Shown here: piece after piece, positions 1-64,000 of the stretch
Position numbering within the stretch: position 1 is the first letter of the stretch
Layout: each line of letters begins with the position of its first letter
Origin: Phycisphaerae bacterium
GTDB lineage: Bacteria > Planctomycetota > Phycisphaerae > Phycisphaerales > UBA1924
Assembly (NCBI GenBank): GCA_030432905.1
Contig: JAUILU010000003.1
Span: 62,001 to 126,000 of the forward strand
Length of the DNA: 64,000 nt
Reading direction: 5' to 3'
Notes under the pieces: generated by a model
Seen by the model: only the letters and a program-made list of their open reading frames with translations
What the model was told of the DNA's origin: nothing
The model's database searches: none
Position numbers and translations under genes: made by a program

Positions 1-7
1 TTCGGAG

Positions 8-187
8 CTACTCACTGCAGCTCCGATCTCGCATGATCGCGCCGTTGATTAACCCGTTGAATACGGTATGAAGTGAAACACTTGCCGTTGTAGATGGCGA
101 GTCGTAGACTGTTGGTGTGAAGTCAGTATCGTGACGCCTGCCCTGCCTGCCAGCGGGGCTGCGTCGTTTTTGGGGCGGTCCTCTCAT
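8..187 (-). CDS. Small 59-aa ORF coupled to the upstream HTH gene
   Basis: This ORF is too short for the supplied track; I read it codon by codon on the minus strand. Its ATG overlaps the stop of the 84-aa HTH gene (ATGA), which suggests translational coupling, and it ends in TAG at 10..8. The product starts MRGPPQKRRSPAGRQ, has a basic N-terminus and no motif I recognise. In planctomycete mobile elements an integrase or replication gene often follows the tandem HTH genes, so this may be a small element gene or the remnant of such a gene. Whether it is real rests only on the overlap and the open frame. Confidence 0.35.
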   Translation of the reverse strand: MRGPPQKRRSPAGRQGRRHDTDFTPTVYDSPSTTASVSLHTVFNGLINGAIMRDRSCSE

Positions 188-438
188 CGCTTTCTACCTT
201 TCATCAGCTCCTTGCCCGCGTTGGCCTCGGTCGGGCAACCCGCAGCGATCCAACTGCGCAGCTCGTCGGGTGAGTACCGAACCGAACGCCCGATTTTGCG
301 GGATGGGATCGCGCCGCAGTTGGTGAGACTCCACAGCCTGCGGGCGTCGAGCCCGAGTAGGCTGCTGGCGGCCTTCGCATCGATGAGCAGAGGCTCGGGT
401 TGGTCCGTTTTGGGTGGACCCGGTTTTTCAGGATTCAC
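184..438 (-). CDS. Excisionase-like helix-turn-helix DNA-binding protein (HTH_17/AlpA type)
   Basis: This 84-aa protein has a MerR/AlpA-like winged helix at about residues 17-66: LLIDAKAASSLLGLDARRLW forms the helix-turn-helix, followed by the wing IGRSVRYSPDELRSWI. Proteins of this family act as recombination directionality factors (excisionases) or as small regulators in integrated elements. The start is GTG, with a GGGGTGA stretch just upstream, and it overlaps the end of the preceding 62-aa HTH gene by 11 nt. It lies at the left edge of the window, so the matching integrase, if there is one, would be outside. Placement in the HTH_17 family is confident; the excisionase role is inferred from context. 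Confidence 0.75.
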   Translation of the reverse strand: MNPEKPGPPKTDQPEPLLIDAKAASSLLGLDARRLWSLTNCGAIPSRKIGRSVRYSPDELRSWIAAGCPTEANAGKELMKGRKR

Positions 439-616
439 GGGTCACCCCGCTCTCCTGCATCCGGACGAGTGCCTCGTCGACAGCACGTGCATCAAAAAAT
501 CGACGTCGTCCTACCCTTATACAGGGCAACCGCCCCTCGTCTGCTTCTCGCTTGAGCCAGGCAACTGGGAGACCGGTTCGTTCGGCAAGTTCCTTGGTTG
601 TGCTTAATTTCTGCAT
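428..616 (-). CDS. Excisionase-like helix-turn-helix protein, first of a tandem pair
   Basis: This is a 62-aa protein made almost entirely of one HTH_17 domain: LSTTKELAERTGLPVAWLKR (helix-turn-helix) and then the wing CIRVGRRRFFDARAVDEAL. It is the first gene of an overlapping set on the minus strand (62 aa, 84 aa, 59 aa). A block of short phased repeats lies immediately upstream (641-715), where a self-regulating excisionase would be expected to bind. No strong Shine-Dalgarno sequence precedes the ATG. Tandem HTH_17 genes are common at the ends of integrated elements; which of the two would be the directionality factor cannot be told from sequence. Confidence 0.75.
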   Translation of the reverse strand: MQKLSTTKELAERTGLPVAWLKREADEGRLPCIRVGRRRFFDARAVDEALVRMQESGVTRES

Positions 617-640
617 GCACCAAGCATGACAGCAAAATCA

Positions 641-715
641 GCCCAAGAACGCCCAAAACGCCCGAACCCACGCACTATGGCGCACAGTTCGCGTATCTTG
701 GCGCACTTTGGCGCA
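641..715. repeat. Helically phased short repeats upstream of the excisionase-like genes
   Basis: Two repeat sets sit between the 347-aa gene and the HTH genes. GCCCAA-type units start at 641, 651 and about 660 (GCCCAAGAAC, GCCCAAAACG, CCCGAACCCA). TGGCGCA occurs exactly three times, at 678-684, 699-705 and 709-715, with spacings of 21 and 10 nt, which keeps the copies on one face of the helix. This is what arm-type integrase/excisionase sites or an autoregulatory operator would look like. The repeats are seen directly; the function is inference. Confidence 0.55.
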
Positions 716-721
716 TTCAGC

Positions 722-1765
722 TCAATCTTCGAAGTGCTTGGGCCACAATCGACGAGCTTGCTCGACGTCGTAGTACCACTTGCCACTAAATTTGAAACGG
801 AAGATCTGCTTCGATTTCCTCCTCGTGGCCGCGGCTTCGCGTAGAAGGGTGTCCATCCCTTCAGGGAACTGGTTCTGCAGCCAATACCGCGTACCTATCT
901 CGGCCACCAAGCCGCAGAATTTCTCGATCGAGCTCACGAATTGGTTGTACAGATCAGCCACCTCCGCCACAGCGGGTACGCCCCCAAACTCAGGCCCTGC
1001 CTCGTCTGCGAAAGGAAACCTGAGTTGCCAGAGGGCGAACCAGCGGTATGCCTCAACAGCGTTCTCGGAAGAGTCGGCATCCAGAACCGGTTCATTCATA
1101 ATCGGTCTTGCTGAACAGTAGTCCGCGAGGCCGCCAAGGCGGTGTATCGCGATCGTCCGAAAGTCCTCATCGCTCAAGCTTGCAAGGTCGTCAATCTCAA
1201 TTGAGTTTGCATTGATTGGTTCAAGCCAATCCGCCGGTCGGATAACGGTGATTAGCCAGCTCGCCATGACATGCGTATTTGTATCGATGGCCCAACTGTC
1301 GCCTGCCAGCAGTGCGTCCGCTTCTGACTCCTCAAGTCCTTTCTGGTACTTGGGCATCTTGTCAAGTGCAATTAGCGCAGCGGCGGCTGATTCCTTCTCA
1401 AGTTCCCCAGATGGGTGAGCACCTTTGAGTCCATTGAGCTGAGCTGAAAGATCGGATGGGCACTCGCCCGTGACCTTCACAAACATGATGTCGTGATGCT
1501 CAGTAAGGTCAGGATCGCGGACATGGCCTCGAAGGAGAACCTGGCGCGCTAATCCGATCGATCGTTGGTAGTTCCGTTCTCTCGCTTCGCCATACGCAAT
1601 GTCTAAGCGAACAAACTCTTCAAACGCGGCGCGAATCGCGTCTGCAAGCCAGGTGTGCTCAGCCAAGAGTGAACGGACCCGGATCTGACATTGTTTGAGG
1701 TAAGATGGTCCGTCGTTAACGGGTCTTGGTTCTGGCATAAGGCTGTACCGTAACAGAACTGCCAA
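722..1765 (-). CDS. Unknown 347-aa protein next to the Avs-like gene
   Basis: I do not recognise this protein. It is soluble-looking, with no signal peptide or membrane segment and many acidic and aromatic residues; the C-terminus is basic and aromatic (FRFKFSGKWYYDVEQARRLW). The track start is TTG at 1765, 15 nt after the stop of the upstream gene; an ATG at 1738 (MPEPRPVNDG) is an alternative and neither has a strong ribosome site. It follows the Avs-like gene in the same direction and probably shares its transcript, so it may be an accessory component or an unrelated passenger of the island. Base composition resembles the Avs-like gene rather than the GC-rich chromosome. Confidence 0.6.
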   Translation of the reverse strand: MAVLLRYSLMPEPRPVNDGPSYLKQCQIRVRSLLAEHTWLADAIRAAFEEFVRLDIAYGEARERNYQRSIGLARQVLLRGHVRDPDLTEHHDIMFVKVTGECPSDLSAQLNGLKGAHPSGELEKESAAAALIALDKMPKYQKGLEESEADALLAGDSWAIDTNTHVMASWLITVIRPADWLEPINANSIEIDDLASLSDEDFRTIAIHRLGGLADYCSARPIMNEPVLDADSSENAVEAYRWFALWQLRFPFADEAGPEFGGVPAVAEVADLYNQFVSSIEKFCGLVAEIGTRYWLQNQFPEGMDTLLREAAATRRKSKQIFRFKFSGKWYYDVEQARRLWPKHFED

Positions 1766-1779
1766 GACGACAGTCCTAA

Positions 1780-4287
1780 CTATTTGATATACGGCGGAGC
1801 AGTAATGTCACCGACGATAGTTCCATCCCGAAGCGTGTACACGGCGCTAAATGGTGCCAGGAATCCTGAATAGTCAGAGATGTTGTTGTAGTTTGAACTC
1901 CGCCGTTCACCCAGAATACCCCATACAATGCACTGGTTTTCGGATTCAAGAGCATTCAGCAACTTGTCTCGGCGAACAACCAGTGAAAAGTTGCTTGCGT
2001 TACCAGAAACCCTGATCGCCCGGGCGATTACTTCACCCGATACATCAGCGAATTGGTATCCATCGCCAATCCAACGCAATCCAAGCATATCGCACAAATG
2101 TGGGCCCGGGTACACCGCTCCATTCGCGTCTTCGGATGAGCAAGCACTACGGATATGCTTCGCTCTGGTCCGTGGATGAATACCATGAGGATTAATCCAC
2201 TCGTCTTCTGATTCACAGTAGCTGCGTAGATGGCAAAATACATCACCCCATGGGTACTCGCCGGTCCACCCATTGCCTATATCAATCCCGAAACAGCCGT
2301 GACCCCAGAAGTCTATAGAATCCAACGCAGCTAAAAATGCCGACGATTCCGCTTTGCTGACAAGCCAACTTCGAGCGTGAATCCACATCGAGGCTGTATC
2401 TGCACGGCCTTGCCTAAGACGTGTCCGAATCGATTCTTCCCACTTCCAGTGGCCATCCAGCACAAACCAATCATTGTGATCAAGATCAGTTGCGGTCAGC
2501 AACTTTGAAGGATCTTCAAGCTCAGACTTGGCCCATTGCTCCCGTTCATCGAATCGATCTATATCGTTGAACGGTGAGTCGTATGGCTGAGTCGTGGTCC
2601 AGAATCTCTTGTCTGTAATGTTCAAATCCTCTTCATCCTTCGGCGGTAACGCGCCAGATTCAGACAGATCAAAGTTGCGAGCGTATAATTGCCACGGCCC
2701 TTGATATTGCAGCGGAATGCCATACTCGTGTCTCTCGGTCATATGGTGCCGATCAGAGATGTATCCGACTAACTCGTGTAGCGCGATCCACTGGTACTTT
2801 TTACCTATGCGTTCCACTTTGCTTTCTCGGTAACTAAACCTGTGAGAATCTGGCACTCGTCTGTCATGTTCCATGAACATTTTGGGAGTCCAGCCAAGCT
2901 TCTTAACCCGATCCAGCACCCAGCGTCTAGCTCGATCAGCATCATAATGCTGAATGTAACTACGATTTGGCGCCTGTGCCCCTAATCTAGTGCTATGGAA
3001 TTTCGAGGTCTTACTCTGCATTGTGTACCGGCCAAAGTCACCGTACCAGCCCGTACCAGCCTGCTTTGTATTCGGCCTGATGGAATCAGTAATGTCGCGC
3101 CACGCTGGGTCTTTCGAGAGCGCGCCGAGCCTGTCTTCGGAGGGTACACGCCGCTCTCGAGATCGGTATGTCGGATTGAATGTATCTGCCTTAACGTTAT
3201 CGGGAAGCACGCCACGGTGCTCTGCGTACGCAAGTACAGTGCGTGCGTAGTCCCGGAGCAACACGTGCAGCCTGACGTTGTCTGTATCGAAGACATGCTT
3301 GTACACAGCTGCTGCCAGTACCCGGAGCCCGTCATCTGATCGCTCCCGCATCGCGACACCAGCTGCCACAGCATACAAGCGTTCCACCACGTACGGGTCG
3401 TCTACATCGTCAAACTGCTCAATAAGCTCCGTAACAACATGTGGCCGATCAGTCAGCAGTCGAATCGCAGCATGTCCAGCACTGTCTCGGAATCGGCAAA
3501 CTGTGCTTGAGCCAAACCACAGCAATACAGACCCAACGAGACGTGCCTGGTCGTTCGACACTAAATCGAGCGGCACGCGCATAGCCCAATCCACGATCAT
3601 CAAAGGCATTAAGGCCGAGTCATTGGTCATGTACGAGACCGGAACAGTCCACGCTCTGTCACGCCGCGGTAGCTTCATCAAACTAAGCTTGCTATGGAGA
3701 AAGTCGGCATTGAGTGGGTGCCCTGGTATCGTTGAGATTTTCAGTAAGGAGTTGAGAATCTCTTCAGGTGTCCCATTGACTGCTGCTGCTTTTAAGAAAC
3801 GATGAGTAGCACCGGTGATTGTGTCCCCATCGCGCCACGGCAGCGAATCTATGAAATCCTTCAGCAATTGGGGACGTCGGCTATTCTCTGGATCTAGTAA
3901 TTCCAGCAATTCGACCTCGAACCTCCCAGGAACCAACATCGCAAGCGAGGCGGCGACGCCCCTTCTCTCCCAATAGTTGCCGTTATTGAGCCAGTCCAGC
4001 TTCCCGCCGGGAGCAATTAGAGTCTTCAGCTCATCCAGTGACTTTGCTTGCTTTAACAGCGAATCCGCAATGAAGTAGTCACTGAATCGTTCGAAGCCAA
4101 AGCGTACCTTCTTCTGAGGATTGTCCGTCCACCAGTCATCGATCAATTCAACCAGCAAACCCTCGGACATCAACCTTCGGAACAATGATGACGACCATTC
4201 CTTGCTTGGAGAGTATCTATTGACTGCTTGCTTCGCATCCTCGAATGAAACTGCACTGCCATTCGCTTCACGGACAAGATCCGCCAC
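1780..4287 (-). CDS. Avs/STAND-like NTPase, C-terminal half (same frame as the N-terminal half)
   Basis: This 835-aa ORF is the continuation of the ORF at 4366-6126: both lie in the same reading frame and are separated only by one TAA and 26 sense codons. Its first part contains a winged-helix-like segment of the kind that follows STAND NTPase cores (VRFGFERFSDYFIADSLL at about residues 62-79); the rest is long and helical, as expected for the repeat-type phage-protein sensor of Avs proteins, and then a C-terminal region I cannot assign. The GTG at 4287 has no convincing ribosome-binding site, so independent translation is doubtful. As it stands the sensor half is probably not made unless the stop is read through or is a sequencing error. 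Confidence 0.75.
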   Translation of the reverse strand: MADLVREANGSAVSFEDAKQAVNRYSPSKEWSSSLFRRLMSEGLLVELIDDWWTDNPQKKVRFGFERFSDYFIADSLLKQAKSLDELKTLIAPGGKLDWLNNGNYWERRGVAASLAMLVPGRFEVELLELLDPENSRRPQLLKDFIDSLPWRDGDTITGATHRFLKAAAVNGTPEEILNSLLKISTIPGHPLNADFLHSKLSLMKLPRRDRAWTVPVSYMTNDSALMPLMIVDWAMRVPLDLVSNDQARLVGSVLLWFGSSTVCRFRDSAGHAAIRLLTDRPHVVTELIEQFDDVDDPYVVERLYAVAAGVAMRERSDDGLRVLAAAVYKHVFDTDNVRLHVLLRDYARTVLAYAEHRGVLPDNVKADTFNPTYRSRERRVPSEDRLGALSKDPAWRDITDSIRPNTKQAGTGWYGDFGRYTMQSKTSKFHSTRLGAQAPNRSYIQHYDADRARRWVLDRVKKLGWTPKMFMEHDRRVPDSHRFSYRESKVERIGKKYQWIALHELVGYISDRHHMTERHEYGIPLQYQGPWQLYARNFDLSESGALPPKDEEDLNITDKRFWTTTQPYDSPFNDIDRFDEREQWAKSELEDPSKLLTATDLDHNDWFVLDGHWKWEESIRTRLRQGRADTASMWIHARSWLVSKAESSAFLAALDSIDFWGHGCFGIDIGNGWTGEYPWGDVFCHLRSYCESEDEWINPHGIHPRTRAKHIRSACSSEDANGAVYPGPHLCDMLGLRWIGDGYQFADVSGEVIARAIRVSGNASNFSLVVRRDKLLNALESENQCIVWGILGERRSSNYNNISDYSGFLAPFSAVYTLRDGTIVGDITAPPYIK

Positions 4288-4365
4288 ATCTGCAATAGCA
4301 GAACGAATATCGTCCGGATCGCAGTCAATGTCTTTGTTTACCTTGTGCGTGAGATTTATCTGCCA

Positions 4366-6126
4366 TTACTGCATCACCGTATCGAACGCGATTGGCCCAC
4401 TGGGAAGCTCCTCACCTTCGAACGCCTTGCAGACTATGTCAAGGAACAGTGGATTCTGAAACTCAGAAAGCAGTGGTGGAAATTGCTGTGACTGAATGTT
4501 GTAGTGCTTGAAATATGTGGTAGCGAGTGTCGGCAATACATCGCCAAGACCATTGTGTTCAATCAGACCCCACCCCTCTGGCATACCCACAGCGAATTCA
4601 TCTGGCAGTGTGATTCGTTTGTAGTCGGTTCTGCAAGATACGATTAACTTGATGCACGGATGGTTGTCCAGCTCTTTTGCTACCGGAAGTAGAAATGAAC
4701 TCCACAGCCTGCGGTCCACTGCCTCATTGAGTGCATCGATTACAAGCAACGCAGGTCGCCCAGCAAGTTCGCCTGCAGCATTGAGAGTTGGCAGTAAGCT
4801 GTCATGTCCGTGTGCCCAACCAGTCAACTGCACGATCTGGCTGAGTGGCGGGTCGACGCCCCTAAACCACTCGCCAAGAAGTAGTAGTGCTGGTTGCTTC
4901 TGATTCAAGGCCATGTCAACGCAGTGTGCGAGAAGGTGGCTCTTGCCGTTACCCGCATCTCCTTCAACGAGCATCAGCCTTTTGTCAGCCTTGTTGGACT
5001 TATTCAGGAACGACTGAATACTGATAGTCGACTCATAGAGTTGGCGGACAGAGTAGTCTTCATACTTGGACTTGTCCTTCGCGTCGTCAATGTGACGTTT
5101 CGATCTATTCAGAGCGTCTCTCAAGAGGCTGAGCAGCAAAGCCAACTGCTCGACACGAGTAATTAGACTCTCAATATTGGCGCCTCCGAACGATGGTGCA
5201 TCCAGCACTCGAAATCCTGCCAAGCAGTCTGCAATAGCCCTGATGGGCCACTCAGGGGCCTTCTCGTCATGACCGTCAGGCGCCGCAGGCCGTTCGATTG
5301 TGCTTGGGATGTCATCAAGCTCTTGTTTAGTCCACAAATCACCAGGAAGGCTGTCGAGGTTGTCACGAAACTTGTCAATGGCACTGAGGAAGGTGTCGAT
5401 CACATGTTCCAGTCGATTCTCATATGATGGCCCCCATGTAAAGGTATCTAGTTCATGTGTCGCATCACCCGACACATTTAGCTCTGGTCTGTAACGCTCT
5501 GCGAGTTGGATCTCTGCCTTCTCAAAGTTGTGGATCATCCACGCATGATCAAACGAGGGCGTGCCAAACCAATACTGTCGTATGTAGTTGAATGCTGGTC
5601 TTTGAAGAAGATCCTGCATCTCGAACTGTCCAACATAAGTAAAATCGACATCTGAACCATTGTCCCACGTTTTCCATTTTGCGACGTGCTCGTTCCATCT
5701 ATCTCGCTGTGATTTAGAGGGCTTGCCTTTCGCACCACCCTTTGGCGATTTCGCACCTTTCTTGCCTGTCAGATCAAGTGGTACATAGACATGGTATTTT
5801 TTGAGATCCGGGTGGTTTGTAAGTGCAGCTCGCACCGATTCGTCGATCTGTCTGAATTTGCTAGAGTCTATTTTGTCGGTGAACCACTTGGCCTGAACTG
5901 CTACCTTGCCAATACCCGGGACCTCTGCGTAAGCCTCCACGCCGCCGTCACCGCCGGCTCCTTCAACGCGGTTGACTTGGACGTTTGGATGAGATTCTAG
6001 TATCTGGCATCTGAAGAGTTGGACTGCCATCTCCTCGAAGCCGCCTTGCTTCGTGCCTTTGGAGTCGGGACGAACCGTTTTGAAGTCAATCTCAGCGGTC
6101 GTGGAGTTCTGAATTCCGATGCTCAT
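4366..6126 (-). CDS. Avs/STAND-like anti-phage NTPase with N-terminal nuclease, truncated by an in-frame TAA
   Basis: Residues ~28-100 look like an Mrr/PD-(D/E)XK-type nuclease: EGAGGDGGVEAYAE followed by VAVQAKWF gives the D...QxK active-site pattern. Residues ~380-510 form a STAND P-loop NTPase: Walker A GDAGNGKS (~390-397), Walker B LLVIDALNEA (~460-469) and an arginine-bearing IVSCRTDY strand. A nuclease-STAND-sensor order is that of AVAST (Avs) anti-phage proteins, in which the C-terminal sensor recognises a conserved phage protein and activates the nuclease; Avs4 has an Mrr-type effector. The frame stops at TAA (4368-4366) right after PSGPIAFDTVMQ and resumes in the same frame. The intact gene would be about 1448 codons. 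Base composition is lower in GC than the flanking chromosome, consistent with transfer. Confidence 0.8.
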   Translation of the reverse strand: MSIGIQNSTTAEIDFKTVRPDSKGTKQGGFEEMAVQLFRCQILESHPNVQVNRVEGAGGDGGVEAYAEVPGIGKVAVQAKWFTDKIDSSKFRQIDESVRAALTNHPDLKKYHVYVPLDLTGKKGAKSPKGGAKGKPSKSQRDRWNEHVAKWKTWDNGSDVDFTYVGQFEMQDLLQRPAFNYIRQYWFGTPSFDHAWMIHNFEKAEIQLAERYRPELNVSGDATHELDTFTWGPSYENRLEHVIDTFLSAIDKFRDNLDSLPGDLWTKQELDDIPSTIERPAAPDGHDEKAPEWPIRAIADCLAGFRVLDAPSFGGANIESLITRVEQLALLLSLLRDALNRSKRHIDDAKDKSKYEDYSVRQLYESTISIQSFLNKSNKADKRLMLVEGDAGNGKSHLLAHCVDMALNQKQPALLLLGEWFRGVDPPLSQIVQLTGWAHGHDSLLPTLNAAGELAGRPALLVIDALNEAVDRRLWSSFLLPVAKELDNHPCIKLIVSCRTDYKRITLPDEFAVGMPEGWGLIEHNGLGDVLPTLATTYFKHYNIQSQQFPPLLSEFQNPLFLDIVCKAFEGEELPSGPIAFDTVMQ

Positions 6127-6421
6127 ACGAACTAATTGCCCTCGCGAGTAGAAACTGGTCTCGATGTGACCACATAGTACCCAAGAGTGAAGTTCGCAAA
6201 CTATCAGCGCAGTTACTCTATGGCTGTGAGAAGAATAATGCAGAATCCGACATACTCAATGGATCACAACCGACAGCAATTCCACACTGCGCCGAAGAGT
6301 GCCCGTACTTGTCTGCAAAGCCAAGTCGTCGTTCAATCATTCTGCCGTTGTATCAAATGCTGCGGATGATTAGGCTAGACAAAAAATATCTTCGATGGGG
6401 GCTTGTGTCTGAGCGAGTTGA

Positions 6422-6438
6422 TGACGCATCGTGCGTCA
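6422..6438. repeat. Perfect inverted repeat TGACGCA-TCG-TGCGTCA
   Basis: A 7-bp perfect palindrome with a 3-nt centre. No T-run follows on either strand, so an intrinsic terminator is unlikely; it could be a protein-binding site left from the decayed gene next to it. Chance occurrence is possible. Confidence 0.35.
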
Positions 6439-6443
6439 GCAAT

Positions 6444-6625
6444 TTACTCCAAGATGGGTTTGGCCAAGCCTACGACCTTAGTGCCGTCGGGTTTCTCGAT
6501 CTCGATTCACCACATGGTGTTCTCGGGCAGCGGTTCGGCAACGACGGCGTGGAGGTCGTAGGCGCAGTGTGAGAGGGGATTGTCCACCTTGCCAACTGTT
6601 GAGATCGTGCCAGTCCTCGTATGTC
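6444..6625 (-). pseudogene. Decayed coding fragment with an in-frame TGA
   Basis: On the minus strand one frame reads as protein-like sequence: TRTGTISTVGKVDNPLSHCA then YDLHAVVAEPLPENTMW, a TGA at 6509-6507, and on in the same frame IEIEKPDGTKVVGLAKPILE ending in TAA at 6446-6444. The composition and the conserved-looking KPDGTKVVG end suggest a real protein C-terminus, but I cannot name the family and see no start codon. It is best read as the 3' remnant of a gene lost at the island boundary. Confidence 0.4.
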
Positions 6626-6734
6626 TATGCAATGTCTGAAGTAGCTTTCCCAAGCAACTGCTGGCACTATCGCTGCTGCTGTGCCTATGAGCATGTTAGT
6701 GTTCGTCTTTCCAAGACTTTATACGCCTAGCTTG

Positions 6735-6780
6735 CAGCTTCACATGCTGAATGTCGTCGTTCCGATTCCGGTCACCCGGT
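6735..6780 (+). other. tRNA 3'-half-like remnant (possible attachment-site scar)
   Basis: The stretch has the layout of the 3' half of a tRNA: anticodon stem-loop CAGC-TTCACAT-GCTG, variable loop AATGT, a T-arm-like segment around CCGATTCCGG, and an acceptor-like CACCCGG end. No D-arm or 5' acceptor strand lies upstream, so it is not a functional tRNA. A second, better-preserved copy lies at 21523-21568 (38 of 46 positions identical by eye). Tyrosine recombinases commonly integrate at tRNA 3' halves. Confidence 0.45.
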
Positions 6781-7034
6781 TGCTGTCTCCCGCTCACTTG
6801 CACAGTGCTTCATGGCTGCTTTCTTTGCCAACGGAACTCAGCATCATTCTTTTTCTGTCGGTATGTATCTCCGGAACCTGAACCATGCTCCTGCGTTGTG
6901 CAGAGGCATCTACGCCGTCGTGGGGACGGCAGCTCATGCAGCGTCTACCGGACCGAGCCGATCCCGGGCTTGGTGCCGGCGAATCCACCGGGAGTTTGCG
7001 GGGCGATGGCACACCGTGCCAGGAGTACTGAGCT

Positions 7035-7454
7035 ATGAAAGCCAAGACCATCGTTTCGCTTCTCTCCGCAGCCGCAGTGATCTCGGTCACTGCCCCCGCA
7101 ATCGCCGGCGGCATCGATCCCATCCGTGTTGAGGCACGCATGGAAGCCGGCAACGACCAGTCGCAGGCACGCGCACGCTACCGTGACCGCGTCCGCAAGA
7201 ACACGCTCGAGCAGCGTTTCGACGTCGAGGTCGAGGACTTCGAGCCGGGAACCGAGCTCTCGGTTTCCGTCAACGGCGAGCATATCGGCATCATCTTCGT
7301 CAACGACCTCGGTGTCGGCGAGATGCAGCTGCGCACCGGCGCGTTCATCGACGACCCTGGCGACGGCGACCCCATCGACCCCGACTTCCCTCGCATCATG
7401 CCCGGTGACTCGGTCTCCGTTGGCCCGCTCTCGGGATCGTTCGAACTCGACTAA
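7035..7454 (+). CDS. Small secreted protein of unknown function
   Basis: This is a 139-aa precursor with a clear signal peptide (MKAKTIVSLLSAAAVISVTAPAIA) and cleavage after AIA. The mature part has RVEARMEAGNDQSQARARYRDR, then a beta-rich core ending in GPLSGSFELD, with repeated short strands such as FDVEVEDFEPGTELSVSVNG and HIGIIFVNDLG. The pattern resembles small exported beta-sandwich proteins seen in planctomycetes, but I know no function. AGGAG lies 10 nt upstream of the ATG. A hairpin terminator follows, so it appears to be monocistronic. Confidence 0.75.
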   Translation: MKAKTIVSLLSAAAVISVTAPAIAGGIDPIRVEARMEAGNDQSQARARYRDRVRKNTLEQRFDVEVEDFEPGTELSVSVNGEHIGIIFVNDLGVGEMQLRTGAFIDDPGDGDPIDPDFPRIMPGDSVSVGPLSGSFELD

Positions 7455-7482
7455 GCACAATATCCGTAAGGCGAACTCCACA

Positions 7483-7535
7483 ACCGCCCACGCACAGCCG
7501 CCAGCTCGGGGAAACCCGGGCCGGGCGGTTTCCAC
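7483..7535 (+). terminator. Hairpin terminator after the small secreted protein
   Basis: AACCGCCC at 7483-7490 pairs with GGGCGGTT at 7524-7531, with a smaller inner hairpin CGGGGAAACCCG in the loop. Only TTT follows, so the T-tract is weak. Confidence 0.55.
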
Positions 7536-7559
7536 AGATCTCTCACAGAAAGGCCCACC

Positions 7560-8381
7560 ATGTTCCGATCAGCCCCCCTGCTCGCGTTCGCCGTGTGCGC
7601 TGGCACAGCCGCATCTCAGCAAGTCCTGCCAGCGGACTTCGAGAACTCAACCACACTCGACCGGCTGTTTGCGTTCGGTGGTGTGGCCTCGTTTCAAACC
7701 GCTCAATCCGCTCAGCTCGTCTACGAACAGTCTTCGTTACAGCTAGACATCGCGTTTACAGGCGCAAGCTCGCTGAATTTCTCGAATGTCGGGCTTGGCG
7801 TACTCAATACTGGAACATCGGGCTTTCAGGTTCAGCCAGGCGCTGATGTGTTTAGCATCACAGTCTTAGCTCCTCAGCCGCTTCCGGGTGGGCTTGAGCT
7901 CGTGGTCACAATCCGTGATGACGACAACAACGACACCTCGATCGACATCGCCAGTGACGACGATGAATGGATTTCAGCTCCGATCGCTGTCAGCCCTGGT
8001 CTTGAGATCTACAACGTCCCACTCTCAACCTTCACCGATGGCAACCCCGGAGCAGGCAACGATGTGCCAGACTTCGCAACTGGCCCTGTCGGCGGAATGG
8101 TGCTCACATTCCAGACTTCGACCTCACTCCTGCAGGGACGGATCGAGACGCCAGTTACACTGTTCATTGATCATGCGGGCATATTTGTCGGTGATCAATC
8201 AATCCCCGGCGGTACCTGCATCGCCGATGTCAACAACGACGGGATGCTCTCGCCGACTGACTTCTCAGCGTGGATCAACGCGTTCAACAGCGCCTCGCCC
8301 GAATGCGATCAGAACGGTGATGGTGCCTGTACCCCCACCGACTTCACAGCCTGGATAAACAACTACAACACTGGCTGTTAA
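7560..8381 (+). CDS. Secreted protein with C-terminal GC-type dockerin
   Basis: This 273-aa exported protein has a signal peptide (MFRSAPLLAFAVCAGTAASQ), a beta-rich central domain of about 190 residues (VVTIRDDDNNDTSIDIASDD..., resembling a carbohydrate-binding-like sandwich, not assignable with certainty) and a C-terminal tail of two EF-hand-like loops, ADVNNDGMLSPTDFSAWI and DQNGDGACTPTDFTAWI, ending in the terminal GC. That tail is the GC-type dockerin of Phycisphaerae, thought to act in surface retention or sorting. A terminator on each side suggests an independent transcription unit. Confidence 0.8.
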   Translation: MFRSAPLLAFAVCAGTAASQQVLPADFENSTTLDRLFAFGGVASFQTAQSAQLVYEQSSLQLDIAFTGASSLNFSNVGLGVLNTGTSGFQVQPGADVFSITVLAPQPLPGGLELVVTIRDDDNNDTSIDIASDDDEWISAPIAVSPGLEIYNVPLSTFTDGNPGAGNDVPDFATGPVGGMVLTFQTSTSLLQGRIETPVTLFIDHAGIFVGDQSIPGGTCIADVNNDGMLSPTDFSAWINAFNSASPECDQNGDGACTPTDFTAWINNYNTGC

Positions 8382-8403
8382 GAACCAACACGGTTATCCC
8401 GCC

Positions 8404-8459
8404 CCACACACCCAGAGCGCCCGTGTTCGCCCCGCGACGCGGGCCGCTCTGTGGTTTTC
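8404..8459. terminator. Bidirectional hairpin between convergent genes
   Basis: CCACA...AGAGCG pairs with CGCTCTGTGG, enclosing a second hairpin CCCGCGACGCGGG, and TTTTCT follows on the plus strand. It sits between the convergent secreted protein and subtilase genes and could serve both. Confidence 0.65.
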
Positions 8460-8485
8460 TCCGAATTAGATTAAACAAGTGGCTC

Positions 8486-9889
8486 TTACTGGCAGCCTTC
8501 GTTGTAGTTTCGGATCCACGCCGTGAAGTCTGTTGGCGTGAGGTACCGGTCGCGGTTCTGGTCCGCCGAGAAATCACCGGCCTGGTACTCTGTCATCCAT
8601 GCGGCAAAGTCGGTAGGAGTAAGTGCATCATCATCATTCATATCGGCCGGACAAGGCGGCTCTTTGGTGTGCTCAAGCAATGCGCCGTGGACATCAAGCA
8701 CACCGCCGCCCACCTGATCATTTAGGTTCGAGGGGAGATCGACGAAGGGCCTCGCCGATCGCTCCATGTGCCTGGCTACCTTTCTCGGAGAGTGATCCCA
8801 GCCGACCGCGTTGATAAGAGCCGCGGTGCCCGATACCCATGCAGTCGAGAAGCTGGTGCCTTCCCCGATTTGATACGTGCCATCAACGTACGTTCCGATC
8901 GCCTCGACTCCAGGCGCCGCGACCACAACATGGTCACCGACATTCGTAAAGTCTGTAATGCGGTCTTGCCAGTCACTCGCAGCGACCGCAATCGATCTGT
9001 TCTCCTGGAACGCTGACGGGTACTGATCATTCCCGCTGTGCCCGAGGTTCCCAGCAGATGCGGAAACTGTGATCCAATGCCGACGCGCCTCATCGACCGC
9101 GTCGCGAAGCACGAGCACATCTTCGTCGGGAGCAGATGTGCCGAGACTGAGGTTAATGACCTCAACGCGTTTGTCTATTGCAAAGTAGATCGCCTTGGCG
9201 ACTGTAAACGAGGTCGTCCGCCCGTCGCTGTCGAGCGCCACGATCGGCATGATCTTCGCATCGGGCGCGACTAGATGAATCATCCCGGCGATCATTGTCC
9301 CGTGACCGACAAACTCGTCAGGTATGCCGTTGCCGCTTGTGTCCGTGCCTCTAGCAACATCGTCGGTATCAGACGCTTCTGTCACAAAGTTCCAGCCCGG
9401 CACGAGTCTATCGACAAGCTCCGGATGGTCCGCGTCCACGCCTGTGTCGATCACCGCAACGGTCACACCAGAACCGGTCGAGATCGAATGTGCCGCTGGC
9501 AGGTTCAGTGCGCTCGCCGCGGCTTGTCCACGGTAGTCATTGGTCGAGCGACCACCGTAGAAACTCCGGGTATCCCCGCCCGGATCGGTCGCAGAGAAAT
9601 TGAGTTCGAAGTGGTCGAGCTCCAAATCACCCATCGTCAATAGCTCGAACTCGTCACGAGTCATGCCCATCGGCAGGGAGAGGAGGTAGATGTTCCTGCT
9701 GGCAATGGCGTCTAGCGTAGACGTGCCGTAGCGGTCGTTAAAGTCGTCAACGCTCGCCCCGACAACAAGCTCCGCAATGATCTGTCCCGAGATCGGTTCG
9801 TCGTCCGGGTCAGCATGCACAATGCCCGTCGCAGCGACTAGGGCGGCGGCTGTCAAGATACTACGGGAACGTCGCTTACGAGTGTTCAT
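8486..9889 (-). CDS. Subtilisin-like serine protease (S8) with diverged GC-type dockerin
   Basis: The catalytic triad is intact: Asp in VAVIDTGVDADHPEL, His in GHGTMIAGMI, Ser in GTSFSTAWVSGTAAL. A signal peptide (RSILTAAALVAATGIVHAD) directs export. The tail has two EF-hand-like loops (ADMNDDDALTPTDFAAWM and DQNRDRYLTPTDFTAWI) but ends NEGCQ rather than GC and lacks one of the usual cysteines. I chose the ATG at 9889: it overlaps the stop of the CHAT gene (ATGA) and has AGGA 8 nt upstream, whereas the track start at 9922 lies inside that gene. The coupling makes it the fourth gene of the ECF sigma / CHAT operon, so an exported protease is co-expressed with a cytoplasmic one. Confidence 0.88.
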   Translation of the reverse strand: MNTRKRRSRSILTAAALVAATGIVHADPDDEPISGQIIAELVVGASVDDFNDRYGTSTLDAIASRNIYLLSLPMGMTRDEFELLTMGDLELDHFELNFSATDPGGDTRSFYGGRSTNDYRGQAAASALNLPAAHSISTGSGVTVAVIDTGVDADHPELVDRLVPGWNFVTEASDTDDVARGTDTSGNGIPDEFVGHGTMIAGMIHLVAPDAKIMPIVALDSDGRTTSFTVAKAIYFAIDKRVEVINLSLGTSAPDEDVLVLRDAVDEARRHWITVSASAGNLGHSGNDQYPSAFQENRSIAVAASDWQDRITDFTNVGDHVVVAAPGVEAIGTYVDGTYQIGEGTSFSTAWVSGTAALINAVGWDHSPRKVARHMERSARPFVDLPSNLNDQVGGGVLDVHGALLEHTKEPPCPADMNDDDALTPTDFAAWMTEYQAGDFSADQNRDRYLTPTDFTAWIRNYNEGCQ

Positions 9890-12639
9890 GTCCATGATCC
9901 TACCGCAAAGAGTCCGCCCCACAAAGCAGGATGTTGCCCTTCGGCAGACGACTTGGCAAGTAGCTTTGCCAGCCCCTCTACAGGGTCCAGAAACTCCGAT
10001 TTGTTATCAGAGTACAAGGTCGTAAATGTGTCCTTCGCATACGAGTCAGAGAGACGCCATGTGCTCGCGATGACACTGCGCGCGCCCGCCAGGAGCATTG
10101 CCCGGATGAGACCAAAGTTTTCGCCCGAGTAGTCGCCGTCGACGTAGCCCGTTTCGCACCCTCCCAGGACCACCGCCACACCAAGCAAAGGCAGCTCAGC
10201 CACACGTCGCGCCGAGCACCAACCATCACCGAGTAGCAACCGTGACCCCATCGGATCCTGTGGCGCATACTCCGCATGGCAGGCAAGGTGAACAACGTTC
10301 ACGCTCGCAGCTTCCTCAGCAAGCGACTCCAGAGTGACGCTTTCTGCGTACAAACTCCGGCAGTTTGCATTTTTAGCAATAGCATCGATCTCGTCAGCGA
10401 TGTAAGGCGCCCGCTCGTCGGGCACGCCGGCGACAAGCAGGCCGTCTCGCCGATCCGAAACCAGATCTGACGTCTGCCTCGCCCACGTCAAGCTCGGAGC
10501 CAGAACGGGTGTGCAGCGTTCTACCAGCGCAACGCCCCCGACACGAACTGCCGATACTGGCAGGTTCGCAAGCGCACGGGGCAGCACGAAAACGATGCGC
10601 TTAGATTCTTCGATCGTGCTTTGAACGCCGCCGAGTAAACCGTCCCCCAGAAAATCGAGAGCTGCCTCTATCCGGGCATTGAGGCTTTCGGACACTTCGC
10701 GACCGATCGCAAGCCGGACCTGCGCCCGATCGATGTCATTCAACAACGATCGGCACTTCGAGACGGCGGCTTCGTATCCAATACTGCACGAAGTCAAGTG
10801 TACTTGGTCGTATTGTACGACGATGCAATGCAGTTCCTGCCCAACGACCTCGATTGTTATCGCCGCGCAATCTGGCGGAACGGCATCGAGCAGCTCGTCA
10901 TATGCAAACCGGAATTCGTGGTTGGCAACGCCCCGGCCACTATCAACAGTTGCCTCTTTGCTTGCGATTGCCGACTGGAGATCATGCAACCTGAGTCGCA
11001 TCTTATTGATCGCAGAGTCGCCCACGCCATCACTCTGCGCAGCCTCGATCATGTCGAGTGTCGCTACGACATCGCATTCAAGTTGTAAGATCTCCTCGTT
11101 ACTCACACCAGGACTCACGCCGAGCGATTCGATAAGCGACCTTGCGTTTCGGCGTTCAGATGCTTCAAGCGCGAGCACCGGGTCATCGGTCTTGATCGCC
11201 AGCCTCAACGCCTCGTCATACACACCTGATTGCCCACCAACACACGCGGCACGGAGGCGGTCACCTGAGAACATCCCTCTTGTTGTTTCAACACATGCGA
11301 ACGCCTCGCTGATCGATTCTCGTGCCTGCTCGTAACGCTCCGCGTGGCGGTGGATGCCGGCCCGTGCTGAAAACAGCTCAGCGTCGAGATTGGCAAGCCC
11401 GAGTTCATCGACGAGTTGTTGTGCGTCGTCTACCACACCTGACGCTTCGTTCGTTTGGCCCAGAGCCACCAGAGCCCGGCCCTTATCAAGCAGAATCCGT
11501 GCCTTGGCTGGTGCGTGGGGTGAAAGCGTGAGAGCGTATTCGAGCGCTTCGATCGCGTCTGCGTGAATGCCTGCAGATAGGAGCAGGCCGCCCCGGAGTG
11601 CTTCTGATCGGGCAGCGCTGTTATGGAGCTTGTGTTCCAGACATGTATCACGTGCGCTTGAAAGCTCGGTGAGTGCGGCTCCGAGATCGCCGTTGCGACC
11701 GAGCCCTACGCCATAAGCCATGCGTGCCCGCACCAACTCGGCCTGCATTCCAGCATCGGTGAGTGTGTCGATCGCGGCGGGGAGCCTCTGCAAGGCCTCG
11801 CGCACATCGCCAATCGCGAGAAAGAGCTCAGCCGCCTCCGCTTCAAGTCTTGCCGACTCCACAGCATCATTTGATTCGCGGAATCTTGAGCTCGCACTCA
11901 GGAACAGGCCAAGGGCTTCGTGCAATCTGCCGCGCCTGCTGGCAAGGTCTGCAAGGTTGCCCTCAACGATCGCGGATCCGAAGGTCTGGCCGCAAGACTC
12001 GAAGCCCTGAAGAGCTTGCTCAAAGGAGGCCTTTGCCTGTTCAAATTGGCCAACGTCGAGAAATGCCTCGGCGCGGTTGCTCGCGAGCTGCGCCGCCAGG
12101 CTCTCGTTGATCCCGGGCACACGGATCGCCGCGTCGAATCGCTCGAGTGCTTCACTTGGCCTGTCGAGCATCCGCAGAACTACACCGGCGAGCATGATCG
12201 CGGTCGCTGATCGGTTGTTGTCGCCCAGACGATCGAATGTTTCCCCGGCCCGCAGCGCGAGTTGCAGAGCCTCGTCCCGCAGGCCCAGCACGTTGTGCGA
12301 CTGAACCGATGTCAGGCACGCCTCTGCAATCGCATGATCGTCACCCGAGGCCTCGGCAGCGGTGACTGCGAGCTCCGACATCGCAAGAGCCTGCTTCATC
12401 TTGCCCGAATACGACAGAGCGTGGCACATTGCCGAGTGAGCTCGCGCGGAAAGCCGCCGATCGCCAACCTCGGGTGCCAGCTCGATGAGTCGGGTCCCCA
12501 TCGCGAGGCCCTGCTCAGGATCCTCAAGCGTCGCGGCCCGGCATTCGTCGATCCAGCACTCGAACAGTGAATCGGGAGATACGGAACCGCGCAGCAGATC
12601 GAGTTGCTCAGCTTTCTGGAGCAGCATTGAATCGCACAT
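9886..12639 (-). CDS. TPR-CHAT caspase-like protease
   Basis: The N-terminal ~550 residues are helical TPR-type repeats (for example ASFEQALQGFESCGQTFGSA). The C-terminal ~300 residues are a CHAT domain, a clan-CD caspase-like peptidase: catalytic His in VVHLACHAEY and catalytic Cys in VVLGGCETGY, both present. No export signal, so it acts in the cytoplasm. The track start is a TTG at 12669 that overlaps the previous gene; an ATG at 12639 (MCDSMLLQ) seems more likely, without a strong ribosome site. It lies between a putative anti-sigma gene and a subtilase gene. TPR-CHAT next to a sigma factor recalls type III-E CRISPR Craspase, where TPR-CHAT cleaves Csx30, but no CRISPR or Cas gene is in this window. 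Confidence 0.88.
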   Translation of the reverse strand: MCDSMLLQKAEQLDLLRGSVSPDSLFECWIDECRAATLEDPEQGLAMGTRLIELAPEVGDRRLSARAHSAMCHALSYSGKMKQALAMSELAVTAAEASGDDHAIAEACLTSVQSHNVLGLRDEALQLALRAGETFDRLGDNNRSATAIMLAGVVLRMLDRPSEALERFDAAIRVPGINESLAAQLASNRAEAFLDVGQFEQAKASFEQALQGFESCGQTFGSAIVEGNLADLASRRGRLHEALGLFLSASSRFRESNDAVESARLEAEAAELFLAIGDVREALQRLPAAIDTLTDAGMQAELVRARMAYGVGLGRNGDLGAALTELSSARDTCLEHKLHNSAARSEALRGGLLLSAGIHADAIEALEYALTLSPHAPAKARILLDKGRALVALGQTNEASGVVDDAQQLVDELGLANLDAELFSARAGIHRHAERYEQARESISEAFACVETTRGMFSGDRLRAACVGGQSGVYDEALRLAIKTDDPVLALEASERRNARSLIESLGVSPGVSNEEILQLECDVVATLDMIEAAQSDGVGDSAINKMRLRLHDLQSAIASKEATVDSGRGVANHEFRFAYDELLDAVPPDCAAITIEVVGQELHCIVVQYDQVHLTSCSIGYEAAVSKCRSLLNDIDRAQVRLAIGREVSESLNARIEAALDFLGDGLLGGVQSTIEESKRIVFVLPRALANLPVSAVRVGGVALVERCTPVLAPSLTWARQTSDLVSDRRDGLLVAGVPDERAPYIADEIDAIAKNANCRSLYAESVTLESLAEEAASVNVVHLACHAEYAPQDPMGSRLLLGDGWCSARRVAELPLLGVAVVLGGCETGYVDGDYSGENFGLIRAMLLAGARSVIASTWRLSDSYAKDTFTTLYSDNKSEFLDPVEGLAKLLAKSSAEGQHPALWGGLFAVGSWT

Positions 12640-12655
12640 CCGAACTGAACCGGGA

Positions 12656-13228
12656 CTAGGCAATATCAAACGGCTCCGAGCTAAACGTGCGATCCTTGAG
12701 CCTGATCTCGAGCTTGGCGCGCATGGGCTTCACCGTGGTGAACCAGCCGTCGTCATCGCGGCCAAGAACAATCTCGGCGCCATCGCCGACAAGTACGACT
12801 TCGGCTTCATCGACACCGTCAACCATCACGCTCACCGCACAGCCGGCGGGCACGAACTCGACAAAGAAGTCGACGCTGATGTGATCTGATTCGAGCATGA
12901 GCTGCCGACGCGCGGTCCCAGCGGACCGGAGACCCGCGACGGGCTTCAGGCTGTCGAACACCAGACTGAGCAGCGACACCGCAGGCGATGACTCGCTCGC
13001 GTCGAGCTCTTGCTGCATGATCTGGTAGGCTCGGTGCAGCGACTGACCAGGCGCATCCTCAGAATCGTCTGTTGAGGCGCTCACGATTAGAGCGGTAAAG
13101 CGGTCACGGAACATACGCAAAGAATCATTCGAATCGCATAGCTCGTTCAGCCGGCCAACCTGGCCTTCATCGAGCTCACCCGCGGCTTCTAGGGCAATCA
13201 GTTCGAAGTACTCATTCTCGGTAGACAT
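12656..13228 (-). CDS. Putative cytoplasmic anti-sigma-like regulator
   Basis: This is a 190-aa protein. Residues ~6-50 (YFELIALEAAGELDEGQVGRLNELC) resemble the acidic N-terminal helix bundle of anti-sigma factors, but I see no zinc-finger HxxxCxxC and no membrane segment. Residues ~105-190 form a beta-rich domain (HISVDFFVEFVPAGCAVSVM...). The ATG has AGAGG about 7 nt upstream. It sits between an ECF sigma gene and a TPR-CHAT protease gene. By analogy with Csx30 in the Craspase system it could hold the sigma factor and be the CHAT substrate; that is inference, and it could also be a simple structural or sensing protein. Confidence 0.55.
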   Translation of the reverse strand: MSTENEYFELIALEAAGELDEGQVGRLNELCDSNDSLRMFRDRFTALIVSASTDDSEDAPGQSLHRAYQIMQQELDASESSPAVSLLSLVFDSLKPVAGLRSAGTARRQLMLESDHISVDFFVEFVPAGCAVSVMVDGVDEAEVVLVGDGAEIVLGRDDDGWFTTVKPMRAKLEIRLKDRTFSSEPFDIA

Positions 13229-13317
13229 GGGTGACCTCTGTTATGTGGCACTGCAGGCTCAGGAGCACTCTCAACAGCCCTCAGATACAGCCAAGCGTGA
13301 AAATCTCCAAACCGGGC

Positions 13318-13851
13318 TTACTCTCCAGACCCGACTCGCAGAATCCGGGCCAGCTTCTCAAGGCATCTCTGACGCGTGGGTCCGATACTCCCGCGCGGGA
13401 TCCCAAGCTCCATTGAGATCTGGTCGTACCCGGAGGCCACGGGCCGGCAGTGGATCGCGATCAGGAGTTCTTTGCAGCGCCCCCCTAGTTCATCAAGCCC
13501 CTGGTGGAGTTCGCTCAGACGCTCCTGCCGATCCATCTCGGCATCTGCGAGTGCCTCTGGTACCGGTTCGGGCAACCTCAGCTTGTTTTTCTTTACGTGT
13601 TTGGCGCACGCCCTGACCGCGGTCGTGATGAGCCACTTCGGGACAGATTGTGCGTCCCGCAGAGAATAAAGGCTCCGGTAGGCGGCGAGGAAGACCTCCT
13701 GGAAGATGTCGTCGCAGGCAGACGCGTCGAAACCGTTGCGTTTCGGGATGGAGTACACGAGCCTGGAGTGCAGATCAACGAACTCGCGCCAAGCGGACTC
13801 ATCGCCCTCGATACAGCTGCTGACGATCTGTGAGAGGGGCCGACTGGGCAT
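13318..13851 (-). CDS. ECF-family RNA polymerase sigma factor
   Basis: This is a 177-aa sigma-70 of the extracytoplasmic-function type. Region 2 (CDDIFQEVFLAAYRSLYSLR and PKWLITTAVRACAKH) binds the -10 element and core polymerase; region 4 (GGRCKELLIAIHCRPVASGY then YDQISMELGIPRGSIGPTRQ) is the -35-binding HTH. Length is usual for the family. It is the first gene of a minus-strand operon: sigma, putative anti-sigma, TPR-CHAT, subtilase. Two inverted repeats lie upstream in the divergent intergenic region. Its regulon cannot be known from this window, though it may include its own operon. Confidence 0.9.
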   Translation of the reverse strand: MPSRPLSQIVSSCIEGDESAWREFVDLHSRLVYSIPKRNGFDASACDDIFQEVFLAAYRSLYSLRDAQSVPKWLITTAVRACAKHVKKNKLRLPEPVPEALADAEMDRQERLSELHQGLDELGGRCKELLIAIHCRPVASGYDQISMELGIPRGSIGPTRQRCLEKLARILRVGSGE

Positions 13852-13878
13852 GCGTGTAAGTTCTCTTCGGTAACTGCC

Positions 13879-13940
13879 TGTCAGTTTACATGACCTTCTG
13901 ACACTTTTTTACCTGAACCGGGTATCTGGCACAAACCCGG
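13879..13940. promoter_or_regulatory. Two inverted repeats in the ECF sigma / glycosyltransferase divergent promoter region
   Basis: TGTCAG (13879-13884) and CTGACA (13898-13903) form a perfect 6-bp inverted repeat, and CCGGGT (13918-13923) and ACCCGG (13935-13940) form a second one. The space between the divergent starts is only about 100 bp, so these could be operators controlling either direction, or structures in the sigma mRNA leader. No canonical -35/-10 pair stands out. Confidence 0.35.
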
Positions 13941-13955
13941 CGTCCTCTTATTGAT

Positions 13956-15761
13956 GTGCAAGTCCGATCACACACAGAACGGCACCAGGCCAAACCGGCT
14001 CAGCCTGCCAAGATCATGCTCGTCAACTGGGCCCCGATCTGGAAAGGTGCCCACGTCGGGGGTGGGGTCAACGGTTATCTGCATCACCTCGGCCCCGCGC
14101 TCCGGGCGCAAGGGCATGAAGTCACGTACATCTTCGGCGGGCTGCTCTATACCGATCAGCCGAAGGGCTGTTTCTCAAGGCGACACGACGACTACCACGG
14201 CATCCGTGTCATAGAGATCATCAACTCCCCCGTGCTCGCACCGTCGGCGTCGCAATTCCGCGAGCCGATGGCTGAGGTGCACTCGCCCGAGCTGGTTGAC
14301 GAGTTCGCGCGTCTCCTTGGTCTCATCAAACCAGACCTTGTGCACTGGCACAACATCGAGGGCTTCAGTATTGGGTGCGTCGATGCCTGCCGAGAGATTG
14401 GGGCGCAGGTTGTTTACTCGCTTCATAACTATCACACGCTCTGCTCGCAGGTGACGCTATGCCAGGGCAACCAGACACCTTGTCTGGACTTCAAAGCGGG
14501 CCACGCCTGCTCAACATGCATCAAAGCGCCTGACCCGTTCAGCGAGAAGGCAAGGCGTATTGAGAGCTACGCAGCTGACCAGAACAACACGCTCAACCGA
14601 CTCCGCTCGGAGCTTCAGCGGAATGTCTCGGGCCTGAAACATGAGCTGAGCTGGCCCAAGCGTCTCGTCTCGGCATCGGTGAATACGTACAGGAATCTGC
14701 GCGCAATCAAGCACGCCGAGGCGAACCCAATAGCACTGCACGCACCGGGGAGCCCGACGGCGACTGAAGAGGACCTGGCTACATCCCCGTCGCCGAACGG
14801 GTCAGGTTTGTCGCTGTCGCTCCCGGTGCTCAGTGCAGAACAGATCGACCATGAGTACGGCCAGACTGCGGGCCACCCTTTGGACAATATCCCCAAACGG
14901 GACCCTTCCAGCGAAAAGCTGCTGGGTGCACACGCAAGACGCCGATCGGCGATGATCGAGATGCTGAACCACTGCGACAGTGTGCTCGCGGTCTCCGATT
15001 TCGTCAGGCTGAAATACGAGGCAGAGGGTGTGGCTCCGGAGCGCATCTCGACCATGCGCATCGGAACGAGCCTTGCCGACCTTCGTCCGCCAAGAAGAAA
15101 GAACGCTCCCCAGACCGGCCCGGTGCGCATCGTGTTCCTCGGCTACAACCACTTCAACAAGGGCATGCCGCTGCTGCTGGCGGCTATGCGGGGTATGAGT
15201 GGTGAGGACCTCCGGCGGATCGGTCTGTCAATCTACGCACCGGGCGTACAAACAATCGGACCAAGGTTCCGGCAGCTCTATCCGCCGCTGGCTGAGCTGA
15301 ACATCCGCGACTCCTACGAACCCAGTGAGCTTGAGCACATTCTGACGAGCCACGACGTGTGCTACGTCGGCAGCTCATGGTGGGATCCCCTGCCTCAGAC
15401 AGCACTTGAATCACTTGTATTCGGAACGCCCGTTCTAGGAGCCGAGGCGGGTGGGATTCCGGAGGCAATACACGACGGGAAAAACGGCTTCCTGTTTCGA
15501 GCGAACGACCCGCACTCGCTACGGGCGAGGCTGGTAGATGTCATTGAAAGCTTCGGCACGCCGAGTTGGCCCAGGCAGATCGATTGCCCAAAGACGATCA
15601 CCGAGCACGCGGCTGAATTGACTCGCTTGTACGGACGCATGATCACAATGCCATCAGAGCAAGCACTCCCGGGACGCGATACCGATTCCGGCAATACTCA
15701 TAAGACCGACCAGACTCACACCATGCGATCCCGCCAGCGTGAACAAGCAACACAGAAGTAG
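13956..15761 (+). CDS. GT4-type glycosyltransferase with a long central insertion
   Basis: This 601-aa GT-B glycosyltransferase has an N-terminal acceptor-binding domain (IMLVNWAPIWKGAHVGGGVN, LVHWHNIEGFS, VVYSLHNYHTLCSQ with clustered cysteines) and a C-terminal nucleotide-sugar-binding domain with the GT4 signature ALESLVFGTPVLGAEAGGIPEA. Between them, residues ~190-325 are a Pro/Ser-rich, poorly conserved-looking insertion. The start used is GTG at 13956; an internal ATG at 14016 (MLVNWAP) is a possible alternative. It probably builds surface or extracellular polysaccharide. The divergent ECF sigma gene shares its short upstream region. Confidence 0.82.
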   Translation: MQVRSHTERHQAKPAQPAKIMLVNWAPIWKGAHVGGGVNGYLHHLGPALRAQGHEVTYIFGGLLYTDQPKGCFSRRHDDYHGIRVIEIINSPVLAPSASQFREPMAEVHSPELVDEFARLLGLIKPDLVHWHNIEGFSIGCVDACREIGAQVVYSLHNYHTLCSQVTLCQGNQTPCLDFKAGHACSTCIKAPDPFSEKARRIESYAADQNNTLNRLRSELQRNVSGLKHELSWPKRLVSASVNTYRNLRAIKHAEANPIALHAPGSPTATEEDLATSPSPNGSGLSLSLPVLSAEQIDHEYGQTAGHPLDNIPKRDPSSEKLLGAHARRRSAMIEMLNHCDSVLAVSDFVRLKYEAEGVAPERISTMRIGTSLADLRPPRRKNAPQTGPVRIVFLGYNHFNKGMPLLLAAMRGMSGEDLRRIGLSIYAPGVQTIGPRFRQLYPPLAELNIRDSYEPSELEHILTSHDVCYVGSSWWDPLPQTALESLVFGTPVLGAEAGGIPEAIHDGKNGFLFRANDPHSLRARLVDVIESFGTPSWPRQIDCPKTITEHAAELTRLYGRMITMPSEQALPGRDTDSGNTHKTDQTHTMRSRQREQATQK

Positions 15762-15834
15762 AACTGTGCATGTATCTGTTTCGGTTTAGCCGCCTCCTGC
15801 TTGTAGGCAGCGCAACTCCTGTGCAGGGATATGC

Positions 15835-17712
15835 ATGAAAGGCTTAGTTATGAAAAAGGAAGTGGCACTCATAATTGCATCTGGAACGATCTCGGCCTCA
15901 GCACAAGAGGCTGTCACGGTAACGACGCTTTACGATGTGTCAGATTCGCCGCTGGCGACGGTACTGCCGCAGGACCTGCCCGGACCGGATGGTGTGGTCT
16001 CGTTCCGCGAAGCGGTCGCGGCGACGAACAACGCTGCCGGACCACAAACGGTGACATTCGCGATTCCGGAGTCTGAGTGGTGGCTTCTTGATGATGTAGC
16101 CCTGCTTGAGCTTGTCGACGGGCCGTTCCTCATCACGGACGACCACACCACGCTCGACTTCTCATCCCAGACAGACTTCACCGGCGACACCAATCCCAAC
16201 GGCGGCGAAGTCGGGATCTACGGCCTGCAGGTCAACGGCTGGGGACACCCGGCGATCTTTATCTACGCCAGTCACACGACTGTCAAAGGCCTCGGGCCGG
16301 TCTACCAACGCCGGCTCTCGGTGACCGTTCAGGACGGCAACTTCAACCGCTTCATTGGCAACACCACCGACGGGATCGAACTCGACCCGTACCCCGGCAC
16401 GACCATGGGCAACATCATCGGAGGCACCGAAGAAGGCGAGGGCAACTCGCTCGGTTCCGTCGAGATCCTCTGCGGCGCCAACGACAACATTGTCGTTGGC
16501 AACACAATCCGCGAGGTCAACGTCGTGGGCAGCCGGTACTGCGAAGAAGGAAACGAGTACCCGACGAACAACCGCATCGGCGGGCCAACTCCCGAGGAGC
16601 GCAACGTCATCAACGGGTTCGGCAGGAGGAGCGGCGAAGGCTTCCCGTCGGGCGAGGGCGTGCTGGTGACCTACGCAAAGGACACGCTCGTCGAAGGCAA
16701 CTACATCGGCGTGACAGCGGACGGGATGAGCAGGGTCAATCAGATCGGAACTTCTGGCGTGCGTGTCTACGACGCGTTCGACACCATGATCCGCGGCAAC
16801 CTCATCTCAGGGATCAGAGCACTTGGGTCCAACCACTCAGCAGGGCAGATCTTCGGACAAGCGATTGCGGTCGGATCGATCAACGCTGACACGTATCGTA
16901 CGACCATCCAGGGCAACCTCATCGGTACCGACGCGACGGGTCAGAACCCTATTCAGACCCGCAGCGGCATCGTCGTTGCCCCTTCGACCGGACTCTACAC
17001 CGTCCACGACACGGTCATCGGCGGCACAAACGAGGGCGAAGCGAACACCATCGCCTACACCGAGGTGCGAGGCGTGACAGTCTCGGCACTTGTGGACACG
17101 GCAACGATTCTCGGTAACAGCATATTCGGCAACGTCGGGCTTGGGATCGATCTTTACAAGATCGGGCTGGGTGAAAGCGGTGTCACGCCGAACGACCCGG
17201 GCGATGCAGACTCAGGCGGCAACGGGCTTCAGAACTACCCCGAGATCAACAGCGTTGTGGCGTCGGGTTCGACGATGACCGTGTCGGGCACCTTCAACAG
17301 CATGCCGAATCAAGACTATCGGCTTGAGTTCTTCGCAAGCACGGAGTGCGATCAGAGCGGCTTCGGTGAGGGCGAATGGTTTGTCGGTGCGATCGAGGTA
17401 ACGACAGACACCAACGGTGATGCACCATTTGACGCAGTCGTCGATATGGCCCCGAATGGGATGGGGTTTGTCACCGCGACCGCCACTGATCTGGCTGCAA
17501 ACGCGACCAGTGAGTTCTCAGCGTGCTTTGGCATGGCTACGACCACTTGCGTCGTAGACGTCAACGGTGACGGCCAACTTACGCCCACCGACTTTACCGC
17601 TTGGATCACAGCATTCAACAACAAAGATTCGCGTTGCGACCAGAACGACGACGGCAACTGCACGCCGACGGACTTCAATGCGTGGATTAACAATTACAAT
17701 GACGGCTGCTGA
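15835..17712 (+). CDS. Secreted parallel beta-helix protein with GC-type dockerin
   Basis: This 625-aa exported protein has a short signal region (KKEVALIIASGTISASAQ), then a CSLREA-like entry motif (DGVVSFREAVAATNNAAGPQ) that typically precedes right-handed beta-helices. The middle consists of NxI/V-rich coils (NIVVGNTIREVNVVG, TTIQGNLIGTDATGQN). A short beta domain follows, then the two-loop GC-dockerin tail (VDVNGDGQLTPTDFTAWI, DQNDDGNCTPTDFNAWI). Beta-helix proteins of this type are often surface polysaccharide-binding or -modifying; no catalytic motif is recognisable. AGGGAT lies just before the ATG at 15835. The next gene follows directly, so the two are probably co-transcribed. Confidence 0.78.
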   Translation: MKGLVMKKEVALIIASGTISASAQEAVTVTTLYDVSDSPLATVLPQDLPGPDGVVSFREAVAATNNAAGPQTVTFAIPESEWWLLDDVALLELVDGPFLITDDHTTLDFSSQTDFTGDTNPNGGEVGIYGLQVNGWGHPAIFIYASHTTVKGLGPVYQRRLSVTVQDGNFNRFIGNTTDGIELDPYPGTTMGNIIGGTEEGEGNSLGSVEILCGANDNIVVGNTIREVNVVGSRYCEEGNEYPTNNRIGGPTPEERNVINGFGRRSGEGFPSGEGVLVTYAKDTLVEGNYIGVTADGMSRVNQIGTSGVRVYDAFDTMIRGNLISGIRALGSNHSAGQIFGQAIAVGSINADTYRTTIQGNLIGTDATGQNPIQTRSGIVVAPSTGLYTVHDTVIGGTNEGEANTIAYTEVRGVTVSALVDTATILGNSIFGNVGLGIDLYKIGLGESGVTPNDPGDADSGGNGLQNYPEINSVVASGSTMTVSGTFNSMPNQDYRLEFFASTECDQSGFGEGEWFVGAIEVTTDTNGDAPFDAVVDMAPNGMGFVTATATDLAANATSEFSACFGMATTTCVVDVNGDGQLTPTDFTAWITAFNNKDSRCDQNDDGNCTPTDFNAWINNYNDGC

Positions 17713-17738
17713 TGCAACCGAGTTCAGGGAGAATTGAA

Positions 17739-19808
17739 ATGCATCTGAACAAAAAACTCGCACTAGCAGCCCTCCTGCTCGGCTGCGGCTCGGCAACTTG
17801 CCAGGAGTACACGCAGCAGAGCCCGTCGCCCACGGATATGCACCTGACCGCGATCGAGTTCGTGAACAGCGATTCTGGATGGGTCACTGCATCCTGGGCC
17901 AACAGTGGCGGTCTCTTTGAAACCGCAGATGCCGGCCAGAGCTGGGACACGGTCTTGATCCGAGAAGTGGAACGGTTCGATGCCCTCGACATGATCGATG
18001 GCAGCACCGGATATGCAGCAGGCGACGCGCTGTACAAAACAACAGACGGCTGGCAGACATGGACCCGCACAGAACTCCCGGCAGCACCGCAAGGCACACA
18101 TACGGGTGTATCGTCCATGCAGTTCGTCGATGCGAATACAGGCTGGCTCTCGACACGTCCGAGCGGCGCACAGAGCTACCTCTACAGCACGATCGACGGC
18201 GGAGCGAACTGGACCTACCTCGGCACGTTCGAGCTCGACTCCTGGAAATTCAACGACGCGTCCGTTGGCTGGGCGGCATTGCTCGACCACTCCTTCGTGC
18301 GCACCAACGACGGCGGACTGTCTTGGACACCTGTTCAGATGCCCGCCTCGATCACAACCTCGAGCAATGTCATCGAGGTCTTCTCGTACGACGAGGCAAT
18401 CGTCACCACCTTCCAGGATGCAGAGACTCGGTACAGTATGCACAAAACTACCGACGGCGGAGCGAACTGGGATTCGTCGCTTCCGGGCGTGCCTCGCGAT
18501 GCTGAGTTCACGGACCAGATGAATGGATACGGGTTCGAGCAGTTCGGGACATACTCCAGCTCGACCGACGGCGGGATGACTTGGACCGAGGACACAGAAG
18601 CCGAGATCGGGCATGAGAAGTTCACATGCGTTTCAGTGCTCGGAGACAGTGTCTATCTCGGTGGTGAGTACGGGTACATCACCGCCTCTGCAGACAACGG
18701 AGCGACCTGGAGCCAGATCTCGAAAGGGTCGGGTCAGGATCTGCGGCGGGTCGGGTTCGCCGATTCGCAGCACGGCTGGGTGACCGGTGACGGCACCATC
18801 CTCGGCACTACCGACGGCGGCGAAACATGGAATCACCTCCCTGGCCCGGTGCTGACCAACTTCTTCCAATTGTTCCATTCAGGACCTGCGGATGTCTGGC
18901 CTTTCAGCGCGACCGATGTCGCCATCCGATGGAACAGCGTCAACCTGATCCGGACCACCGACGGCGGGCAGTCGTGGACGCTCGAAGACCCTGACGACAT
19001 TTGGCCCGACGGCAGGATCTACTTGCTCGATTCCGACACCTACTTCAAGTACGACCCAGCGGGAAGGCGGATTCACAAGTCGACCGATGCGGGGCAGACT
19101 TGGACGGCGGGCCCAGCCACCGTGCCGCCGCTTGACGCGGGCGACACGATTCTGGACTTCTACTTCTACGACGAGATGAACGGCTGGATCATCGGCAGCC
19201 CGATCATCGCGTTCCACACACAGGACGGCGGGCAGACCTGGACAGAGACCGCCCAGATCATCCGCCTTCCCAGTCCTGTCTACAGGCGCGTCCGGTTCGT
19301 CACCCCAGACATCGGATGGATGGTCGGAAGTTACGGCTTGATCCTCCGCACAACCAATGGCGGTGACACGTGGGTCGAACAGACTCAGCCTGATACTTTC
19401 GATGATACAAATGTCGATCTCGTAGTCGTCAGTGAGACCGAAGCATACCTCGCCGGCGTAAGCGACGGACAGAGCATGGTGAAACGAACCACTGATGCGG
19501 GCACCACATGGATCGAACAGTACACACCTACATTCGGCGCTCACGGAAACGCTACCGCCAACAACGGGCTCGCGGTTGTCGATGGGAACGTCTGGACATC
19601 AGGGATCTTCGGTTCGATCTTGCACGGCCAAGCTTCTGGCGATTGCCTCGCAGACGTCAACAATGACGGCACGCTCTCGCCGACCGACTTCACCGCATGG
19701 ATCGCGGCGTTCAACTCAAACGCACCCGGCTGCGATCAGAACGGCGACGGGAGTTGCACACCCACAGACTTCACCGCCTGGGTTGCCAATTTCAACGCCG
19801 GTTGTTAG
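17739..19808 (+). CDS. Secreted BNR/Ycf48-like beta-propeller with GC-type dockerin
   Basis: The protein contains many repeats of the Ycf48/BNR type (TTDGGQSWTLED, TNDGGLSWTP, TTNGGDTWVEQ), enough for one or two beta-propellers, and a GC-dockerin tail (ADVNNDGTLSPTDFTAWI, DQNGDGSCTPTDFTAWV, final NAGC). I moved the start from the track's 17712 to the ATG at 17739 because it has GGGAGA 8 nt upstream and gives a proper signal peptide (MHLNKKLALAALLLGCGSATC). Propellers of this kind bind proteins or glycans; the ligand is unknown. A strong terminator follows. Confidence 0.8.
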   Translation: MHLNKKLALAALLLGCGSATCQEYTQQSPSPTDMHLTAIEFVNSDSGWVTASWANSGGLFETADAGQSWDTVLIREVERFDALDMIDGSTGYAAGDALYKTTDGWQTWTRTELPAAPQGTHTGVSSMQFVDANTGWLSTRPSGAQSYLYSTIDGGANWTYLGTFELDSWKFNDASVGWAALLDHSFVRTNDGGLSWTPVQMPASITTSSNVIEVFSYDEAIVTTFQDAETRYSMHKTTDGGANWDSSLPGVPRDAEFTDQMNGYGFEQFGTYSSSTDGGMTWTEDTEAEIGHEKFTCVSVLGDSVYLGGEYGYITASADNGATWSQISKGSGQDLRRVGFADSQHGWVTGDGTILGTTDGGETWNHLPGPVLTNFFQLFHSGPADVWPFSATDVAIRWNSVNLIRTTDGGQSWTLEDPDDIWPDGRIYLLDSDTYFKYDPAGRRIHKSTDAGQTWTAGPATVPPLDAGDTILDFYFYDEMNGWIIGSPIIAFHTQDGGQTWTETAQIIRLPSPVYRRVRFVTPDIGWMVGSYGLILRTTNGGDTWVEQTQPDTFDDTNVDLVVVSETEAYLAGVSDGQSMVKRTTDAGTTWIEQYTPTFGAHGNATANNGLAVVDGNVWTSGIFGSILHGQASGDCLADVNNDGTLSPTDFTAWIAAFNSNAPGCDQNGDGSCTPTDFTAWVANFNAGC

Positions 19809-19832
19809 GTAGTCTGCATAAGAAGCTAGTAC

Positions 19833-19860
19833 AAAAAGCCGAGGATTCTCGGCTTTTCTT
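19833..19860 (+). terminator. Rho-independent terminator
   Basis: AAAAGCCGAG-GATT-CTCGGCTTTT is a perfect stem with a 4-nt loop, flanked by A- and T-rich runs (TTTTCTTG). It ends the beta-helix / propeller operon and could act on both strands. Confidence 0.9.
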
Positions 19861-19955
19861 GTATCCATAGTTTAGGAATGAATCTCCTAAACGTGAATGA
19901 CAAACCTCCACCGGCATTCAGCCGTTGGCAACCACATCACAGATTGGAGATTCAG

Positions 19956-21242
19956 ATGACACGGATTTCGATGACTCGCGGAGCGATCGCAACTACGACA
20001 ATGATGCTTGCCGGACTGGCCGCAGCACAGCCCACGTTCCAGGCCGCTGCACCCGTGCCGACCGGGCATCGCCCCGGTGGTGTCGAATTCGGCGACTTTG
20101 ACGGCGACACCATGATCGACATGGTCTACTCCAACGATGTCCCCGACAGCGTTTCAATCCGCTTCGGAACAGGCGCCGGATTGTTTGGTGCAGCTGTCAA
20201 CTTCCCAACCGGTGCCAACACGGGCCCAGATTCCTTTGCGATCGCGGACTTCGATCAGGACTTGGATCTAGATGTCGCGGTGGTATTGAAGAACATCAAC
20301 ACCGTCGCAATCCTGACCAACAACGCCGGCACGCTCAGCCTCGCAGGCCAGTTCGCTGTAGGTGCCGATCCTCGCCGGATCCATGCCGCAGATATTGACG
20401 GCGATGGCGACGCAGACCTGTTGACCTCGAACCGTGACAGCAACACCGTCAGCGTGCTCACAAACACAGCCGGCTCGTTTAATGTCACCTCCACCCTGGC
20501 GGCTGGTGATCGACCGGTCGCTGCGATCGGAGCGGACCTTGATGGTGACGGCGATATGGAAGTCGTTGCGTCGAACAACCGCGGGCGAGCCGTCATGGTC
20601 TTCACGAACACCGGCGCTGGCTTTGCAGCACCTGTGAGCATCGGTGTTGGCCCCATTGTCCGACCGGAGGGGCTCGATGCTGCCGACCTTGACGGCGATG
20701 GCGATGAGGATGTCATCGTTGCTCTCTCCGACGACGGCGTCGGCTTCGTAGGCGTGATGACCAATCAGGGCGGCGCTCTCTCCGCACCGATCAGCACGAA
20801 CAGCGGCGGTGTCAACACAGACAGCGTCACGGCCGGTGATCTCGACGGCGACGGCGACCTCGATGTCGCGGCGACGAATCAGGACTCCAACAACATCGGC
20901 ATCCTGGTCAACAACGCGGGCAGCCTGTCACTCTCGAGCACGCTGGTGGCGGGCACACGACCCGAGCGGATCGTCCGAGCCGATGTGAACGGCGACAACC
21001 TGCCGGACCTCGCGACCGCCAACCGCGACAGCAACACCATCTCGATCTTCGAGAACACCACGGTTGGCAACAATGACTGCCTCGCAGATGTCAACGGTGA
21101 TGGTGTACTCAGCCCGACCGACTTCACGGCATGGATCGACGCGTTTAACAACACATCGCCCGAATGTGACCAGAACGGAGACGGGAACTGCAACCCGACC
21201 GACTTTACAGCTTGGATCGCGAACTACAACGCCGGCTGCTAG
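19956..21242 (+). CDS. Secreted FG-GAP/VCBS beta-propeller with GC-type dockerin
   Basis: At least five FG-GAP/VCBS repeats with DxDGDGxxD calcium loops are visible (DIDGDGDADLLTSNRDSNT, DLDGDGDMEVVASNNRG, DLDGDGDLDVAATNQDSNN), the layout of an integrin-type seven-bladed propeller. The protein ends in the GC-dockerin tail (ADVNGDGVLSPTDFTAWI, DQNGDGNCNPTDFTAWI, final NAGC). The track start at 19878 gives an odd N-terminus; the ATG at 19956 has TTGGAGA upstream and yields a standard signal peptide (MTRGAIATTTMMLAGLAAAQ). Function is probably adhesion or binding at the surface. Confidence 0.82.
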   Translation: MTRISMTRGAIATTTMMLAGLAAAQPTFQAAAPVPTGHRPGGVEFGDFDGDTMIDMVYSNDVPDSVSIRFGTGAGLFGAAVNFPTGANTGPDSFAIADFDQDLDLDVAVVLKNINTVAILTNNAGTLSLAGQFAVGADPRRIHAADIDGDGDADLLTSNRDSNTVSVLTNTAGSFNVTSTLAAGDRPVAAIGADLDGDGDMEVVASNNRGRAVMVFTNTGAGFAAPVSIGVGPIVRPEGLDAADLDGDGDEDVIVALSDDGVGFVGVMTNQGGALSAPISTNSGGVNTDSVTAGDLDGDGDLDVAATNQDSNNIGILVNNAGSLSLSSTLVAGTRPERIVRADVNGDNLPDLATANRDSNTISIFENTTVGNNDCLADVNGDGVLSPTDFTAWIDAFNNTSPECDQNGDGNCNPTDFTAWIANYNAGC

Positions 21243-21270
21243 ATTCGATCGAGCGGTATTGACCACAACC

Positions 21271-21305
21271 GCGACCGACCCTGGGAAACCTGGGTCGGTC
21301 GTTTC
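21271..21305 (+). terminator. Hairpin terminator after the FG-GAP protein
   Basis: GACCGACCCTGG-GAAA-CCTGGGTCGGTC forms a long stem with one internal mismatch, followed by GTTTCT. It ends the transcript of the FG-GAP protein. Confidence 0.8.
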
Positions 21306-21326
21306 TGTGAGCGGCCCTTGGATCCA

Positions 21327-21575
21327 CTACTGCCCCAGAGCGGTTCTGACGAGAAGCAAGATGCACTGCCGAGTTTCGAGCGGCAAGCTCGGCCATGCCT
21401 TTGAGATTTGCTGCAACTCCACGAGTTCTGACTCTGCGGCACAATCGCTGCCACTAACGCTGTCAGGCGTGAGGAGGCTGCCATAAACACCTTTATCACC
21501 AGCACTTTGCAAAGCAGTCCTGCAGCTTCCCAAACTGAATGTCGTCGGTTCGATCCCGATCACCCGCTTTCTCAC
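21327..21575 (-). other. 82-aa ORF reading through a tRNA remnant, doubtful as a gene
   Basis: The N-terminal part (RVIGIEPTTFSLGSCRTALQ) is the antisense reading of the tRNA-3'-like remnant; from general knowledge, GIEPTTFSLGS peptides recur in many short, probably spurious annotated ORFs. The C-terminal part (LQQISKAWPSLPLETRQCIL) looks more protein-like and may be the end of a small element-encoded protein. I treat this as a scar of a past integration rather than a functional gene. Confidence 0.3.
21523..21568 (+). other. tRNA-Gly(CCC) 3'-half-like remnant
   Basis: CAGC-TTCCCAA-ACTG is a Gly(CCC)-type anticodon arm, followed by variable loop AATGT, a good T-arm (GTCGG-TTCGATC-CCGAT) and an ACCCGC acceptor end. 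The 5' half of the tRNA is absent. It is in the same orientation as the more diverged copy at 6735-6780. Confidence 0.5.
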
Positions 21576-21679
21576 TTCCGAGCCAATACAAACGATACCG
21601 GCCTACGTGCCATCCATGGCGAAGTGCTGATTATGTTCAGACAAGTGAAGCCAGCTCTCAACCACCGTTGAATCACGGA

Positions 21680-22858
21680 CTAGTAAATCGGTGTAAACGG
21701 CAGAATGATCGAAACGGTAATTAAGATAATGATGACCCACTCTAAAACTTCGAGTCGTTTGGTCGCGGTCGAGTCTGACATTTTGCCGTAGAGGCTCTCT
21801 GTGACCTCGAGCTTTCGCTGCACGCTCGCCTGCCAGGCCGGGAGATCGAGGCGGTTGGCCGACACGCGGTAGAGCCGGGCGAGATACTGGTTGCCGAGCA
21901 ACTTAATGGCGTTGTTCACACCCTCGAACATCACTGCGGCATCGGTCTGCACGGACGCGAACCGCCGGAGCATCCGGCTTGATGCGAACGCGGGCCAGAA
22001 CCGCGCCTTTGTCAACGCCGAGAGCGTTTCGTCTGCGTGGTCCAGGATCTCGTCGAGTTCCTGGTCGAGCACACGGAGTTCGAGCAGCTCGATGTTCGCG
22101 TGCTGGAGCACGGACACAACATCGTCAGGCTCGGCGTCGAAGAGGACCGCCGCGTTCCAATCGACGACAGCGAGGTCGTTCTCGGTGTAGGCGATGGTCG
22201 ATTCGGTGGTCCGTTCGATCTGACCACGAGATAGCCCGACGCGCTCGGCTTCGATCGCTTGGGCGATGACGGCGCGGTGCGTGTCGAGCAGGGAAGTCGG
22301 GGAACCGCCATCCCACGAGGTGATGGCGAAGACGGCGTAGTCCTCGACGGCATCCGAGAGCTTCGGGCGTTCGACCGCGGGCTTGATGGCCTCGAGCACG
22401 CGAGCAACGCGCTGGCGCGCATCGGCCTCGAGGTCGGCGTGCTCGTAGAGCGCGGCGCCGAGTTCTGGAAGGCCGGACAGGTTGCTCGGCAACGGCATGC
22501 GGTACGTCAGCAACGCGGCGCCAAAGTCGTAGATCAAAACCTCAACAGGGCCATCTGTCACAGCGCTACCGACCTTGACGGATTCGCCCTCGGCGATGAG
22601 CCTGATCGGTGGCGGGCTGTAGTCGAACCAGACCGGCGCGGGCCGGCGTGACCGGACAACCTTGTGGCGGGTTGCTTCGCGCACGAGCGGCTGGGCCGAG
22701 TCGAGGTCGATCTGGAAACCGATGTCGAAAGCGAAGAAGGCCAGAGCGTGGCCGGAGATCTGGACGGTCGTTGGGTCAGCGGACACAGACATGGCGAGTG
22801 ACTCCACAGTCAGAGCTGGCAACTGACCGGCCATCAGACCGGTCAAGATTGCCGCCAT
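21680..22858 (-). CDS. DUF155/RMD1-like membrane-anchored protein
   Basis: The protein has a mostly soluble N-terminal and central region, long helices (NIELLELRVLDQELDEILDH) and a single C-terminal transmembrane segment preceded by LEVLEWVIIILITVSIILPF. This layout fits the RMD1/DUF155 family, which in yeast includes the mitochondrial and meiotic proteins Rmd1 and Rmd8; bacterial members have no established role. The track start is a GTG at 22867; I prefer the ATG nine bases later, though a start near MSVSADPTT is possible. It is divergent from the C39 / ATP-grasp operon and convergent with the FG-GAP gene, so it is probably monocistronic. Confidence 0.65.
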   Translation of the reverse strand: MAAILTGLMAGQLPALTVESLAMSVSADPTTVQISGHALAFFAFDIGFQIDLDSAQPLVREATRHKVVRSRRPAPVWFDYSPPPIRLIAEGESVKVGSAVTDGPVEVLIYDFGAALLTYRMPLPSNLSGLPELGAALYEHADLEADARQRVARVLEAIKPAVERPKLSDAVEDYAVFAITSWDGGSPTSLLDTHRAVIAQAIEAERVGLSRGQIERTTESTIAYTENDLAVVDWNAAVLFDAEPDDVVSVLQHANIELLELRVLDQELDEILDHADETLSALTKARFWPAFASSRMLRRFASVQTDAAVMFEGVNNAIKLLGNQYLARLYRVSANRLDLPAWQASVQRKLEVTESLYGKMSDSTATKRLEVLEWVIIILITVSIILPFTPIY

Positions 22859-22959
22859 GATTATCACATCGTTGAGCCAGCTTGTTCACTGCCGGGCACT
22901 CTCTGATCTATAATTTATTTGAGGCGGCCAGGCCGTGACCGCACTCTTCGAGGTGGCCC

Positions 22960-23787
22960 ATGGTCAAGAAGTCCCCGGAGCCCAGCCGCGGCTCCGCATC
23001 CCCGAGTTCGACACACCGCCCGCCGGTCGCCGGGGGCGTTCTTCCGCTGAGCATCCTTCCCCAACCGACCGACGAGACCTGCGGGCCCACGTGCCTGCAC
23101 GCGGTGTACCGGTACTGGGGTGAGAGCGACTCGCTCGAGGAGGTCATCGACTCTGCGCGTTCGCTCAACATCACAGGCGCAGGCCGCGGCACGCTCGCGG
23201 TCATGCTCGGCGTGCACGCTCTGACCAAGGGCTACCGGGCAAGCCTGTACACCTTCAACCTGAACGTATTCGACCCGACGTGGTTCGATGAGGACGGCGA
23301 GGCCGAGCCCGGCGAACTGTCAGACAAACTGCAGCAGCAGCTGGCAGCCAAGCGGGATGCCGACCCGCGGTTTGGTGTTGCGACCGAGTCGTACATCGAG
23401 TTTCTCAGGCTCGGAGGCACCATCCGCTTGAAGGACCTGACGAGCCGACTCATCTCCGGGTTTATTCGACGGGGCGTGCCGGTGTTGACGGGCTTGAGTT
23501 CGACGTATCTGTACCGCTGTGCACGCGAGTTTGGGCCGAACGATGACTACGACGACGTCCGCGGCGACCCGAGCGGGCACTTTGTCGTCCTGCACGGGTA
23601 TGACTCTAAATCGAGGAGTGTTTCGATCGCGGACCCGCTCGAGAACAACCCGGGATTCGAGACCCAGCAGTACAGCGTCTCGATGGGTCGGCTCGTTCCC
23701 GCGATCATGCTGGGCGTGCTGACGTACGACGCCAACTTGCTGGTGATCGAGCCTGCGGACGCGAGCCGCGGCGGAGACAGACCATGA
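22960..23787 (+). CDS. C39-like papain-fold cysteine peptidase
   Basis: The catalytic pattern of a C39/papain-like peptidase is present: Cys41 in DETCGPTCL, His207 in SGHFVVLHGYD, Asp225 in IADPL. There is no export signal, membrane domain or ABC module, so it is a free cytoplasmic enzyme rather than a bacteriocin transporter. It opens an operon and its stop overlaps the start of the ATP-grasp gene (ATGA). In this setting it may trim or hydrolyse the peptide conjugate that the following ligases make. Peptidase fold is confident; the substrate is unknown. Confidence 0.8.
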   Translation: MVKKSPEPSRGSASPSSTHRPPVAGGVLPLSILPQPTDETCGPTCLHAVYRYWGESDSLEEVIDSARSLNITGAGRGTLAVMLGVHALTKGYRASLYTFNLNVFDPTWFDEDGEAEPGELSDKLQQQLAAKRDADPRFGVATESYIEFLRLGGTIRLKDLTSRLISGFIRRGVPVLTGLSSTYLYRCAREFGPNDDYDDVRGDPSGHFVVLHGYDSKSRSVSIADPLENNPGFETQQYSVSMGRLVPAIMLGVLTYDANLLVIEPADASRGGDRP

Positions 23788-25229
23788 AGCCGATTCTTGT
23801 CGTGGATTCACCCAAGCGTTGGCCTCTGGCGATCCCGGGGACCGAGCTGGTTTCTTCGTACCAATACTTGTCTGATGAAACGCTCGCGGAGGGCGCGGGC
23901 CGGAAGGTGTTCAACCTCTGCCGATCGTTCAAGTACCAAGCCGCGGGCTACTACGTCTCGCTGCTCGCCGAGGCACGCGGACACAGGCCCCTGCCTTCGG
24001 TCAGCTCGATCCAGGACCTCCGGCTTGCCCCCGTAGTCAAGCTGGTGTCCGAGGACCTCGACGAGTTGATCCAGAAATCGCTCTCGCGTGTGAAGGCGGA
24101 TGGGTTCGATCTCAGCATCTACTTCGGGCACAACCTCGCGACCAGCCACGACCGACTCGCGACAGCGATCTTCAACGCGTTCCCCGCGCCCCTCCTGCGC
24201 GCACGGTTCGAGAGGAACGGCTCCTGGAAGCTGACCGCGGTCCGGGTCATCGGGCTGGGTGAGGTTCCAGAGTCGCACCACGACTTTCTGGTCGGACAGG
24301 CCGAGCGGTACCTCAGGCGTGCGCCGCGCAAAGCCAAAGCGGCGCCTGCGACACGTTTCGATCTTGCGATCTTGCACGACCCGGACGACCCGATGCCCCC
24401 ATCGAACGCGGAGGCGTTGCAGCGGTTCGTTGATGCCGCGGAAGAGACGGGTATCGCCTGTGACCTAGTCCGCAAAGACGCCTATGGCAGGATCGCCGAG
24501 TACGACGCGTTGTTTATCCGCGAAACGACGTACGTGAATCACCACACGTACCGCATCGCACGCCGCGCCGAGGCAGAGGGCATGGTCGTCATCGACGACC
24601 CTCGGTCGATCGTGCGATGCACGAACAAGGTCTACCTCGCCGAGACCATGGCAAGGCACCGCGTCGCGACACCCAGAACGCTTGTGCTGACTAAGGACAA
24701 CGCGCTCGATGGCCTGCGAACGCTCGGCTTCCCATGCGTTCTGAAAAGGCCCGACAGCTCGTTTTCCAGCGGCGTCGCCCGGTGCGATGCCGAGCAGGAC
24801 GCGGCGGGGATGCTCGCCTCTTTCTTTGAGCACAGCGACCTGCTCGTTGCACAGGAGTACGTGCCGACGGACTTTGACTGGCGGATCGGTGTGCTCGGCG
24901 GGGAGGCGTTGTTCGCCTGCCGATACGGGATGGCGCCCGAGCACTGGCAGATCGTCAAACGCGACGACGATGGTGTGCACGAGGGCGACGCGGAGACCAT
25001 GCTTATCAGCGATGCCCCGGCGGACGTTGTGAAGCTGGCGACGCGCGCCGCGAACCTGATCGGCGACGGGCTCTACGGCGTGGACCTCAAGGTCGTACGC
25101 GGGAAGCCTGTCGTGATCGAGATCAACGACAACCCGAACCTCGACGCTGGCGTTGAGGACGAAGCACTCGGCGACGAGCTGTACCGCCGGATCATGCGGC
25201 ACTTTTTCTGGAAACTCGAATCGAGATGA
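23784..25229 (+). CDS. RimK-type ATP-grasp ligase with N-terminal RLAN-like domain
   Basis: This 481-aa protein has an N-terminal ~190-residue domain typical of RimK-like ATP-grasp ligases that carry their own N-terminal module (RLAN), then a pre-ATP-grasp segment (ALFIRETTYVNHHTYRIARR), a nucleotide-binding core (FPCVLKRPDSSFSSGV) and the metal/ATP-binding end VVIEINDNPNLDAGVEDEAL. Enzymes of this class form amide bonds between a carboxylate and an amino acid with ATP. It overlaps both neighbours by 4 nt (ATGA), so expression is tightly coupled. The product is likely an amino-acid or peptide conjugate; its identity is not deducible. Confidence 0.85.
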   Translation: MKPILVVDSPKRWPLAIPGTELVSSYQYLSDETLAEGAGRKVFNLCRSFKYQAAGYYVSLLAEARGHRPLPSVSSIQDLRLAPVVKLVSEDLDELIQKSLSRVKADGFDLSIYFGHNLATSHDRLATAIFNAFPAPLLRARFERNGSWKLTAVRVIGLGEVPESHHDFLVGQAERYLRRAPRKAKAAPATRFDLAILHDPDDPMPPSNAEALQRFVDAAEETGIACDLVRKDAYGRIAEYDALFIRETTYVNHHTYRIARRAEAEGMVVIDDPRSIVRCTNKVYLAETMARHRVATPRTLVLTKDNALDGLRTLGFPCVLKRPDSSFSSGVARCDAEQDAAGMLASFFEHSDLLVAQEYVPTDFDWRIGVLGGEALFACRYGMAPEHWQIVKRDDDGVHEGDAETMLISDAPADVVKLATRAANLIGDGLYGVDLKVVRGKPVVIEINDNPNLDAGVEDEALGDELYRRIMRHFFWKLESR

Positions 25230-26488
25230 CCAACGAACCAACCAACTGGACGTACCCACTGGGCCTCTTTGACGCCTTCGGCATCGAGCTGGAGTACATG
25301 ATCGTGGACCGAGACACGCTCGATGTGCGCCCGATCTGTGACGAGCTCTTTCGCAAGGCGAACGGCTCGGACACTTCAGACGTCGAGCCCGACGGGCCCG
25401 AGGGCACCGTTTCATGGTCGAACGAGCTTGCGCTGCATGTGGTCGAACTGAAAACACAACGACCCGTGCCATCGATCGATGGGCTCGCGGACTCGTTTCA
25501 GGAGCACGTCCGCAGGATCGATGCGCTGCTGGAACCGATGAACGCGCGGCTACTACCCACCGCGATGCACCCGTGGATGGACCCGAACACCCAGACGAAG
25601 CTCTGGCCCCACGAGTACAACGAGATCTACCGCACGTATGACCGGATCTTCGGGTGCAAGGGTCACGGCTGGGGGAATCTCCAGAGCACGCACATCAACT
25701 TACCGTTCGCCAACGACGAAGAGTTCGGGAGGCTCCATGCCGCTCTGCGACTGGTGCTGCCTCTGCTCCCGGCGTTGGCGGCGAGTTCACCGATCGTCAA
25801 CGGTGATTGGTCGCCGATCTCCTGCCACCGGATGGAGGTCTACCGGACCAACTCCAAGCGAGTGCCCATGATGACGGGGCTCGTGGTGCCCGAGCCTGTG
25901 TTTACACGGGCGGCGTACGAGCGAGAGATACTTGGGAAGCTGTACGACGACCTGAAGCCGCTGGACCCGGAGGGCGTGCTGCGCCATGAATTCGCCAACG
26001 CACGCGGCGCGATGGCGCGATTCGACCGGGGTGCGATCGAGATCCGCGTGCTTGATATCCAGGAATGCCCCAAGGCCGACCTCGCGATCGCGGCGCTGAT
26101 TACCGAGGTTGTCCGTGCGGTCGTCGGCGAGCGATGGATGGGCTACGAGGACCAGAAGCTCGTCAAGACCGAGCCCCTGCACGGCGTGCTGCTGGACACG
26201 ATCCGGTACGCGGACCGCACACGGATACGCGAACGGGCTGTCCTCGATGCGTTCGGCGTGAAGCAGAGCATGGTCTGGGCGGCGGATCTTTGGGGTTCGC
26301 TTCTAGAACAGGTCATGCCCGATCATCCGACCTGGTCGCCGATGCTGCGCCGGATGATCAAGACGGGCACACTGGCAAACCGCATCGGGCAGCAGGTCAG
26401 GCGGTTCCCGAACAGAACGGAGTTGCAGGCTGTGTACGGCGAACTCGCCGAGTGTCTGCACAACGGGGAGTTGTACCGTGTCCCCTGA
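25226..26488 (+). CDS. GCS2-family glutamate-cysteine-ligase-like amidoligase
   Basis: This 420-aa carboxylate-amine ligase of the GCS2/YbdK (COG2170) type starts with FGIELEYMIVDRDTLDV and has the HPWMDP, GWGNLQSTHINLPFANDEEF and RFDRGAIEIRVLDIQECPKA motifs of the glutamine-synthetase-like fold. Family members form gamma-glutamyl amides from glutamate, ATP and an amine or amino acid. It is third in a four-gene overlapping operon, after an ATP-grasp ligase and before a deformylase/amidohydrolase, which suggests a multi-step small-molecule pathway rather than glutathione synthesis alone. Confidence 0.85.
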   Translation: MTNEPTNWTYPLGLFDAFGIELEYMIVDRDTLDVRPICDELFRKANGSDTSDVEPDGPEGTVSWSNELALHVVELKTQRPVPSIDGLADSFQEHVRRIDALLEPMNARLLPTAMHPWMDPNTQTKLWPHEYNEIYRTYDRIFGCKGHGWGNLQSTHINLPFANDEEFGRLHAALRLVLPLLPALAASSPIVNGDWSPISCHRMEVYRTNSKRVPMMTGLVVPEPVFTRAAYEREILGKLYDDLKPLDPEGVLRHEFANARGAMARFDRGAIEIRVLDIQECPKADLAIAALITEVVRAVVGERWMGYEDQKLVKTEPLHGVLLDTIRYADRTRIRERAVLDAFGVKQSMVWAADLWGSLLEQVMPDHPTWSPMLRRMIKTGTLANRIGQQVRRFPNRTELQAVYGELAECLHNGELYRVP

Positions 26489-27200
26489 GTCCGCCAGCGG
26501 GCTGCCGGGCTTCATTCTGCTGACCTGCGAGCACGGCGGCCGGGACGTGCCGGATTCATACAAGAGCCTGTTCCGTGGGCAGAAAGAGGTTCTCGACAGC
26601 CACCGGGGCTACGACATCGGTGCCCTTGGCGTCGCGCTGCGGATGGCGTCCCGCCTCGCGGTGCCGATCATTTTCTCGACTGTGACGCGTCTGCTGGTTG
26701 ACCTGAACCGTTCTGACAACGCAGCCGACGTCTTCAGCGAGTTCACGAGGGGCCTTGCCGCTGATGAGCGTGAACGGATCCTCGCGACTCACTACAGACC
26801 CCACCGAGAGCGTGTGGAGCAGTTGGTCACGGCGGCGATCGCATCTGGACATCGCGTGCTTCACCTCGGCGTTCACTCATGCACCGATGAGCTGAACGGA
26901 AACGTGCGAGACCTCGATATCTCGCTGCTGTTTGATGAGGCACGGGGCCTTGAAGCAGAGCTTTGCGATCGGTTCCGGGCGGCGCTCCAGCGGGAAGCAG
27001 GCGGATTGCGGTACCCATTCAACGAGCCGTACCGGGGTGCTGACGATGGACTGACAACGACATTGCGGTCGCGGTTTGCGCCGGAGGAGTATCTGGGGAT
27101 TGAGATCGAGGTTCGGCAGGGCATGGTTCGCAGGGCCGCCGAGCAGAAAGCAGTCGGCGATCTTTTGGCGGTCTCGCTTCGAACCGGGCTAGGCGGCTAA
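26478..27200 (+). CDS. N-formylglutamate amidohydrolase family enzyme
   Basis: This 240-aa FGase-family zinc hydrolase shows ILLTCEHGGRDVP near the N-terminus, VDLNRSDNAADVFSE and HLGVHSCTDELNG, which hold the conserved metal- and substrate-binding residues. In histidine catabolism such enzymes release formate from N-formylglutamate; in operons with ATP-grasp and GCS2 ligases they more likely hydrolyse a related acyl-glutamate. The GTG start overlaps the ligase gene by 11 nt. No other histidine-degradation genes are nearby, which argues against the catabolic role. Confidence 0.85.
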   Translation: MSPESASGLPGFILLTCEHGGRDVPDSYKSLFRGQKEVLDSHRGYDIGALGVALRMASRLAVPIIFSTVTRLLVDLNRSDNAADVFSEFTRGLAADERERILATHYRPHRERVEQLVTAAIASGHRVLHLGVHSCTDELNGNVRDLDISLLFDEARGLEAELCDRFRAALQREAGGLRYPFNEPYRGADDGLTTTLRSRFAPEEYLGIEIEVRQGMVRRAAEQKAVGDLLAVSLRTGLGG

Positions 27201-27228
27201 TCTCCCGGAGAACGCTGGAGGACCACGG

Positions 27229-27969
27229 ATGCCACAGTCTTCGGCACCTGCCGACCGTCTGTACTTTGGATTCAAGCCCGGGCGAGAGCTCGGCGGCAAG
27301 TACGTCATCGAAGGCCTGCTCGGACGGGGCTGGGAGGGCGAGGTCTACCGCGTCGTCGAGAACCGGACGGGTGCGCTCCGCGCTGCGAAGGTGTTCTTCC
27401 CCCAACGAAACAACAACGACCGCGCGGTCAATTTCTACGCCAAGAAGCTCGAGCGGCTCCGCTCATGCCCGATTGTGATCAAGTACCACCACGCCGAGAC
27501 GATCCATCGGCGCGACGAACCGGTGACGGTGCTGATCAGTGAGTACGTCGAGGGCGAGATCCTCGACGACCTCATCCGCCGGGGCCGGGGCAAGCGGCTG
27601 CCGGACTACGAAGCCCTGCGGATCTTCTACGAGCTCGTGGTCGGTTTGGAGAGCATCCACGCCGAGCGTGAGTACCACGGCGATCTGCACACCGGCAACC
27701 TGCTCGTCCAGCGGCGGGGTGTGCACTTCGACGTCAAACTCGTTGACCTTTTCGACCACGGCAGACCCTCGAAAGCAAACGCCCAGTTCGACCTGATGTG
27801 CTCGATCAGACTGCTCTACGACATGCTCGGCGGGCAGAAGAGGTACAGCGCCCTGAGGCCAGAGTTAAAATGGATCATGGGCGGGCTTCGGCAGTCGCTC
27901 GTCCTGAAACGATTCCCGACCGCGGCCAAGCTTCGCACGCACCTAGAACGTTTCGAGTGGCAGCGATAA
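27229..27969 (+). CDS. Protein-kinase-like protein with variant activation motifs
   Basis: This 246-aa eukaryotic-type kinase fold has a glycine loop GRGWEGEVYRV, the ATP-binding Lys in LRAAKVFF, and the catalytic loop HGDLHTGNLLV, which keeps the catalytic Asp and Asn. The DFG motif is replaced by VDLFDHG. No membrane segment or extracellular sensor is present. GGAGG precedes the ATG, 28 nt after the amidohydrolase gene, so it probably ends the operon. A PP2C phosphatase gene converges on it from the other strand, making a plausible writer/eraser pair. Targets are unknown. Confidence 0.78.
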   Translation: MPQSSAPADRLYFGFKPGRELGGKYVIEGLLGRGWEGEVYRVVENRTGALRAAKVFFPQRNNNDRAVNFYAKKLERLRSCPIVIKYHHAETIHRRDEPVTVLISEYVEGEILDDLIRRGRGKRLPDYEALRIFYELVVGLESIHAEREYHGDLHTGNLLVQRRGVHFDVKLVDLFDHGRPSKANAQFDLMCSIRLLYDMLGGQKRYSALRPELKWIMGGLRQSLVLKRFPTAAKLRTHLERFEWQR

Positions 27970-27975
27970 CTCCGG

Positions 27976-28794
27976 CTAGTCGCCTCGTCTGATTGTCGGG
28001 CGGTACATCGCGATCGAGAGATCGTCTGGATGGCCTGTCGGCGAATCTGTCATCGCTCGGCTCGTAAGATCGACCAGCTTGCCCAGAGCCTGCGCCGCGT
28101 TCCCGACTCTGCACGCTGATGAGATCTGGTCGAGTGTGAGGTTGTCTGAGAGCCCGTCGGACGCGACGAGAACGGTGTCCATCGGACGGAGATCGACCGG
28201 CGGGCCGACGTGGACGAACATCTCGGGGAAGCCGAGCACGTTGAGGACGACGCCGCTGTCTTCGTGCGCCTGAGCCTCAGAGGCGTTGATGAGCCCTGCC
28301 TCGACGCCGAAGCCAACGAGCGAGTGCGGGAGCGTCGCAAACCTGATGGCCCCGCGTTGGCCGACGACAACCGAGGGCGAATCGCCCGCATGGAAGACTC
28401 TTGCGACGCCTTCGCTGATGAGCACCGCGGTCAGTGTTGAGCCGGCACCGACGCGTAGATCGGCTACCGCTTCGTTGGCGCGGTCAAACCCCGCGAGGAC
28501 CGCAGACGTGAGGTCTGCATCGCCCGCTTCATCGATCGAGGCAGCCAGGGCTTCGACGGCGGCAGCCGACGCTCGATCGCCCGCGGGCATCCCGCCGCAA
28601 CCGTCGGCGACCGCGAGTAGCACCCCTTCAGACCCCGCTGGCATCACGAGCACTGCGTCTTCGTTGGTCTCAGGTCTGGCTGGGGAGGACACCGAGGTTG
28701 CAGCCAGCGCCGCGTGCTCGTAACGACGGAGCACCTTGTCCCCTCCACCTGAGTGTACGAAAGGCTGCGTCAAACTCTCGGGCGGGTTCGCCAT
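27976..28794 (-). CDS. PP2C-family serine/threonine phosphatase
   Basis: The metal-binding motifs of PP2C are visible in order: ETNEDAVLV, AVADGCGGMPAGDRAS, VLVASDGLSDNLT and GHPDDLSIAMY. Length is usual for a stand-alone cytoplasmic enzyme. The track start is at 28815, but MANPPESLT at 28794 is a more likely first residue. It is convergent with the kinase-like gene with only 6 bp between stops, and divergent from the deoxyhypusine-synthase-like gene. It probably reverses phosphorylation by the neighbouring kinase or a related one. Confidence 0.82.
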   Translation of the reverse strand: MANPPESLTQPFVHSGGGDKVLRRYEHAALAATSVSSPARPETNEDAVLVMPAGSEGVLLAVADGCGGMPAGDRASAAAVEALAASIDEAGDADLTSAVLAGFDRANEAVADLRVGAGSTLTAVLISEGVARVFHAGDSPSVVVGQRGAIRFATLPHSLVGFGVEAGLINASEAQAHEDSGVVLNVLGFPEMFVHVGPPVDLRPMDTVLVASDGLSDNLTLDQISSACRVGNAAQALGKLVDLTSRAMTDSPTGHPDDLSIAMYRPTIRRGD

Positions 28795-28967
28795 CGGACA
28801 GATTGTCTCCAGCAAGGCAGGGGTGAAACCTGCTCAGGTAGTCTATTCTCAAGTTCGCATGGACACTCCCTGTGCGGTTCATTGGGAGGTCGGCGTTGAT
28901 TTTGGCCTATGTGGCGACAAGAGATCGGTGACAGGCGGCTCACCCAGAGCCTGAGGATGGGGCAAGC

Positions 28968-29939
28968 ATGACTATTCGGGCATTCATCGACGAGCACTTC
29001 CGTCACTTTAACGCCGCGGCTCTCCGCGACGCCGCGATCGCCTTCGAGGAGTGCATCGACTCGGAAGGGCAGATGCTGATCACGCTCGCCGGCGCGATGA
29101 GCACGGGCGAGCTCGGCCGCTCTCTCGCCGAGATGATCCGCCAGGACAAGGTCCACGCGATCTGCTGCACCGGCGCCAACCTAGAGGAAGACTTGTTCAA
29201 CCTCGTCGCACACACGCAGTACCGACGAGTCCCCCACTACCGGGACCTGACGCCCGACGAGGAGCAGGCTTTGCTCGATGAAGGGCTCGCTCGCGTGACC
29301 GACACCTGCATCCCGGAAGAAGCAGCGATCAGGAAAATAGAGCGCCACCTCATCCCCCTTTGGAAGCAAGCCGACACGGACGGCAAGCGTCACCTGCCCC
29401 ATGAGTATCTCTACCAGCTCATCCGATCCGGCACACTCGAACCGGAATACGAGGCGGACCCGGCCAACTCGTGGCTGCTGGAAGCCTGCGCCAAGAACCT
29501 GCCGATCTTTGTGCCGGGCTGGGAAGACTCAACTCTGGGCAACATCTTCACCGCACGCGTGCTCGACGGCACGCTCTCGTCCACCGACCCAGTCCTGCCC
29601 GGCACCGAGTACATGCGCTCGATCGCGGGCTGGTACCGCGAGCGCGCCGGCGACCCGCGTGCACCCGGCTTCTTCCAGATCGGCGGCGGTATCGCGGGCG
29701 ACTTCCCGATCTGCGTTGTCCCCATGCTGCTCTACGACCTGAAAGAAGATATCCCGCTCTGGTCGTACTTCTGCCAGATCAGCGACAGCACCACCAGCTA
29801 CGGCTCATACTCCGGTGCTGAGCCGAACGAGAAAATCACGTGGGGCAAACTGGGCCGTGAAACCCCGCGGTTCATCGTCGAATCCGACGCGACCATCGTT
29901 GCGCCGCTGATCTTTGGCTACATCCTGGGCGCCGAGTGA
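28968..29939 (+). CDS. Bacterial deoxyhypusine-synthase homologue
   Basis: This 323-aa member of the deoxyhypusine synthase family has the NAD-site segment LITLAGAMSTGELGRSLAEM, IGGGIAGDFPICVVPML, and YGSYSGAEPNEKITWGKLG. The WGK lysine corresponds to the catalytic Lys of the human enzyme. Since bacteria lack eIF5A, family members in bacteria are thought to act on spermidine to make other polyamines (homospermidine-type chemistry) rather than hypusine. GGGGC lies just upstream of the ATG. The 150-bp divergent region to the phosphatase shows no riboswitch I can name. Confidence 0.85.
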   Translation: MTIRAFIDEHFRHFNAAALRDAAIAFEECIDSEGQMLITLAGAMSTGELGRSLAEMIRQDKVHAICCTGANLEEDLFNLVAHTQYRRVPHYRDLTPDEEQALLDEGLARVTDTCIPEEAAIRKIERHLIPLWKQADTDGKRHLPHEYLYQLIRSGTLEPEYEADPANSWLLEACAKNLPIFVPGWEDSTLGNIFTARVLDGTLSSTDPVLPGTEYMRSIAGWYRERAGDPRAPGFFQIGGGIAGDFPICVVPMLLYDLKEDIPLWSYFCQISDSTTSYGSYSGAEPNEKITWGKLGRETPRFIVESDATIVAPLIFGYILGAE

Positions 29940-30015
29940 GAACGAACGCACACACCGAGTTACAGAATTGAAGAGATGTCAATCACTCAGTGCCGCCCGG
30001 TTTGAGCTAGCACAC

Positions 30016-31260
30016 TCACTCTCTTTCGGTGCGAGTCCATGCGGTTTGTCTTTCCCCGACTAGCTTGACGTAGAGAAGAGGTTTACTAAGCACATACTGG
30101 ATTATTCTGGCCACATCACCGATTCGCAGTAGCTCACTGCCGGCAGCCCATATCGCAACCAACACACCAACCGCCAGAAAAGCCAGAGAAATCGAGGCGG
30201 TTACGAGCACTGCTCTAGACACCACCGCCGATTCAGCGGCCAAATCGAACGAAACCAGCAGTGCCGCCGCACTCCAAACACTGACTGCAACAAACAAATG
30301 AAGACACAACGGGGGGACGCTCAGGTCGAGAGCCATAAGAAATGTCCGCCATGATCTGAGACCGCGGAACAACAATGGCAGGCTGTACGCAAAGATCATC
30401 CGGACGTGGCCGTGCTCCCAGCGCAGATGTTGCGTGTTGTGACCTGTGTAGGTTGACGGTGTAGGAGAGCTGACAAACAGGCGAGTTGAATAGTGTGGTG
30501 GATGACCCTGGTGGGCCAGATCGAGCCCAAGCCTCATATCTTCTACCGTCTCACCGGAAGCAAGCATCTCCGGCGTTACCAGATCAAACGGGAATGCCAT
30601 CCCGGTTCCCCCGAGTTGGCAGCTGCCGCCCATCTTCTGAAGGCCGCTGTTCCGGACCAAGCCTCGGACACGGAATGCAAACGCTGCTATCCGTTCTCGA
30701 GCCGGTGCATGAACGGGCGGCTCGAGCAGATAGACCATCTGCAGCGGCTGATTCAATCTGGCACACTCACTAAAGAAAGCCCGAACTGATTGATGTCTCA
30801 CAGGTGCATTGATTACGCAGTCCGCGTCCAGCACCATGACAACCTGGGGCGGCTCATCTAGGTTTGCAAGATGGCTTAGAGCCGCCGAGAGCGCAAACCC
30901 TTTGCCGCGAAGGTCATCATCGAAGCGTTCGATCACATCTACACCAGCTGACCTAGCGATCTCAGCGGTATCGTCGGTGCAGTTGTCTGCGACAACCACG
31001 ATGTGGGTTTCTGGTGGCAACGCTGTACGAGCAGAACACAGTGTCGCCGCGATCATCTTTGTTTCGTTATGTGCCGGAATAACAACTGCCGTCCGAACGG
31101 GCTCGACTGAGTGACGCGTCGGATCGGGACCGAGCTTAAGGAATCGACGGGCAGGAGCCGCACCAAAGAGAATGCAAAGTAAAAAGAATCCCGAGAGCGC
31201 AGCATGGAGACCGGCAATCACAGCACCAACAAGTAGCAGAATGAATACAGCTGCACTCAT
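30016..31260 (-). CDS. Membrane-bound family 2 glycosyltransferase
   Basis: This 414-aa GT2 has an N-terminal transmembrane helix, the GT-A core (AVVIPAHNETKMIA, VVVADNCTDDTAE, VVMVLDADCVINA with the DxD, QLGGTGMAFPFDL, ETVEDMRLGLDL) and a HLRWEHGHV motif in place of the usual QxxRW, followed by three C-terminal membrane helices. The layout suggests a polymerising or lipid-linked sugar transferase at the inner membrane. It overlaps the upstream GT4 gene by 4 nt (ATGA), so the two enzymes are made together, probably for an exopolysaccharide. Confidence 0.85.
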   Translation of the reverse strand: MSAAVFILLLVGAVIAGLHAALSGFFLLCILFGAAPARRFLKLGPDPTRHSVEPVRTAVVIPAHNETKMIAATLCSARTALPPETHIVVVADNCTDDTAEIARSAGVDVIERFDDDLRGKGFALSAALSHLANLDEPPQVVMVLDADCVINAPVRHQSVRAFFSECARLNQPLQMVYLLEPPVHAPARERIAAFAFRVRGLVRNSGLQKMGGSCQLGGTGMAFPFDLVTPEMLASGETVEDMRLGLDLAHQGHPPHYSTRLFVSSPTPSTYTGHNTQHLRWEHGHVRMIFAYSLPLLFRGLRSWRTFLMALDLSVPPLCLHLFVAVSVWSAAALLVSFDLAAESAVVSRAVLVTASISLAFLAVGVLVAIWAAGSELLRIGDVARIIQYVLSKPLLYVKLVGERQTAWTRTERE

Positions 31261-32450
31261 TCTGTAAACCGTTCGATGAGTGGCGCCACGGCGGCGTCGA
31301 TGTTGTGCTGCGCAGCAACTGCTGCTCGCCCGTGCTCACCCATTACACGAAGCGACCGCTCATCGGAGTCAAAGCACTCTCGAATAGCAGCCGCGAGCGC
31401 ATCAAGATCCCCTGCGGGAACGAGCCAACCGTTCACGCCGGGCTTGACAAGTTCGGGGATGCCCGCGATCGAGGTGGCAATGACGGGACGCCCAAGCGCA
31501 AACGCTTCCATGATGGCGACGGGTAGCCCTTCACCGAAGCTGGCCATCGCAACGGCACGCGCTGCAATCATGTGTTCGCGCACCGTGGCGGCGTCGATCC
31601 AGCCTGTGATCTCTACCCGGTCCTGCAAACCACAGTCAGATACTTGTTGCTCGATTTCCGAGCGCAACTCACCGTCGCCGCAGAGCACAAGACGTGCATC
31701 GGGATAGTCCGGAGCAATACGTGAGAACGCATCAACCAACAACGGCACGCCTTTCTGCGGTGACAGCCGCCCCACGAACACAAGATTGTTTGAATGTAAT
31801 GAGGAAGGCGGCACTTGATCTAAAAAGAGCGAATCTACACCACACCGAACGATCTGCACTTTGGGCCAGTGCTCAGTCGGGAGAAACCGACGGAGCTGAG
31901 CACCCGTGTAGTGGCTAATACAAGCCACGAACTCTGCATCGATAGCTTTCTCGGCGAGCTGGTAGCCGCGAGGCGAGTCCCACTCGTCAGGCCCGTGGAT
32001 CGTGAAGCTGTAGCGAGGACCACCGAGACGTCGGCAGTACCGCGCGACAGCGGCGGGGTTGGTCCCGAAGTGCGCGTGGAGATGGTTGATATCTCGACGA
32101 GCACACCGGCGAAGCAGCCAACATGCCTGGGCAACATATACGAAATGCTTCAAACCAAGAGGTGTACGAATCGCAGATGCAAGTGCAATGAATATCGTGC
32201 GGATGAACGAGATTGGTTTCGATAGCGCGACCAGTAGTGTGTGAGCCAATACCTCGGCAGGCGAGTGAAGCAACACTTCTGTTTTTGTGCTCTCAGTGTG
32301 GTCATCCGGGTCGACAAACCCGTCGGCCGAGGCACGGATACTGAACCGATGAACTTCAATCCCTGCTCGCTCAAGAGCCGCGATCTCACGCCTGATAAAC
32401 GTATGACTAACCGACGGGTACTGGTTGACAAGATACGCGACACGCGTCAT
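31257..32450 (-). CDS. GT4-family glycosyltransferase
   Basis: This GT-B enzyme starts MTRVAYLVNQYPSVSHTFIRREI, typical of colanic-acid/exopolysaccharide GT4 enzymes. The middle has HLHAHFGTNPAAVA and FTIHGPDEWD; the C-terminal donor site has VGRLSPQKGVPLLVDAF and EGLPVAIMEAFALGRPVIAT. I use the ATG at 32450 instead of the track start at 32510, which adds 20 residues unlike the family. It is the first gene of a two-gene operon with the GT2. Confidence 0.87.
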   Translation of the reverse strand: MTRVAYLVNQYPSVSHTFIRREIAALERAGIEVHRFSIRASADGFVDPDDHTESTKTEVLLHSPAEVLAHTLLVALSKPISFIRTIFIALASAIRTPLGLKHFVYVAQACWLLRRCARRDINHLHAHFGTNPAAVARYCRRLGGPRYSFTIHGPDEWDSPRGYQLAEKAIDAEFVACISHYTGAQLRRFLPTEHWPKVQIVRCGVDSLFLDQVPPSSLHSNNLVFVGRLSPQKGVPLLVDAFSRIAPDYPDARLVLCGDGELRSEIEQQVSDCGLQDRVEITGWIDAATVREHMIAARAVAMASFGEGLPVAIMEAFALGRPVIATSIAGIPELVKPGVNGWLVPAGDLDALAAAIRECFDSDERSLRVMGEHGRAAVAAQHNIDAAVAPLIERFTE

Positions 32451-32794
32451 GACGTTGAATTTTCTGCTTGCTGGACGATGATCTGAACGGTGCCCAACAG
32501 CAGCCGCCACGAGAGCAACGATGACCTCTATCAGAAGCAGTAGTGTAGATTGTCACAGCCATTTACAAAAGCCCAAAACACCTGCTGTGGGCAGCTGGCC
32601 CGCCGAAGTACCGTGGGGGGCCAAAAAATCTTAAGATTGCGAGCTAGATCGGTGTGTAACTGGGCAATTTCAAAAAAGAGAGTAAGCTGGTGTGAATCTG
32701 CCGCAACACCCACTCTGCGCACACCACCCAATCCCATGTGCCTGCACAGTTTACAGCAGCAACCGCCCTCGCGAACACTCCTCTTGGTTGGCGT
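32451..32794. other. Intergenic region without a supported gene
   Basis: About 340 bp upstream of the GT4 gene and downstream of the Kelch gene, both on the minus strand. It contains an inverted repeat TGGCCC...GGGCCA (32596-32622) next to an A6 run that is on the wrong side for a terminator of either strand. The 68-aa track ORF here shows no protein-like features. I see no promoter strong enough to call. Confidence 0.4.
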
Positions 32795-33859
32795 TTAGTT
32801 GCTGTCGCCACGCAAGAGTGTGACCCAGTCTTGGTAGCGGCCGCTTGCTGAGTTTCCAAACCCAAAGATGATGTTACCAGTCTTGGGATCAGCGAACCCG
32901 AAACCGGACGAACGCTTTGGAGGGCACTGTCCTTCTTCGGCCTGAGTGAGTTTCCAAGATTCATCGTCGCGTTCGATCCAGACGACACCGTCAACATTGG
33001 ACCGAGCATCGGCGGTGCCGCACCAAACTGCCAACCTGTCGTTCACATCGTCGAATGCGAAGCAAGGATTCCGACGCCCCTCGATGCCCTCTGGAATAGA
33101 TACCTGGTTCCATCCGGGACTCTTAGCTCGTGTATTCAGCGTCCACACATCGCTCGCCATTGGCATCTGATTACCGGATGCCGCTTCGAGCTGACCGGAA
33201 AAAAGAACGAGCAGACCGGTCTCAGAATCAAATCCGTAGGCGAACCCGAACCGAGGCGCAGGCGATGACTCGTTGTTGATCTCGTTCCATACAACTTCGC
33301 CGTCTTCGTTGAACTCACCGAGCCATGTATCCCCTCTGAATCCCTGATGGGATACTCCTAGCGTCACAATGAACCTCTCCGACTTTGGATCGAAGACGAA
33401 CGCGTGCAGTGCGCGGGGCGAGGGGGCGTTGATCTGTTCGATTCGTTCAAACGAGAGCGTGTCTTCTTTGTAGGTTGCGCGGTACAGCTCGTTGTTGCAG
33501 ACAAACCTGCCGTCGTAACCACCGAATAGATACGCCTCGCTGCTCTGATCGGTAAGTGCGACACGCATCGAGCCGCCGCCAGCGGGGACATCGCCCTCGG
33601 TTTGTAGCATCTGCCACGACAACTGGCCGACGTCGTACACCCAGGCATCGGAGAGCGGGCTCATCTGTGGTTCATATCCAGAACCAGCATACAGCACCAC
33701 ATTGTCGCCGAATTGCATGACACTCGCGTGCTCGCGGGCCTCGGGGCCTTCGTCTTCCCATGTCACACGCTCGCCCCACTCAGCCGGCGGTTCAAGCCCA
33801 ACTGGAATCGCGGCGAGGGTAATGGAGATTCCGATACACAACGATGGGAGAGTGAGCAT
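32795..33859 (-). CDS. Secreted Kelch-type beta-propeller protein
   Basis: This 354-aa exported protein (signal region LPSLCIGISITLAAIPVG) has Kelch/galactose-oxidase-type repeats: REHASVMQFGDNVVLYAGSG, SDAWVYDVGQLSW, YLFGGYDGRF, SDVWTLNTRAKSPGW and SSGFGFADPKTGNIIFGFGN. Unlike its secreted neighbours it has no GC-dockerin and ends VTLLRGDSN. Function is likely binding; no enzymatic residues can be assigned. It precedes the glycosyltransferase pair on the same strand but is 340 bp away. Confidence 0.75.
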   Translation of the reverse strand: MLTLPSLCIGISITLAAIPVGLEPPAEWGERVTWEDEGPEAREHASVMQFGDNVVLYAGSGYEPQMSPLSDAWVYDVGQLSWQMLQTEGDVPAGGGSMRVALTDQSSEAYLFGGYDGRFVCNNELYRATYKEDTLSFERIEQINAPSPRALHAFVFDPKSERFIVTLGVSHQGFRGDTWLGEFNEDGEVVWNEINNESSPAPRFGFAYGFDSETGLLVLFSGQLEAASGNQMPMASDVWTLNTRAKSPGWNQVSIPEGIEGRRNPCFAFDDVNDRLAVWCGTADARSNVDGVVWIERDDESWKLTQAEEGQCPPKRSSGFGFADPKTGNIIFGFGNSASGRYQDWVTLLRGDSN

Positions 33860-34020
33860 GCCACTGGTAGTGCCTAGAAACGTTCTGGTTGCACCACGAA
33901 CATCACTCTAAATGCTCACTCTGTAAAGCCCCTCAAGGCTTCGTAACAGCACCTAAACCAGTTGTGATACACTGAACCGCATCACCCCGCCGGAGTTCGG
34001 CGAGATTCGGAGACCACCCG

Positions 34021-34389
34021 ATGCCCACCACCACACCGGAACACGACGCACGCATCGCCAGCATGACATTCTCCTCCGTCTATCCGCACTATGTCACGAA
34101 AGTCGAAAAGAAGAACCGGACCAAGCAGGAACTCCACCAAGTCATCACATGGCTCACGGGCTTTGACGATGCAAAGATTAATAAGCTCATTGACGAAGAA
34201 GTAACCTTCGAGACTTTCTTCAAGCGAGCCAAACTCAACAAGAACGCCCACCTCATCAAGGGCGTTATCTGCGGCTACCGCGTTGAAGAGATCGAGAACC
34301 CGCTCACGCAACAAACACGCTACCTCGACAAGCTCGTCGATGAACTCGCCAAGGGTAAGAAGATGGAGAAGATTCTCCGCGAGGCATGA
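34021..34389 (+). CDS. DUF2200 family protein
   Basis: This 122-aa soluble protein matches the DUF2200 pattern I know: [45 protein letters not shown] and the C-terminal [20 protein letters not shown]. The family is widespread and uncharacterised. The gene is convergent with the FG-GAP protein gene, 4 bp between stops, and has no operon partners. Confidence 0.85.
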
Positions 34390-34393
34390 ACCG

Positions 34394-35818
34394 CTAGCAG
34401 CCTGCGTTGAAGTTCTGGATCCAGGCCGTGAAATCAGTCGGCGTGCACATCCCGTCGCCGTTCTGGTCGCACTCGGGCGCCATCGAGTTGAACGCGCCGA
34501 CCCATGCCGTGAAGTCGGTCGGGGTCAGCATCCCGTCGCCGTTGACGTCTGCGACACACGGCGGCGCTACGCCATAGAAAACTCTAATCGAAGGCTCGCC
34601 CGAGTACCCCACCGCGACATCGGTCGCGCCGTCGCTGTTGAGGTCACCGAATACGATCGCGGTGCCCACGCTCGTCGCGTCGTAAGTCCACGAGGGTGCT
34701 GTCGAGAGTACGCCGCCCTCGTTGAGGTAAATGTGCGCCTTGCCGTCGGAGAAATGAACCTCACCGATGTCGATGTCGCCATCGTCGTCAACATCAACCG
34801 CGCGAATATCCTGCACTCCGACGAACGGCGCACCGCTCATCCAGTCCTCGGTCAGCATTGGAGTCGGCCCTGTCGAGGTGTTTCGATACTTGCTCGACGG
34901 GTTGCTGGTTCCAGATCGACCGACCACGAAATCGGGCTTGGTGTCGCCGTCGAAGTCCCCTGCCGCGGCTCCGCGGTCGGTCGTGTCGGCACCCGTCGTC
35001 CAGATCGGAGCAGTATCAAGCACACCCGCGTTGTTGCGGTGGATCGCGGTCTCGAAGTTAGCCCATTTTGTAATCAACACATCGTCGAACCCGTCGTTGT
35101 CGTAGTCCGCGATCGCGATGCTGTTCTGGATCGACTCGTCGTCGCTCTCCCACGACGGACTGGTCGGCAGGTTCCCGTTGTCGTTGATGAACATATACGT
35201 GTGCCTAAACGGGCTCGGGTTGATACCCTGGTTCGTTGTGATGACGTCGAGGTCGTCGTCGTTGTCAACATCGAAGAGCGCTACACCGAGACTAAACGTC
35301 GCAACCGGTTCGTTGGCCACCCAGCCCGCGGTGGTCGAGGGACCGGTGGGCGATCCGAAGTAGATCACGCTGTCGGAGAATGAGGTGCCGCCGTTGGAGG
35401 TGAAGATATCCGGGAAGCCATCTTTGTTGATGTCGCCCACCTTGAGATCAGCGGTGGAGACCTGATCATCGGAGATCCACGAGGGCTCAGCCTCAAGCCC
35501 GCTGCCTGTGCCGAAGTAGATCAGGTTGTGCCAATCGTCGTACGGCGGGAAGCTGTTCGAGATGTAGCACCCGACAACCAGGTCGTTGTGCCCGTCGCCG
35601 TTCATGTCCGCGATCTCGAGTGCGCCGACCTGCCTGCGGAGCGTGTTCATCCAGTCGGGCTCGGTACCGAACGGGCTCGGCCCGCGCGAAACAAACGGCT
35701 CCGACGGCGCGGCGTACACATCGGGCGTCGAACTCAGATGCCCGTCCTCCGAGAACTCGATCTGCGAACAGGCCTGACCAGCGGCGGCAACAACCGAGAA
35801 AGCGAGCATCGTGCGCAT
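34394..35818 (-). CDS. Secreted FG-GAP/VCBS protein with GC-type dockerin
   Basis: This 474-aa exported protein (signal MRTMLAFSVVAAAGQACSQ) has repeated calcium-loop blades (DMNGDGHNDLVVGCYISN, DINKDGFPDIFTSNGG, DVDNDDDLDVITTNQG, DLNSDGATDVAVGYSG) forming a propeller, and the complete two-loop GC-dockerin tail (ADVNGDGMLTPTDFTAWV, DQNGDGMCTPTDFTAWI, final NAGC). It lies downstream of galK on the same strand with 62 bp between, though functional coupling to galactose metabolism is not evident. Confidence 0.82.
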   Translation of the reverse strand: MRTMLAFSVVAAAGQACSQIEFSEDGHLSSTPDVYAAPSEPFVSRGPSPFGTEPDWMNTLRRQVGALEIADMNGDGHNDLVVGCYISNSFPPYDDWHNLIYFGTGSGLEAEPSWISDDQVSTADLKVGDINKDGFPDIFTSNGGTSFSDSVIYFGSPTGPSTTAGWVANEPVATFSLGVALFDVDNDDDLDVITTNQGINPSPFRHTYMFINDNGNLPTSPSWESDDESIQNSIAIADYDNDGFDDVLITKWANFETAIHRNNAGVLDTAPIWTTGADTTDRGAAAGDFDGDTKPDFVVGRSGTSNPSSKYRNTSTGPTPMLTEDWMSGAPFVGVQDIRAVDVDDDGDIDIGEVHFSDGKAHIYLNEGGVLSTAPSWTYDATSVGTAIVFGDLNSDGATDVAVGYSGEPSIRVFYGVAPPCVADVNGDGMLTPTDFTAWVGAFNSMAPECDQNGDGMCTPTDFTAWIQNFNAGC

Positions 35819-35880
35819 CGGGGACTCCTTGGGTAGTCGGAACCGCCAGCGTAACCGGCACGCGATGCCGCCTCAAGGCT

Positions 35881-37008
35881 CTACGCGCCAAACGCCCCGG
35901 GCGATCTCCCGAACTTCGCGCTGAAATCCGCTTGCAAACGCCCGATGACCTCACCCGACTGGCCCGCCCGAACGAGCGCCACGGCGCAGCCGCCCATCCC
36001 GCCGCCTGTCATGCGGCAGCCAAGAACCCCGCCCTCGGCACCGATACGCTCTGCAAACTCAACAAGGCAGTCGAGTTCTCCGCAGCTTACCTCGAAGTCA
36101 TCACGGAGTGATCGGTGACTCAGGTACATCAGCTCGCCTGCTTCTTCGTACCGGCCCGCACGCACCGCATCAGCGAAACCGCGAGTTCTTTCGTTCTCGG
36201 CAAGAACATGACTCGCTCGTTTACGCTGTATTTCGTTGAGCGAATCGAGATCAGACGCCCTTGTCACGTTGCGTAGCGACCCGACGCCGAGCGCAGCCGC
36301 GGCTTGCTCACAGGTCGAACGCCGGTCGCCGTAGACACTCCCGGCGAGCGTACGGCTCACATCTGTGTCGATGATTACAACTTCGGCTAGGGACGGGTCG
36401 AGTTGGATGTGCTCGAACTCGAGTGATCGGCAGTCGAGAAGAATCGCGGAGCCCGGCTTGGCAGACGCGATGGCAATCTGGTCCATGATGCCGCAACGGA
36501 CACCCGCAAACTCATGCTCCGCGCGTTGGCAGAGCTTGGCTTTGTCGAGAAGACCGAGCTCGGTTCCTGCATGCTGCTCGACAAGATTCACTATCCCCAC
36601 CGCGACCGCGGCGCTGCTGGACAGCCCCGCTCCGGTCGGAATGCGCGACTCGATGTGCACCCGCATCGGCGGGCATTCGCCGAGCCGGCTCTGTGCGAGA
36701 TGGAAAACGCCCGCGACATAACGCTTCCAACCCGGCTCGTGCGCCAACGGGTTCTGAATGTTCAGCTCTGCCAATTCGTTCAACGAGGCTGAATGAACAG
36801 TGGTAACCCCATCTTCTGCCTCGCTGGCTGCGATGACGACATGCCTGTCGATGGGCATGGGCATCGCAAAGCCCTCGTTGTAGTCCGTGTGGTCCCCGAT
36901 CAGATTCACCCGGCCCGAGGCGCTGGCGATGAACTCGGCATCGCAACCGAAACGAGACACGAACGCCTCCCTTGCAGAGTGTGTGGTTGCGTTCAGCCGA
37001 TCGCTCAT
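35881..37008 (-). CDS. galK: Galactokinase
   Basis: This 375-aa GHMP kinase phosphorylates galactose at C1 with ATP in the Leloir pathway. It has the galactokinase signature GRVNLIGDHTDYNEGFAMPM, the ATP-binding motif PTGAGLSSSAAVAVG, the catalytic Asp in CGIMDQIAIA and motif 3 in MTGGGMGGCAVALV. Length matches the family. No other gal genes are next to it; it is divergent from purE with only 43 bp between the starts. Confidence 0.95.
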   Translation of the reverse strand: MSDRLNATTHSAREAFVSRFGCDAEFIASASGRVNLIGDHTDYNEGFAMPMPIDRHVVIAASEAEDGVTTVHSASLNELAELNIQNPLAHEPGWKRYVAGVFHLAQSRLGECPPMRVHIESRIPTGAGLSSSAAVAVGIVNLVEQHAGTELGLLDKAKLCQRAEHEFAGVRCGIMDQIAIASAKPGSAILLDCRSLEFEHIQLDPSLAEVVIIDTDVSRTLAGSVYGDRRSTCEQAAAALGVGSLRNVTRASDLDSLNEIQRKRASHVLAENERTRGFADAVRAGRYEEAGELMYLSHRSLRDDFEVSCGELDCLVEFAERIGAEGGVLGCRMTGGGMGGCAVALVRAGQSGEVIGRLQADFSAKFGRSPGAFGA

Positions 37009-37051
37009 CCGGGCCCCCTGCCGACGTTGATCATCCGGGCTAGGCTAGGGC

Positions 37052-37564
37052 ATGAGCACACCGTCGAATGCCAGCCCGCTCGTCGGGATCGTCATGGGTT
37101 CCCGATCCGACTGGCCCACGATGCAGCATGCCTCGTCGATCCTAGCCGAGCTCGGCGTGCCCCACGAGTCCCGCGTCGTCTCGGCGCACCGCACACCGGA
37201 GAGGCTCTTCGAGTACGCCGATCAGGCCGAAGCCCGAGGCATCCGCGTCATCATCGCCGGCGCCGGAGGGGCGGCGCACCTGCCGGGCATGGTCGCCTCA
37301 AAGACCCACCTCCCCGTCCTCGGCGTGCCGGTCCAGTCCAAGGCGCTCAGCGGCCTCGACTCGCTGCTCTCGATCGTCCAGATGCCCGGGGGCGTGCCGG
37401 TCGGGACACTGGCCATCGGCGAGGCCGGCGCGAAGAACGCGGGCATACTCGCTGCGCAGATCATCGCGACCAGCAACGACGACGTGCGTAAGGCGCTGCT
37501 CGCGTTCCGAACCAAGCAGACAGAGTCGGTCCCCGAGTTGCCGTTCGACGGAGACGGGCATTGA
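37052..37564 (+). CDS. purE: N5-carboxyaminoimidazole ribonucleotide mutase
   Basis: This 170-aa class I PurE converts N5-CAIR to CAIR in de novo purine synthesis. Motifs: [18 protein letters not shown] (phosphate binding), [13 protein letters not shown] with the catalytic His, and [20 protein letters not shown]. It overlaps purK by 4 nt, the normal pairing for the bacterial two-step route. Confidence 0.96.
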
Positions 37565-38688
37565 ACCGCCCGACGACGCTCGGCATCCTCGGGGGGGGGC
37601 AGCTGGCGCAGATGATGGCGATCGCCGCCCGAAAGCTCGGCATCAAGTCCGTCGCCTACGACCCGAGCCGAGACGCGTGCGCCCAGAACCACGCCAAGCT
37701 CGTCGTCGGCTCCTACTCCGACACGCTCACGCTCGAACGCTTCGCGGACTCGGTCGATGTCGTCACCTACGAGTTCGAGAACGTCCCGACCGAAACCGTC
37801 CGCGCCATCGGCGGCGCACGAACCATCCATCCGAGCCCGGAGGCGCTTCGGGTCTCATCCGATCGGATCGCAGAGAAAGAGTTCTTCACCAAGTGCGGCG
37901 TGCCGATCGGGCCTTACCGAGCCATCAACGGCGGCGACTCTCTCCGAAAGGCAGCCGACGAACTCGGGCTGCCCGCGGTCCTCAAGTCCTGCAGCGGCGG
38001 CTACGACGGCAAGGGACAGTTTCTGCTTCACACGCACGACGAACTGGAGAACGCGCTCGGGCAGATCGGCGAGGCGCCGTTTATCTATGAGGCGTTCGTC
38101 CCGTTCGAGCGCGAGCTCTCTGTCATCGCGTGCCGGAACATTTTCGGCGACATCAAGACCTACCCCATCTCACAGAACACCCACCAGCACGGCATCCTCG
38201 TCCGTAGCGAAGCGCCCGCGGCGGTTTCCGACGAGACCCAGCAACAAGCAATCACCATCGCAACGAGCATCGGCGAGGCACTCAAGTACGTCGGTGTCTT
38301 CGCGATTGAGCTTTTCGATGTGGGCGGCAAGCTGCTGGCCAACGAGATGGCCCCCCGCGTGCACAACACCGGGCACTGGACCACCGAGGGCGCCGAGACC
38401 TCGCAGTTCGAGAACCACGTCCGTGCGGTCTCTGGCATGGAGCTCGGCCCGACCGAGGCAGTCGGTCACAGCGTGATGCTCAACATCATCGGCGCGATGC
38501 CCGACGCGGACATCGTCGATGGAATTCCGAATGCGCACCTGCACGACTACGCCAAGGCGCCACGGGCGGGGCGAAAGATCGGGCACATTACGATCAATTC
38601 GGAGAACGCCGACGAGTGCAGAACGACCGCCGCGGCTATTCAGGCCAGACTCCGAAACACCATGCCCGGCGGGGGCGTCAGGCCCTAG
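37561..38688 (+). CDS. purK: N5-carboxyaminoimidazole ribonucleotide synthase
   Basis: This 375-aa ATP-grasp enzyme makes N5-CAIR from AIR, bicarbonate and ATP. Motifs: [20 protein letters not shown] (N-terminal domain), [19 protein letters not shown] (ATP lid), [17 protein letters not shown] and [21 protein letters not shown]. The start is a TTG overlapping the purE stop, indicating coupled translation. It is convergent with the SGNH esterase gene. Confidence 0.95.
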
Positions 38689-38697
38689 CCACTCGAG

Positions 38698-40032
38698 TTA
38701 GCGCAGCAACTGCACGATGTCAGCGAACCGGTGCCCGAGTTCGATCATGCCCTCTTCGTCGTAGTGAATCCCGTCGGGAAGCATGCCGAGGTCGTCGGTG
38801 TCGAACCAGTACACGTTCGGGATGTTGCCCGCGACGTACACCTGCGCCTCGCGCACCATCTCCGTGTGAGGCTGACCCGCGTCGCGGATACGACCCAAGA
38901 TAAACGGCATGTTCGGCTGACCCAGATGGATCCTCATGCTCGCGATGAACTTGGTCAGGTTGCCGGCGTACTTGCGTGCGCGGTACCGCTTGTCGCAGTC
39001 CGACTCGCCCTGCATCCACAGGAAGCCGGCGATGTCGTACTGGTAGCCCATCTCTGTGAGCTGCGCCAGTGCCGCGTCGATCGTGAACTTCAGCTCGTTC
39101 CAGAGCACGCCCCCGTTTGGAAACTCACGGGTCGGCGTGGTCCACTGGCTAAACATGTCGGACCCGCCCACTGCGAACTTGATGATGACGATGTCGTCTT
39201 CCGGGAAGACGATTGACATATCAGAGCCGAAGCTGATCTCTGGACCGAAGTAGAACTGGGGCGCCTCATCCGAGCACGGTGCGCCGGACGTTCCTGTCTG
39301 CAGCGACTCGAAGCCAGGCGATGCGGAATTGCCCCAGTACATCTTCACGTCGTCGATCTGCCCCGTCCACATCGGGTCCACGTTCCGGACATCGTCACAG
39401 CCGGCCATGTTCGACTGGCCCGCCATGATGAACACCTTCAGGCCCCCGGTCGGCGCAACTTCTTTCGGGTCGAGCCTGACGTTTCGAATGGCGAACATCT
39501 CATCCGCGTAGGCGCTCGTGTCGCCGATGATCCGGAGATCGGTCAGGTTCGACATGACCATCTGAAACTCTTCAGCGGTCGGCGCTCGCCTGTGACCGAC
39601 GAGCGACCACGGCGCACTCTCGTCCATGGGAATTGTGAACGAGTGAAAGACATTCGGCGTCAGATCAGGGGAGAGCGCGAGCTTGAGTGTCAGCGTGCCG
39701 TAGGGAGTTTCGCCCGACATTCGTATCTTTGGAGAGCTCGGAGCGTAGTGCGGCGCTGAAGTCAGAAACTCGAACGAGAGCGTTCCCTGATACGCCGCGG
39801 CGACATTGCCGAGGTACTTCGAGGGCGCCTTGAACGACATGATGCCGTAGTGTTCGTCGTACTGGTAGATCACGCCGGGTTCATGGATGACAGGTGCCCT
39901 GTTGTTGGCAACTGTGACCCAGCCGTCGGCGTTGTCCTGAAAGTCACTGACCGCGATCTGGGCATGCCCGAACGCCGCCCAGAGCGTGGTCAGGACAAAC
40001 AAAAACACACTGCAACCACGCGCTGATCTCAT
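38698..40032 (-). CDS. Secreted SGNH-type acetylesterase with laminin-B-like domain
   Basis: The N-terminal ~170 residues after the signal peptide (CSVFLFVLTTLWAAFGHA) resemble a laminin IV type B domain (VSDFQDNADGWVTVANN). The C-terminal part is a sialate O-acetylesterase-like SGNH hydrolase: Ser in FIMAGQSNMAGC, FLWMQGESDCD, and the Asp-His pair in PDGIHYDEEG. It probably removes acetyl groups from extracellular polysaccharide. I use the ATG at 40032, which has AAGGA upstream and starts the signal peptide; the track start at 40146 adds an unlikely leader. Confidence 0.85.
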   Translation of the reverse strand: MRSARGCSVFLFVLTTLWAAFGHAQIAVSDFQDNADGWVTVANNRAPVIHEPGVIYQYDEHYGIMSFKAPSKYLGNVAAAYQGTLSFEFLTSAPHYAPSSPKIRMSGETPYGTLTLKLALSPDLTPNVFHSFTIPMDESAPWSLVGHRRAPTAEEFQMVMSNLTDLRIIGDTSAYADEMFAIRNVRLDPKEVAPTGGLKVFIMAGQSNMAGCDDVRNVDPMWTGQIDDVKMYWGNSASPGFESLQTGTSGAPCSDEAPQFYFGPEISFGSDMSIVFPEDDIVIIKFAVGGSDMFSQWTTPTREFPNGGVLWNELKFTIDAALAQLTEMGYQYDIAGFLWMQGESDCDKRYRARKYAGNLTKFIASMRIHLGQPNMPFILGRIRDAGQPHTEMVREAQVYVAGNIPNVYWFDTDDLGMLPDGIHYDEEGMIELGHRFADIVQLLR

Positions 40033-40359
40033 CGAGCATTCCTTCGCTTCTTCAGTTCGGCTCGGACACCGCGCAGTCCGTGCGGCGTCGGGGTAACTCC
40101 ATACCGAACCTACCGCGACCGCACACAGCCGCAAGCGCATTCTCAAAGCGATGGGAATTCTTCTACATATCGGTCGCCCCTCAGACCGTTACCGGTCGAG
40201 CCGAGAACGCCGATCACGGCCCGCGCCGATAACCGGCAGCCTGGCCCGTTCGACCAGCCACAGCCCCGATCGCCTGACCTGCTGGCCCACGATCGAGGGC
40301 GTTTAGGATGTTGGATACAGGATCGCCGGACGCCTAAATCGTGGCTACTATCCGGGCGT
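40033..40359. promoter_or_regulatory. Divergent promoter region of the esterase gene and tRNA-Thr
   Basis: About 330 bp without a gene. A possible tRNA promoter is TTGGAT (40311-40316), 18 nt, TAAATC (40335-40340), placing transcription start about 10-15 nt before the tRNA. I see nothing specific for the esterase gene. Confidence 0.3.
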
Positions 40360-40432
40360 GCCATCTTAGCTCAATTGGTAGAGCAGCGGTTTTGTAAACC
40401 GCAGGTTGTCGGTTCGAGTCCGACAGATGGCT
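40360..40432 (+). tRNA. tRNA-Thr (anticodon UGU)
   Basis: The full cloverleaf is present over 73 nt: acceptor GCCATCT/AGATGGC, D-arm AGCTCAATTGGTAGAGC, anticodon arm GCGGT-TTTGTAA-ACCGC with anticodon TGT, T-arm TGTCG-GTTCGAG-TCCGACA region, discriminator T. The CCA end is not encoded. Confidence 0.96.
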
Positions 40433-40435
40433 TTC

Positions 40436-42451
40436 TTACTCCCCCGCTTCAACCAAGTCAGCCTTCCCGTACCGCTTGGCGTGCGCGCCGGTCGCCGACT
40501 CCTCGATGATCCAAGGCCCGAAGTCCTGGTCCATGTCGTAGAGCAGCACCGTGCTTTCATCTGATGCCCAGCTCCGCTCTGGGGCGAAGCTGTTGCCGGT
40601 GTACCTGGCCGAGCTTGAGAGGCGAACCGAATCGATCTGTCCCTCGAACAGGCTGACCGCGTTGCCTCCGCCGTTGACGTCGCCGCCGATTATCATGGGC
40701 AGGGTGTTGCGTGTGCGGTTGCCGGCGCCGTTAACCGTGCCGGCGAGTTCGCCGTCGATGTAGAGCCGGACCGTGCTGCCATCGTAGACGCCCGCCATGT
40801 GGTGCCAGACTCCCGTTCTGATCGTGCCCGTCTGTGCCGCTGCAGTCGCATACCGGCCGTCGAGGTGAATGACAAACTCTGCATTGCCGTCCGAAACGAA
40901 GAAGCCGAACTCACTGTTCTCAGTCTTGGCGACAAGCCCGGTCCTGCCGTCGTAGTTGTCGGCGTTGAACCAGCATTCGAGTGTCATCGGCCCATCGGGC
41001 AGCTCGAACTGATCCGACATGACGGCGGCGTACGAATCCCCGTCTAGCTCGAGAAGCCGATCCTCGTCGGCCAGTTGCAGTCTCTCGATATCGAGCCTGA
41101 CCGGAACGTCCCGGTAGACCGTCGGGATCGCGTACCTGTGTCCGGGCATGAGCATGTCCATATCCAGCGCGAAGCGGACATCGCGGAATGTGTTGTCGAG
41201 GCCGCCCGTGCGCCTGAAGTCGAACCCGAGCGTGACGCTCTGGCCCGGGTCGAGGCTGCCGTGGGCGTGGTCGGGCCAGGCGGCCCACCTGCTGTCCATC
41301 GATTCCGGCGTGAGGGCGTAGTCCACGGGCCTTGAAGTCGGGTTTGCGATCGTGATTTTCGTGTGCGCGTCGCTCTCGCCGTAGCTGTTGAGCTCGATGC
41401 TGGGCGAGACCACCGGCACCAGACCCGCAAGATCGGCCGCCTCGTCCGCGAACTCCGCGGTGATCTCGCGGACGTCCATCGCGGCTCCGACGGGGTACGC
41501 CGAGTGCGCGATCTGGTTCGGACGCACGGTCACGACGTTGTAGTGATGAAGCCAGCCCGCCTCGGGGACGGTTTTGTTCTGGTGACCGCCGACGGTTGCC
41601 AGCGTGATGTACTCGATGCCGTCACGCGGGTCGTATCGCATGCGGTGGATGTGCCCCGCGAACACGCCCGACACGTTGCCAGCATCAACGAGCATGCTGT
41701 GGACCTGCTCCCACGAATCGCCGTAGTTGCCGCCCGTCCAGCGTGGGTGGTGCAGGAACAAGAACACGTGCTCGGCGTCCTTGCCCATTTCGAGCATATC
41801 TGCGAGCCACGAGAGCTGCTCCTCGCTCATCTCCTGGCACTCGGGTTTGCGGAAGTTCTTCTCGCCTGTTTCTTCGTTGCCCTCGTCGGTGTAGAGGATG
41901 ATGAACATGCAGTTCTTGTGCTCGAACGCGTACCACAGCGGGCCGAAGTGCATCTCGTAGTGCTCGTCGTGCTCGCCTTCTGGTCTGTTGTCGCCGCGCC
42001 AGTAGACGTCGTGGTTGCCCGCGACCGGGAACCACGGGCAGATCAGCTCGTCCATGACACCTTTGAACTCGGCCATCTGCCTCATCCAAGCGCCGGTCTG
42101 GTTGTAGCCCTGGATCATGTCGCCGACCGTCATGACAAAGTCGGGTTCGAGCAGGTTCGTGTCACGGACCGCGTCCTTGAGCACGTTGATGCCCGCGTTC
42201 GGTCCGCCCGTGCGGTCGCCGTAGACCACGAACGTGAACGCGTCCTCTTCGCCCGGGATCGGCAGCGTGACCGCCGAGTCACGGTTGGTATGGAACCGTG
42301 AGCGATCATCGGAGAGTTCGTGGTCCGGGTTGTGCCGATACAGGTGCCTCGAATGCGGCTCGGCTTTCGACTCGTCCTGCACCTGCGCCGAACCTACAAA
42401 CGCTGCCGAGCAGACGACCGCGGCACACACAATGCTAGAAATGATCTTCAT
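40436..42451 (-). CDS. Secreted metallophosphatase with C-terminal LamG domain
   Basis: This is a calcineurin-like phosphoesterase: VVYGDRTGGPN, TVGDMIQGYNQ, PVAGNHDVYW, LFLHHPRWTGG and FAGHIHRMRYD supply the dinuclear metal ligands. A beta-sandwich linker (~residues 350-460) follows, then a LamG/concanavalin-like domain (LPDGPMTLECWFNADNYDGR, RLYIDGELAGTVNGAG) to the C-terminus. The ATG at 42451 has AAGGGGA upstream and gives the signal peptide (MKIISSIVCAAVVCSAAFVG). It is an exported phosphoesterase; the substrate is unknown. The gene ends 4 bp from tRNA-Thr on the opposite strand. Confidence 0.87.
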   Translation of the reverse strand: MKIISSIVCAAVVCSAAFVGSAQVQDESKAEPHSRHLYRHNPDHELSDDRSRFHTNRDSAVTLPIPGEEDAFTFVVYGDRTGGPNAGINVLKDAVRDTNLLEPDFVMTVGDMIQGYNQTGAWMRQMAEFKGVMDELICPWFPVAGNHDVYWRGDNRPEGEHDEHYEMHFGPLWYAFEHKNCMFIILYTDEGNEETGEKNFRKPECQEMSEEQLSWLADMLEMGKDAEHVFLFLHHPRWTGGNYGDSWEQVHSMLVDAGNVSGVFAGHIHRMRYDPRDGIEYITLATVGGHQNKTVPEAGWLHHYNVVTVRPNQIAHSAYPVGAAMDVREITAEFADEAADLAGLVPVVSPSIELNSYGESDAHTKITIANPTSRPVDYALTPESMDSRWAAWPDHAHGSLDPGQSVTLGFDFRRTGGLDNTFRDVRFALDMDMLMPGHRYAIPTVYRDVPVRLDIERLQLADEDRLLELDGDSYAAVMSDQFELPDGPMTLECWFNADNYDGRTGLVAKTENSEFGFFVSDGNAEFVIHLDGRYATAAAQTGTIRTGVWHHMAGVYDGSTVRLYIDGELAGTVNGAGNRTRNTLPMIIGGDVNGGGNAVSLFEGQIDSVRLSSSARYTGNSFAPERSWASDESTVLLYDMDQDFGPWIIEESATGAHAKRYGKADLVEAGE

Positions 42452-42515
42452 GGCGTTCCCCTTTGCGCACACACTGTACACGACCCAGGGGATAGGTCAG
42501 CCGTTCACGCGATCT

Positions 42516-43328
42516 TCACTTTGCCGTAACACGATCTTGCAATTCGGTGTCATCGGCAAGCAGCCTGTACGACTCCCTGCTGACCATCACAAGCCCCATG
42601 ATCAGCAGGAACACGGCGAAGATGCGTTTTAGAGACCGCTGGTTGATTCTGCCCCCCACGGCCTTGCCCACAAAGGTGCCCACGGCTCCGACGCCGATGA
42701 ACATGCCGATCGTCGCCCAGTCGATCGAAAGCCCATCCTCGACCATCCCGCCCTGATAGCGGAAGAACGCCATCCAGGAGTTGGCGACGATCACCACGAG
42801 GCTCGTCGCCACCGCGTGGTGGATTGAAAGACCGGCAAAGAGCACGAGCGAGGGCACGATCAGGAACCCCCCGCCGACGCCGACGATGCCCGTCATCACG
42901 CCGACCGCGAGCCCTTCGAGCATGACGAGCCAGACCGACGGCTCGGCCTTGGCCTCGGCTTGGACCGCGTTCTTGGCTGACTTCTTGAACATGAACCACG
43001 CCGCGGTCAGCATGACGATCGCGAATAAGATGAGCTGCGCCGCGTCGTGCATCTTGCCGCCGACAACCGCGCCCAGCGAAGCACCGAGCATCCCCGGCAA
43101 GCCGAAGAGCGCCGCGGTCTTCCACTGCACGAGCCCCTTGCGTGCGTGCGGGATGACCCCGAACGCGGCGATCCCGCCGACGATGGCGAGCGATTCGGTG
43201 ATCGCGATCTTGCCGTCTTTGCCGAGCAGGTACACAAGAATCGGCACGGTCAGGATCGACCCGCCCGAACCGAGCAGCCCGAGCGTGATGCCGATGAGCG
43301 CTGCGCCGAGCAGTGCTAGAAGAATCAT
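42516..43328 (-). CDS. TauE/SafE family sulfite/thiosulfate-type exporter
   Basis: This 270-aa membrane protein has about eight hydrophobic segments and the internal duplication of the family: GITLGLLGSGGSILTVPILV near the N-terminus and GVMTGIVGVGGGFLIVPSLV in the second half. Members move sulfite, thiosulfate or organosulfonates. It lies 21 bp downstream of the persulfide dioxygenase-rhodanese gene on the same strand, so the two likely form a sulfide/persulfide detoxification operon that expels oxidised sulfur. Confidence 0.88.
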   Translation of the reverse strand: MILLALLGAALIGITLGLLGSGGSILTVPILVYLLGKDGKIAITESLAIVGGIAAFGVIPHARKGLVQWKTAALFGLPGMLGASLGAVVGGKMHDAAQLILFAIVMLTAAWFMFKKSAKNAVQAEAKAEPSVWLVMLEGLAVGVMTGIVGVGGGFLIVPSLVLFAGLSIHHAVATSLVVIVANSWMAFFRYQGGMVEDGLSIDWATIGMFIGVGAVGTFVGKAVGGRINQRSLKRIFAVFLLIMGLVMVSRESYRLLADDTELQDRVTAK

Positions 43329-43349
43329 GCGCGTCCTTCCGTCAACGGC

Positions 43350-44792
43350 TTAGCCGCGGCTGACTGTCTTGTTGCCGCCCTTGGCCCAAGCGTCGAACCC
43401 GCCAACCAGATTGATCGGCTTGTAACCCTGCCTCAGCAGGTACGACGTCGCGAGCACCGACCGCACACCCGACTTGCAGTGCACAACAACCTCACGGTCC
43501 TGCGGAATCTCCTCGATCAGCGAGGGCAGCCTGGTGTGCGCCGCATTGAACGAGCCTTCGATGGCAGCCTCCGCGTGCTCGGTCGCCTTGCGGACGTCGA
43601 GCACGAACGGCTCGCCCTGCCCCTGACGGTTGAGCAACTCCTCGGGCGTGATGTCCGTAACCGTCGAAAGCGTGCCGCCCGAAGATGCGTAAGCGCCAAG
43701 GTCTTCGGGCGTGATGAAGTGCCGGACATTATCGAGCCCGATACGGACACATTCACGGACGGCTTGTTCGACGTTCTTCTCCGCCACCACGAGCACAATC
43801 TCGTCAGTTGGGCTGGCGTACGAACCGGCAGCGGTGTGGAACATCGGCCCGATCGGTGAATGGAGCGACCTTGACAGGTGCCCCTTTTTGAACGCGTCCG
43901 TCGGACGGGTGTCGATCACGAGCGACTCGCCAGATGCAGAACCGATCTGATCCGCACCGAGCTTCGTCGGTTCGGGCAGTTTCCCGAGAACGGGCACGCC
44001 GTCGCGGTTCTGGTGCTTCATCCTCGCGAAGTAGATTGGCGGCTCGGGCTGTCCTTCGAGTATGAAGTCCACAAACTTTGACTCTGTATCTACGAGCCTA
44101 AGCGCCGGGCTGAATCGCTTCTCATACCCCGCCGTCGATTGCGGCACCGCGCCGAGCGCCTTGCCGCAAGCGCTGCCCGCGCCGTGGGCGGGCCACACCT
44201 GAACGTGCTCCGGGACATCGCTCACAAACTTCGACGCCGACAAGTGCAAGAGCTTTGCGGAGTCTTCCTTCACGCCCTCGATTCCAGCCGCGGTTTCAAG
44301 CAGATCCGGCCTGCCGAGATCACCGACGAACACAAAGTCGCCCGTGATCATGCCCATCGGGACGTCCGCGCCTGAGCCTCTGTCCGTGACGAGGTAGCTC
44401 ATGTGCTCCGGTGTGTGGCCCGGCGAGTGGATCGCCTTGAATTCGATGTTGCCGATCGAGAACGTGTCGCCGTCACCGAGCAGGACCGCGTCGTACGACC
44501 CGCCGCCGACCTTGCTGTCGAGCCAGCTTGATGTCCAATCCGGCCCGCCGAGCTTCGAGAGATAGACCCGTGCGCCGACCGTCTCCGCGAGTTCACGCAC
44601 CCCGGACAGGAAATCCGCGTGGATGTGTGTCTCAGCCGCGGCGACGATCCGCAACCCGTTGGCTTTGGCGAGGTCGATGTACCTGTCCACATCGCGTTCG
44701 GGATCGAACACGATCGCCTCGCCCGTTTTCTGGCAGCCGATGATGTACGCTGCCTGAGCGAGCGCGTCGTCGTAGACCATTCTGAAGAACAT
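43350..44792 (-). CDS. Persulfide dioxygenase-rhodanese fusion (CstB/ETHE1-like)
   Basis: The N-terminal ~240 residues are a metallo-beta-lactamase fold of the persulfide dioxygenase type: ETHIHADFLSG (the second-site His is Phe, compatible with the mononuclear iron site of this class), HSPGHTPEHMSYL and TGDFVFVGDLGRPD. Two rhodanese domains follow: one without catalytic Cys (VIDTRPTDAFKKGHLSRSLH) and a C-terminal one with VVHCKSGVRS. It oxidises low-molecular-weight persulfides and passes sulfur on. The ATG at 44792 has GGAGGT six nt upstream; the track start at 44861 is upstream of that site. A TauE exporter gene follows. Confidence 0.9.
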   Translation of the reverse strand: MFFRMVYDDALAQAAYIIGCQKTGEAIVFDPERDVDRYIDLAKANGLRIVAAAETHIHADFLSGVRELAETVGARVYLSKLGGPDWTSSWLDSKVGGGSYDAVLLGDGDTFSIGNIEFKAIHSPGHTPEHMSYLVTDRGSGADVPMGMITGDFVFVGDLGRPDLLETAAGIEGVKEDSAKLLHLSASKFVSDVPEHVQVWPAHGAGSACGKALGAVPQSTAGYEKRFSPALRLVDTESKFVDFILEGQPEPPIYFARMKHQNRDGVPVLGKLPEPTKLGADQIGSASGESLVIDTRPTDAFKKGHLSRSLHSPIGPMFHTAAGSYASPTDEIVLVVAEKNVEQAVRECVRIGLDNVRHFITPEDLGAYASSGGTLSTVTDITPEELLNRQGQGEPFVLDVRKATEHAEAAIEGSFNAAHTRLPSLIEEIPQDREVVVHCKSGVRSVLATSYLLRQGYKPINLVGGFDAWAKGGNKTVSRG

Positions 44793-44949
44793 GACCGACC
44801 TCCGAGCCGCACCGAGAGCCGGTGCTTGACTGTGGTATTGTTGCTCGCTCGGTACACTCACGCGAGTTCAGCCTTCGATCTGCCAGGAACCCATCGCCAT
44901 CAGTCAGAGCAAGTCCAACCCGCCCCGCCCACACTCTGGCTTCAACGCC

Positions 44950-46170
44950 ATGGTCGGCAACCCGCCCTACCTGAGCCAGCTCAGCGCCTCGACCGCGACC
45001 GACCGTGGATTGGCGGCTCTCATTAAGGCCAGAACAGAGGGCGCGACCTCCGCGTACACCGACACCGCAGCCGCATTCTGGATCGACGCGTTCACAATGA
45101 CAGCCCCGGGCGGCCGGGTCGCCTATCTCCTCCCGCAATCGGTCCTTGCCTCGCGCGACGCCGCCGAGATCCGGAATCGGCTCGCCCGCGAAACATCACT
45201 CGAACACCTTTGGGTCAGCACCGACAACAACTTCTCGGATGCTCTTGTCGCGACGTGCGCTTCGGTGGTCCGCAAGGGCCGAGACTTGAACACGCCCGTG
45301 ACCCGCGCTCATTCGCTCGAGTTTCTGAAGCTCCGCGAAGCGCGACAGCCAGCTGCTACCAGCGACTCGGACAACACATGGGGTGCGCTGGCCGCCGATG
45401 CGTTTGGCATCCCGACCGTCGCGTTCTCTGCCGGTGGTGAGATCGGTTTGATCGCCGACGCCACCGCCGACTTCCGCGACGAGTACTACGGCTTGGCCGG
45501 TTTCATCACAGAACACACCGACGGCATGACCGATCAAGAATTCCCGCCCCTGATTACGAGCGGGATGATCGACCCGGCAACCAATCTCTGGGGCAGACGC
45601 AGCTCGCGGATTCTCAAATCATCGTGGACCTCGCCACGCATCGATCGGCAAGCGATGGCCAAAGCCGGCACGCTCACCGATTGGATCGAGAAACGCCGCG
45701 TTCCGAAGCTGCTGGTTGCGACACAGTCACGAGTGATCGAGCTGATCGCCGACGAGCCCGGCACGCTGCTGCCCTGCATGCCCGTGCTCACCGTGACACC
45801 GAAAAACCGGCCGGACATGTGGCGACTCGCCTCGGCACTTGGGTCGCCGGTGGCGTGCATGGTCTCTCTCTCGAAGTACTCGGGCACAGCGCTCACAACC
45901 GACGCGATCAAGCTCGCAGCCAAACAGCTTGTAAGACTGCCGATACCGAAACCCTCACCGGACTGGGACCGCGCCGCCGAGTTGTACCGCGAGGCGTGCT
46001 ATGCCGATTCCGTCGAAACTCGCCTCGGCCTGCTCGTCGAGTCCGCGCACAAAATGAACACGGCCTTCAACATCAAACAGGCAGATCGCGCGAGACTCAT
46101 GGAATGGTGGACACCGCGACTCAGACGAACGCTGACCGGCAAATCGAATCAAACCAGTCCCAGCGACTAA
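44950..46170 (+). CDS. N6-adenine methyltransferase fragment lacking SAM motif I
   Basis: The ORF opens at the catalytic motif IV, MVGNPPYLSQ, of Eco57I/type IIG-like N6-adenine methyltransferases; GGRVAYLLPQSVLAS and later target-recognition-like sequence (WGRRSSRILKSSW, MPVLTVTPKNRPDMW) follow. The SAM-binding motif I, normally about 100 residues before NPPY, is missing. The open frame extends upstream in sense (SNPPRPHSGFNAMVGNPPY) to a stop near 44830 without an ATG, so an upstream non-ATG start is possible but would still not supply motif I. It is probably a 5'-truncated remnant. The end overlaps the convergent helicase gene by 4 bp. Confidence 0.7.
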   Translation: MVGNPPYLSQLSASTATDRGLAALIKARTEGATSAYTDTAAAFWIDAFTMTAPGGRVAYLLPQSVLASRDAAEIRNRLARETSLEHLWVSTDNNFSDALVATCASVVRKGRDLNTPVTRAHSLEFLKLREARQPAATSDSDNTWGALAADAFGIPTVAFSAGGEIGLIADATADFRDEYYGLAGFITEHTDGMTDQEFPPLITSGMIDPATNLWGRRSSRILKSSWTSPRIDRQAMAKAGTLTDWIEKRRVPKLLVATQSRVIELIADEPGTLLPCMPVLTVTPKNRPDMWRLASALGSPVACMVSLSKYSGTALTTDAIKLAAKQLVRLPIPKPSPDWDRAAELYREACYADSVETRLGLLVESAHKMNTAFNIKQADRARLMEWWTPRLRRTLTGKSNQTSPSD

Positions 46171-47657
46171 CGGGGCGACGGCTTCGTGGGCGTCCGCCTG
46201 GCCTTCTTCTTGTGACGAGGCCTGCGGCTCTTGGGCTGAGCACCCGCATTGGCCGAGTCATCCTTCTTGCGCTTGACGGGCGCCTTCTTGGCCATCGGTT
46301 TTTTGGAGCCGGGTTTCTTTGAAGTCGCCTTCTTTGTACCCTGTTTCTTGGTAGTGGTCTTCTTCTTATTTGCGGGCCTGTAGTCTCTGTCCTGCCCATT
46401 GCGTGCGGGCTTGTTCTTGCTGGGCCTGCGCCGCTGGGATGGCTTGGGCTTGCCGGGCGGGCTGCGTTCGATGCGTTCATCGCTGATGTCCGCCGGCACC
46501 GGGAGTTCCTTCAACGGCGAATCGGTCAGCCGCTCGATCGCCTTCAGGTACCCACGCTCGTCGCGGTCGCAGAACGCGATGGCCTGCCCTGCTGCGCCCG
46601 CTCGACCGGTTCTTCCGATCCGGTGGACGTAGGACTCGGGCTCGTTTGGGATGTTGAAGTTGAAGACGTGCGTCACACCATCGACGTCGATGCCTCTGGC
46701 TGCAACATCGGTCGCCACCAGCACGCGGGCGCGCCCGTACTTGAACGCATCGAGCGCCCGTTGGCGGTTGTTCTGTGACTTGTTGCCGTGAATTGCAGCC
46801 GCCGAGACATTGCCCCGGTTGAGAACTTTCGTGAGCTTGTCCGCGCCGTACTTCGTCCGCGTAAACACGAGCGCCCGCTCGACCGACTTGTCTTCGAGCA
46901 GTCTGAGCAGCATCGCCGGCTTCGCGCTGGCGGGGATCATGTAGAGCGACTGCTCGATCAGCGGCGCCGTCGAAGCGACCGGGTTCACGCTGATCTTGAC
47001 CGGGTCGGTCAGCAACGAATCCGCGAGGTTCGAGATGTTCTTGGGCATGGTCGCCGAGAACAGCAGCGTCTGACGTTTCTCGGGGATCTCGCTTGCGATT
47101 CGGCGGATCGGGTGGATAAAGCCCATGTCGAGCATCCGGTCGGCCTCATCGAGCACGAACATCTCGATCGCGTTCAGGTTGATGTGGCCCTGCTCCATCA
47201 GGTCGATCAGTCGGCCCGGCGTCGCGACGAGAATGTCCACGCCCGACTTGAGGTGCCTGACCTGCTTGGACTGGCTGACGCCGCCGAAGACGGTCGTGTA
47301 ACGAAGGCCTGTGTTCTGGCCGTAGGTGCCGAAGCTGTCGGCGATCTGTGTCGCAAGTTCGCGCGTCGGTGAGAGGATCAGCGCTCGCGGGAGGACCGGG
47401 CCTCGCCGTTTTTTGTCGGGCTTGCTGACGAACAGCCTGTGAAGCAGCGGCAGCGCGAACGCCGCCGTTTTCCCGGTGCCTGTCTGCGCGCAGCCGAGCA
47501 CGTCCTCGCCGGCCATGATCGGCGGGATCGCCTGCGCTTGGATGGGTGTTGGTGTTTCGTAGCCCTCGCGCTGGATCGCCTTGAAGATCGGGTTCGCGAG
47601 ATCGAGTGAACTAAAGTTCTGCAACGCAGAATTCTCCAAAATCCAGTCGGCAACCAC
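46167..47657 (-). CDS. DEAD-box RNA helicase (RhlE-like) with long basic tail
   Basis: All core motifs are present: Q-motif ETPTPIQAQAIPPIM, Walker A CAQTGTGKTAAF, PTRELA, TPGRLIDLM, VLDEADRML, LFSATMP, ATDVAARGIDVDGVTHV and HRIGRTGRAG. After the helicase core (~residue 385) comes a ~110-residue Lys/Pro-rich tail (KKKTTTKKQGTKKATSKKPG) likely to bind RNA. Such enzymes remodel RNA in ribosome assembly and mRNA decay. It stands alone, convergent with the methyltransferase fragment. Confidence 0.93.
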   Translation of the reverse strand: MVADWILENSALQNFSSLDLANPIFKAIQREGYETPTPIQAQAIPPIMAGEDVLGCAQTGTGKTAAFALPLLHRLFVSKPDKKRRGPVLPRALILSPTRELATQIADSFGTYGQNTGLRYTTVFGGVSQSKQVRHLKSGVDILVATPGRLIDLMEQGHINLNAIEMFVLDEADRMLDMGFIHPIRRIASEIPEKRQTLLFSATMPKNISNLADSLLTDPVKISVNPVASTAPLIEQSLYMIPASAKPAMLLRLLEDKSVERALVFTRTKYGADKLTKVLNRGNVSAAAIHGNKSQNNRQRALDAFKYGRARVLVATDVAARGIDVDGVTHVFNFNIPNEPESYVHRIGRTGRAGAAGQAIAFCDRDERGYLKAIERLTDSPLKELPVPADISDERIERSPPGKPKPSQRRRPSKNKPARNGQDRDYRPANKKKTTTKKQGTKKATSKKPGSKKPMAKKAPVKRKKDDSANAGAQPKSRRPRHKKKARRTPTKPSPR

Positions 47658-47897
47658 CGCTGGAAGGTCTGTGGACAGGCTTGCACCAATATGTGAATTG
47701 GGAAAAGCGTGGCCGCTGGGCTGAGCAATCCTCGGAGTACGCCCGGGATGCCGCCAGCAGTTTCTCGGTTCAGCGCACCCGACTCAACGTTCGTGTGCAC
47801 CCGAGGCCACCGGCTAGTACGAGAAGTGTAGGCACAGATTCACCCTGGCCCGCGCTTCGGTTTCAATATTGCCTTGCCGTCCGAGAACAGACCCCGC

Positions 47898-49835
47898 TTA
47901 CGCCGTAACCGCCTCGCCAGCCGAGGCCGTGACGAGTTCGCTGCTCAGGCTCTCAATCGCGTGAACGAGCACCGCTAACGAGCTGTCAAACTCAGCAAGT
48001 TCGAGCCTTTCCTCGGGTGTGTGATCCAGCGAGCTATCGCCCGGCCCGTAGGCCGCGATCGGGCATCCCCAGATCGGAGCTACGACATTCAGGTCCGCGG
48101 TCCCGGTCTTGAGCTTGGGCCGGGGCGTGCCGCCGATTGATCTGATGCCGGAGGTGATCGCTCGCACGACCGGGTCGTTCCGATCGGTCTGGTGCGCAAC
48201 CTCGGCGCCCCTGCACGTCATGCTCGCGCCACGGGGCAGCATCGCTTCGAGTTCCTTTTGCAGTTCGGCCGGCTGAACCCCGACCGGCAGCCGGAACCCG
48301 GCCTCGACCGTCGCGTTCTGGGTCAGGCCGTCCGATCCGCTCCGCATCGAGAGCACGCTCGCCTGGATCTGGTCGAAGACCTTTGCCTGATCGCTGTTGA
48401 ACGACCCGACGAACGTCCGCACGTCGTCCCACCACCGCGCTGCCTCGTCGCACGCGGAGAGTTGCTCGCCGGCGGAGTGCGAGCTGTCGCACGAGAACTC
48501 AGCGTTGACGAGAAGTCGCCCCTTGTAACCGAGCGTCACCCCGTCCCAGCCGCTGGGCTCCCCGATGATGCACGCGTCAGGCGTGTACCGCCGAGCCAGG
48601 TGGTTCGCACCGATCGACTCTGCCGACTCCTCTCCGACCGCGGCAGCCACGCTTACTCCAACTCTCTCGGGCAGCCTCGCCCTAGACGCCGCGACCAGCA
48701 TCGCAGCCAGCGGCCCCTTCGCGTCCACGGCCCCCCTGCCGTGCAGCACGCCGTCCTCGATGCGCACGGGTATCTCGCCGGGCACCGTGTCTATGTGCCC
48801 GAGCAGCATGAGGTGCGCCGAGCTTGTTCCCGCCGGCGCGCCCCGGTGCGCAACTGCATTGCCGACTTCGTCGATCTCGCACACAAAGCCGAGACGTTCC
48901 GCGTGCGCCGAGAACACACGCGACGCGTTCCGCTCAGTCCCGGTCACGCTTGGCACCGCGACCAGATCAACGAACACTTGCGCATCCTCAGAAACCGAAT
49001 CGGCCCCCGGCACCGGGGCACCTCCCGTGTGGAAGGCTGTGCCCCGGCCCGAGAGCGCGTTTGCGATCGGCGCCTTCCCCTGCGCCGAACCGATGACCAC
49101 CCGGCGCACACCACCGGCGATCGCTTCTTCCGCTGCAAGAACCTTGTTCTTCATCCGCCCCTTTGCCGCCTCACGCACAACCGAGAGCGACTGGGCATCC
49201 ACATCTTCAACCAACGAATCCGGGTCAGTATGGTCGCGCAGCACGCCGGGCACATTCGAGAGCAGAAGCAGATCGTCCGCACCGATCGCAGTCGCCGTCG
49301 CAGCAGCGGCCCGGTCCGCATCGACGTTGATCGCCACGCCTTCGGGAGTCACCGCGGGAGGTGTCAATACCGGGACCTTGCCCATTTCAAGCAGCGACTC
49401 GATAAACCCGCCATCAACCTGTTCAACACGACCCGAAAGATCGTCGCGGATGATCACCGTCGCATCGCCCTCGACAGCGCGGATCGCACTCTTGCGTCTG
49501 CCCTGCCAGATGCCCGCGTCGATGCCGCTCAAACCGATCGCATCAACACCGAGCGAGCGCAGCTGTGACACGACCTCTTTGTTGATCTTGCCGCAGTACA
49601 CCATCGAGAAAATGTCGAGGGTTTTGCGGTCGGTCCGCCTCGATTCATGCCCGCTCGGGCTGACGATCGTGCGTGGCGCATGCCCGAGCTGCTTCGAGAG
49701 TTCATTGGTCTCGTGCGACCCGCCGTGCACGACGACCACACGCTCGCCCCGACCGACGAGCTCGGCGACCTCGCCCATGAGCGCCGCCGCGTCGATCCCC
49801 TCACCACCGCCGATCTTGATCACAACCGTTGACAC
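47898..49835 (-). CDS. Fused LysW-linked kinase and LysW-lysine/ornithine hydrolase (LysZ-LysK type)
   Basis: Residues 1-~275 are an amino-acid kinase of the LysZ/ArgB type (VVIKIGGGEGIDAAALMGEV, VVHGGSHETNEL, DDLLLLSNVPGV); residues ~285-645 are an M20-family hydrolase of the LysK/ArgE type (LLGHIDTVPGEIP, HGRGAVDAKGPLAAM, AVGEESAESIGANH). The kinase phosphorylates the LysW-bound intermediate and the hydrolase releases the finished lysine or ornithine, so the fusion joins an early and the last step of the carrier-protein pathway. In most organisms these are separate genes. It follows lysY with 20 bp between and ends the operon. Whether the product is lysine, ornithine or both cannot be told. 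Confidence 0.88.
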   Translation of the reverse strand: MSTVVIKIGGGEGIDAAALMGEVAELVGRGERVVVVHGGSHETNELSKQLGHAPRTIVSPSGHESRRTDRKTLDIFSMVYCGKINKEVVSQLRSLGVDAIGLSGIDAGIWQGRRKSAIRAVEGDATVIIRDDLSGRVEQVDGGFIESLLEMGKVPVLTPPAVTPEGVAINVDADRAAAATATAIGADDLLLLSNVPGVLRDHTDPDSLVEDVDAQSLSVVREAAKGRMKNKVLAAEEAIAGGVRRVVIGSAQGKAPIANALSGRGTAFHTGGAPVPGADSVSEDAQVFVDLVAVPSVTGTERNASRVFSAHAERLGFVCEIDEVGNAVAHRGAPAGTSSAHLMLLGHIDTVPGEIPVRIEDGVLHGRGAVDAKGPLAAMLVAASRARLPERVGVSVAAAVGEESAESIGANHLARRYTPDACIIGEPSGWDGVTLGYKGRLLVNAEFSCDSSHSAGEQLSACDEAARWWDDVRTFVGSFNSDQAKVFDQIQASVLSMRSGSDGLTQNATVEAGFRLPVGVQPAELQKELEAMLPRGASMTCRGAEVAHQTDRNDPVVRAITSGIRSIGGTPRPKLKTGTADLNVVAPIWGCPIAAYGPGDSSLDHTPEERLELAEFDSSLAVLVHAIESLSSELVTASAGEAVTA

Positions 49836-49855
49836 GACTCAGTCTCCACTCTCAA

Positions 49856-50884
49856 TCACGCCGGGTGCAGCCCGGGGAATTCCAAACCTGCCCGCTCATC
49901 GAAGCCGCACGCGATGTTCATCGCCTGCACCGCAGAACCCGCGGCTCCCTTGACCAAGTTGTCGATCGCGCACAACGCGATCACGCGCCCAGACCCCTCA
50001 TCAACCGCGAACCCGACGTCTGCGTGGTTCGACCCGACCAGCACACGCGGGTCGGGGAGTCTGTTCGCGCCGTTCCGCTCGGCAACAATCCGCACAAACG
50101 GCTCGTCCGCGTACGCCTCTCGGTACAGCTTCCACAAGTCCCGCGTCGTCAAACGCTCGGTCGGCTCGACGTGAGCCGTGCAGAGCACGCCCCGCACCAT
50201 GTCGATCGCGCTGACGGTCGCGTCGATGTCGATCTCGCCCAGCGACTGACGGACCTCGGCAAGGTGCCTGTGCCCGAAGGGGCTGTAGGTCCGAACTGAA
50301 CGCGCACGGACCGGGTGATGCGACCCGGCGCTCGGCTCGGCGCCCGCTTCGGACGACCCGACCTTCACGTCGGCGATGACGCGCCGGATTAAGCCGTTTC
50401 GTGCCAATGGATACAGCGCGAGCGTCATCGCCGTCGCGTTGCAGCCGACGCCCGAGATCAGCGTCGCGTCTGCGAGTTTCTCGCGGAACAGCTCGGGCAA
50501 GCCGTAGACCACATCATCCAGCGCGCTCGGGGCGGCATGGTCACCGCCGTACCACTGCTTGTACACCTCGGCGTCACGCAACCGGAAATCGGCAGAAAGA
50601 TCAACAACCCGCTTGCCGATTGAACGCCAGCGTTCGATGTCACCCGCTGCCTTGCCGTGAGGCATGCACATGAACACCACATCGCACGGCTCAACATCCG
50701 CGGGATCACAGAACAACAGATCCAGATGACCTCGCAGATTCGGGTGAACACGGTGGATCGGCTTGCCCGAGTTGGCCCTCGACGAGACCTGTGCGATCCG
50801 TACGCCCGGGTGAATCGAGAGGATGCGCAGCAGCTCGCCGCCCGTGTAGCCGCTGGCGCCGATGATGGAAGCGGTCATCGTCAC
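49856..50884 (-). CDS. lysY: LysW-linked phosphate-semialdehyde reductase (LysY/ArgC type)
   Basis: This 342-aa NADPH-dependent reductase has the Rossmann motif IIGASGYTGGELLRILSIHP, catalytic Cys in ISGVGCNATAMTLALYPLA, and VKVGSSEAGAEPSAGSHHPV, which favours the LysY subgroup using carrier-bound substrates. It reduces the acyl phosphate made by the kinase half of the next gene. Its ATG overlaps the lysX stop by 4 nt. Context with lysW makes the LysY assignment stronger than plain argC. Confidence 0.9.
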   Translation of the reverse strand: MTMTASIIGASGYTGGELLRILSIHPGVRIAQVSSRANSGKPIHRVHPNLRGHLDLLFCDPADVEPCDVVFMCMPHGKAAGDIERWRSIGKRVVDLSADFRLRDAEVYKQWYGGDHAAPSALDDVVYGLPELFREKLADATLISGVGCNATAMTLALYPLARNGLIRRVIADVKVGSSEAGAEPSAGSHHPVRARSVRTYSPFGHRHLAEVRQSLGEIDIDATVSAIDMVRGVLCTAHVEPTERLTTRDLWKLYREAYADEPFVRIVAERNGANRLPDPRVLVGSNHADVGFAVDEGSGRVIALCAIDNLVKGAAGSAVQAMNIACGFDERAGLEFPGLHPA

Positions 50885-51738
50885 GCCAGTTCTCCCGCGC
50901 CGACTCGTGCTACGTGCTCGGCGACGAGCATCGGGATGTTCACGCCGGTCACCGCGATGCTGTTTCTAAATTCCATCGAGTGGTTGATCTCATTGACGAG
51001 CAGACCCCGCTTCGGGCATTCGAGCAGATCGATCGCGACCGCATCGCCGCAGACGACCTCCGCCGCCGAGGCCGCGATCTCGCGGAGCTCGTGCGTCAGT
51101 TCGATGCCCTCGGTCGTGGCGCCCCTGGCGGTGTTTGTGACCCAGTGCCCGCTGTACCGGGCGATCGCCGCGATTGGCGCACCGCCGACCACGAACACCC
51201 GCAGGTCACGCCCGGGCTTGTCGATGTGCTCCTGCGCGTACACGACCGAGTGCTGGGGCGAACCAAGCGTGCCGCGATGTTCGAGCACAGCCTCAGCAGC
51301 GTCTCGGTCATTCACCCTCGCAACGAGCCTGCCCCATGACCCGACTGTTGGCTTGAGCACCACCGGGTAGCCGATCTGCTCGATCGCTTCTAAGCCGGAC
51401 TCCGGGGTCGTTGCCACCCGAAACCTGGGCACCGCGACACCGGCACCGGCCAGAGCGACCGAAGTAGCCAGCTTGTCTGAGCAGAGTTCGAGCGTCGAGA
51501 GTGGGTTGACGCACCGGATCCCCGCCGATTCGAGCACCCGCGTGGCGACGAGCGAGTTGGTCAGACTCACCGCCCGATCGACGACGATGTCGAACCCGTG
51601 CCAGAAATCTAGATCCTCAGGATCGAAGACCTGCTGACGAAGATCGACCGCCTCGACCTCGATCCCGAGTTTTTCAAACTCGTCGAGCAGGAGCCGTTCT
51701 TCGGTCCGCAGCCTTGTGTATGTCATCGCGATACGCAT
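50881..51738 (-). CDS. lysX: LysW ligase (LysX/ArgX, RimK-type ATP-grasp)
   Basis: This 285-aa ATP-grasp enzyme attaches alpha-aminoadipate or glutamate to the C-terminal Glu of LysW. Family motifs: MTYTRLRTEERLLLDEFEKL, VLKPTVGSWGRLVARVNDRD, SGHWVTNTARGATTEG and LVNEINHSMEFRNSIAVTGV. The substrate-selective residues that separate LysX from ArgX cannot be judged by eye. It lies 30 bp after lysW and overlaps lysY. Confidence 0.92.
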   Translation of the reverse strand: MRIAMTYTRLRTEERLLLDEFEKLGIEVEAVDLRQQVFDPEDLDFWHGFDIVVDRAVSLTNSLVATRVLESAGIRCVNPLSTLELCSDKLATSVALAGAGVAVPRFRVATTPESGLEAIEQIGYPVVLKPTVGSWGRLVARVNDRDAAEAVLEHRGTLGSPQHSVVYAQEHIDKPGRDLRVFVVGGAPIAAIARYSGHWVTNTARGATTEGIELTHELREIAASAAEVVCGDAVAIDLLECPKRGLLVNEINHSMEFRNSIAVTGVNIPMLVAEHVARVGAGELA

Positions 51739-51768
51739 GTGATTTCCCTCTCAGCTTGGTGCCCGGAC

Positions 51769-51951
51769 TTACTCGCCCCAGTCTTCTTCGACTTCTGGCG
51801 CGATCTCCAGCGTGAGCGGATTGAGGTTGGTGACCTCGAGCTCGACGCCGCAATCGCCGCAGCGGGCGACCTGCCCGTTGAGCGGTGAGCGGTCGAAGGT
51901 GATCTGCGAATCGCACTCTGGGCAGGCAGCGGTTTCGGTCGTGGTTTGCAT
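51769..51951 (-). CDS. lysW: Amino-group carrier protein LysW
   Basis: This 60-aa acidic zinc protein has CPECDSQITF and RCGDCGVELE as the zinc-binding pairs and the diagnostic C-terminal EDWGE whose last Glu carries the growing substrate. A perfect AAGGAG lies 7 nt before the ATG. It is the first gene of the operon, 30 nt after an intrinsic terminator. Confidence 0.96.
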   Translation of the reverse strand: MQTTTETAACPECDSQITFDRSPLNGQVARCGDCGVELEVTNLNPLTLEIAPEVEEDWGE

Positions 51952-51980
51952 GTCAATCTCCTTGAAACTTGGTCAATACA

Positions 51981-52009
51981 AAGAAAAACCCCCGGATTCG
52001 TCCGGGGGT
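51981..52009 (-). terminator. Strong intrinsic terminator in the lysW leader
   Basis: Read on the minus strand: ACCCCCGGA-CGAA-TCCGGGGGT followed by TTTTCTT. The stem is a perfect 9 bp. It lies 30 nt upstream of the lysW ATG, so it either ends a separate short transcript (the 32-codon ORF) or acts as an attenuator for the operon. Confidence 0.85.
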
Positions 52010-52044
52010 GGTCGTCAGCTTTCAGTATCTAGATTCGGGGAGTA

Positions 52045-52143
52045 CTAGTCGCCCGCTCCGACACAAGCCGAAATCACAGCCCGGACGCTCATGGCGCCTT
52101 TGGCTTTCGATTTACCGGCTTGTTTCATCTGAACGTGCTTCAT
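52045..52143 (-). CDS. Lys-rich 32-aa ORF upstream of the lysW terminator (possible leader peptide)
   Basis: This ORF is too short for the track and was found by reading the minus strand: MKHVQMKQAGKSKAKGAMSV and on to CVGAGD, stop TAG. Five of the first 15 codons are Lys. It sits 35 nt upstream of an intrinsic terminator that precedes the LysW operon, the arrangement expected of a leader-peptide attenuator sensing lysine. The ATG has no strong ribosome site, and the Lys codons lie 80-130 nt before the terminator. A small independent gene is the alternative. Confidence 0.4.
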   Translation of the reverse strand: MKHVQMKQAGKSKAKGAMSVRAVISACVGAGD

Positions 52144-52287
52144 GTCGTGTGGCAGTGTACCTGCGACTAACCTTCGGTCAAGCCGCCCTGATCACTTGAG
52201 CAGCGATCTGAACATCTGATTTCATCGAACCTGGCCCCGCCGGCGTGCCGATATGGGTTTACACGATCTGCACACGGAGAATGCCCC

Positions 52288-53178
52288 ATGCCCGAAGACC
52301 ACGGACCAGCCCGCGAAGTCGCGCCGTGGAAGGACAAACTCCACGAGATCATTTTCGAGGCCGACACCCCTGCTGGCAAGGCCTTTGACGTCTCGCTGAT
52401 CGTCATCATCCTGCTCTCGGTCGTGGTTGTGATCGTCAGCACGATGCCCTCGGCCCAGGCAGAGCCATACAGAACGCTTTACCTCTCACTCGAATGGATC
52501 TTCACCGCCGCGTTCCTCGTCGAGTACGTGCTCAGATTGATAATCGTCCGCAGGCCGCTGCGCTACGTGTTCTCTTTCTACGGCATCATCGACCTGCTCT
52601 CGATCCTCCCCGCCTTCATCGGGCTGATCCCGGGCAGCAGCGCCGACAAGCTCATGGTCATCCGCACGCTCAGGCTCCTACGGATCTTCCGGGTCTTCAA
52701 GCTCACGCGGTATCTGAGCGAGGCGTCCGCGCTCCGCGAGGCGATGCGTCTCAGTCGCCACAAGCTCGCGGTGTTCATGACGACCGTGCTCATCGTTGTG
52801 CTTATCGCCAGCGCACTCATGCATGTGATCGAAACTCAGCCGAGCGTTAAGTTCCCGAACGGCAATCCGGGATTTAACACGTTGCCAGACTCGCTGTACT
52901 GGGCGGTGATCACCATGACCACCGTCGGCTACGGCGACGTCGTGCCTTTCACGGGTGCCGGTAAGGTCATCACCATGGCGCTCGTGCTGGTCGGCTACTC
53001 GATCATCATCGTCCCGACCGGTATCCTCACCGCTGAGATCGCAAGCACAAACAAGAAAAAAGTCGTCACGACACGAGCGTGCCCCTCCTGTATGAAAGAG
53101 GGGCACGACATCGACGCTATCTTTTGCAAACGCTGCGGCGAGCCGCTGGAATCAACGGCTACCGACTCAGCGATCTAG
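52288..53178 (+). CDS. Voltage-gated potassium channel with C-terminal zinc ribbon
   Basis: This 296-aa six-helix channel has S1-S3 hydrophobic segments, a voltage-sensor S4 with spaced arginines (MVIRTLRLLRIFRVFKLTRY), a pore loop with the K+ filter TMTTVGYGDV, and S6 (VITMALVLVGYSIIIVPTGI). A cytoplasmic zinc ribbon follows: ACPSCMKEGHDIDAIFCKRCGE. The ribbon is unusual for small Kv channels and may gate or tether it. It is divergent from the LysW operon and convergent with the degenerate HtrA gene. Confidence 0.9.
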   Translation: MPEDHGPAREVAPWKDKLHEIIFEADTPAGKAFDVSLIVIILLSVVVVIVSTMPSAQAEPYRTLYLSLEWIFTAAFLVEYVLRLIIVRRPLRYVFSFYGIIDLLSILPAFIGLIPGSSADKLMVIRTLRLLRIFRVFKLTRYLSEASALREAMRLSRHKLAVFMTTVLIVVLIASALMHVIETQPSVKFPNGNPGFNTLPDSLYWAVITMTTVGYGDVVPFTGAGKVITMALVLVGYSIIIVPTGILTAEIASTNKKKVVTTRACPSCMKEGHDIDAIFCKRCGEPLESTATDSAI

Positions 53179-53184
53179 TTCGGA

Positions 53185-54000
53185 TTACTCTTCATCTTCG
53201 AGCAGCGACATCGCATCGGCGGTTGCCTTTGCGACCTCTTCGGCGGGCAGGACAGCCCAGATGTACGACTCGGACCAGCTGCCGCCCATGCCGCCGGTCG
53301 CTTCGAGTTCGTCCGAGTCAGGCATCTGTGTGATCACGAGACCGACAAACGCGCCGGTGCGATCAACCGCGGGCAGGCCGACCTCTAGAGAGTTGGTGCT
53401 GATGTAGAGCAGGTCCCTCGGCGTGCTCAGTTCGGCGCTGATGTGCGCTTCGTTGACGACCGGAGCCCTTGCAAAGAATTCGCCTAAGCGGGTGAGTTGG
53501 AAAACAGACTGACCGGGAATCGGCCGCTCGGTGTCGGCGGAGATATCAAGAAATTTCAGCGGTTCGGCGGGCTTCTCGTCGAGCGTGAGCCAGCACAGAT
53601 CGCGATCGGAGTCGCGCGCGACGATCGTCGCGTCGAGCCCTTCGGTGTCGTCACCGATGAGGACCTTGATGTCGCGGATGGTGGTCTGAGCACCGCCGTA
53701 CATCCGGCCATAGAGACCGCCCATCATCGAGTTCGCCAGCAGCACGTTGCCGTCTTCGCTGATGATCGTGCCCGACATCTCCATCTCGTGCTCTTCGGGC
53801 TCGCCGCCCCAGGGGCTCTCCATGGTCATCACACACTTGACGCGGACCAGGCTGTCGAGGGTGGCCTCGGTGATCGCCTGATACTGTTCGCCGCGGGCGC
53901 GTTCTTCGTCGGTCGCAATCTGTGCACTGGCGGTAAACCCGCAAGCCAGGCACGCAGACACAGCGGCGGCACAAGAAATGGTTGACATACGCAGTTTCAT
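53185..54000 (-). CDS. Degenerate HtrA-like protein (catalytic residues lost)
   Basis: This exported ~271-aa protein keeps the outline of a trypsin-like HtrA domain but not its catalytic residues. Where the active protein has VLTNAHVTD it reads VLLANSMMGG (no His); the Asp region survives as ARDSDRDLCWLTL; the Ser loop GNSGGPL is replaced by LEVGLPAVDRTGAF. The ATG at 54000 has AGGAAG upstream and starts a signal peptide (TISCAAAVSACLACGFTASA). It directly follows the active HtrA gene, so it may be a regulatory or scaffolding partner of it. Confidence 0.7.
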   Translation of the reverse strand: MKLRMSTISCAAAVSACLACGFTASAQIATDEERARGEQYQAITEATLDSLVRVKCVMTMESPWGGEPEEHEMEMSGTIISEDGNVLLANSMMGGLYGRMYGGAQTTIRDIKVLIGDDTEGLDATIVARDSDRDLCWLTLDEKPAEPLKFLDISADTERPIPGQSVFQLTRLGEFFARAPVVNEAHISAELSTPRDLLYISTNSLEVGLPAVDRTGAFVGLVITQMPDSDELEATGGMGGSWSESYIWAVLPAEEVAKATADAMSLLEDEE

Positions 54001-54039
54001 CTGATTCTTCCTATTCAAAGTTCGCTCACTGAGTCTCAT

Positions 54040-56151
54040 TTAGTCGCTTGATTCGGCCTGTTCGTCTTCGTCTTCTTCGAGCTCAACCGGTTTCCAGTTC
54101 GGCTCGACGAATTTAAACGACGAATCATAACCGCGGAGGATCTCAAACACGACACGGTCGGGCTGCTCGGATTCGATCCGCTCCATCACACGCTCAAAGT
54201 CGCGTGTGCCCTTGATATCCTCGCCGTCGATCCGGTGGATCAGGCTGTCCATCGTGATACCCGCAGTCTCGGCCCAACCAGCCGATTCCGTAGAGAGCAC
54301 GATGACGCCCTTGACGTCCTCGTCCCACCGGCGATCGTCACGGTCGAAAAACGTCACGGCCCTAACCGAAAGACCGAAATCGCTGCTGCTGACCCGGCGG
54401 GCTTCCTCCGGAGTTGTTCGGCTTCTCTCAAGCTCGACAGTGCAGCTCATCAGCTCACCGCCGCGCACAAACCCGATCTCGGCCTCATCGCCCACGGACT
54501 TGTTGCGCACAGCCCGAAAGAGCAGACCGGACTGCTCGACAACGCGGGGCTTGATGTCCTCGCCGTCGAATGACACGATCACATCGCCGGCTTTGAGATC
54601 CGACTCGGCGGCGATCGACCGGGGGTAGACGCGCGTAATCCGGAAGCCGCCTTGCTGCTCCAGCCCCATCTTCGCGGCTAGCTCGGGCACGACCGGCTGG
54701 GTCGCGATGCCAATCCACGCTTTCGGAAGCTCGCGGGGAGGGTCTGGGCGTTCGACTTCTTCGGTATCGAACAGCGTGACAAAGTTCTTCCCGTTGCGGT
54801 CAAACTCGACCAGCAGACTCTCTGGTCGCTCGCCGGCCTTGTCTTGTTCGAGGAACGCGTCGTACTTCTGCAGCATGTCGTCGAACGATTCGATCGGTTC
54901 GCCGTCGATGCCGATGAGGACATCGCCCCACGAAACCGGGACCTCGGCGAGCGAGGCCGGCCCGCCCGAGCGGACACCCGAAATCAGCACGCCCTTGTCG
55001 GAATCGAACCTGCGAGTCCTGGCCATGTAAGGCGTGATCTCACGGAGGCTCATGCCCCACTCTCGCAGGTACACCTGCTTGCCCGTGTCGGGCAGGAGCG
55101 GGTCGAGCGTCACACCTATGTCCATCTCTTCGTCGTTGCGGAGCACGGTCAGGTTGAGCACATCGCCCGGCTTACCTTCAGAGAACAGCGACATGATCTG
55201 CGGGATCTGCTCCGGGTAGTCGACCGTGAATCGCTCGCCGTTGACCGCGAGAATCACGTCGCCCGCGTGCAGCCCGGCTTCCGCGGCCGGCCCGTCGGAC
55301 GTTACCGAATCAACGAACACGCCCTCGGTGTAGCCCGTGCGTTCGAGATGCAGTAGATCGACTTCAATCGTCGTGCGTGCGACCTCGCCGTGCTCGCCGA
55401 GTTCTTTCGCCACGGCCTTGGCCAAGTTCGAAGGAGTCGCAAATCCAGCGCCTGACCCGCCTCGCGTGTTGACACCGATGATCTGGCCGTAGATGTTGAC
55501 GAGCGGCCCGCCCGAGTTGCCCGGGTTGATCAGCGCATCGTGCTGGATCCAGTTGGTCAGCATCCCGCTTCGGTTGCCCGAGAGGTACATGGGCGTGAAC
55601 TCGTCGTCGGCGCCCGAGGTGAAGACACGGTCGGTGTTGGAAACGATGCCGTAGGTCACTGTCCGGTCGAGCGCGTAAGGCGAGCCCATCGCGAGGACTT
55701 GATCGCCGACCTCGAGCGTGTCCGAATCGCCGAACGTGGCAAACGGCAGATCTTTGTCGCCTTCGAGCGCATCCATATCCAGTTGAAGCACAGCCAGGTC
55801 GGTCATCGGGTCTTCGCCCACAAGTGTCGCTGGGACACGCCGTTTGTCGGCGAGCGTGCACCAGAACTCGATGCCGGAGTCGGTCACGTGCGCGTTGGTC
55901 AGGACGAGGCCCTCGGGCGAGATGACCGTGCCGCTGCCGTTGGACTGGTACCGGCTCTCTTGGCCGCCCCAGTAGCTGACGCCTGTCACCTCGACGTGAA
56001 CGAGCGACGGGAAGACTGCATCGCGCGCCTCGGTCAGCATCTGCCGGAACCCCTCGCGGTAGTCCGACGACCCGGCGCCCGCACCAACCTGACACCCGCC
56101 GGCACCGATGACGAACGCCAAAGCACATACACTCGCACTGGATCGAATCAT
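54040..56151 (-). CDS. HtrA/Deg-family serine protease with four PDZ domains
   Basis: Triad intact: His in LVLTNAHVTDS, Asp in DPMTDLAVLQ, Ser in INPGNSGGPLVN. Four PDZ-like domains follow at about residues 260-345, 360-440, 475-580 and 590-690 (for example LHAGDVILAVNGERF, LKAGDVIVSFDGEDI). The N-terminus (ALAFVIGAGGCQVG) could be a lipoprotein signal. It is longer than typical two-PDZ Deg enzymes (~480 aa). It is co-directional with and 39 bp from its degenerate relative. Likely role: envelope protein quality control. Confidence 0.9.
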   Translation of the reverse strand: MIRSSASVCALAFVIGAGGCQVGAGAGSSDYREGFRQMLTEARDAVFPSLVHVEVTGVSYWGGQESRYQSNGSGTVISPEGLVLTNAHVTDSGIEFWCTLADKRRVPATLVGEDPMTDLAVLQLDMDALEGDKDLPFATFGDSDTLEVGDQVLAMGSPYALDRTVTYGIVSNTDRVFTSGADDEFTPMYLSGNRSGMLTNWIQHDALINPGNSGGPLVNIYGQIIGVNTRGGSGAGFATPSNLAKAVAKELGEHGEVARTTIEVDLLHLERTGYTEGVFVDSVTSDGPAAEAGLHAGDVILAVNGERFTVDYPEQIPQIMSLFSEGKPGDVLNLTVLRNDEEMDIGVTLDPLLPDTGKQVYLREWGMSLREITPYMARTRRFDSDKGVLISGVRSGGPASLAEVPVSWGDVLIGIDGEPIESFDDMLQKYDAFLEQDKAGERPESLLVEFDRNGKNFVTLFDTEEVERPDPPRELPKAWIGIATQPVVPELAAKMGLEQQGGFRITRVYPRSIAAESDLKAGDVIVSFDGEDIKPRVVEQSGLLFRAVRNKSVGDEAEIGFVRGGELMSCTVELERSRTTPEEARRVSSSDFGLSVRAVTFFDRDDRRWDEDVKGVIVLSTESAGWAETAGITMDSLIHRIDGEDIKGTRDFERVMERIESEQPDRVVFEILRGYDSSFKFVEPNWKPVELEEDEDEQAESSD

Positions 56152-56384
56152 CTATAAACCTCTAACACCGCACAGGTGCGATTCAACAACTATTCATGGG
56201 TATGCAGAACTCTAACGCATCCCGCCGGTACGGATCCTAGCAGAAACAAGAACCGGTCGCGGCCAGACAAAGTACCTATACAACCGAACCTTCTGTAGTC
56301 GATGGACTTAAGAAGCCGTAAAATCCAACCGGAACGAATCCCAACGAACCCAGCAAGGCATTCTGGCCTCCTCGGAGCCACTTT

Positions 56385-57311
56385 TTGATCGAGACCAGCG
56401 AAATCCGTGTGGACTACGGCGAGGTGAACGCCGTCGCCGATCTCACCCTCTACGTCGGAGAGGGCGAGGTGTTCGGGCTCATCGGCCCGAACGGCGCGGG
56501 CAAGACCAGCCTCATCCGTGTCCTGGCGACGCTCAGTGAACCGACCTACGGCGACGCGAGCATCGCGGGCTTCAACGTCTTCGAGCAACGCACACAGGCA
56601 CGCCGGCAGATCGGCTACATGCCCGACCTCGCGCCTGTCTTCAAGGATCTGCGCTGCTGGGAGTTCCTCGACATGTTCGCCGCGTCGTACAAACTACCAC
56701 GAAGCGAACGCAGAGCACAGGTCGCAAGAGTGCTCGAAGTCGTCAACCTCACCGCCAAACGTAACGCGATGGCCGGCACACTCAGCCGGGGCATGACACA
56801 GCGGCTCGTCCTCGCAAAGACGCTCCTGCACGACCCTGCGGTGCTTCTGCTCGACGAGCCTGCCAGCGGCCTCGACCCGATCGCACGAATCGACCTTCGC
56901 AACCTGCTGCGCGATCTTGCAACGCAAGGCAAGACCGTGCTTATCAGCTCGCACATCCTCAACGACCTCAACGAGTTTTGCACCTCGATCGGCATCATGG
57001 AGCAGGGCAACCTCGTTATCTCTGGTGCGATCGACGACCTCGTCGGCAAGCTCAACACGCACAGAAGGTACATCCTCACCACGTTTGGAGCCGCCGAGTC
57101 GGCCTCAGAGTTACTGAACAATCACGCGGGCATCAGCCGGGTTGAAACCAAAGACAACCGGTGCGAGTTCGATTCACTGCTCGACGACGAGGGCATCGCG
57201 ACGCTGCTGGCTTCGCTCGTGCAGTCCGGGGTGCCGATCACCGCGTTCTACGAGCAACGACGGGGCATCGAAGAACTCCTCGTCCAAACCGGCGCGACGG
57301 AGGTGTCATGA
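56385..57311 (+). CDS. ABC transporter ATP-binding protein
   Basis: This 308-aa ATPase has Walker A GLIGPNGAGKTSLIR, signature LSRGMTQRLVLAKTLL, Walker B VLLLDEPASGLDP and the switch His in ISSHIL. The start is TTG with CGGAG about 8 nt upstream. Its stop overlaps the permease ATG (ATGA), so the pair forms one exporter of the ABC-2 class (DrrA/NatA type). Substrate unknown. Confidence 0.93.
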   Translation: MIETSEIRVDYGEVNAVADLTLYVGEGEVFGLIGPNGAGKTSLIRVLATLSEPTYGDASIAGFNVFEQRTQARRQIGYMPDLAPVFKDLRCWEFLDMFAASYKLPRSERRAQVARVLEVVNLTAKRNAMAGTLSRGMTQRLVLAKTLLHDPAVLLLDEPASGLDPIARIDLRNLLRDLATQGKTVLISSHILNDLNEFCTSIGIMEQGNLVISGAIDDLVGKLNTHRRYILTTFGAAESASELLNNHAGISRVETKDNRCEFDSLLDDEGIATLLASLVQSGVPITAFYEQRRGIEELLVQTGATEVS

Positions 57312-58957
57312 TCGCATCATCCGGACGCCCCGAACTCAACCCGCTCTGGGTGCGTGGCTACCGCGAGCGGTGCCGACTCAAGCACATGCTCAGCTGGGGC
57401 ACCATCTGGATAACGCTCGCCACGTTCGTGTTTCTGGTGACCTACATAACTATGGTCGAGCAGGACGTATCCACCAAGGCCGAAGCTGCCAAGGCGGCCC
57501 TGCCCGGGATACTTGTCATTCAGGCGATCATCCTGATGCTCTTCGGCACGGGCGCTGTTGCGTCGGGCATCTCGCAGGACCGTGACGATGACCTGCTCAA
57601 CTACGTCCGCATGACTCCGATGAGTCCTACGGCAAAGGTCATCGGCTACCTCTTCGGCCTGCCCGCTCGCGAGTACCTGCTGTTCGCCGCGACCATGCCC
57701 CTGGTCATCATCATCGTCGCGATCAGCGGCTTCAGCCTGCTCACACTCTCGCACTTCTACCTTGTCTTCTTCACATCGGTGCTGGTCTATCACATGACCG
57801 CGCTCGTCGTCGGCATGGTCTCGCCCAAGCCCAGGCTCGCGTCGCTCATGTCGATGGGGCTCGTGATCCTGCTCTACTTTGCGCTCCCGAACCTCTCGCG
57901 CGTGGGCATCACGTTCTTCGAGTTCCTGACCATCCGGCCGACGTTCTTCGGTCTTGTCCAGCAAGAGCTACCCGAAGAGCTCCGCGCCCAGGTCGAGGCC
58001 AGCGGCATCGACACGTTCAGGCCTGTGCCCTTCTTCAACGGCGCGATCCGGCCCACGCTCTACTCGCTAATGGTGCAAGGCTTTCTCATCGTGACGATGT
58101 TCAGCATCGTCCACCGCAAGTGGCGCGACCAAGCCAGCCATATCTTCTCAAAACCCGGCGCACTCGCCGTCTTCTGCGGCGTCTCGGTTTTCACTTTCGC
58201 GAGCCTCTGGGCGATTGTTGCTCAAGACGACACATACAACCGACTCTTCGGCAGAGTCACAACAGACCGCATCCCTGAAACGTTCTATGTCCTGCTGATG
58301 ACGTGCACCATGATCGTGGGAGGCACGTACATTTTCCTCATCTGCACGATTACGCCGTCGAAAGATCTCGCGATGTCGGGCATCCGCCAGGCTAAACGGC
58401 TATGCCAGACCAGACTCTCACCGTTGTCAGATGCGGCATCCAGCCTGCCCGCGGCGATCGCGATGATCGTGATCAGCATCCTGTGCATTGCTGCGATCAT
58501 CTCACTCGCCGCAAGGCACGGCGACTACATAACCTCAGCTCCCGCTGTCCAGCCGGTTATCGCCTGGCTGCTCCTGTTCATAGGGATCGCGATCTTCGTG
58601 CAAGGCGCCGCCGAGAGCACAAGCACCCGCGTGTTCGGTGTCTGCGTGTTTGTGCTGTGGATGATCCCGTTCTTCTCGATGGTCATCCTGTTCGCGGCTT
58701 TCGAAGCGTTCGAGGCCGGGATGTACATCAGCCAACCCTTCCCGCCTGTCTCGCTCGGCTTCTCGACCGCTTGGATGCTCGAAACCACGGCACCCCCCGC
58801 GACATTCAACGGCGGTTTCAGGTTCATGCCGCGCGAAGACGAACTCACCGCCAACCCCGCGGGCATCGCGTTTACCGGCGCGATCGGCTATGCCGCTGCC
58901 GCAGTAGCCGTTCAAGCCCTGCGCTGGAAACGCCGTAATAAACTCTGGACCATCTAG
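57308..58957 (+). CDS. ABC-2 type permease
   Basis: This 549-aa membrane protein has about a dozen hydrophobic segments in two sets, consistent with an ABC-2 permease with an internal extension. Sequence after the first helix includes VASGISQDRDDDLLNYVRMT, typical of the cytoplasmic loop of such permeases. I start it at 57308, where the ATG overlaps the ATPase stop; the track start at 57161 runs through the ATPase gene. It probably pairs only with the upstream ATPase. Confidence 0.85.
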   Translation: MIASSGRPELNPLWVRGYRERCRLKHMLSWGTIWITLATFVFLVTYITMVEQDVSTKAEAAKAALPGILVIQAIILMLFGTGAVASGISQDRDDDLLNYVRMTPMSPTAKVIGYLFGLPAREYLLFAATMPLVIIIVAISGFSLLTLSHFYLVFFTSVLVYHMTALVVGMVSPKPRLASLMSMGLVILLYFALPNLSRVGITFFEFLTIRPTFFGLVQQELPEELRAQVEASGIDTFRPVPFFNGAIRPTLYSLMVQGFLIVTMFSIVHRKWRDQASHIFSKPGALAVFCGVSVFTFASLWAIVAQDDTYNRLFGRVTTDRIPETFYVLLMTCTMIVGGTYIFLICTITPSKDLAMSGIRQAKRLCQTRLSPLSDAASSLPAAIAMIVISILCIAAIISLAARHGDYITSAPAVQPVIAWLLLFIGIAIFVQGAAESTSTRVFGVCVFVLWMIPFFSMVILFAAFEAFEAGMYISQPFPPVSLGFSTAWMLETTAPPATFNGGFRFMPREDELTANPAGIAFTGAIGYAAAAVAVQALRWKRRNKLWTI

Positions 58958-58980
58958 CGGCTCAGATTATCACGAAGGGA

Positions 58981-61900
58981 CTAACAGCCCGCGTTGAAGT
59001 TTGTAATCCAAGCCGTGAAATCGGTCGGCGTGCAAGCACCGTCGCCGTTCTGGTCGCACCGCGGCAGATTCGCGTTGTATGCACCAATCCATGCCGTGAA
59101 ATCCGTTGGACTGAGCACGCCGTCGCCGTTGACATCAGCTAAACACTCATCGCATGCGTTATCGAGAACACAGAGCTCGACCTCGATAAACTCGTCGGCT
59201 TCCAGATTTGAATCGCCATCGCCAGCAGGGGCCTGAATCTGGAGCGCCCCGCCGTCGTCGGTCTGATACGCCCCCACCGCAAGGTAAACGGATTCCGGAA
59301 CGTTGCCGCCGAATTGTGCGTTCAGATCGATGAGACCCTCGACGACACCGCCGCGAACGACGGTCGCACTGACAGCGTCGAACCAGCCGGCGAACGAGTT
59401 GGTAGATTCAGCTCCTATGAACGCGTCCGAGCCCGCAACAAGTCCGCCCTTGGCCCACATCGCCGAACCGAGTTGGCCCGGCGTTTCGGCCAGGAGCAGG
59501 AAGTGGTCACGCGTCGTGGGCGTGGTCATTGCGACATAGAGTTGATCACCGTCGAGACCGGCGTAGAGCGAGAGGCCATCGCTTTGAGCGACCAGAGTGG
59601 CCGATGAGTCGAGCGATCCATCGATCGTGAACTTCAGCGGCTCGCCGCCCGACACCGCAAAGTGCCAGTCCTGGCCGTTGTTGTTGTCCCAGATGCCCGC
59701 GCTGTTGTTGAACACGATGTCGAGCTGCGTCGCGTTCGACGCAACGGGTACGGTGGTCGACCAGGTTTGCTCGGCCGCGTTATAGGTCATCGCGGGATCG
59801 GGCGAGACGACACTCGACCAGTTGTCGAATCCGACGTGCATAAGCACCGAGCCAGCACCCACCAATGGGCCGCCCGCCGGGTCGTATGTGACCGTGACGG
59901 ACTGACCGGCAACTGGCATCTCAGGGTCGAGCATGACACGGTCGCCGCCCGGGTTCGAGCCGTTGCCGTCGCCCACCCAGACGTGCTGGATCGGCGAGCG
60001 TTTGACGTTGCCGAGCGTATCAACCGCTTCGACGTAGTAGTCAACGAGCACCTCAGAAAGTCCCGAGACCTGCACGAAGTACTGGTCGGCGATGTCATCG
60101 GGCATCTCGAAGAAGTTGATGGACGGGTCGTTAAAGAAGTTGCCCGCAGGGAAGGCTCGGCCTGTCATCGGGAGACTCGTCCAGTCACCCGGGGTGCCAG
60201 CTGAGGTTGGCCGCCCGTCGTACGTCTCGTTGTGATAGTCATCCAGCGGGTTTTTACCGTCGGCGTCGATGCGGTATTTGAGAGTCACGGACGAAACGCC
60301 AGAGACGTCGTCAACGAACGTCCAGACATGGAAGTCGGTGGGCATCACGGTGGGCACAAAGCCGTGCGGCGAGCCAAAGTTCACCGAGCCCGGGTTCCAC
60401 GGGAAACGCTGCGGGATCCAGATCGTGGGTGGCGTTTGATCCACACCGGTCGGGATGACCTGCGCGGTGTGCTGGAGTGCTTCGTTGCACGCGATCGTGG
60501 GTTTGACCTCAAAGTCGAGCGATGTGCCGTAGTACATATAGCCCGAGTTGAGTGCGCCGAGGAAGAAATGCCACGCACGCTCGGCGGGGCGCGATGTTGC
60601 ACTGGGTGAAACAACATCCGCGATCCGGACTGGCAGGCCGTTGTCGGTCGAAATCTGCTCGGCGGTATCGACATGATTCTGGGCCGCGGTGATCACGGCC
60701 CAGTTGCGGATGTCCTCGGCCCAGCCGTTCTCGATATCGATCTGCCCCTGTGCGTTGACGGGCGGGTAGTTCCAATTGAGGAACGTGGGCGAACCGAAGT
60801 CGCCGTCGGCGTTGACCCACGCGCCGTCCTCAATGTGGACAACGTCGTCGGCAGGAACCGGGTGATCCGCGAGATACTCTTCGACAACCGTCGCGTGGTA
60901 GCCCTGTGACTGAGCAGATGTAACAAGATTGGGTGTTGCCTCGAGGTAGTACGAGAATCCACCCCCGAAGAAATTGTCGCCGTCGTGAACGAGACTCACG
61001 AGCATCGGACGCGAAGGGTCATTGCGGGTCTCGAGATCGCTAAAGAACGTCGTACCGATCGGGTTCGCGCCGTCCTCCCAGCTAATCGACTGACTCGACG
61101 GTACCGCGATGATCTCATAGAGCGTCGGGCTGTCGGGGTTCGATGCCGGGTCGGCGTAACGAACGCGGCGGGGCGTGAGCGAGAACGGGAAGGCCTCCGC
61201 TGGAGCACAACCGCGTGAGATCTGCCTGCGGTAGTACGCGTTTGCGCCCTGCGCAGGGTTGAGCTGATCGGCGAGATTGGGCGGCTCGCAGTTCACGCCT
61301 CCTGATCCGAACACAACCGGGAAGTCTTCGCACGCGCGGCTGATCTTCTCGGCGCTCACGATCGACCAGTCGACGCCCTCCTCGTCGAGCACCTTGACAA
61401 GCCGCTCCGAGAACGCCATCTCCGATGGGAAGAAGCCCTTGGACATCGGGGCGGTTGTGCCCCACGTCTGCGTGTACACGTGCTGATAGGCCTGGATCTC
61501 TTTGCGCTGCGTGCTCTCTTCGAGCAGGGGCATCAGGCTGTGGTGATACGGAAAAATAATCACATCAAGTCGAGGCTTGTTCTGGCCGATCGTGCGCCAA
61601 CTGCGTGCTTGCTGTTTCGGCTGGTTCCATGAAGGCGTGTAACCGAGCTGGTTGGCGCTGCCGAGCGACTCGATGTTCTGTATGAGCCCGCCCGAGTAAC
61701 TTATCTGAGCGCCGGCCTCGGGTGCCCAGCGGATCGCATCAATCGCGTCGCGTACTCGGTACTGGTATGCAGCCACGCGGTCGGCCTTCGAGAAGATCTC
61801 AACGAGGTCGTTCTCAGGGTTGCCGGCACCCGCGTTCTTGCGCTGGATCGACTCCCACGCGTTCTCGTACCGATCCGGTGCTCCGAACACTCGCGTCTGG

Positions 61901-62019
61901 TCGGGCCAGTAGATCGGCTGCTCCATGTGCCAGAGATAGGTAAAGTGCAGCGACTCCTGCGCCGCCACCGACATTGGCAATACTGCACCCAACACGACGG
62001 CACGATTGACCTTCATCAC
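58981..62019 (-). CDS. Secreted GH57-like glycoside hydrolase with starch-binding-like module and GC-type dockerin
   Basis: This 1012-aa exported enzyme has GH57-type motifs: LHFTYLWHMEQPIYWPDQ near the N-terminus, IFPYHHSLMPLLEE, and KGFFPSEMAFSERLVKVLDE, the region of the family's catalytic residues. At ~residues 700-790 a CBM25/26-like starch-binding module is visible (FNNSAGIWDNNNGQDWHFAV). A second beta domain and the full GC-dockerin tail (ADVNGDGVLSPTDFTAWI, DQNGDGACTPTDFTAWI, final NAGC) follow. It probably degrades alpha-glucan at the surface. Active-site assignment by eye is not certain. Confidence 0.82.
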   Translation of the reverse strand: MMKVNRAVVLGAVLPMSVAAQESLHFTYLWHMEQPIYWPDQTRVFGAPDRYENAWESIQRKNAGAGNPENDLVEIFSKADRVAAYQYRVRDAIDAIRWAPEAGAQISYSGGLIQNIESLGSANQLGYTPSWNQPKQQARSWRTIGQNKPRLDVIIFPYHHSLMPLLEESTQRKEIQAYQHVYTQTWGTTAPMSKGFFPSEMAFSERLVKVLDEEGVDWSIVSAEKISRACEDFPVVFGSGGVNCEPPNLADQLNPAQGANAYYRRQISRGCAPAEAFPFSLTPRRVRYADPASNPDSPTLYEIIAVPSSQSISWEDGANPIGTTFFSDLETRNDPSRPMLVSLVHDGDNFFGGGFSYYLEATPNLVTSAQSQGYHATVVEEYLADHPVPADDVVHIEDGAWVNADGDFGSPTFLNWNYPPVNAQGQIDIENGWAEDIRNWAVITAAQNHVDTAEQISTDNGLPVRIADVVSPSATSRPAERAWHFFLGALNSGYMYYGTSLDFEVKPTIACNEALQHTAQVIPTGVDQTPPTIWIPQRFPWNPGSVNFGSPHGFVPTVMPTDFHVWTFVDDVSGVSSVTLKYRIDADGKNPLDDYHNETYDGRPTSAGTPGDWTSLPMTGRAFPAGNFFNDPSINFFEMPDDIADQYFVQVSGLSEVLVDYYVEAVDTLGNVKRSPIQHVWVGDGNGSNPGGDRVMLDPEMPVAGQSVTVTYDPAGGPLVGAGSVLMHVGFDNWSSVVSPDPAMTYNAAEQTWSTTVPVASNATQLDIVFNNSAGIWDNNNGQDWHFAVSGGEPLKFTIDGSLDSSATLVAQSDGLSLYAGLDGDQLYVAMTTPTTRDHFLLLAETPGQLGSAMWAKGGLVAGSDAFIGAESTNSFAGWFDAVSATVVRGGVVEGLIDLNAQFGGNVPESVYLAVGAYQTDDGGALQIQAPAGDGDSNLEADEFIEVELCVLDNACDECLADVNGDGVLSPTDFTAWIGAYNANLPRCDQNGDGACTPTDFTAWITNFNAGC

Positions 62020-62219
62020 CCAAACTCCAACAAGCGACCTTGTCTCGATCCACCCAGGCCAAGTATAACGAGAACCAATCCGAATTTACTTACTAGTTCC
62101 GTGAACTAGCTCAGCCCGGCTTGTTGAATGATCCGCCGATCGTCCAAGATACATACTGGTTTATGACCCCAATCGCCTATAAACTCGATACGGGAACTCA
62201 AACTCGTGAGGAGTCACAC

Positions 62220-63839
62220 ATGAGCGTCATCGCCTTCAAACATGCTCGGCTGATTACTGCGGTACTAACCGTAGTTGCCGGATTCTTGTTCGCCAGTGCC
62301 GCATCGGCGGACATCGCCAAAGTCAACAGCCATCTCAAACGAGCCGAGGTCAACCTGCAGTCAGTGGCAGTGAATCTCGAAGGGCGAACATCGCCCCCGG
62401 GCGGCTCTGCGGGCAAACTGCTGGCGAATCGGCTAGAGCAGGCGCTCAACGACATCAACCCGGCCAAGGAACTTCTTGAAAAGATCCCCGCGGGCACCGA
62501 AGGCCGGGACGATGCCGTCGCCCGTTACACAGCCGCGGCGAACGAATACAACCGCCTTCGCGCGATCATGACCGGCTCTGACGAGCCCGCCCCGGCGCAG
62601 CAATCCCAAGGCACCCGGCTCAACTACCAGCAAGAAGAAACACTTAGCGGCGCCCGATTCAATCTCCGTGAAGTCGAAGCCGGCGCGAACACACTCACCA
62701 CCGCCCTCGAGAAGCTCCGCGAGGTCGAGGACCAACTCACCATCGACTACCGCGAAGTTGACGGCTTGCTCGGCGTGATCGAGAACGCTCGCCGCAAATC
62801 GGGCTTTGTGAAGAACGCACTCGATAAACTCCCGGCCGACGGCGCGGGTGTGCCCGAGGTCAAACAGGCGCTCGTCAACGCGGACGCGAAAGTCACAACC
62901 GCTGCCGACTTCCTCAAGCCTCTCAACGAGAAACTCCGCAAACTGGTTGATCCCGCGAACTACCCGGAGTTCGAGACCGACCGCAAACGACTCAGCGAAC
63001 TCTCGGTCATGTTCGGCAACCCGATGGTGTTCCAGACAAACAGGCTGCTCGCGGCGGAAACCGTGGCACAATCCGAAGCCGCCAAGAACGAATGCGTCCG
63101 CATCGCCCAGAAATACGCCCGGCTCATGCACCAACGCACCGATCAGGGCCGATCGATCGAGGGCATCGGCAACAGCTTCCTCCGCAAGCACGCGGAGTTC
63201 ATGGCGCAGGCCGAGACCGAACGAGCCGCGTTGCCTGGTGCTATCCGTGATGATCTGAACAAGGCGCTCGAGCACGCGAGTAATGCCGTCGCTCAGCAGA
63301 AACCGCTCTGGTTCACGGGCGGCATCCCGCAGGTCATGGGATTCGCCGAGGAACGTGTAGTCCTCCTCGAAGCTTTAGACGAAGAAGCCGGCAAGCAGAT
63401 GCGGGCCGAGCTCGAAGAGACGCAGAAACAGCTCAAGACCCAGGCCGACTCGCTCCGCGAACTCATCATCCGCGAGAACCGCATGCCCAAAGACGGTTTC
63501 CAAGGCGAAGACCGCGAGAAAGCCATCAAGACCGCACTGAGCGCCTGGAAAGTCCAGCAGGAAGAGTTCGATGTTCTCGCGATCCGCATCCCATCAGAAA
63601 ATTGGGCACGCGAGACCAAGTGGACCTACAGCAACGGCACGTGGTACTTCGTGGACAGATCCAAGCTCCAGGTCCGGCTCTTCGTCGCCGACCATGAGAA
63701 CCCCGAGCTCGCCATAGATCGGCCGATCAATATCTGGAAAGACCACCAGAAAGGAGACTCGATGATCGGCACCCCCTTGTACGGCTTCGAGGACAAACTC
63801 CAGCCGAGCGACTATCTATTAAAGTCTAATGTTAAGTAG
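62220..63839 (+). CDS. Secreted coiled-coil protein of unknown function
   Basis: The precursor is 539 aa: signal peptide (LITAVLTVVAGFLFASAASA), then almost entirely heptad-like helices rich in Glu, Lys and Ala (for example LREVEDQLTIDYREVDGLLG) and a short beta-rich end (WTYSNGTWYFVDRSKLQVRL). I start it at the ATG at 62220, which has GAGGAG eight nt upstream; the track start at 62121 adds an unlikely leader. No family recognised. It is divergent from the GH57 gene. Confidence 0.7.
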   Translation: MSVIAFKHARLITAVLTVVAGFLFASAASADIAKVNSHLKRAEVNLQSVAVNLEGRTSPPGGSAGKLLANRLEQALNDINPAKELLEKIPAGTEGRDDAVARYTAAANEYNRLRAIMTGSDEPAPAQQSQGTRLNYQQEETLSGARFNLREVEAGANTLTTALEKLREVEDQLTIDYREVDGLLGVIENARRKSGFVKNALDKLPADGAGVPEVKQALVNADAKVTTAADFLKPLNEKLRKLVDPANYPEFETDRKRLSELSVMFGNPMVFQTNRLLAAETVAQSEAAKNECVRIAQKYARLMHQRTDQGRSIEGIGNSFLRKHAEFMAQAETERAALPGAIRDDLNKALEHASNAVAQQKPLWFTGGIPQVMGFAEERVVLLEALDEEAGKQMRAELEETQKQLKTQADSLRELIIRENRMPKDGFQGEDREKAIKTALSAWKVQQEEFDVLAIRIPSENWARETKWTYSNGTWYFVDRSKLQVRLFVADHENPELAIDRPINIWKDHQKGDSMIGTPLYGFEDKLQPSDYLLKSNVK

Positions 63840-63855
63840 TTCGTTAATACAAGTG

Positions 63856-63882
63856 GCCTGATCGGCTCAGGTGTGCCGATCG
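63856..63882 (+). terminator. Possible hairpin after the coiled-coil protein gene
   Basis: ATCGGC...GCCGAT forms a 6-bp stem with a short loop downstream of the stop codon. No T-tract follows, so this is weak. The remaining ~120 bases to the window end show nothing I can name. Confidence 0.3.
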
Positions 63883-64000
63883 CGTTGTTATGGCTATGTG
63901 TTACACATTACTACTCGACATACACGGTTCGTCTTGCGATAACAGCATGCTTTAGTTGTGAATGTCGCAACGTAAATTCAGACAGTTCGTGAGTTGCTTA

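Follow-up and report, generated by a model that had tools for sequence, protein, structure and literature searches.

The window, that is, the whole 64,000-nucleotide stretch of DNA analysed here, contains at positions 8486-13851 four genes on the minus strand: an ECF sigma factor is followed by a 190-aa protein, a TPR-CHAT protease, and a subtilase that looks exported (Table 1). The positions of the open reading frames bear out the gene order given in the first-pass annotation. The second ATG of the subtilase gene overlaps the stop codon of the CHAT gene by 4 bp (ATGGACATGA), as had also been claimed, and an overlap of 4 bp is common between the gene of the middle protein and the CHAT gene.

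Table 1. Features of the four-gene operon, its upstream region, and the zinc motif of related proteins
Feature	Position in the window	Strand	Basis
Candidate promoter for autoregulation, AAGAGG-N17-GATAC, 5' of the sigma factor gene	13922..13949	minus	motif enrichment, suggestive only
ECF sigma factor, 177 aa, sigma2 and sigma4	13318..13851	minus	TIGR02937, 61.6 bits (cut-off 42.9)
190-aa soluble protein: ASD-like helices (1-80) and CarboxypepD_reg-like beta-sandwich (83-190)	12656..13228	minus	homology, AF2 model
Arg101 codon of the 190-aa protein; candidate P1 or docking residue for the CHAT protease	12926..12928	minus	conservation and model
TPR-CHAT cysteine protease, 913 aa from ATG 12627 (927 aa from TTG 12669)	9886..12627	minus	Pfam CHAT, 97.8 bits
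Catalytic His, H784 (from ATG 12627), HLACHA	10276..10278	minus	24/24 in CHAT alignment A5
Catalytic Cys, C824, LGGCETG	10156..10158	minus	24/24 in CHAT alignment A5
Asp861, SLWxxxD, proposed S1-pocket acid	10045..10047	minus	24/24 in CHAT alignment A5
S8 subtilase, exported-looking, with C-terminal GC-type dockerin	8486..9895 (ATG 9895 or 9889)	minus	Peptidase_S8, 135 bits
Zinc motif sequences in related proteins: HLDDGCPHC (L142), HVESGCAPC (L138), HVEGGCMTC (L144), HVGAGCDVC (L140), HVEQPCERC (L151)			

The TPR-CHAT protein is composed of a TPR superhelix (approximately residues 1-500), in which four TPR_12 stretches are recognized, and a C-terminal caspase-like fold. The pTM of its AlphaFold2 (AF2) model was 0.81. 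In a Foldseek search with the CHAT model, the best match was Csx29 (8eey; 1.4e-15), followed by human separase and then by DdvA (8rw5 and 8rot). The catalytic His and Cys, which had been described as intact, are both in place and are retained in all full-length members aligned. The CHAT fold together with this His-Cys dyad identifies the protein as a CHAT cysteine protease (clan CD). It is known that an Asp of separase, D2070, forms a hydrogen bond with the substrate arginine (PMC12609080). Judged by its sequence motif, Asp861 might be equivalent to this residue; the aligned Craspase sequences have Ser at this position. The best-conserved stretch of the TPR region is IVEGNLAD, and its conservation suggests that what binds to this region may be a constant protein and not a variable ligand.

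The 190-aa protein by itself gave no match in Pfam, NCBIfam or PADLOC. It has no hydrophobic stretch of the length of a membrane helix, and no transmembrane segment was found. The AlphaFold2 model, built with 24 homologues, showed a mean pLDDT of 87.5 and consists of four helices (residues 2-15, 21-33, 35-52, and 61-80) followed by the beta sandwich; a Foldseek search with the whole chain gave nothing significant, with no match below 0.1. The nature of the N-terminal helices became apparent from relatives. With the profile built from the order (Phycisphaerales), homologues in other planctomycete classes were detected with E-values down to 1.8e-18. Seven of them (L128, L137, L138, L140, L142, L144, and L151) carry the zinc motif H-x3-C-x2-C (HxxxCxxC), the ligands of which are missing from the window's own protein and were lost in its order. 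Eleven N-termini, comprising these seven zinc-bearing relatives and four from the order, were scanned against known families: the anti-sigma family NF052375 of NCBIfam matched five (best 2.7e-10), ChrR four (1.7e-4), RsrA two (7e-4), and zf-HC2 of Pfam four (9e-4). A PDB profile search with the N-terminal domain gave weak matches to DdvA (8rlz), RslA (3hug), and ChrR. The middle protein is thus an anti-sigma factor by transitive homology via its zinc-bearing relatives, in agreement with the anti-sigma-like N-terminus noted in the first-pass annotation. As for the C-terminal domain, CarboxypepD_reg was matched weakly in 8 of 17 members (best 9e-4), with zf-HC2 matched weakly in 4 of the 17, and NOMO2 was the PDB match for the beta domain. 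Mutual information with APC between the sigma factor and the middle protein did not show enrichment of the anti-sigma domain in 75 pairs, a sample of low power.

Arg101 is the most conserved residue of the middle-protein family. It is found in 83 of 84 non-redundant divergent proteins, including the actinobacterial ones and those that consist of the beta domain only, and it is the sole invariant column of the 24-row alignment. The model places Arg101 in the loop of residues 93-106 between strands 1 and 2, where the confidence is lower (pLDDT of about 76). This residue is regarded as a candidate site of cleavage by, or docking to, the CHAT protease. Since it is also kept in beta-only proteins without an anti-sigma domain, where a cut would take off only a short N-terminus, a docking or structural role is possible as well. 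It should be added that the cut sites of Craspases follow Met, Leu or Ala and are not conserved (PMC11106740); in other words, an invariant site is not demanded by the analogy with Craspase.

In sigma4, the window's sigma factor carries GSIGPTRxRCL, a motif common to its family, and 57 of 91 members have it in its strict form. The profile of the module sigma factors gave 131.9 bits with the sigma factor of a Nonomuraea locus (L158), and 18-43 bits with most other ECF sigma factors near the loci. A motif related to that of the candidate promoter was present in 13 of 66 upstream regions of the sigma factor gene versus 0.43 expected, a 30-fold enrichment of a motif derived from the same regions. 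Only two AAGAGG-N17-GATAC sites occur in the window's genome, and the motif was absent when it was searched for in loci of other classes. Because it was derived from the same set and is missing in the other classes, no case for a regulon was built on it; its position upstream of the sigma factor gene hints at autoregulation.

The subtilase also matched TIGR03921 (165.8 bits, under the cut-off of that model) and, at its C-terminus, the dockerin model NF041540 (35.7 bits; cut-off 29). The start of the protein resembles a signal peptide, and such a stretch was detected by a crude test in 40 of about 53 members of the order. Dockerin-like repeats, of the PTDFTAWI type and others, end exported proteins across the order; in the window they are found at 7560-8381, 8486-9895, and 15835-17712, and they form the C-termini of most subtilases in L032-L093. 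Another neighbour, 2.4 kb from the module, is a split Avs2 homologue on the minus strand. Its two adjacent open reading frames (1780-4287 and 4366-6126) match the C-terminal (1.4e-183) and N-terminal (7.2e-109) parts, respectively, of this antiviral STAND protein, as if a stop or a frameshift had split or interrupted a single gene. In genome G002, the Avs2 homologue does not adjoin the module.

Conservation of the neighbourhood in relatives had been named in the first-pass annotation as a check of the proposal. When the 190-aa protein was used as the query in 61 genomes, only two congeners, with 75% and 35% identity, were found outside the window's own genome. Among 301 genomes of the order, 54 yielded the full-length type when the TPR-CHAT profile was used. 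The open reading frames of the loci were then scored with profiles built in this analysis, and 61 loci with complete upstream sequence were counted. In all 61, a sigma factor gene of the same orientation lies approximately 650 bp upstream, and the middle protein is encoded between the sigma factor and the CHAT protease in 60; in the exception, L066, an over-extended CHAT open reading frame may conceal it. The subtilase follows the CHAT gene in about 56 of 60 loci. By automatic count, the subtilase gene has the same orientation in 51 loci and the reverse orientation in one (L070). Of the eight loci flagged as lacking a subtilase, L042, L067, L095, and L096 do have one, whereas L007, L037, L058, and L075 do not. 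The subtilase is thus a usual part of the unit but a dispensable one, because none lies beside the module in these four loci. Weak matches to the middle protein in L004 and L005 were rejected, as they sit in unrelated open reading frames. The named records of the module loci are MAGs of Phycisphaerales or other Planctomycetota.

CHAT proteins of other types from this order or from the phylum (L031, L034-L036, L145, L150, and L152-L157) serve as a fair control: neither a sigma factor nor a middle protein was found at these loci. Since the same order is repeated in at least 60 loci and CHAT genes of other types lack the sigma factor and the middle protein, the arrangement is far beyond chance. 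The module is real and is widely conserved.

Outside the order, three arrangements were observed. In arrangement A (L128, L137-L142, L144, L146, and L149), the sigma factor is followed by a protein with anti-sigma and beta domains and by the CHAT protease, and the subtilase lies after the CHAT gene or before the sigma factor gene. In arrangement B (L124, L130, L133, L136, and L147), a soluble histidine kinase is followed by a stand-alone beta protein and the CHAT protease; HATPase_c was matched in the four kinases scanned with E-values down to 1.6e-27. The kinase gene is located directly 5' of the genes for the beta protein and the TPR-CHAT protein at L124:3343-4860, L130:3025-4640, and L136:3689-4971. 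Arrangement C consists of the CHAT protease, one or more subtilases, and one or two short beta proteins; a kinase-like open reading frame comes next in L126, L129, L131, and L135, and none is in view in L123 and L134. At least two subtilases stand in tandem downstream of the TPR-CHAT gene in L127 and L132. These arrangements mean that the beta-domain protein is a regular companion of the TPR-CHAT protease, while the output module varies between a sigma factor and a soluble histidine kinase.

A tblastn search with the CHAT protein of another class led to the locus of Nonomuraea (L158; Actinomycetota), which encodes an S8 protease, a sigma factor, a 147-aa protein X, and a TPR-CHAT protein in this order. 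X matched the beta profile built without it only weakly (13.7 bits), and the approximately 48 residues ahead of its beta domain are too few for a full anti-sigma domain. In contrast to the planctomycete subtilases, that of this locus (L158:2214-3269) lacks an evident signal peptide and may therefore act in the cytoplasm. Matches in Streptomyces and Azospirillum were rejected, since they lack the sigma factor and the middle protein, and a tblastn search of plasmids with the window's CHAT protein and one middle protein found nothing.

From the gene order, its conservation, the anti-sigma homology, the catalytic residues, and the modelled loop around Arg101, we infer a cytoplasmic protease-to-transcription switch, with its sigma binding, cleavage, cleavage site, signal, and output as follows. 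The 190-aa protein would hold the ECF sigma factor inactive through its N-terminal anti-sigma domain, and its C-terminal beta domain would be recognized by the TPR-CHAT protease. A signal in the cytoplasm would probably be read by the TPR superhelix; the anti-sigma factor is soluble, which argues for such a signal rather than for envelope sensing of the RseA type. The CHAT protease would then cut the anti-sigma factor; the bond that follows Arg101, the near-invariant residue of the predicted loop, is the likeliest site. This cut would separate the anti-sigma part from the beta sandwich and free the sigma factor. The freed sigma factor would raise its own operon and with it the exported subtilase, which would be an output. 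A mechanism of this kind had been suggested in the first-pass annotation. It is plausible; its anti-sigma part has been strengthened, and its cleavage part stands as a proposal. Phage or envelope damage had been offered as the trigger, and nothing was found that points to either. We put the probability of the cytoplasmic switch, in which the CHAT protease cuts the anti-sigma factor and frees the sigma factor, at roughly 0.55.

The beta domain accompanies TPR-CHAT in operons without a sigma factor, those of arrangement B and those in which CHAT, S8, and beta proteins follow one another, so that it seems to be a partner of the CHAT protease whatever the output. This would also fit a middle protein that is never cut and serves as a scaffold or inhibitor: its beta domain would block the CHAT protease, as securin does for separase, its anti-sigma domain would hold the sigma factor, and a ligand would free both simultaneously, with the CHAT protease acting on other targets. 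The closeness of the CHAT model to separase structures in Foldseek and the presence of Arg101 in the beta-only proteins agree with this. The nearest studied analogue, Csx29/Csx30, however, is a pair of protease and substrate, and we consider the uncleaved scaffold unlikely. A different role for proteolysis follows from the ECF54 group. According to the passage on this group in a 2022 review (PMC8999054), which reports the gene context from Casas-Pastor 2021, ECF54 sigma factors adjoin genes with carboxypeptidase, subtilase, and CHAT domains, and the review proposes that their control is proteolytic with no anti-sigma factor present. The proteases would then degrade the sigma factor itself and keep the system off, and the middle protein would be an accessory protein with a carboxypeptidase domain. 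The short N-terminus of the actinobacterial middle protein is in line with this proposal. The middle protein of Planctomycetota, however, carries an anti-sigma domain but no peptidase domain, and the subtilase looks exported and therefore should not reach a cytoplasmic sigma factor. Degradation of the sigma factor is accordingly rated as quite improbable.

Some circumstances recall defence. CHAT proteases and DdvS/DdvA are tied to it in other bacteria (PMC12288465), the split Avs2 homologue is close by, and the distribution of the module is patchy. The CHAT protease and the subtilase might then be effectors of anti-phage activity or abortive infection, with the sigma factor serving only to raise their expression. 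Against this, none of the four proteins gave a meaningful PADLOC match, the neighbourhood with Avs2 does not recur in G002, and signalling modules are usually patchy too. A defence role for the module has no direct support, and this explanation is considered very unlikely.

Beyond the cytoplasmic switch itself, the exchange of partners allows a wider and decidedly tentative proposal. TPR-CHAT and its beta partner may form a portable proteolytic core, which is plugged into an ECF sigma factor or a soluble histidine kinase, often together with an exported subtilase. The CHAT protease would act at or through the near-invariant Arg in the manner of separase, and Csx29, Csx30, and CASP-sigma of type III-E would be a relative captured by CRISPR. 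The switch proposed above would, if true, provide a CRISPR-free, phylum-wide setting for the principle that a caspase-like protease cuts an anti-sigma factor and frees a sigma factor, for which type III-E loci, themselves rare, have so far been the source. ECF54-type loci could then no longer be regarded as being without an anti-sigma factor. The exchange of sigma factor and histidine kinase suggests a general core of protease signalling and a place to seek the origin of Csx29/Csx30, and a single point mutant of the near-invariant Arg would probe the mechanism.

In type III-E systems, Csx29 cuts the sigma inhibitor Csx30 upon an RNA-guided trigger, in a set formed by Csx29, Csx30, and CASP-sigma (PMC10028731). 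The module is alike in that a TPR-CHAT protease, a sigma inhibitor, and an ECF-type sigma factor occur together, and in that Csx29 is the best structural match. The Csx29 model NF041237, however, gave only 33.5 bits with the window's CHAT protein, below its cut-off of 300. The middle protein is not recognizable as Csx30, it has a near-invariant Arg where the type III-E cut site is not conserved, and the exported subtilase is extra. The absence of CRISPR components stated in the first-pass annotation is supported: Cas1 was not found in the genome, and no Cas gene was present among the neighbours read.

DdvS, the partner sigma factor of DdvA, controls a CBASS-CRISPR island in Myxococcus xanthus (PMC12288465). 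Like the module, DdvS/DdvA (PDB 8rot, 8rw5, and 8rlz) combine an ECF sigma factor with an anti-sigma domain of the zinc type that is connected to a CHAT fold. DdvA, however, is a single transmembrane chain of anti-sigma and CHAT parts, whereas in the module these are encoded by separate genes as soluble proteins. Separase has in common with the window's protease the CHAT-type caspase fold, the alpha-helical superhelix, and, if Asp861 is equivalent to D2070, the Asp that holds the P1 Arg of the substrate; it differs in being a eukaryotic cohesin protease with about 12% identity.

The ECF54 group is alike in gene context, since CHAT, subtilase, and carboxypeptidase-type genes lie beside an ECF sigma factor there too, and the arrangement is therefore not wholly new. 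The claim that the module is an undescribed stand-alone analogue is weakened, because this context had been published, as the same passage of the review shows. The likeness is one of gene context. In that passage ECF54 is described without an anti-sigma factor, whereas the middle protein of the module has an anti-sigma domain in Planctomycetota; the module further differs in that its subtilase looks exported and its hosts are Planctomycetota. The presence of an anti-sigma domain in the carboxypeptidase-like protein means that the predicted mechanism differs from the published one. Three features look new: the anti-sigma domain in the "carboxypeptidase" protein, the constant core of beta-domain protein and TPR-CHAT protease, and the soluble histidine kinase that takes the place of the sigma factor in another lineage.
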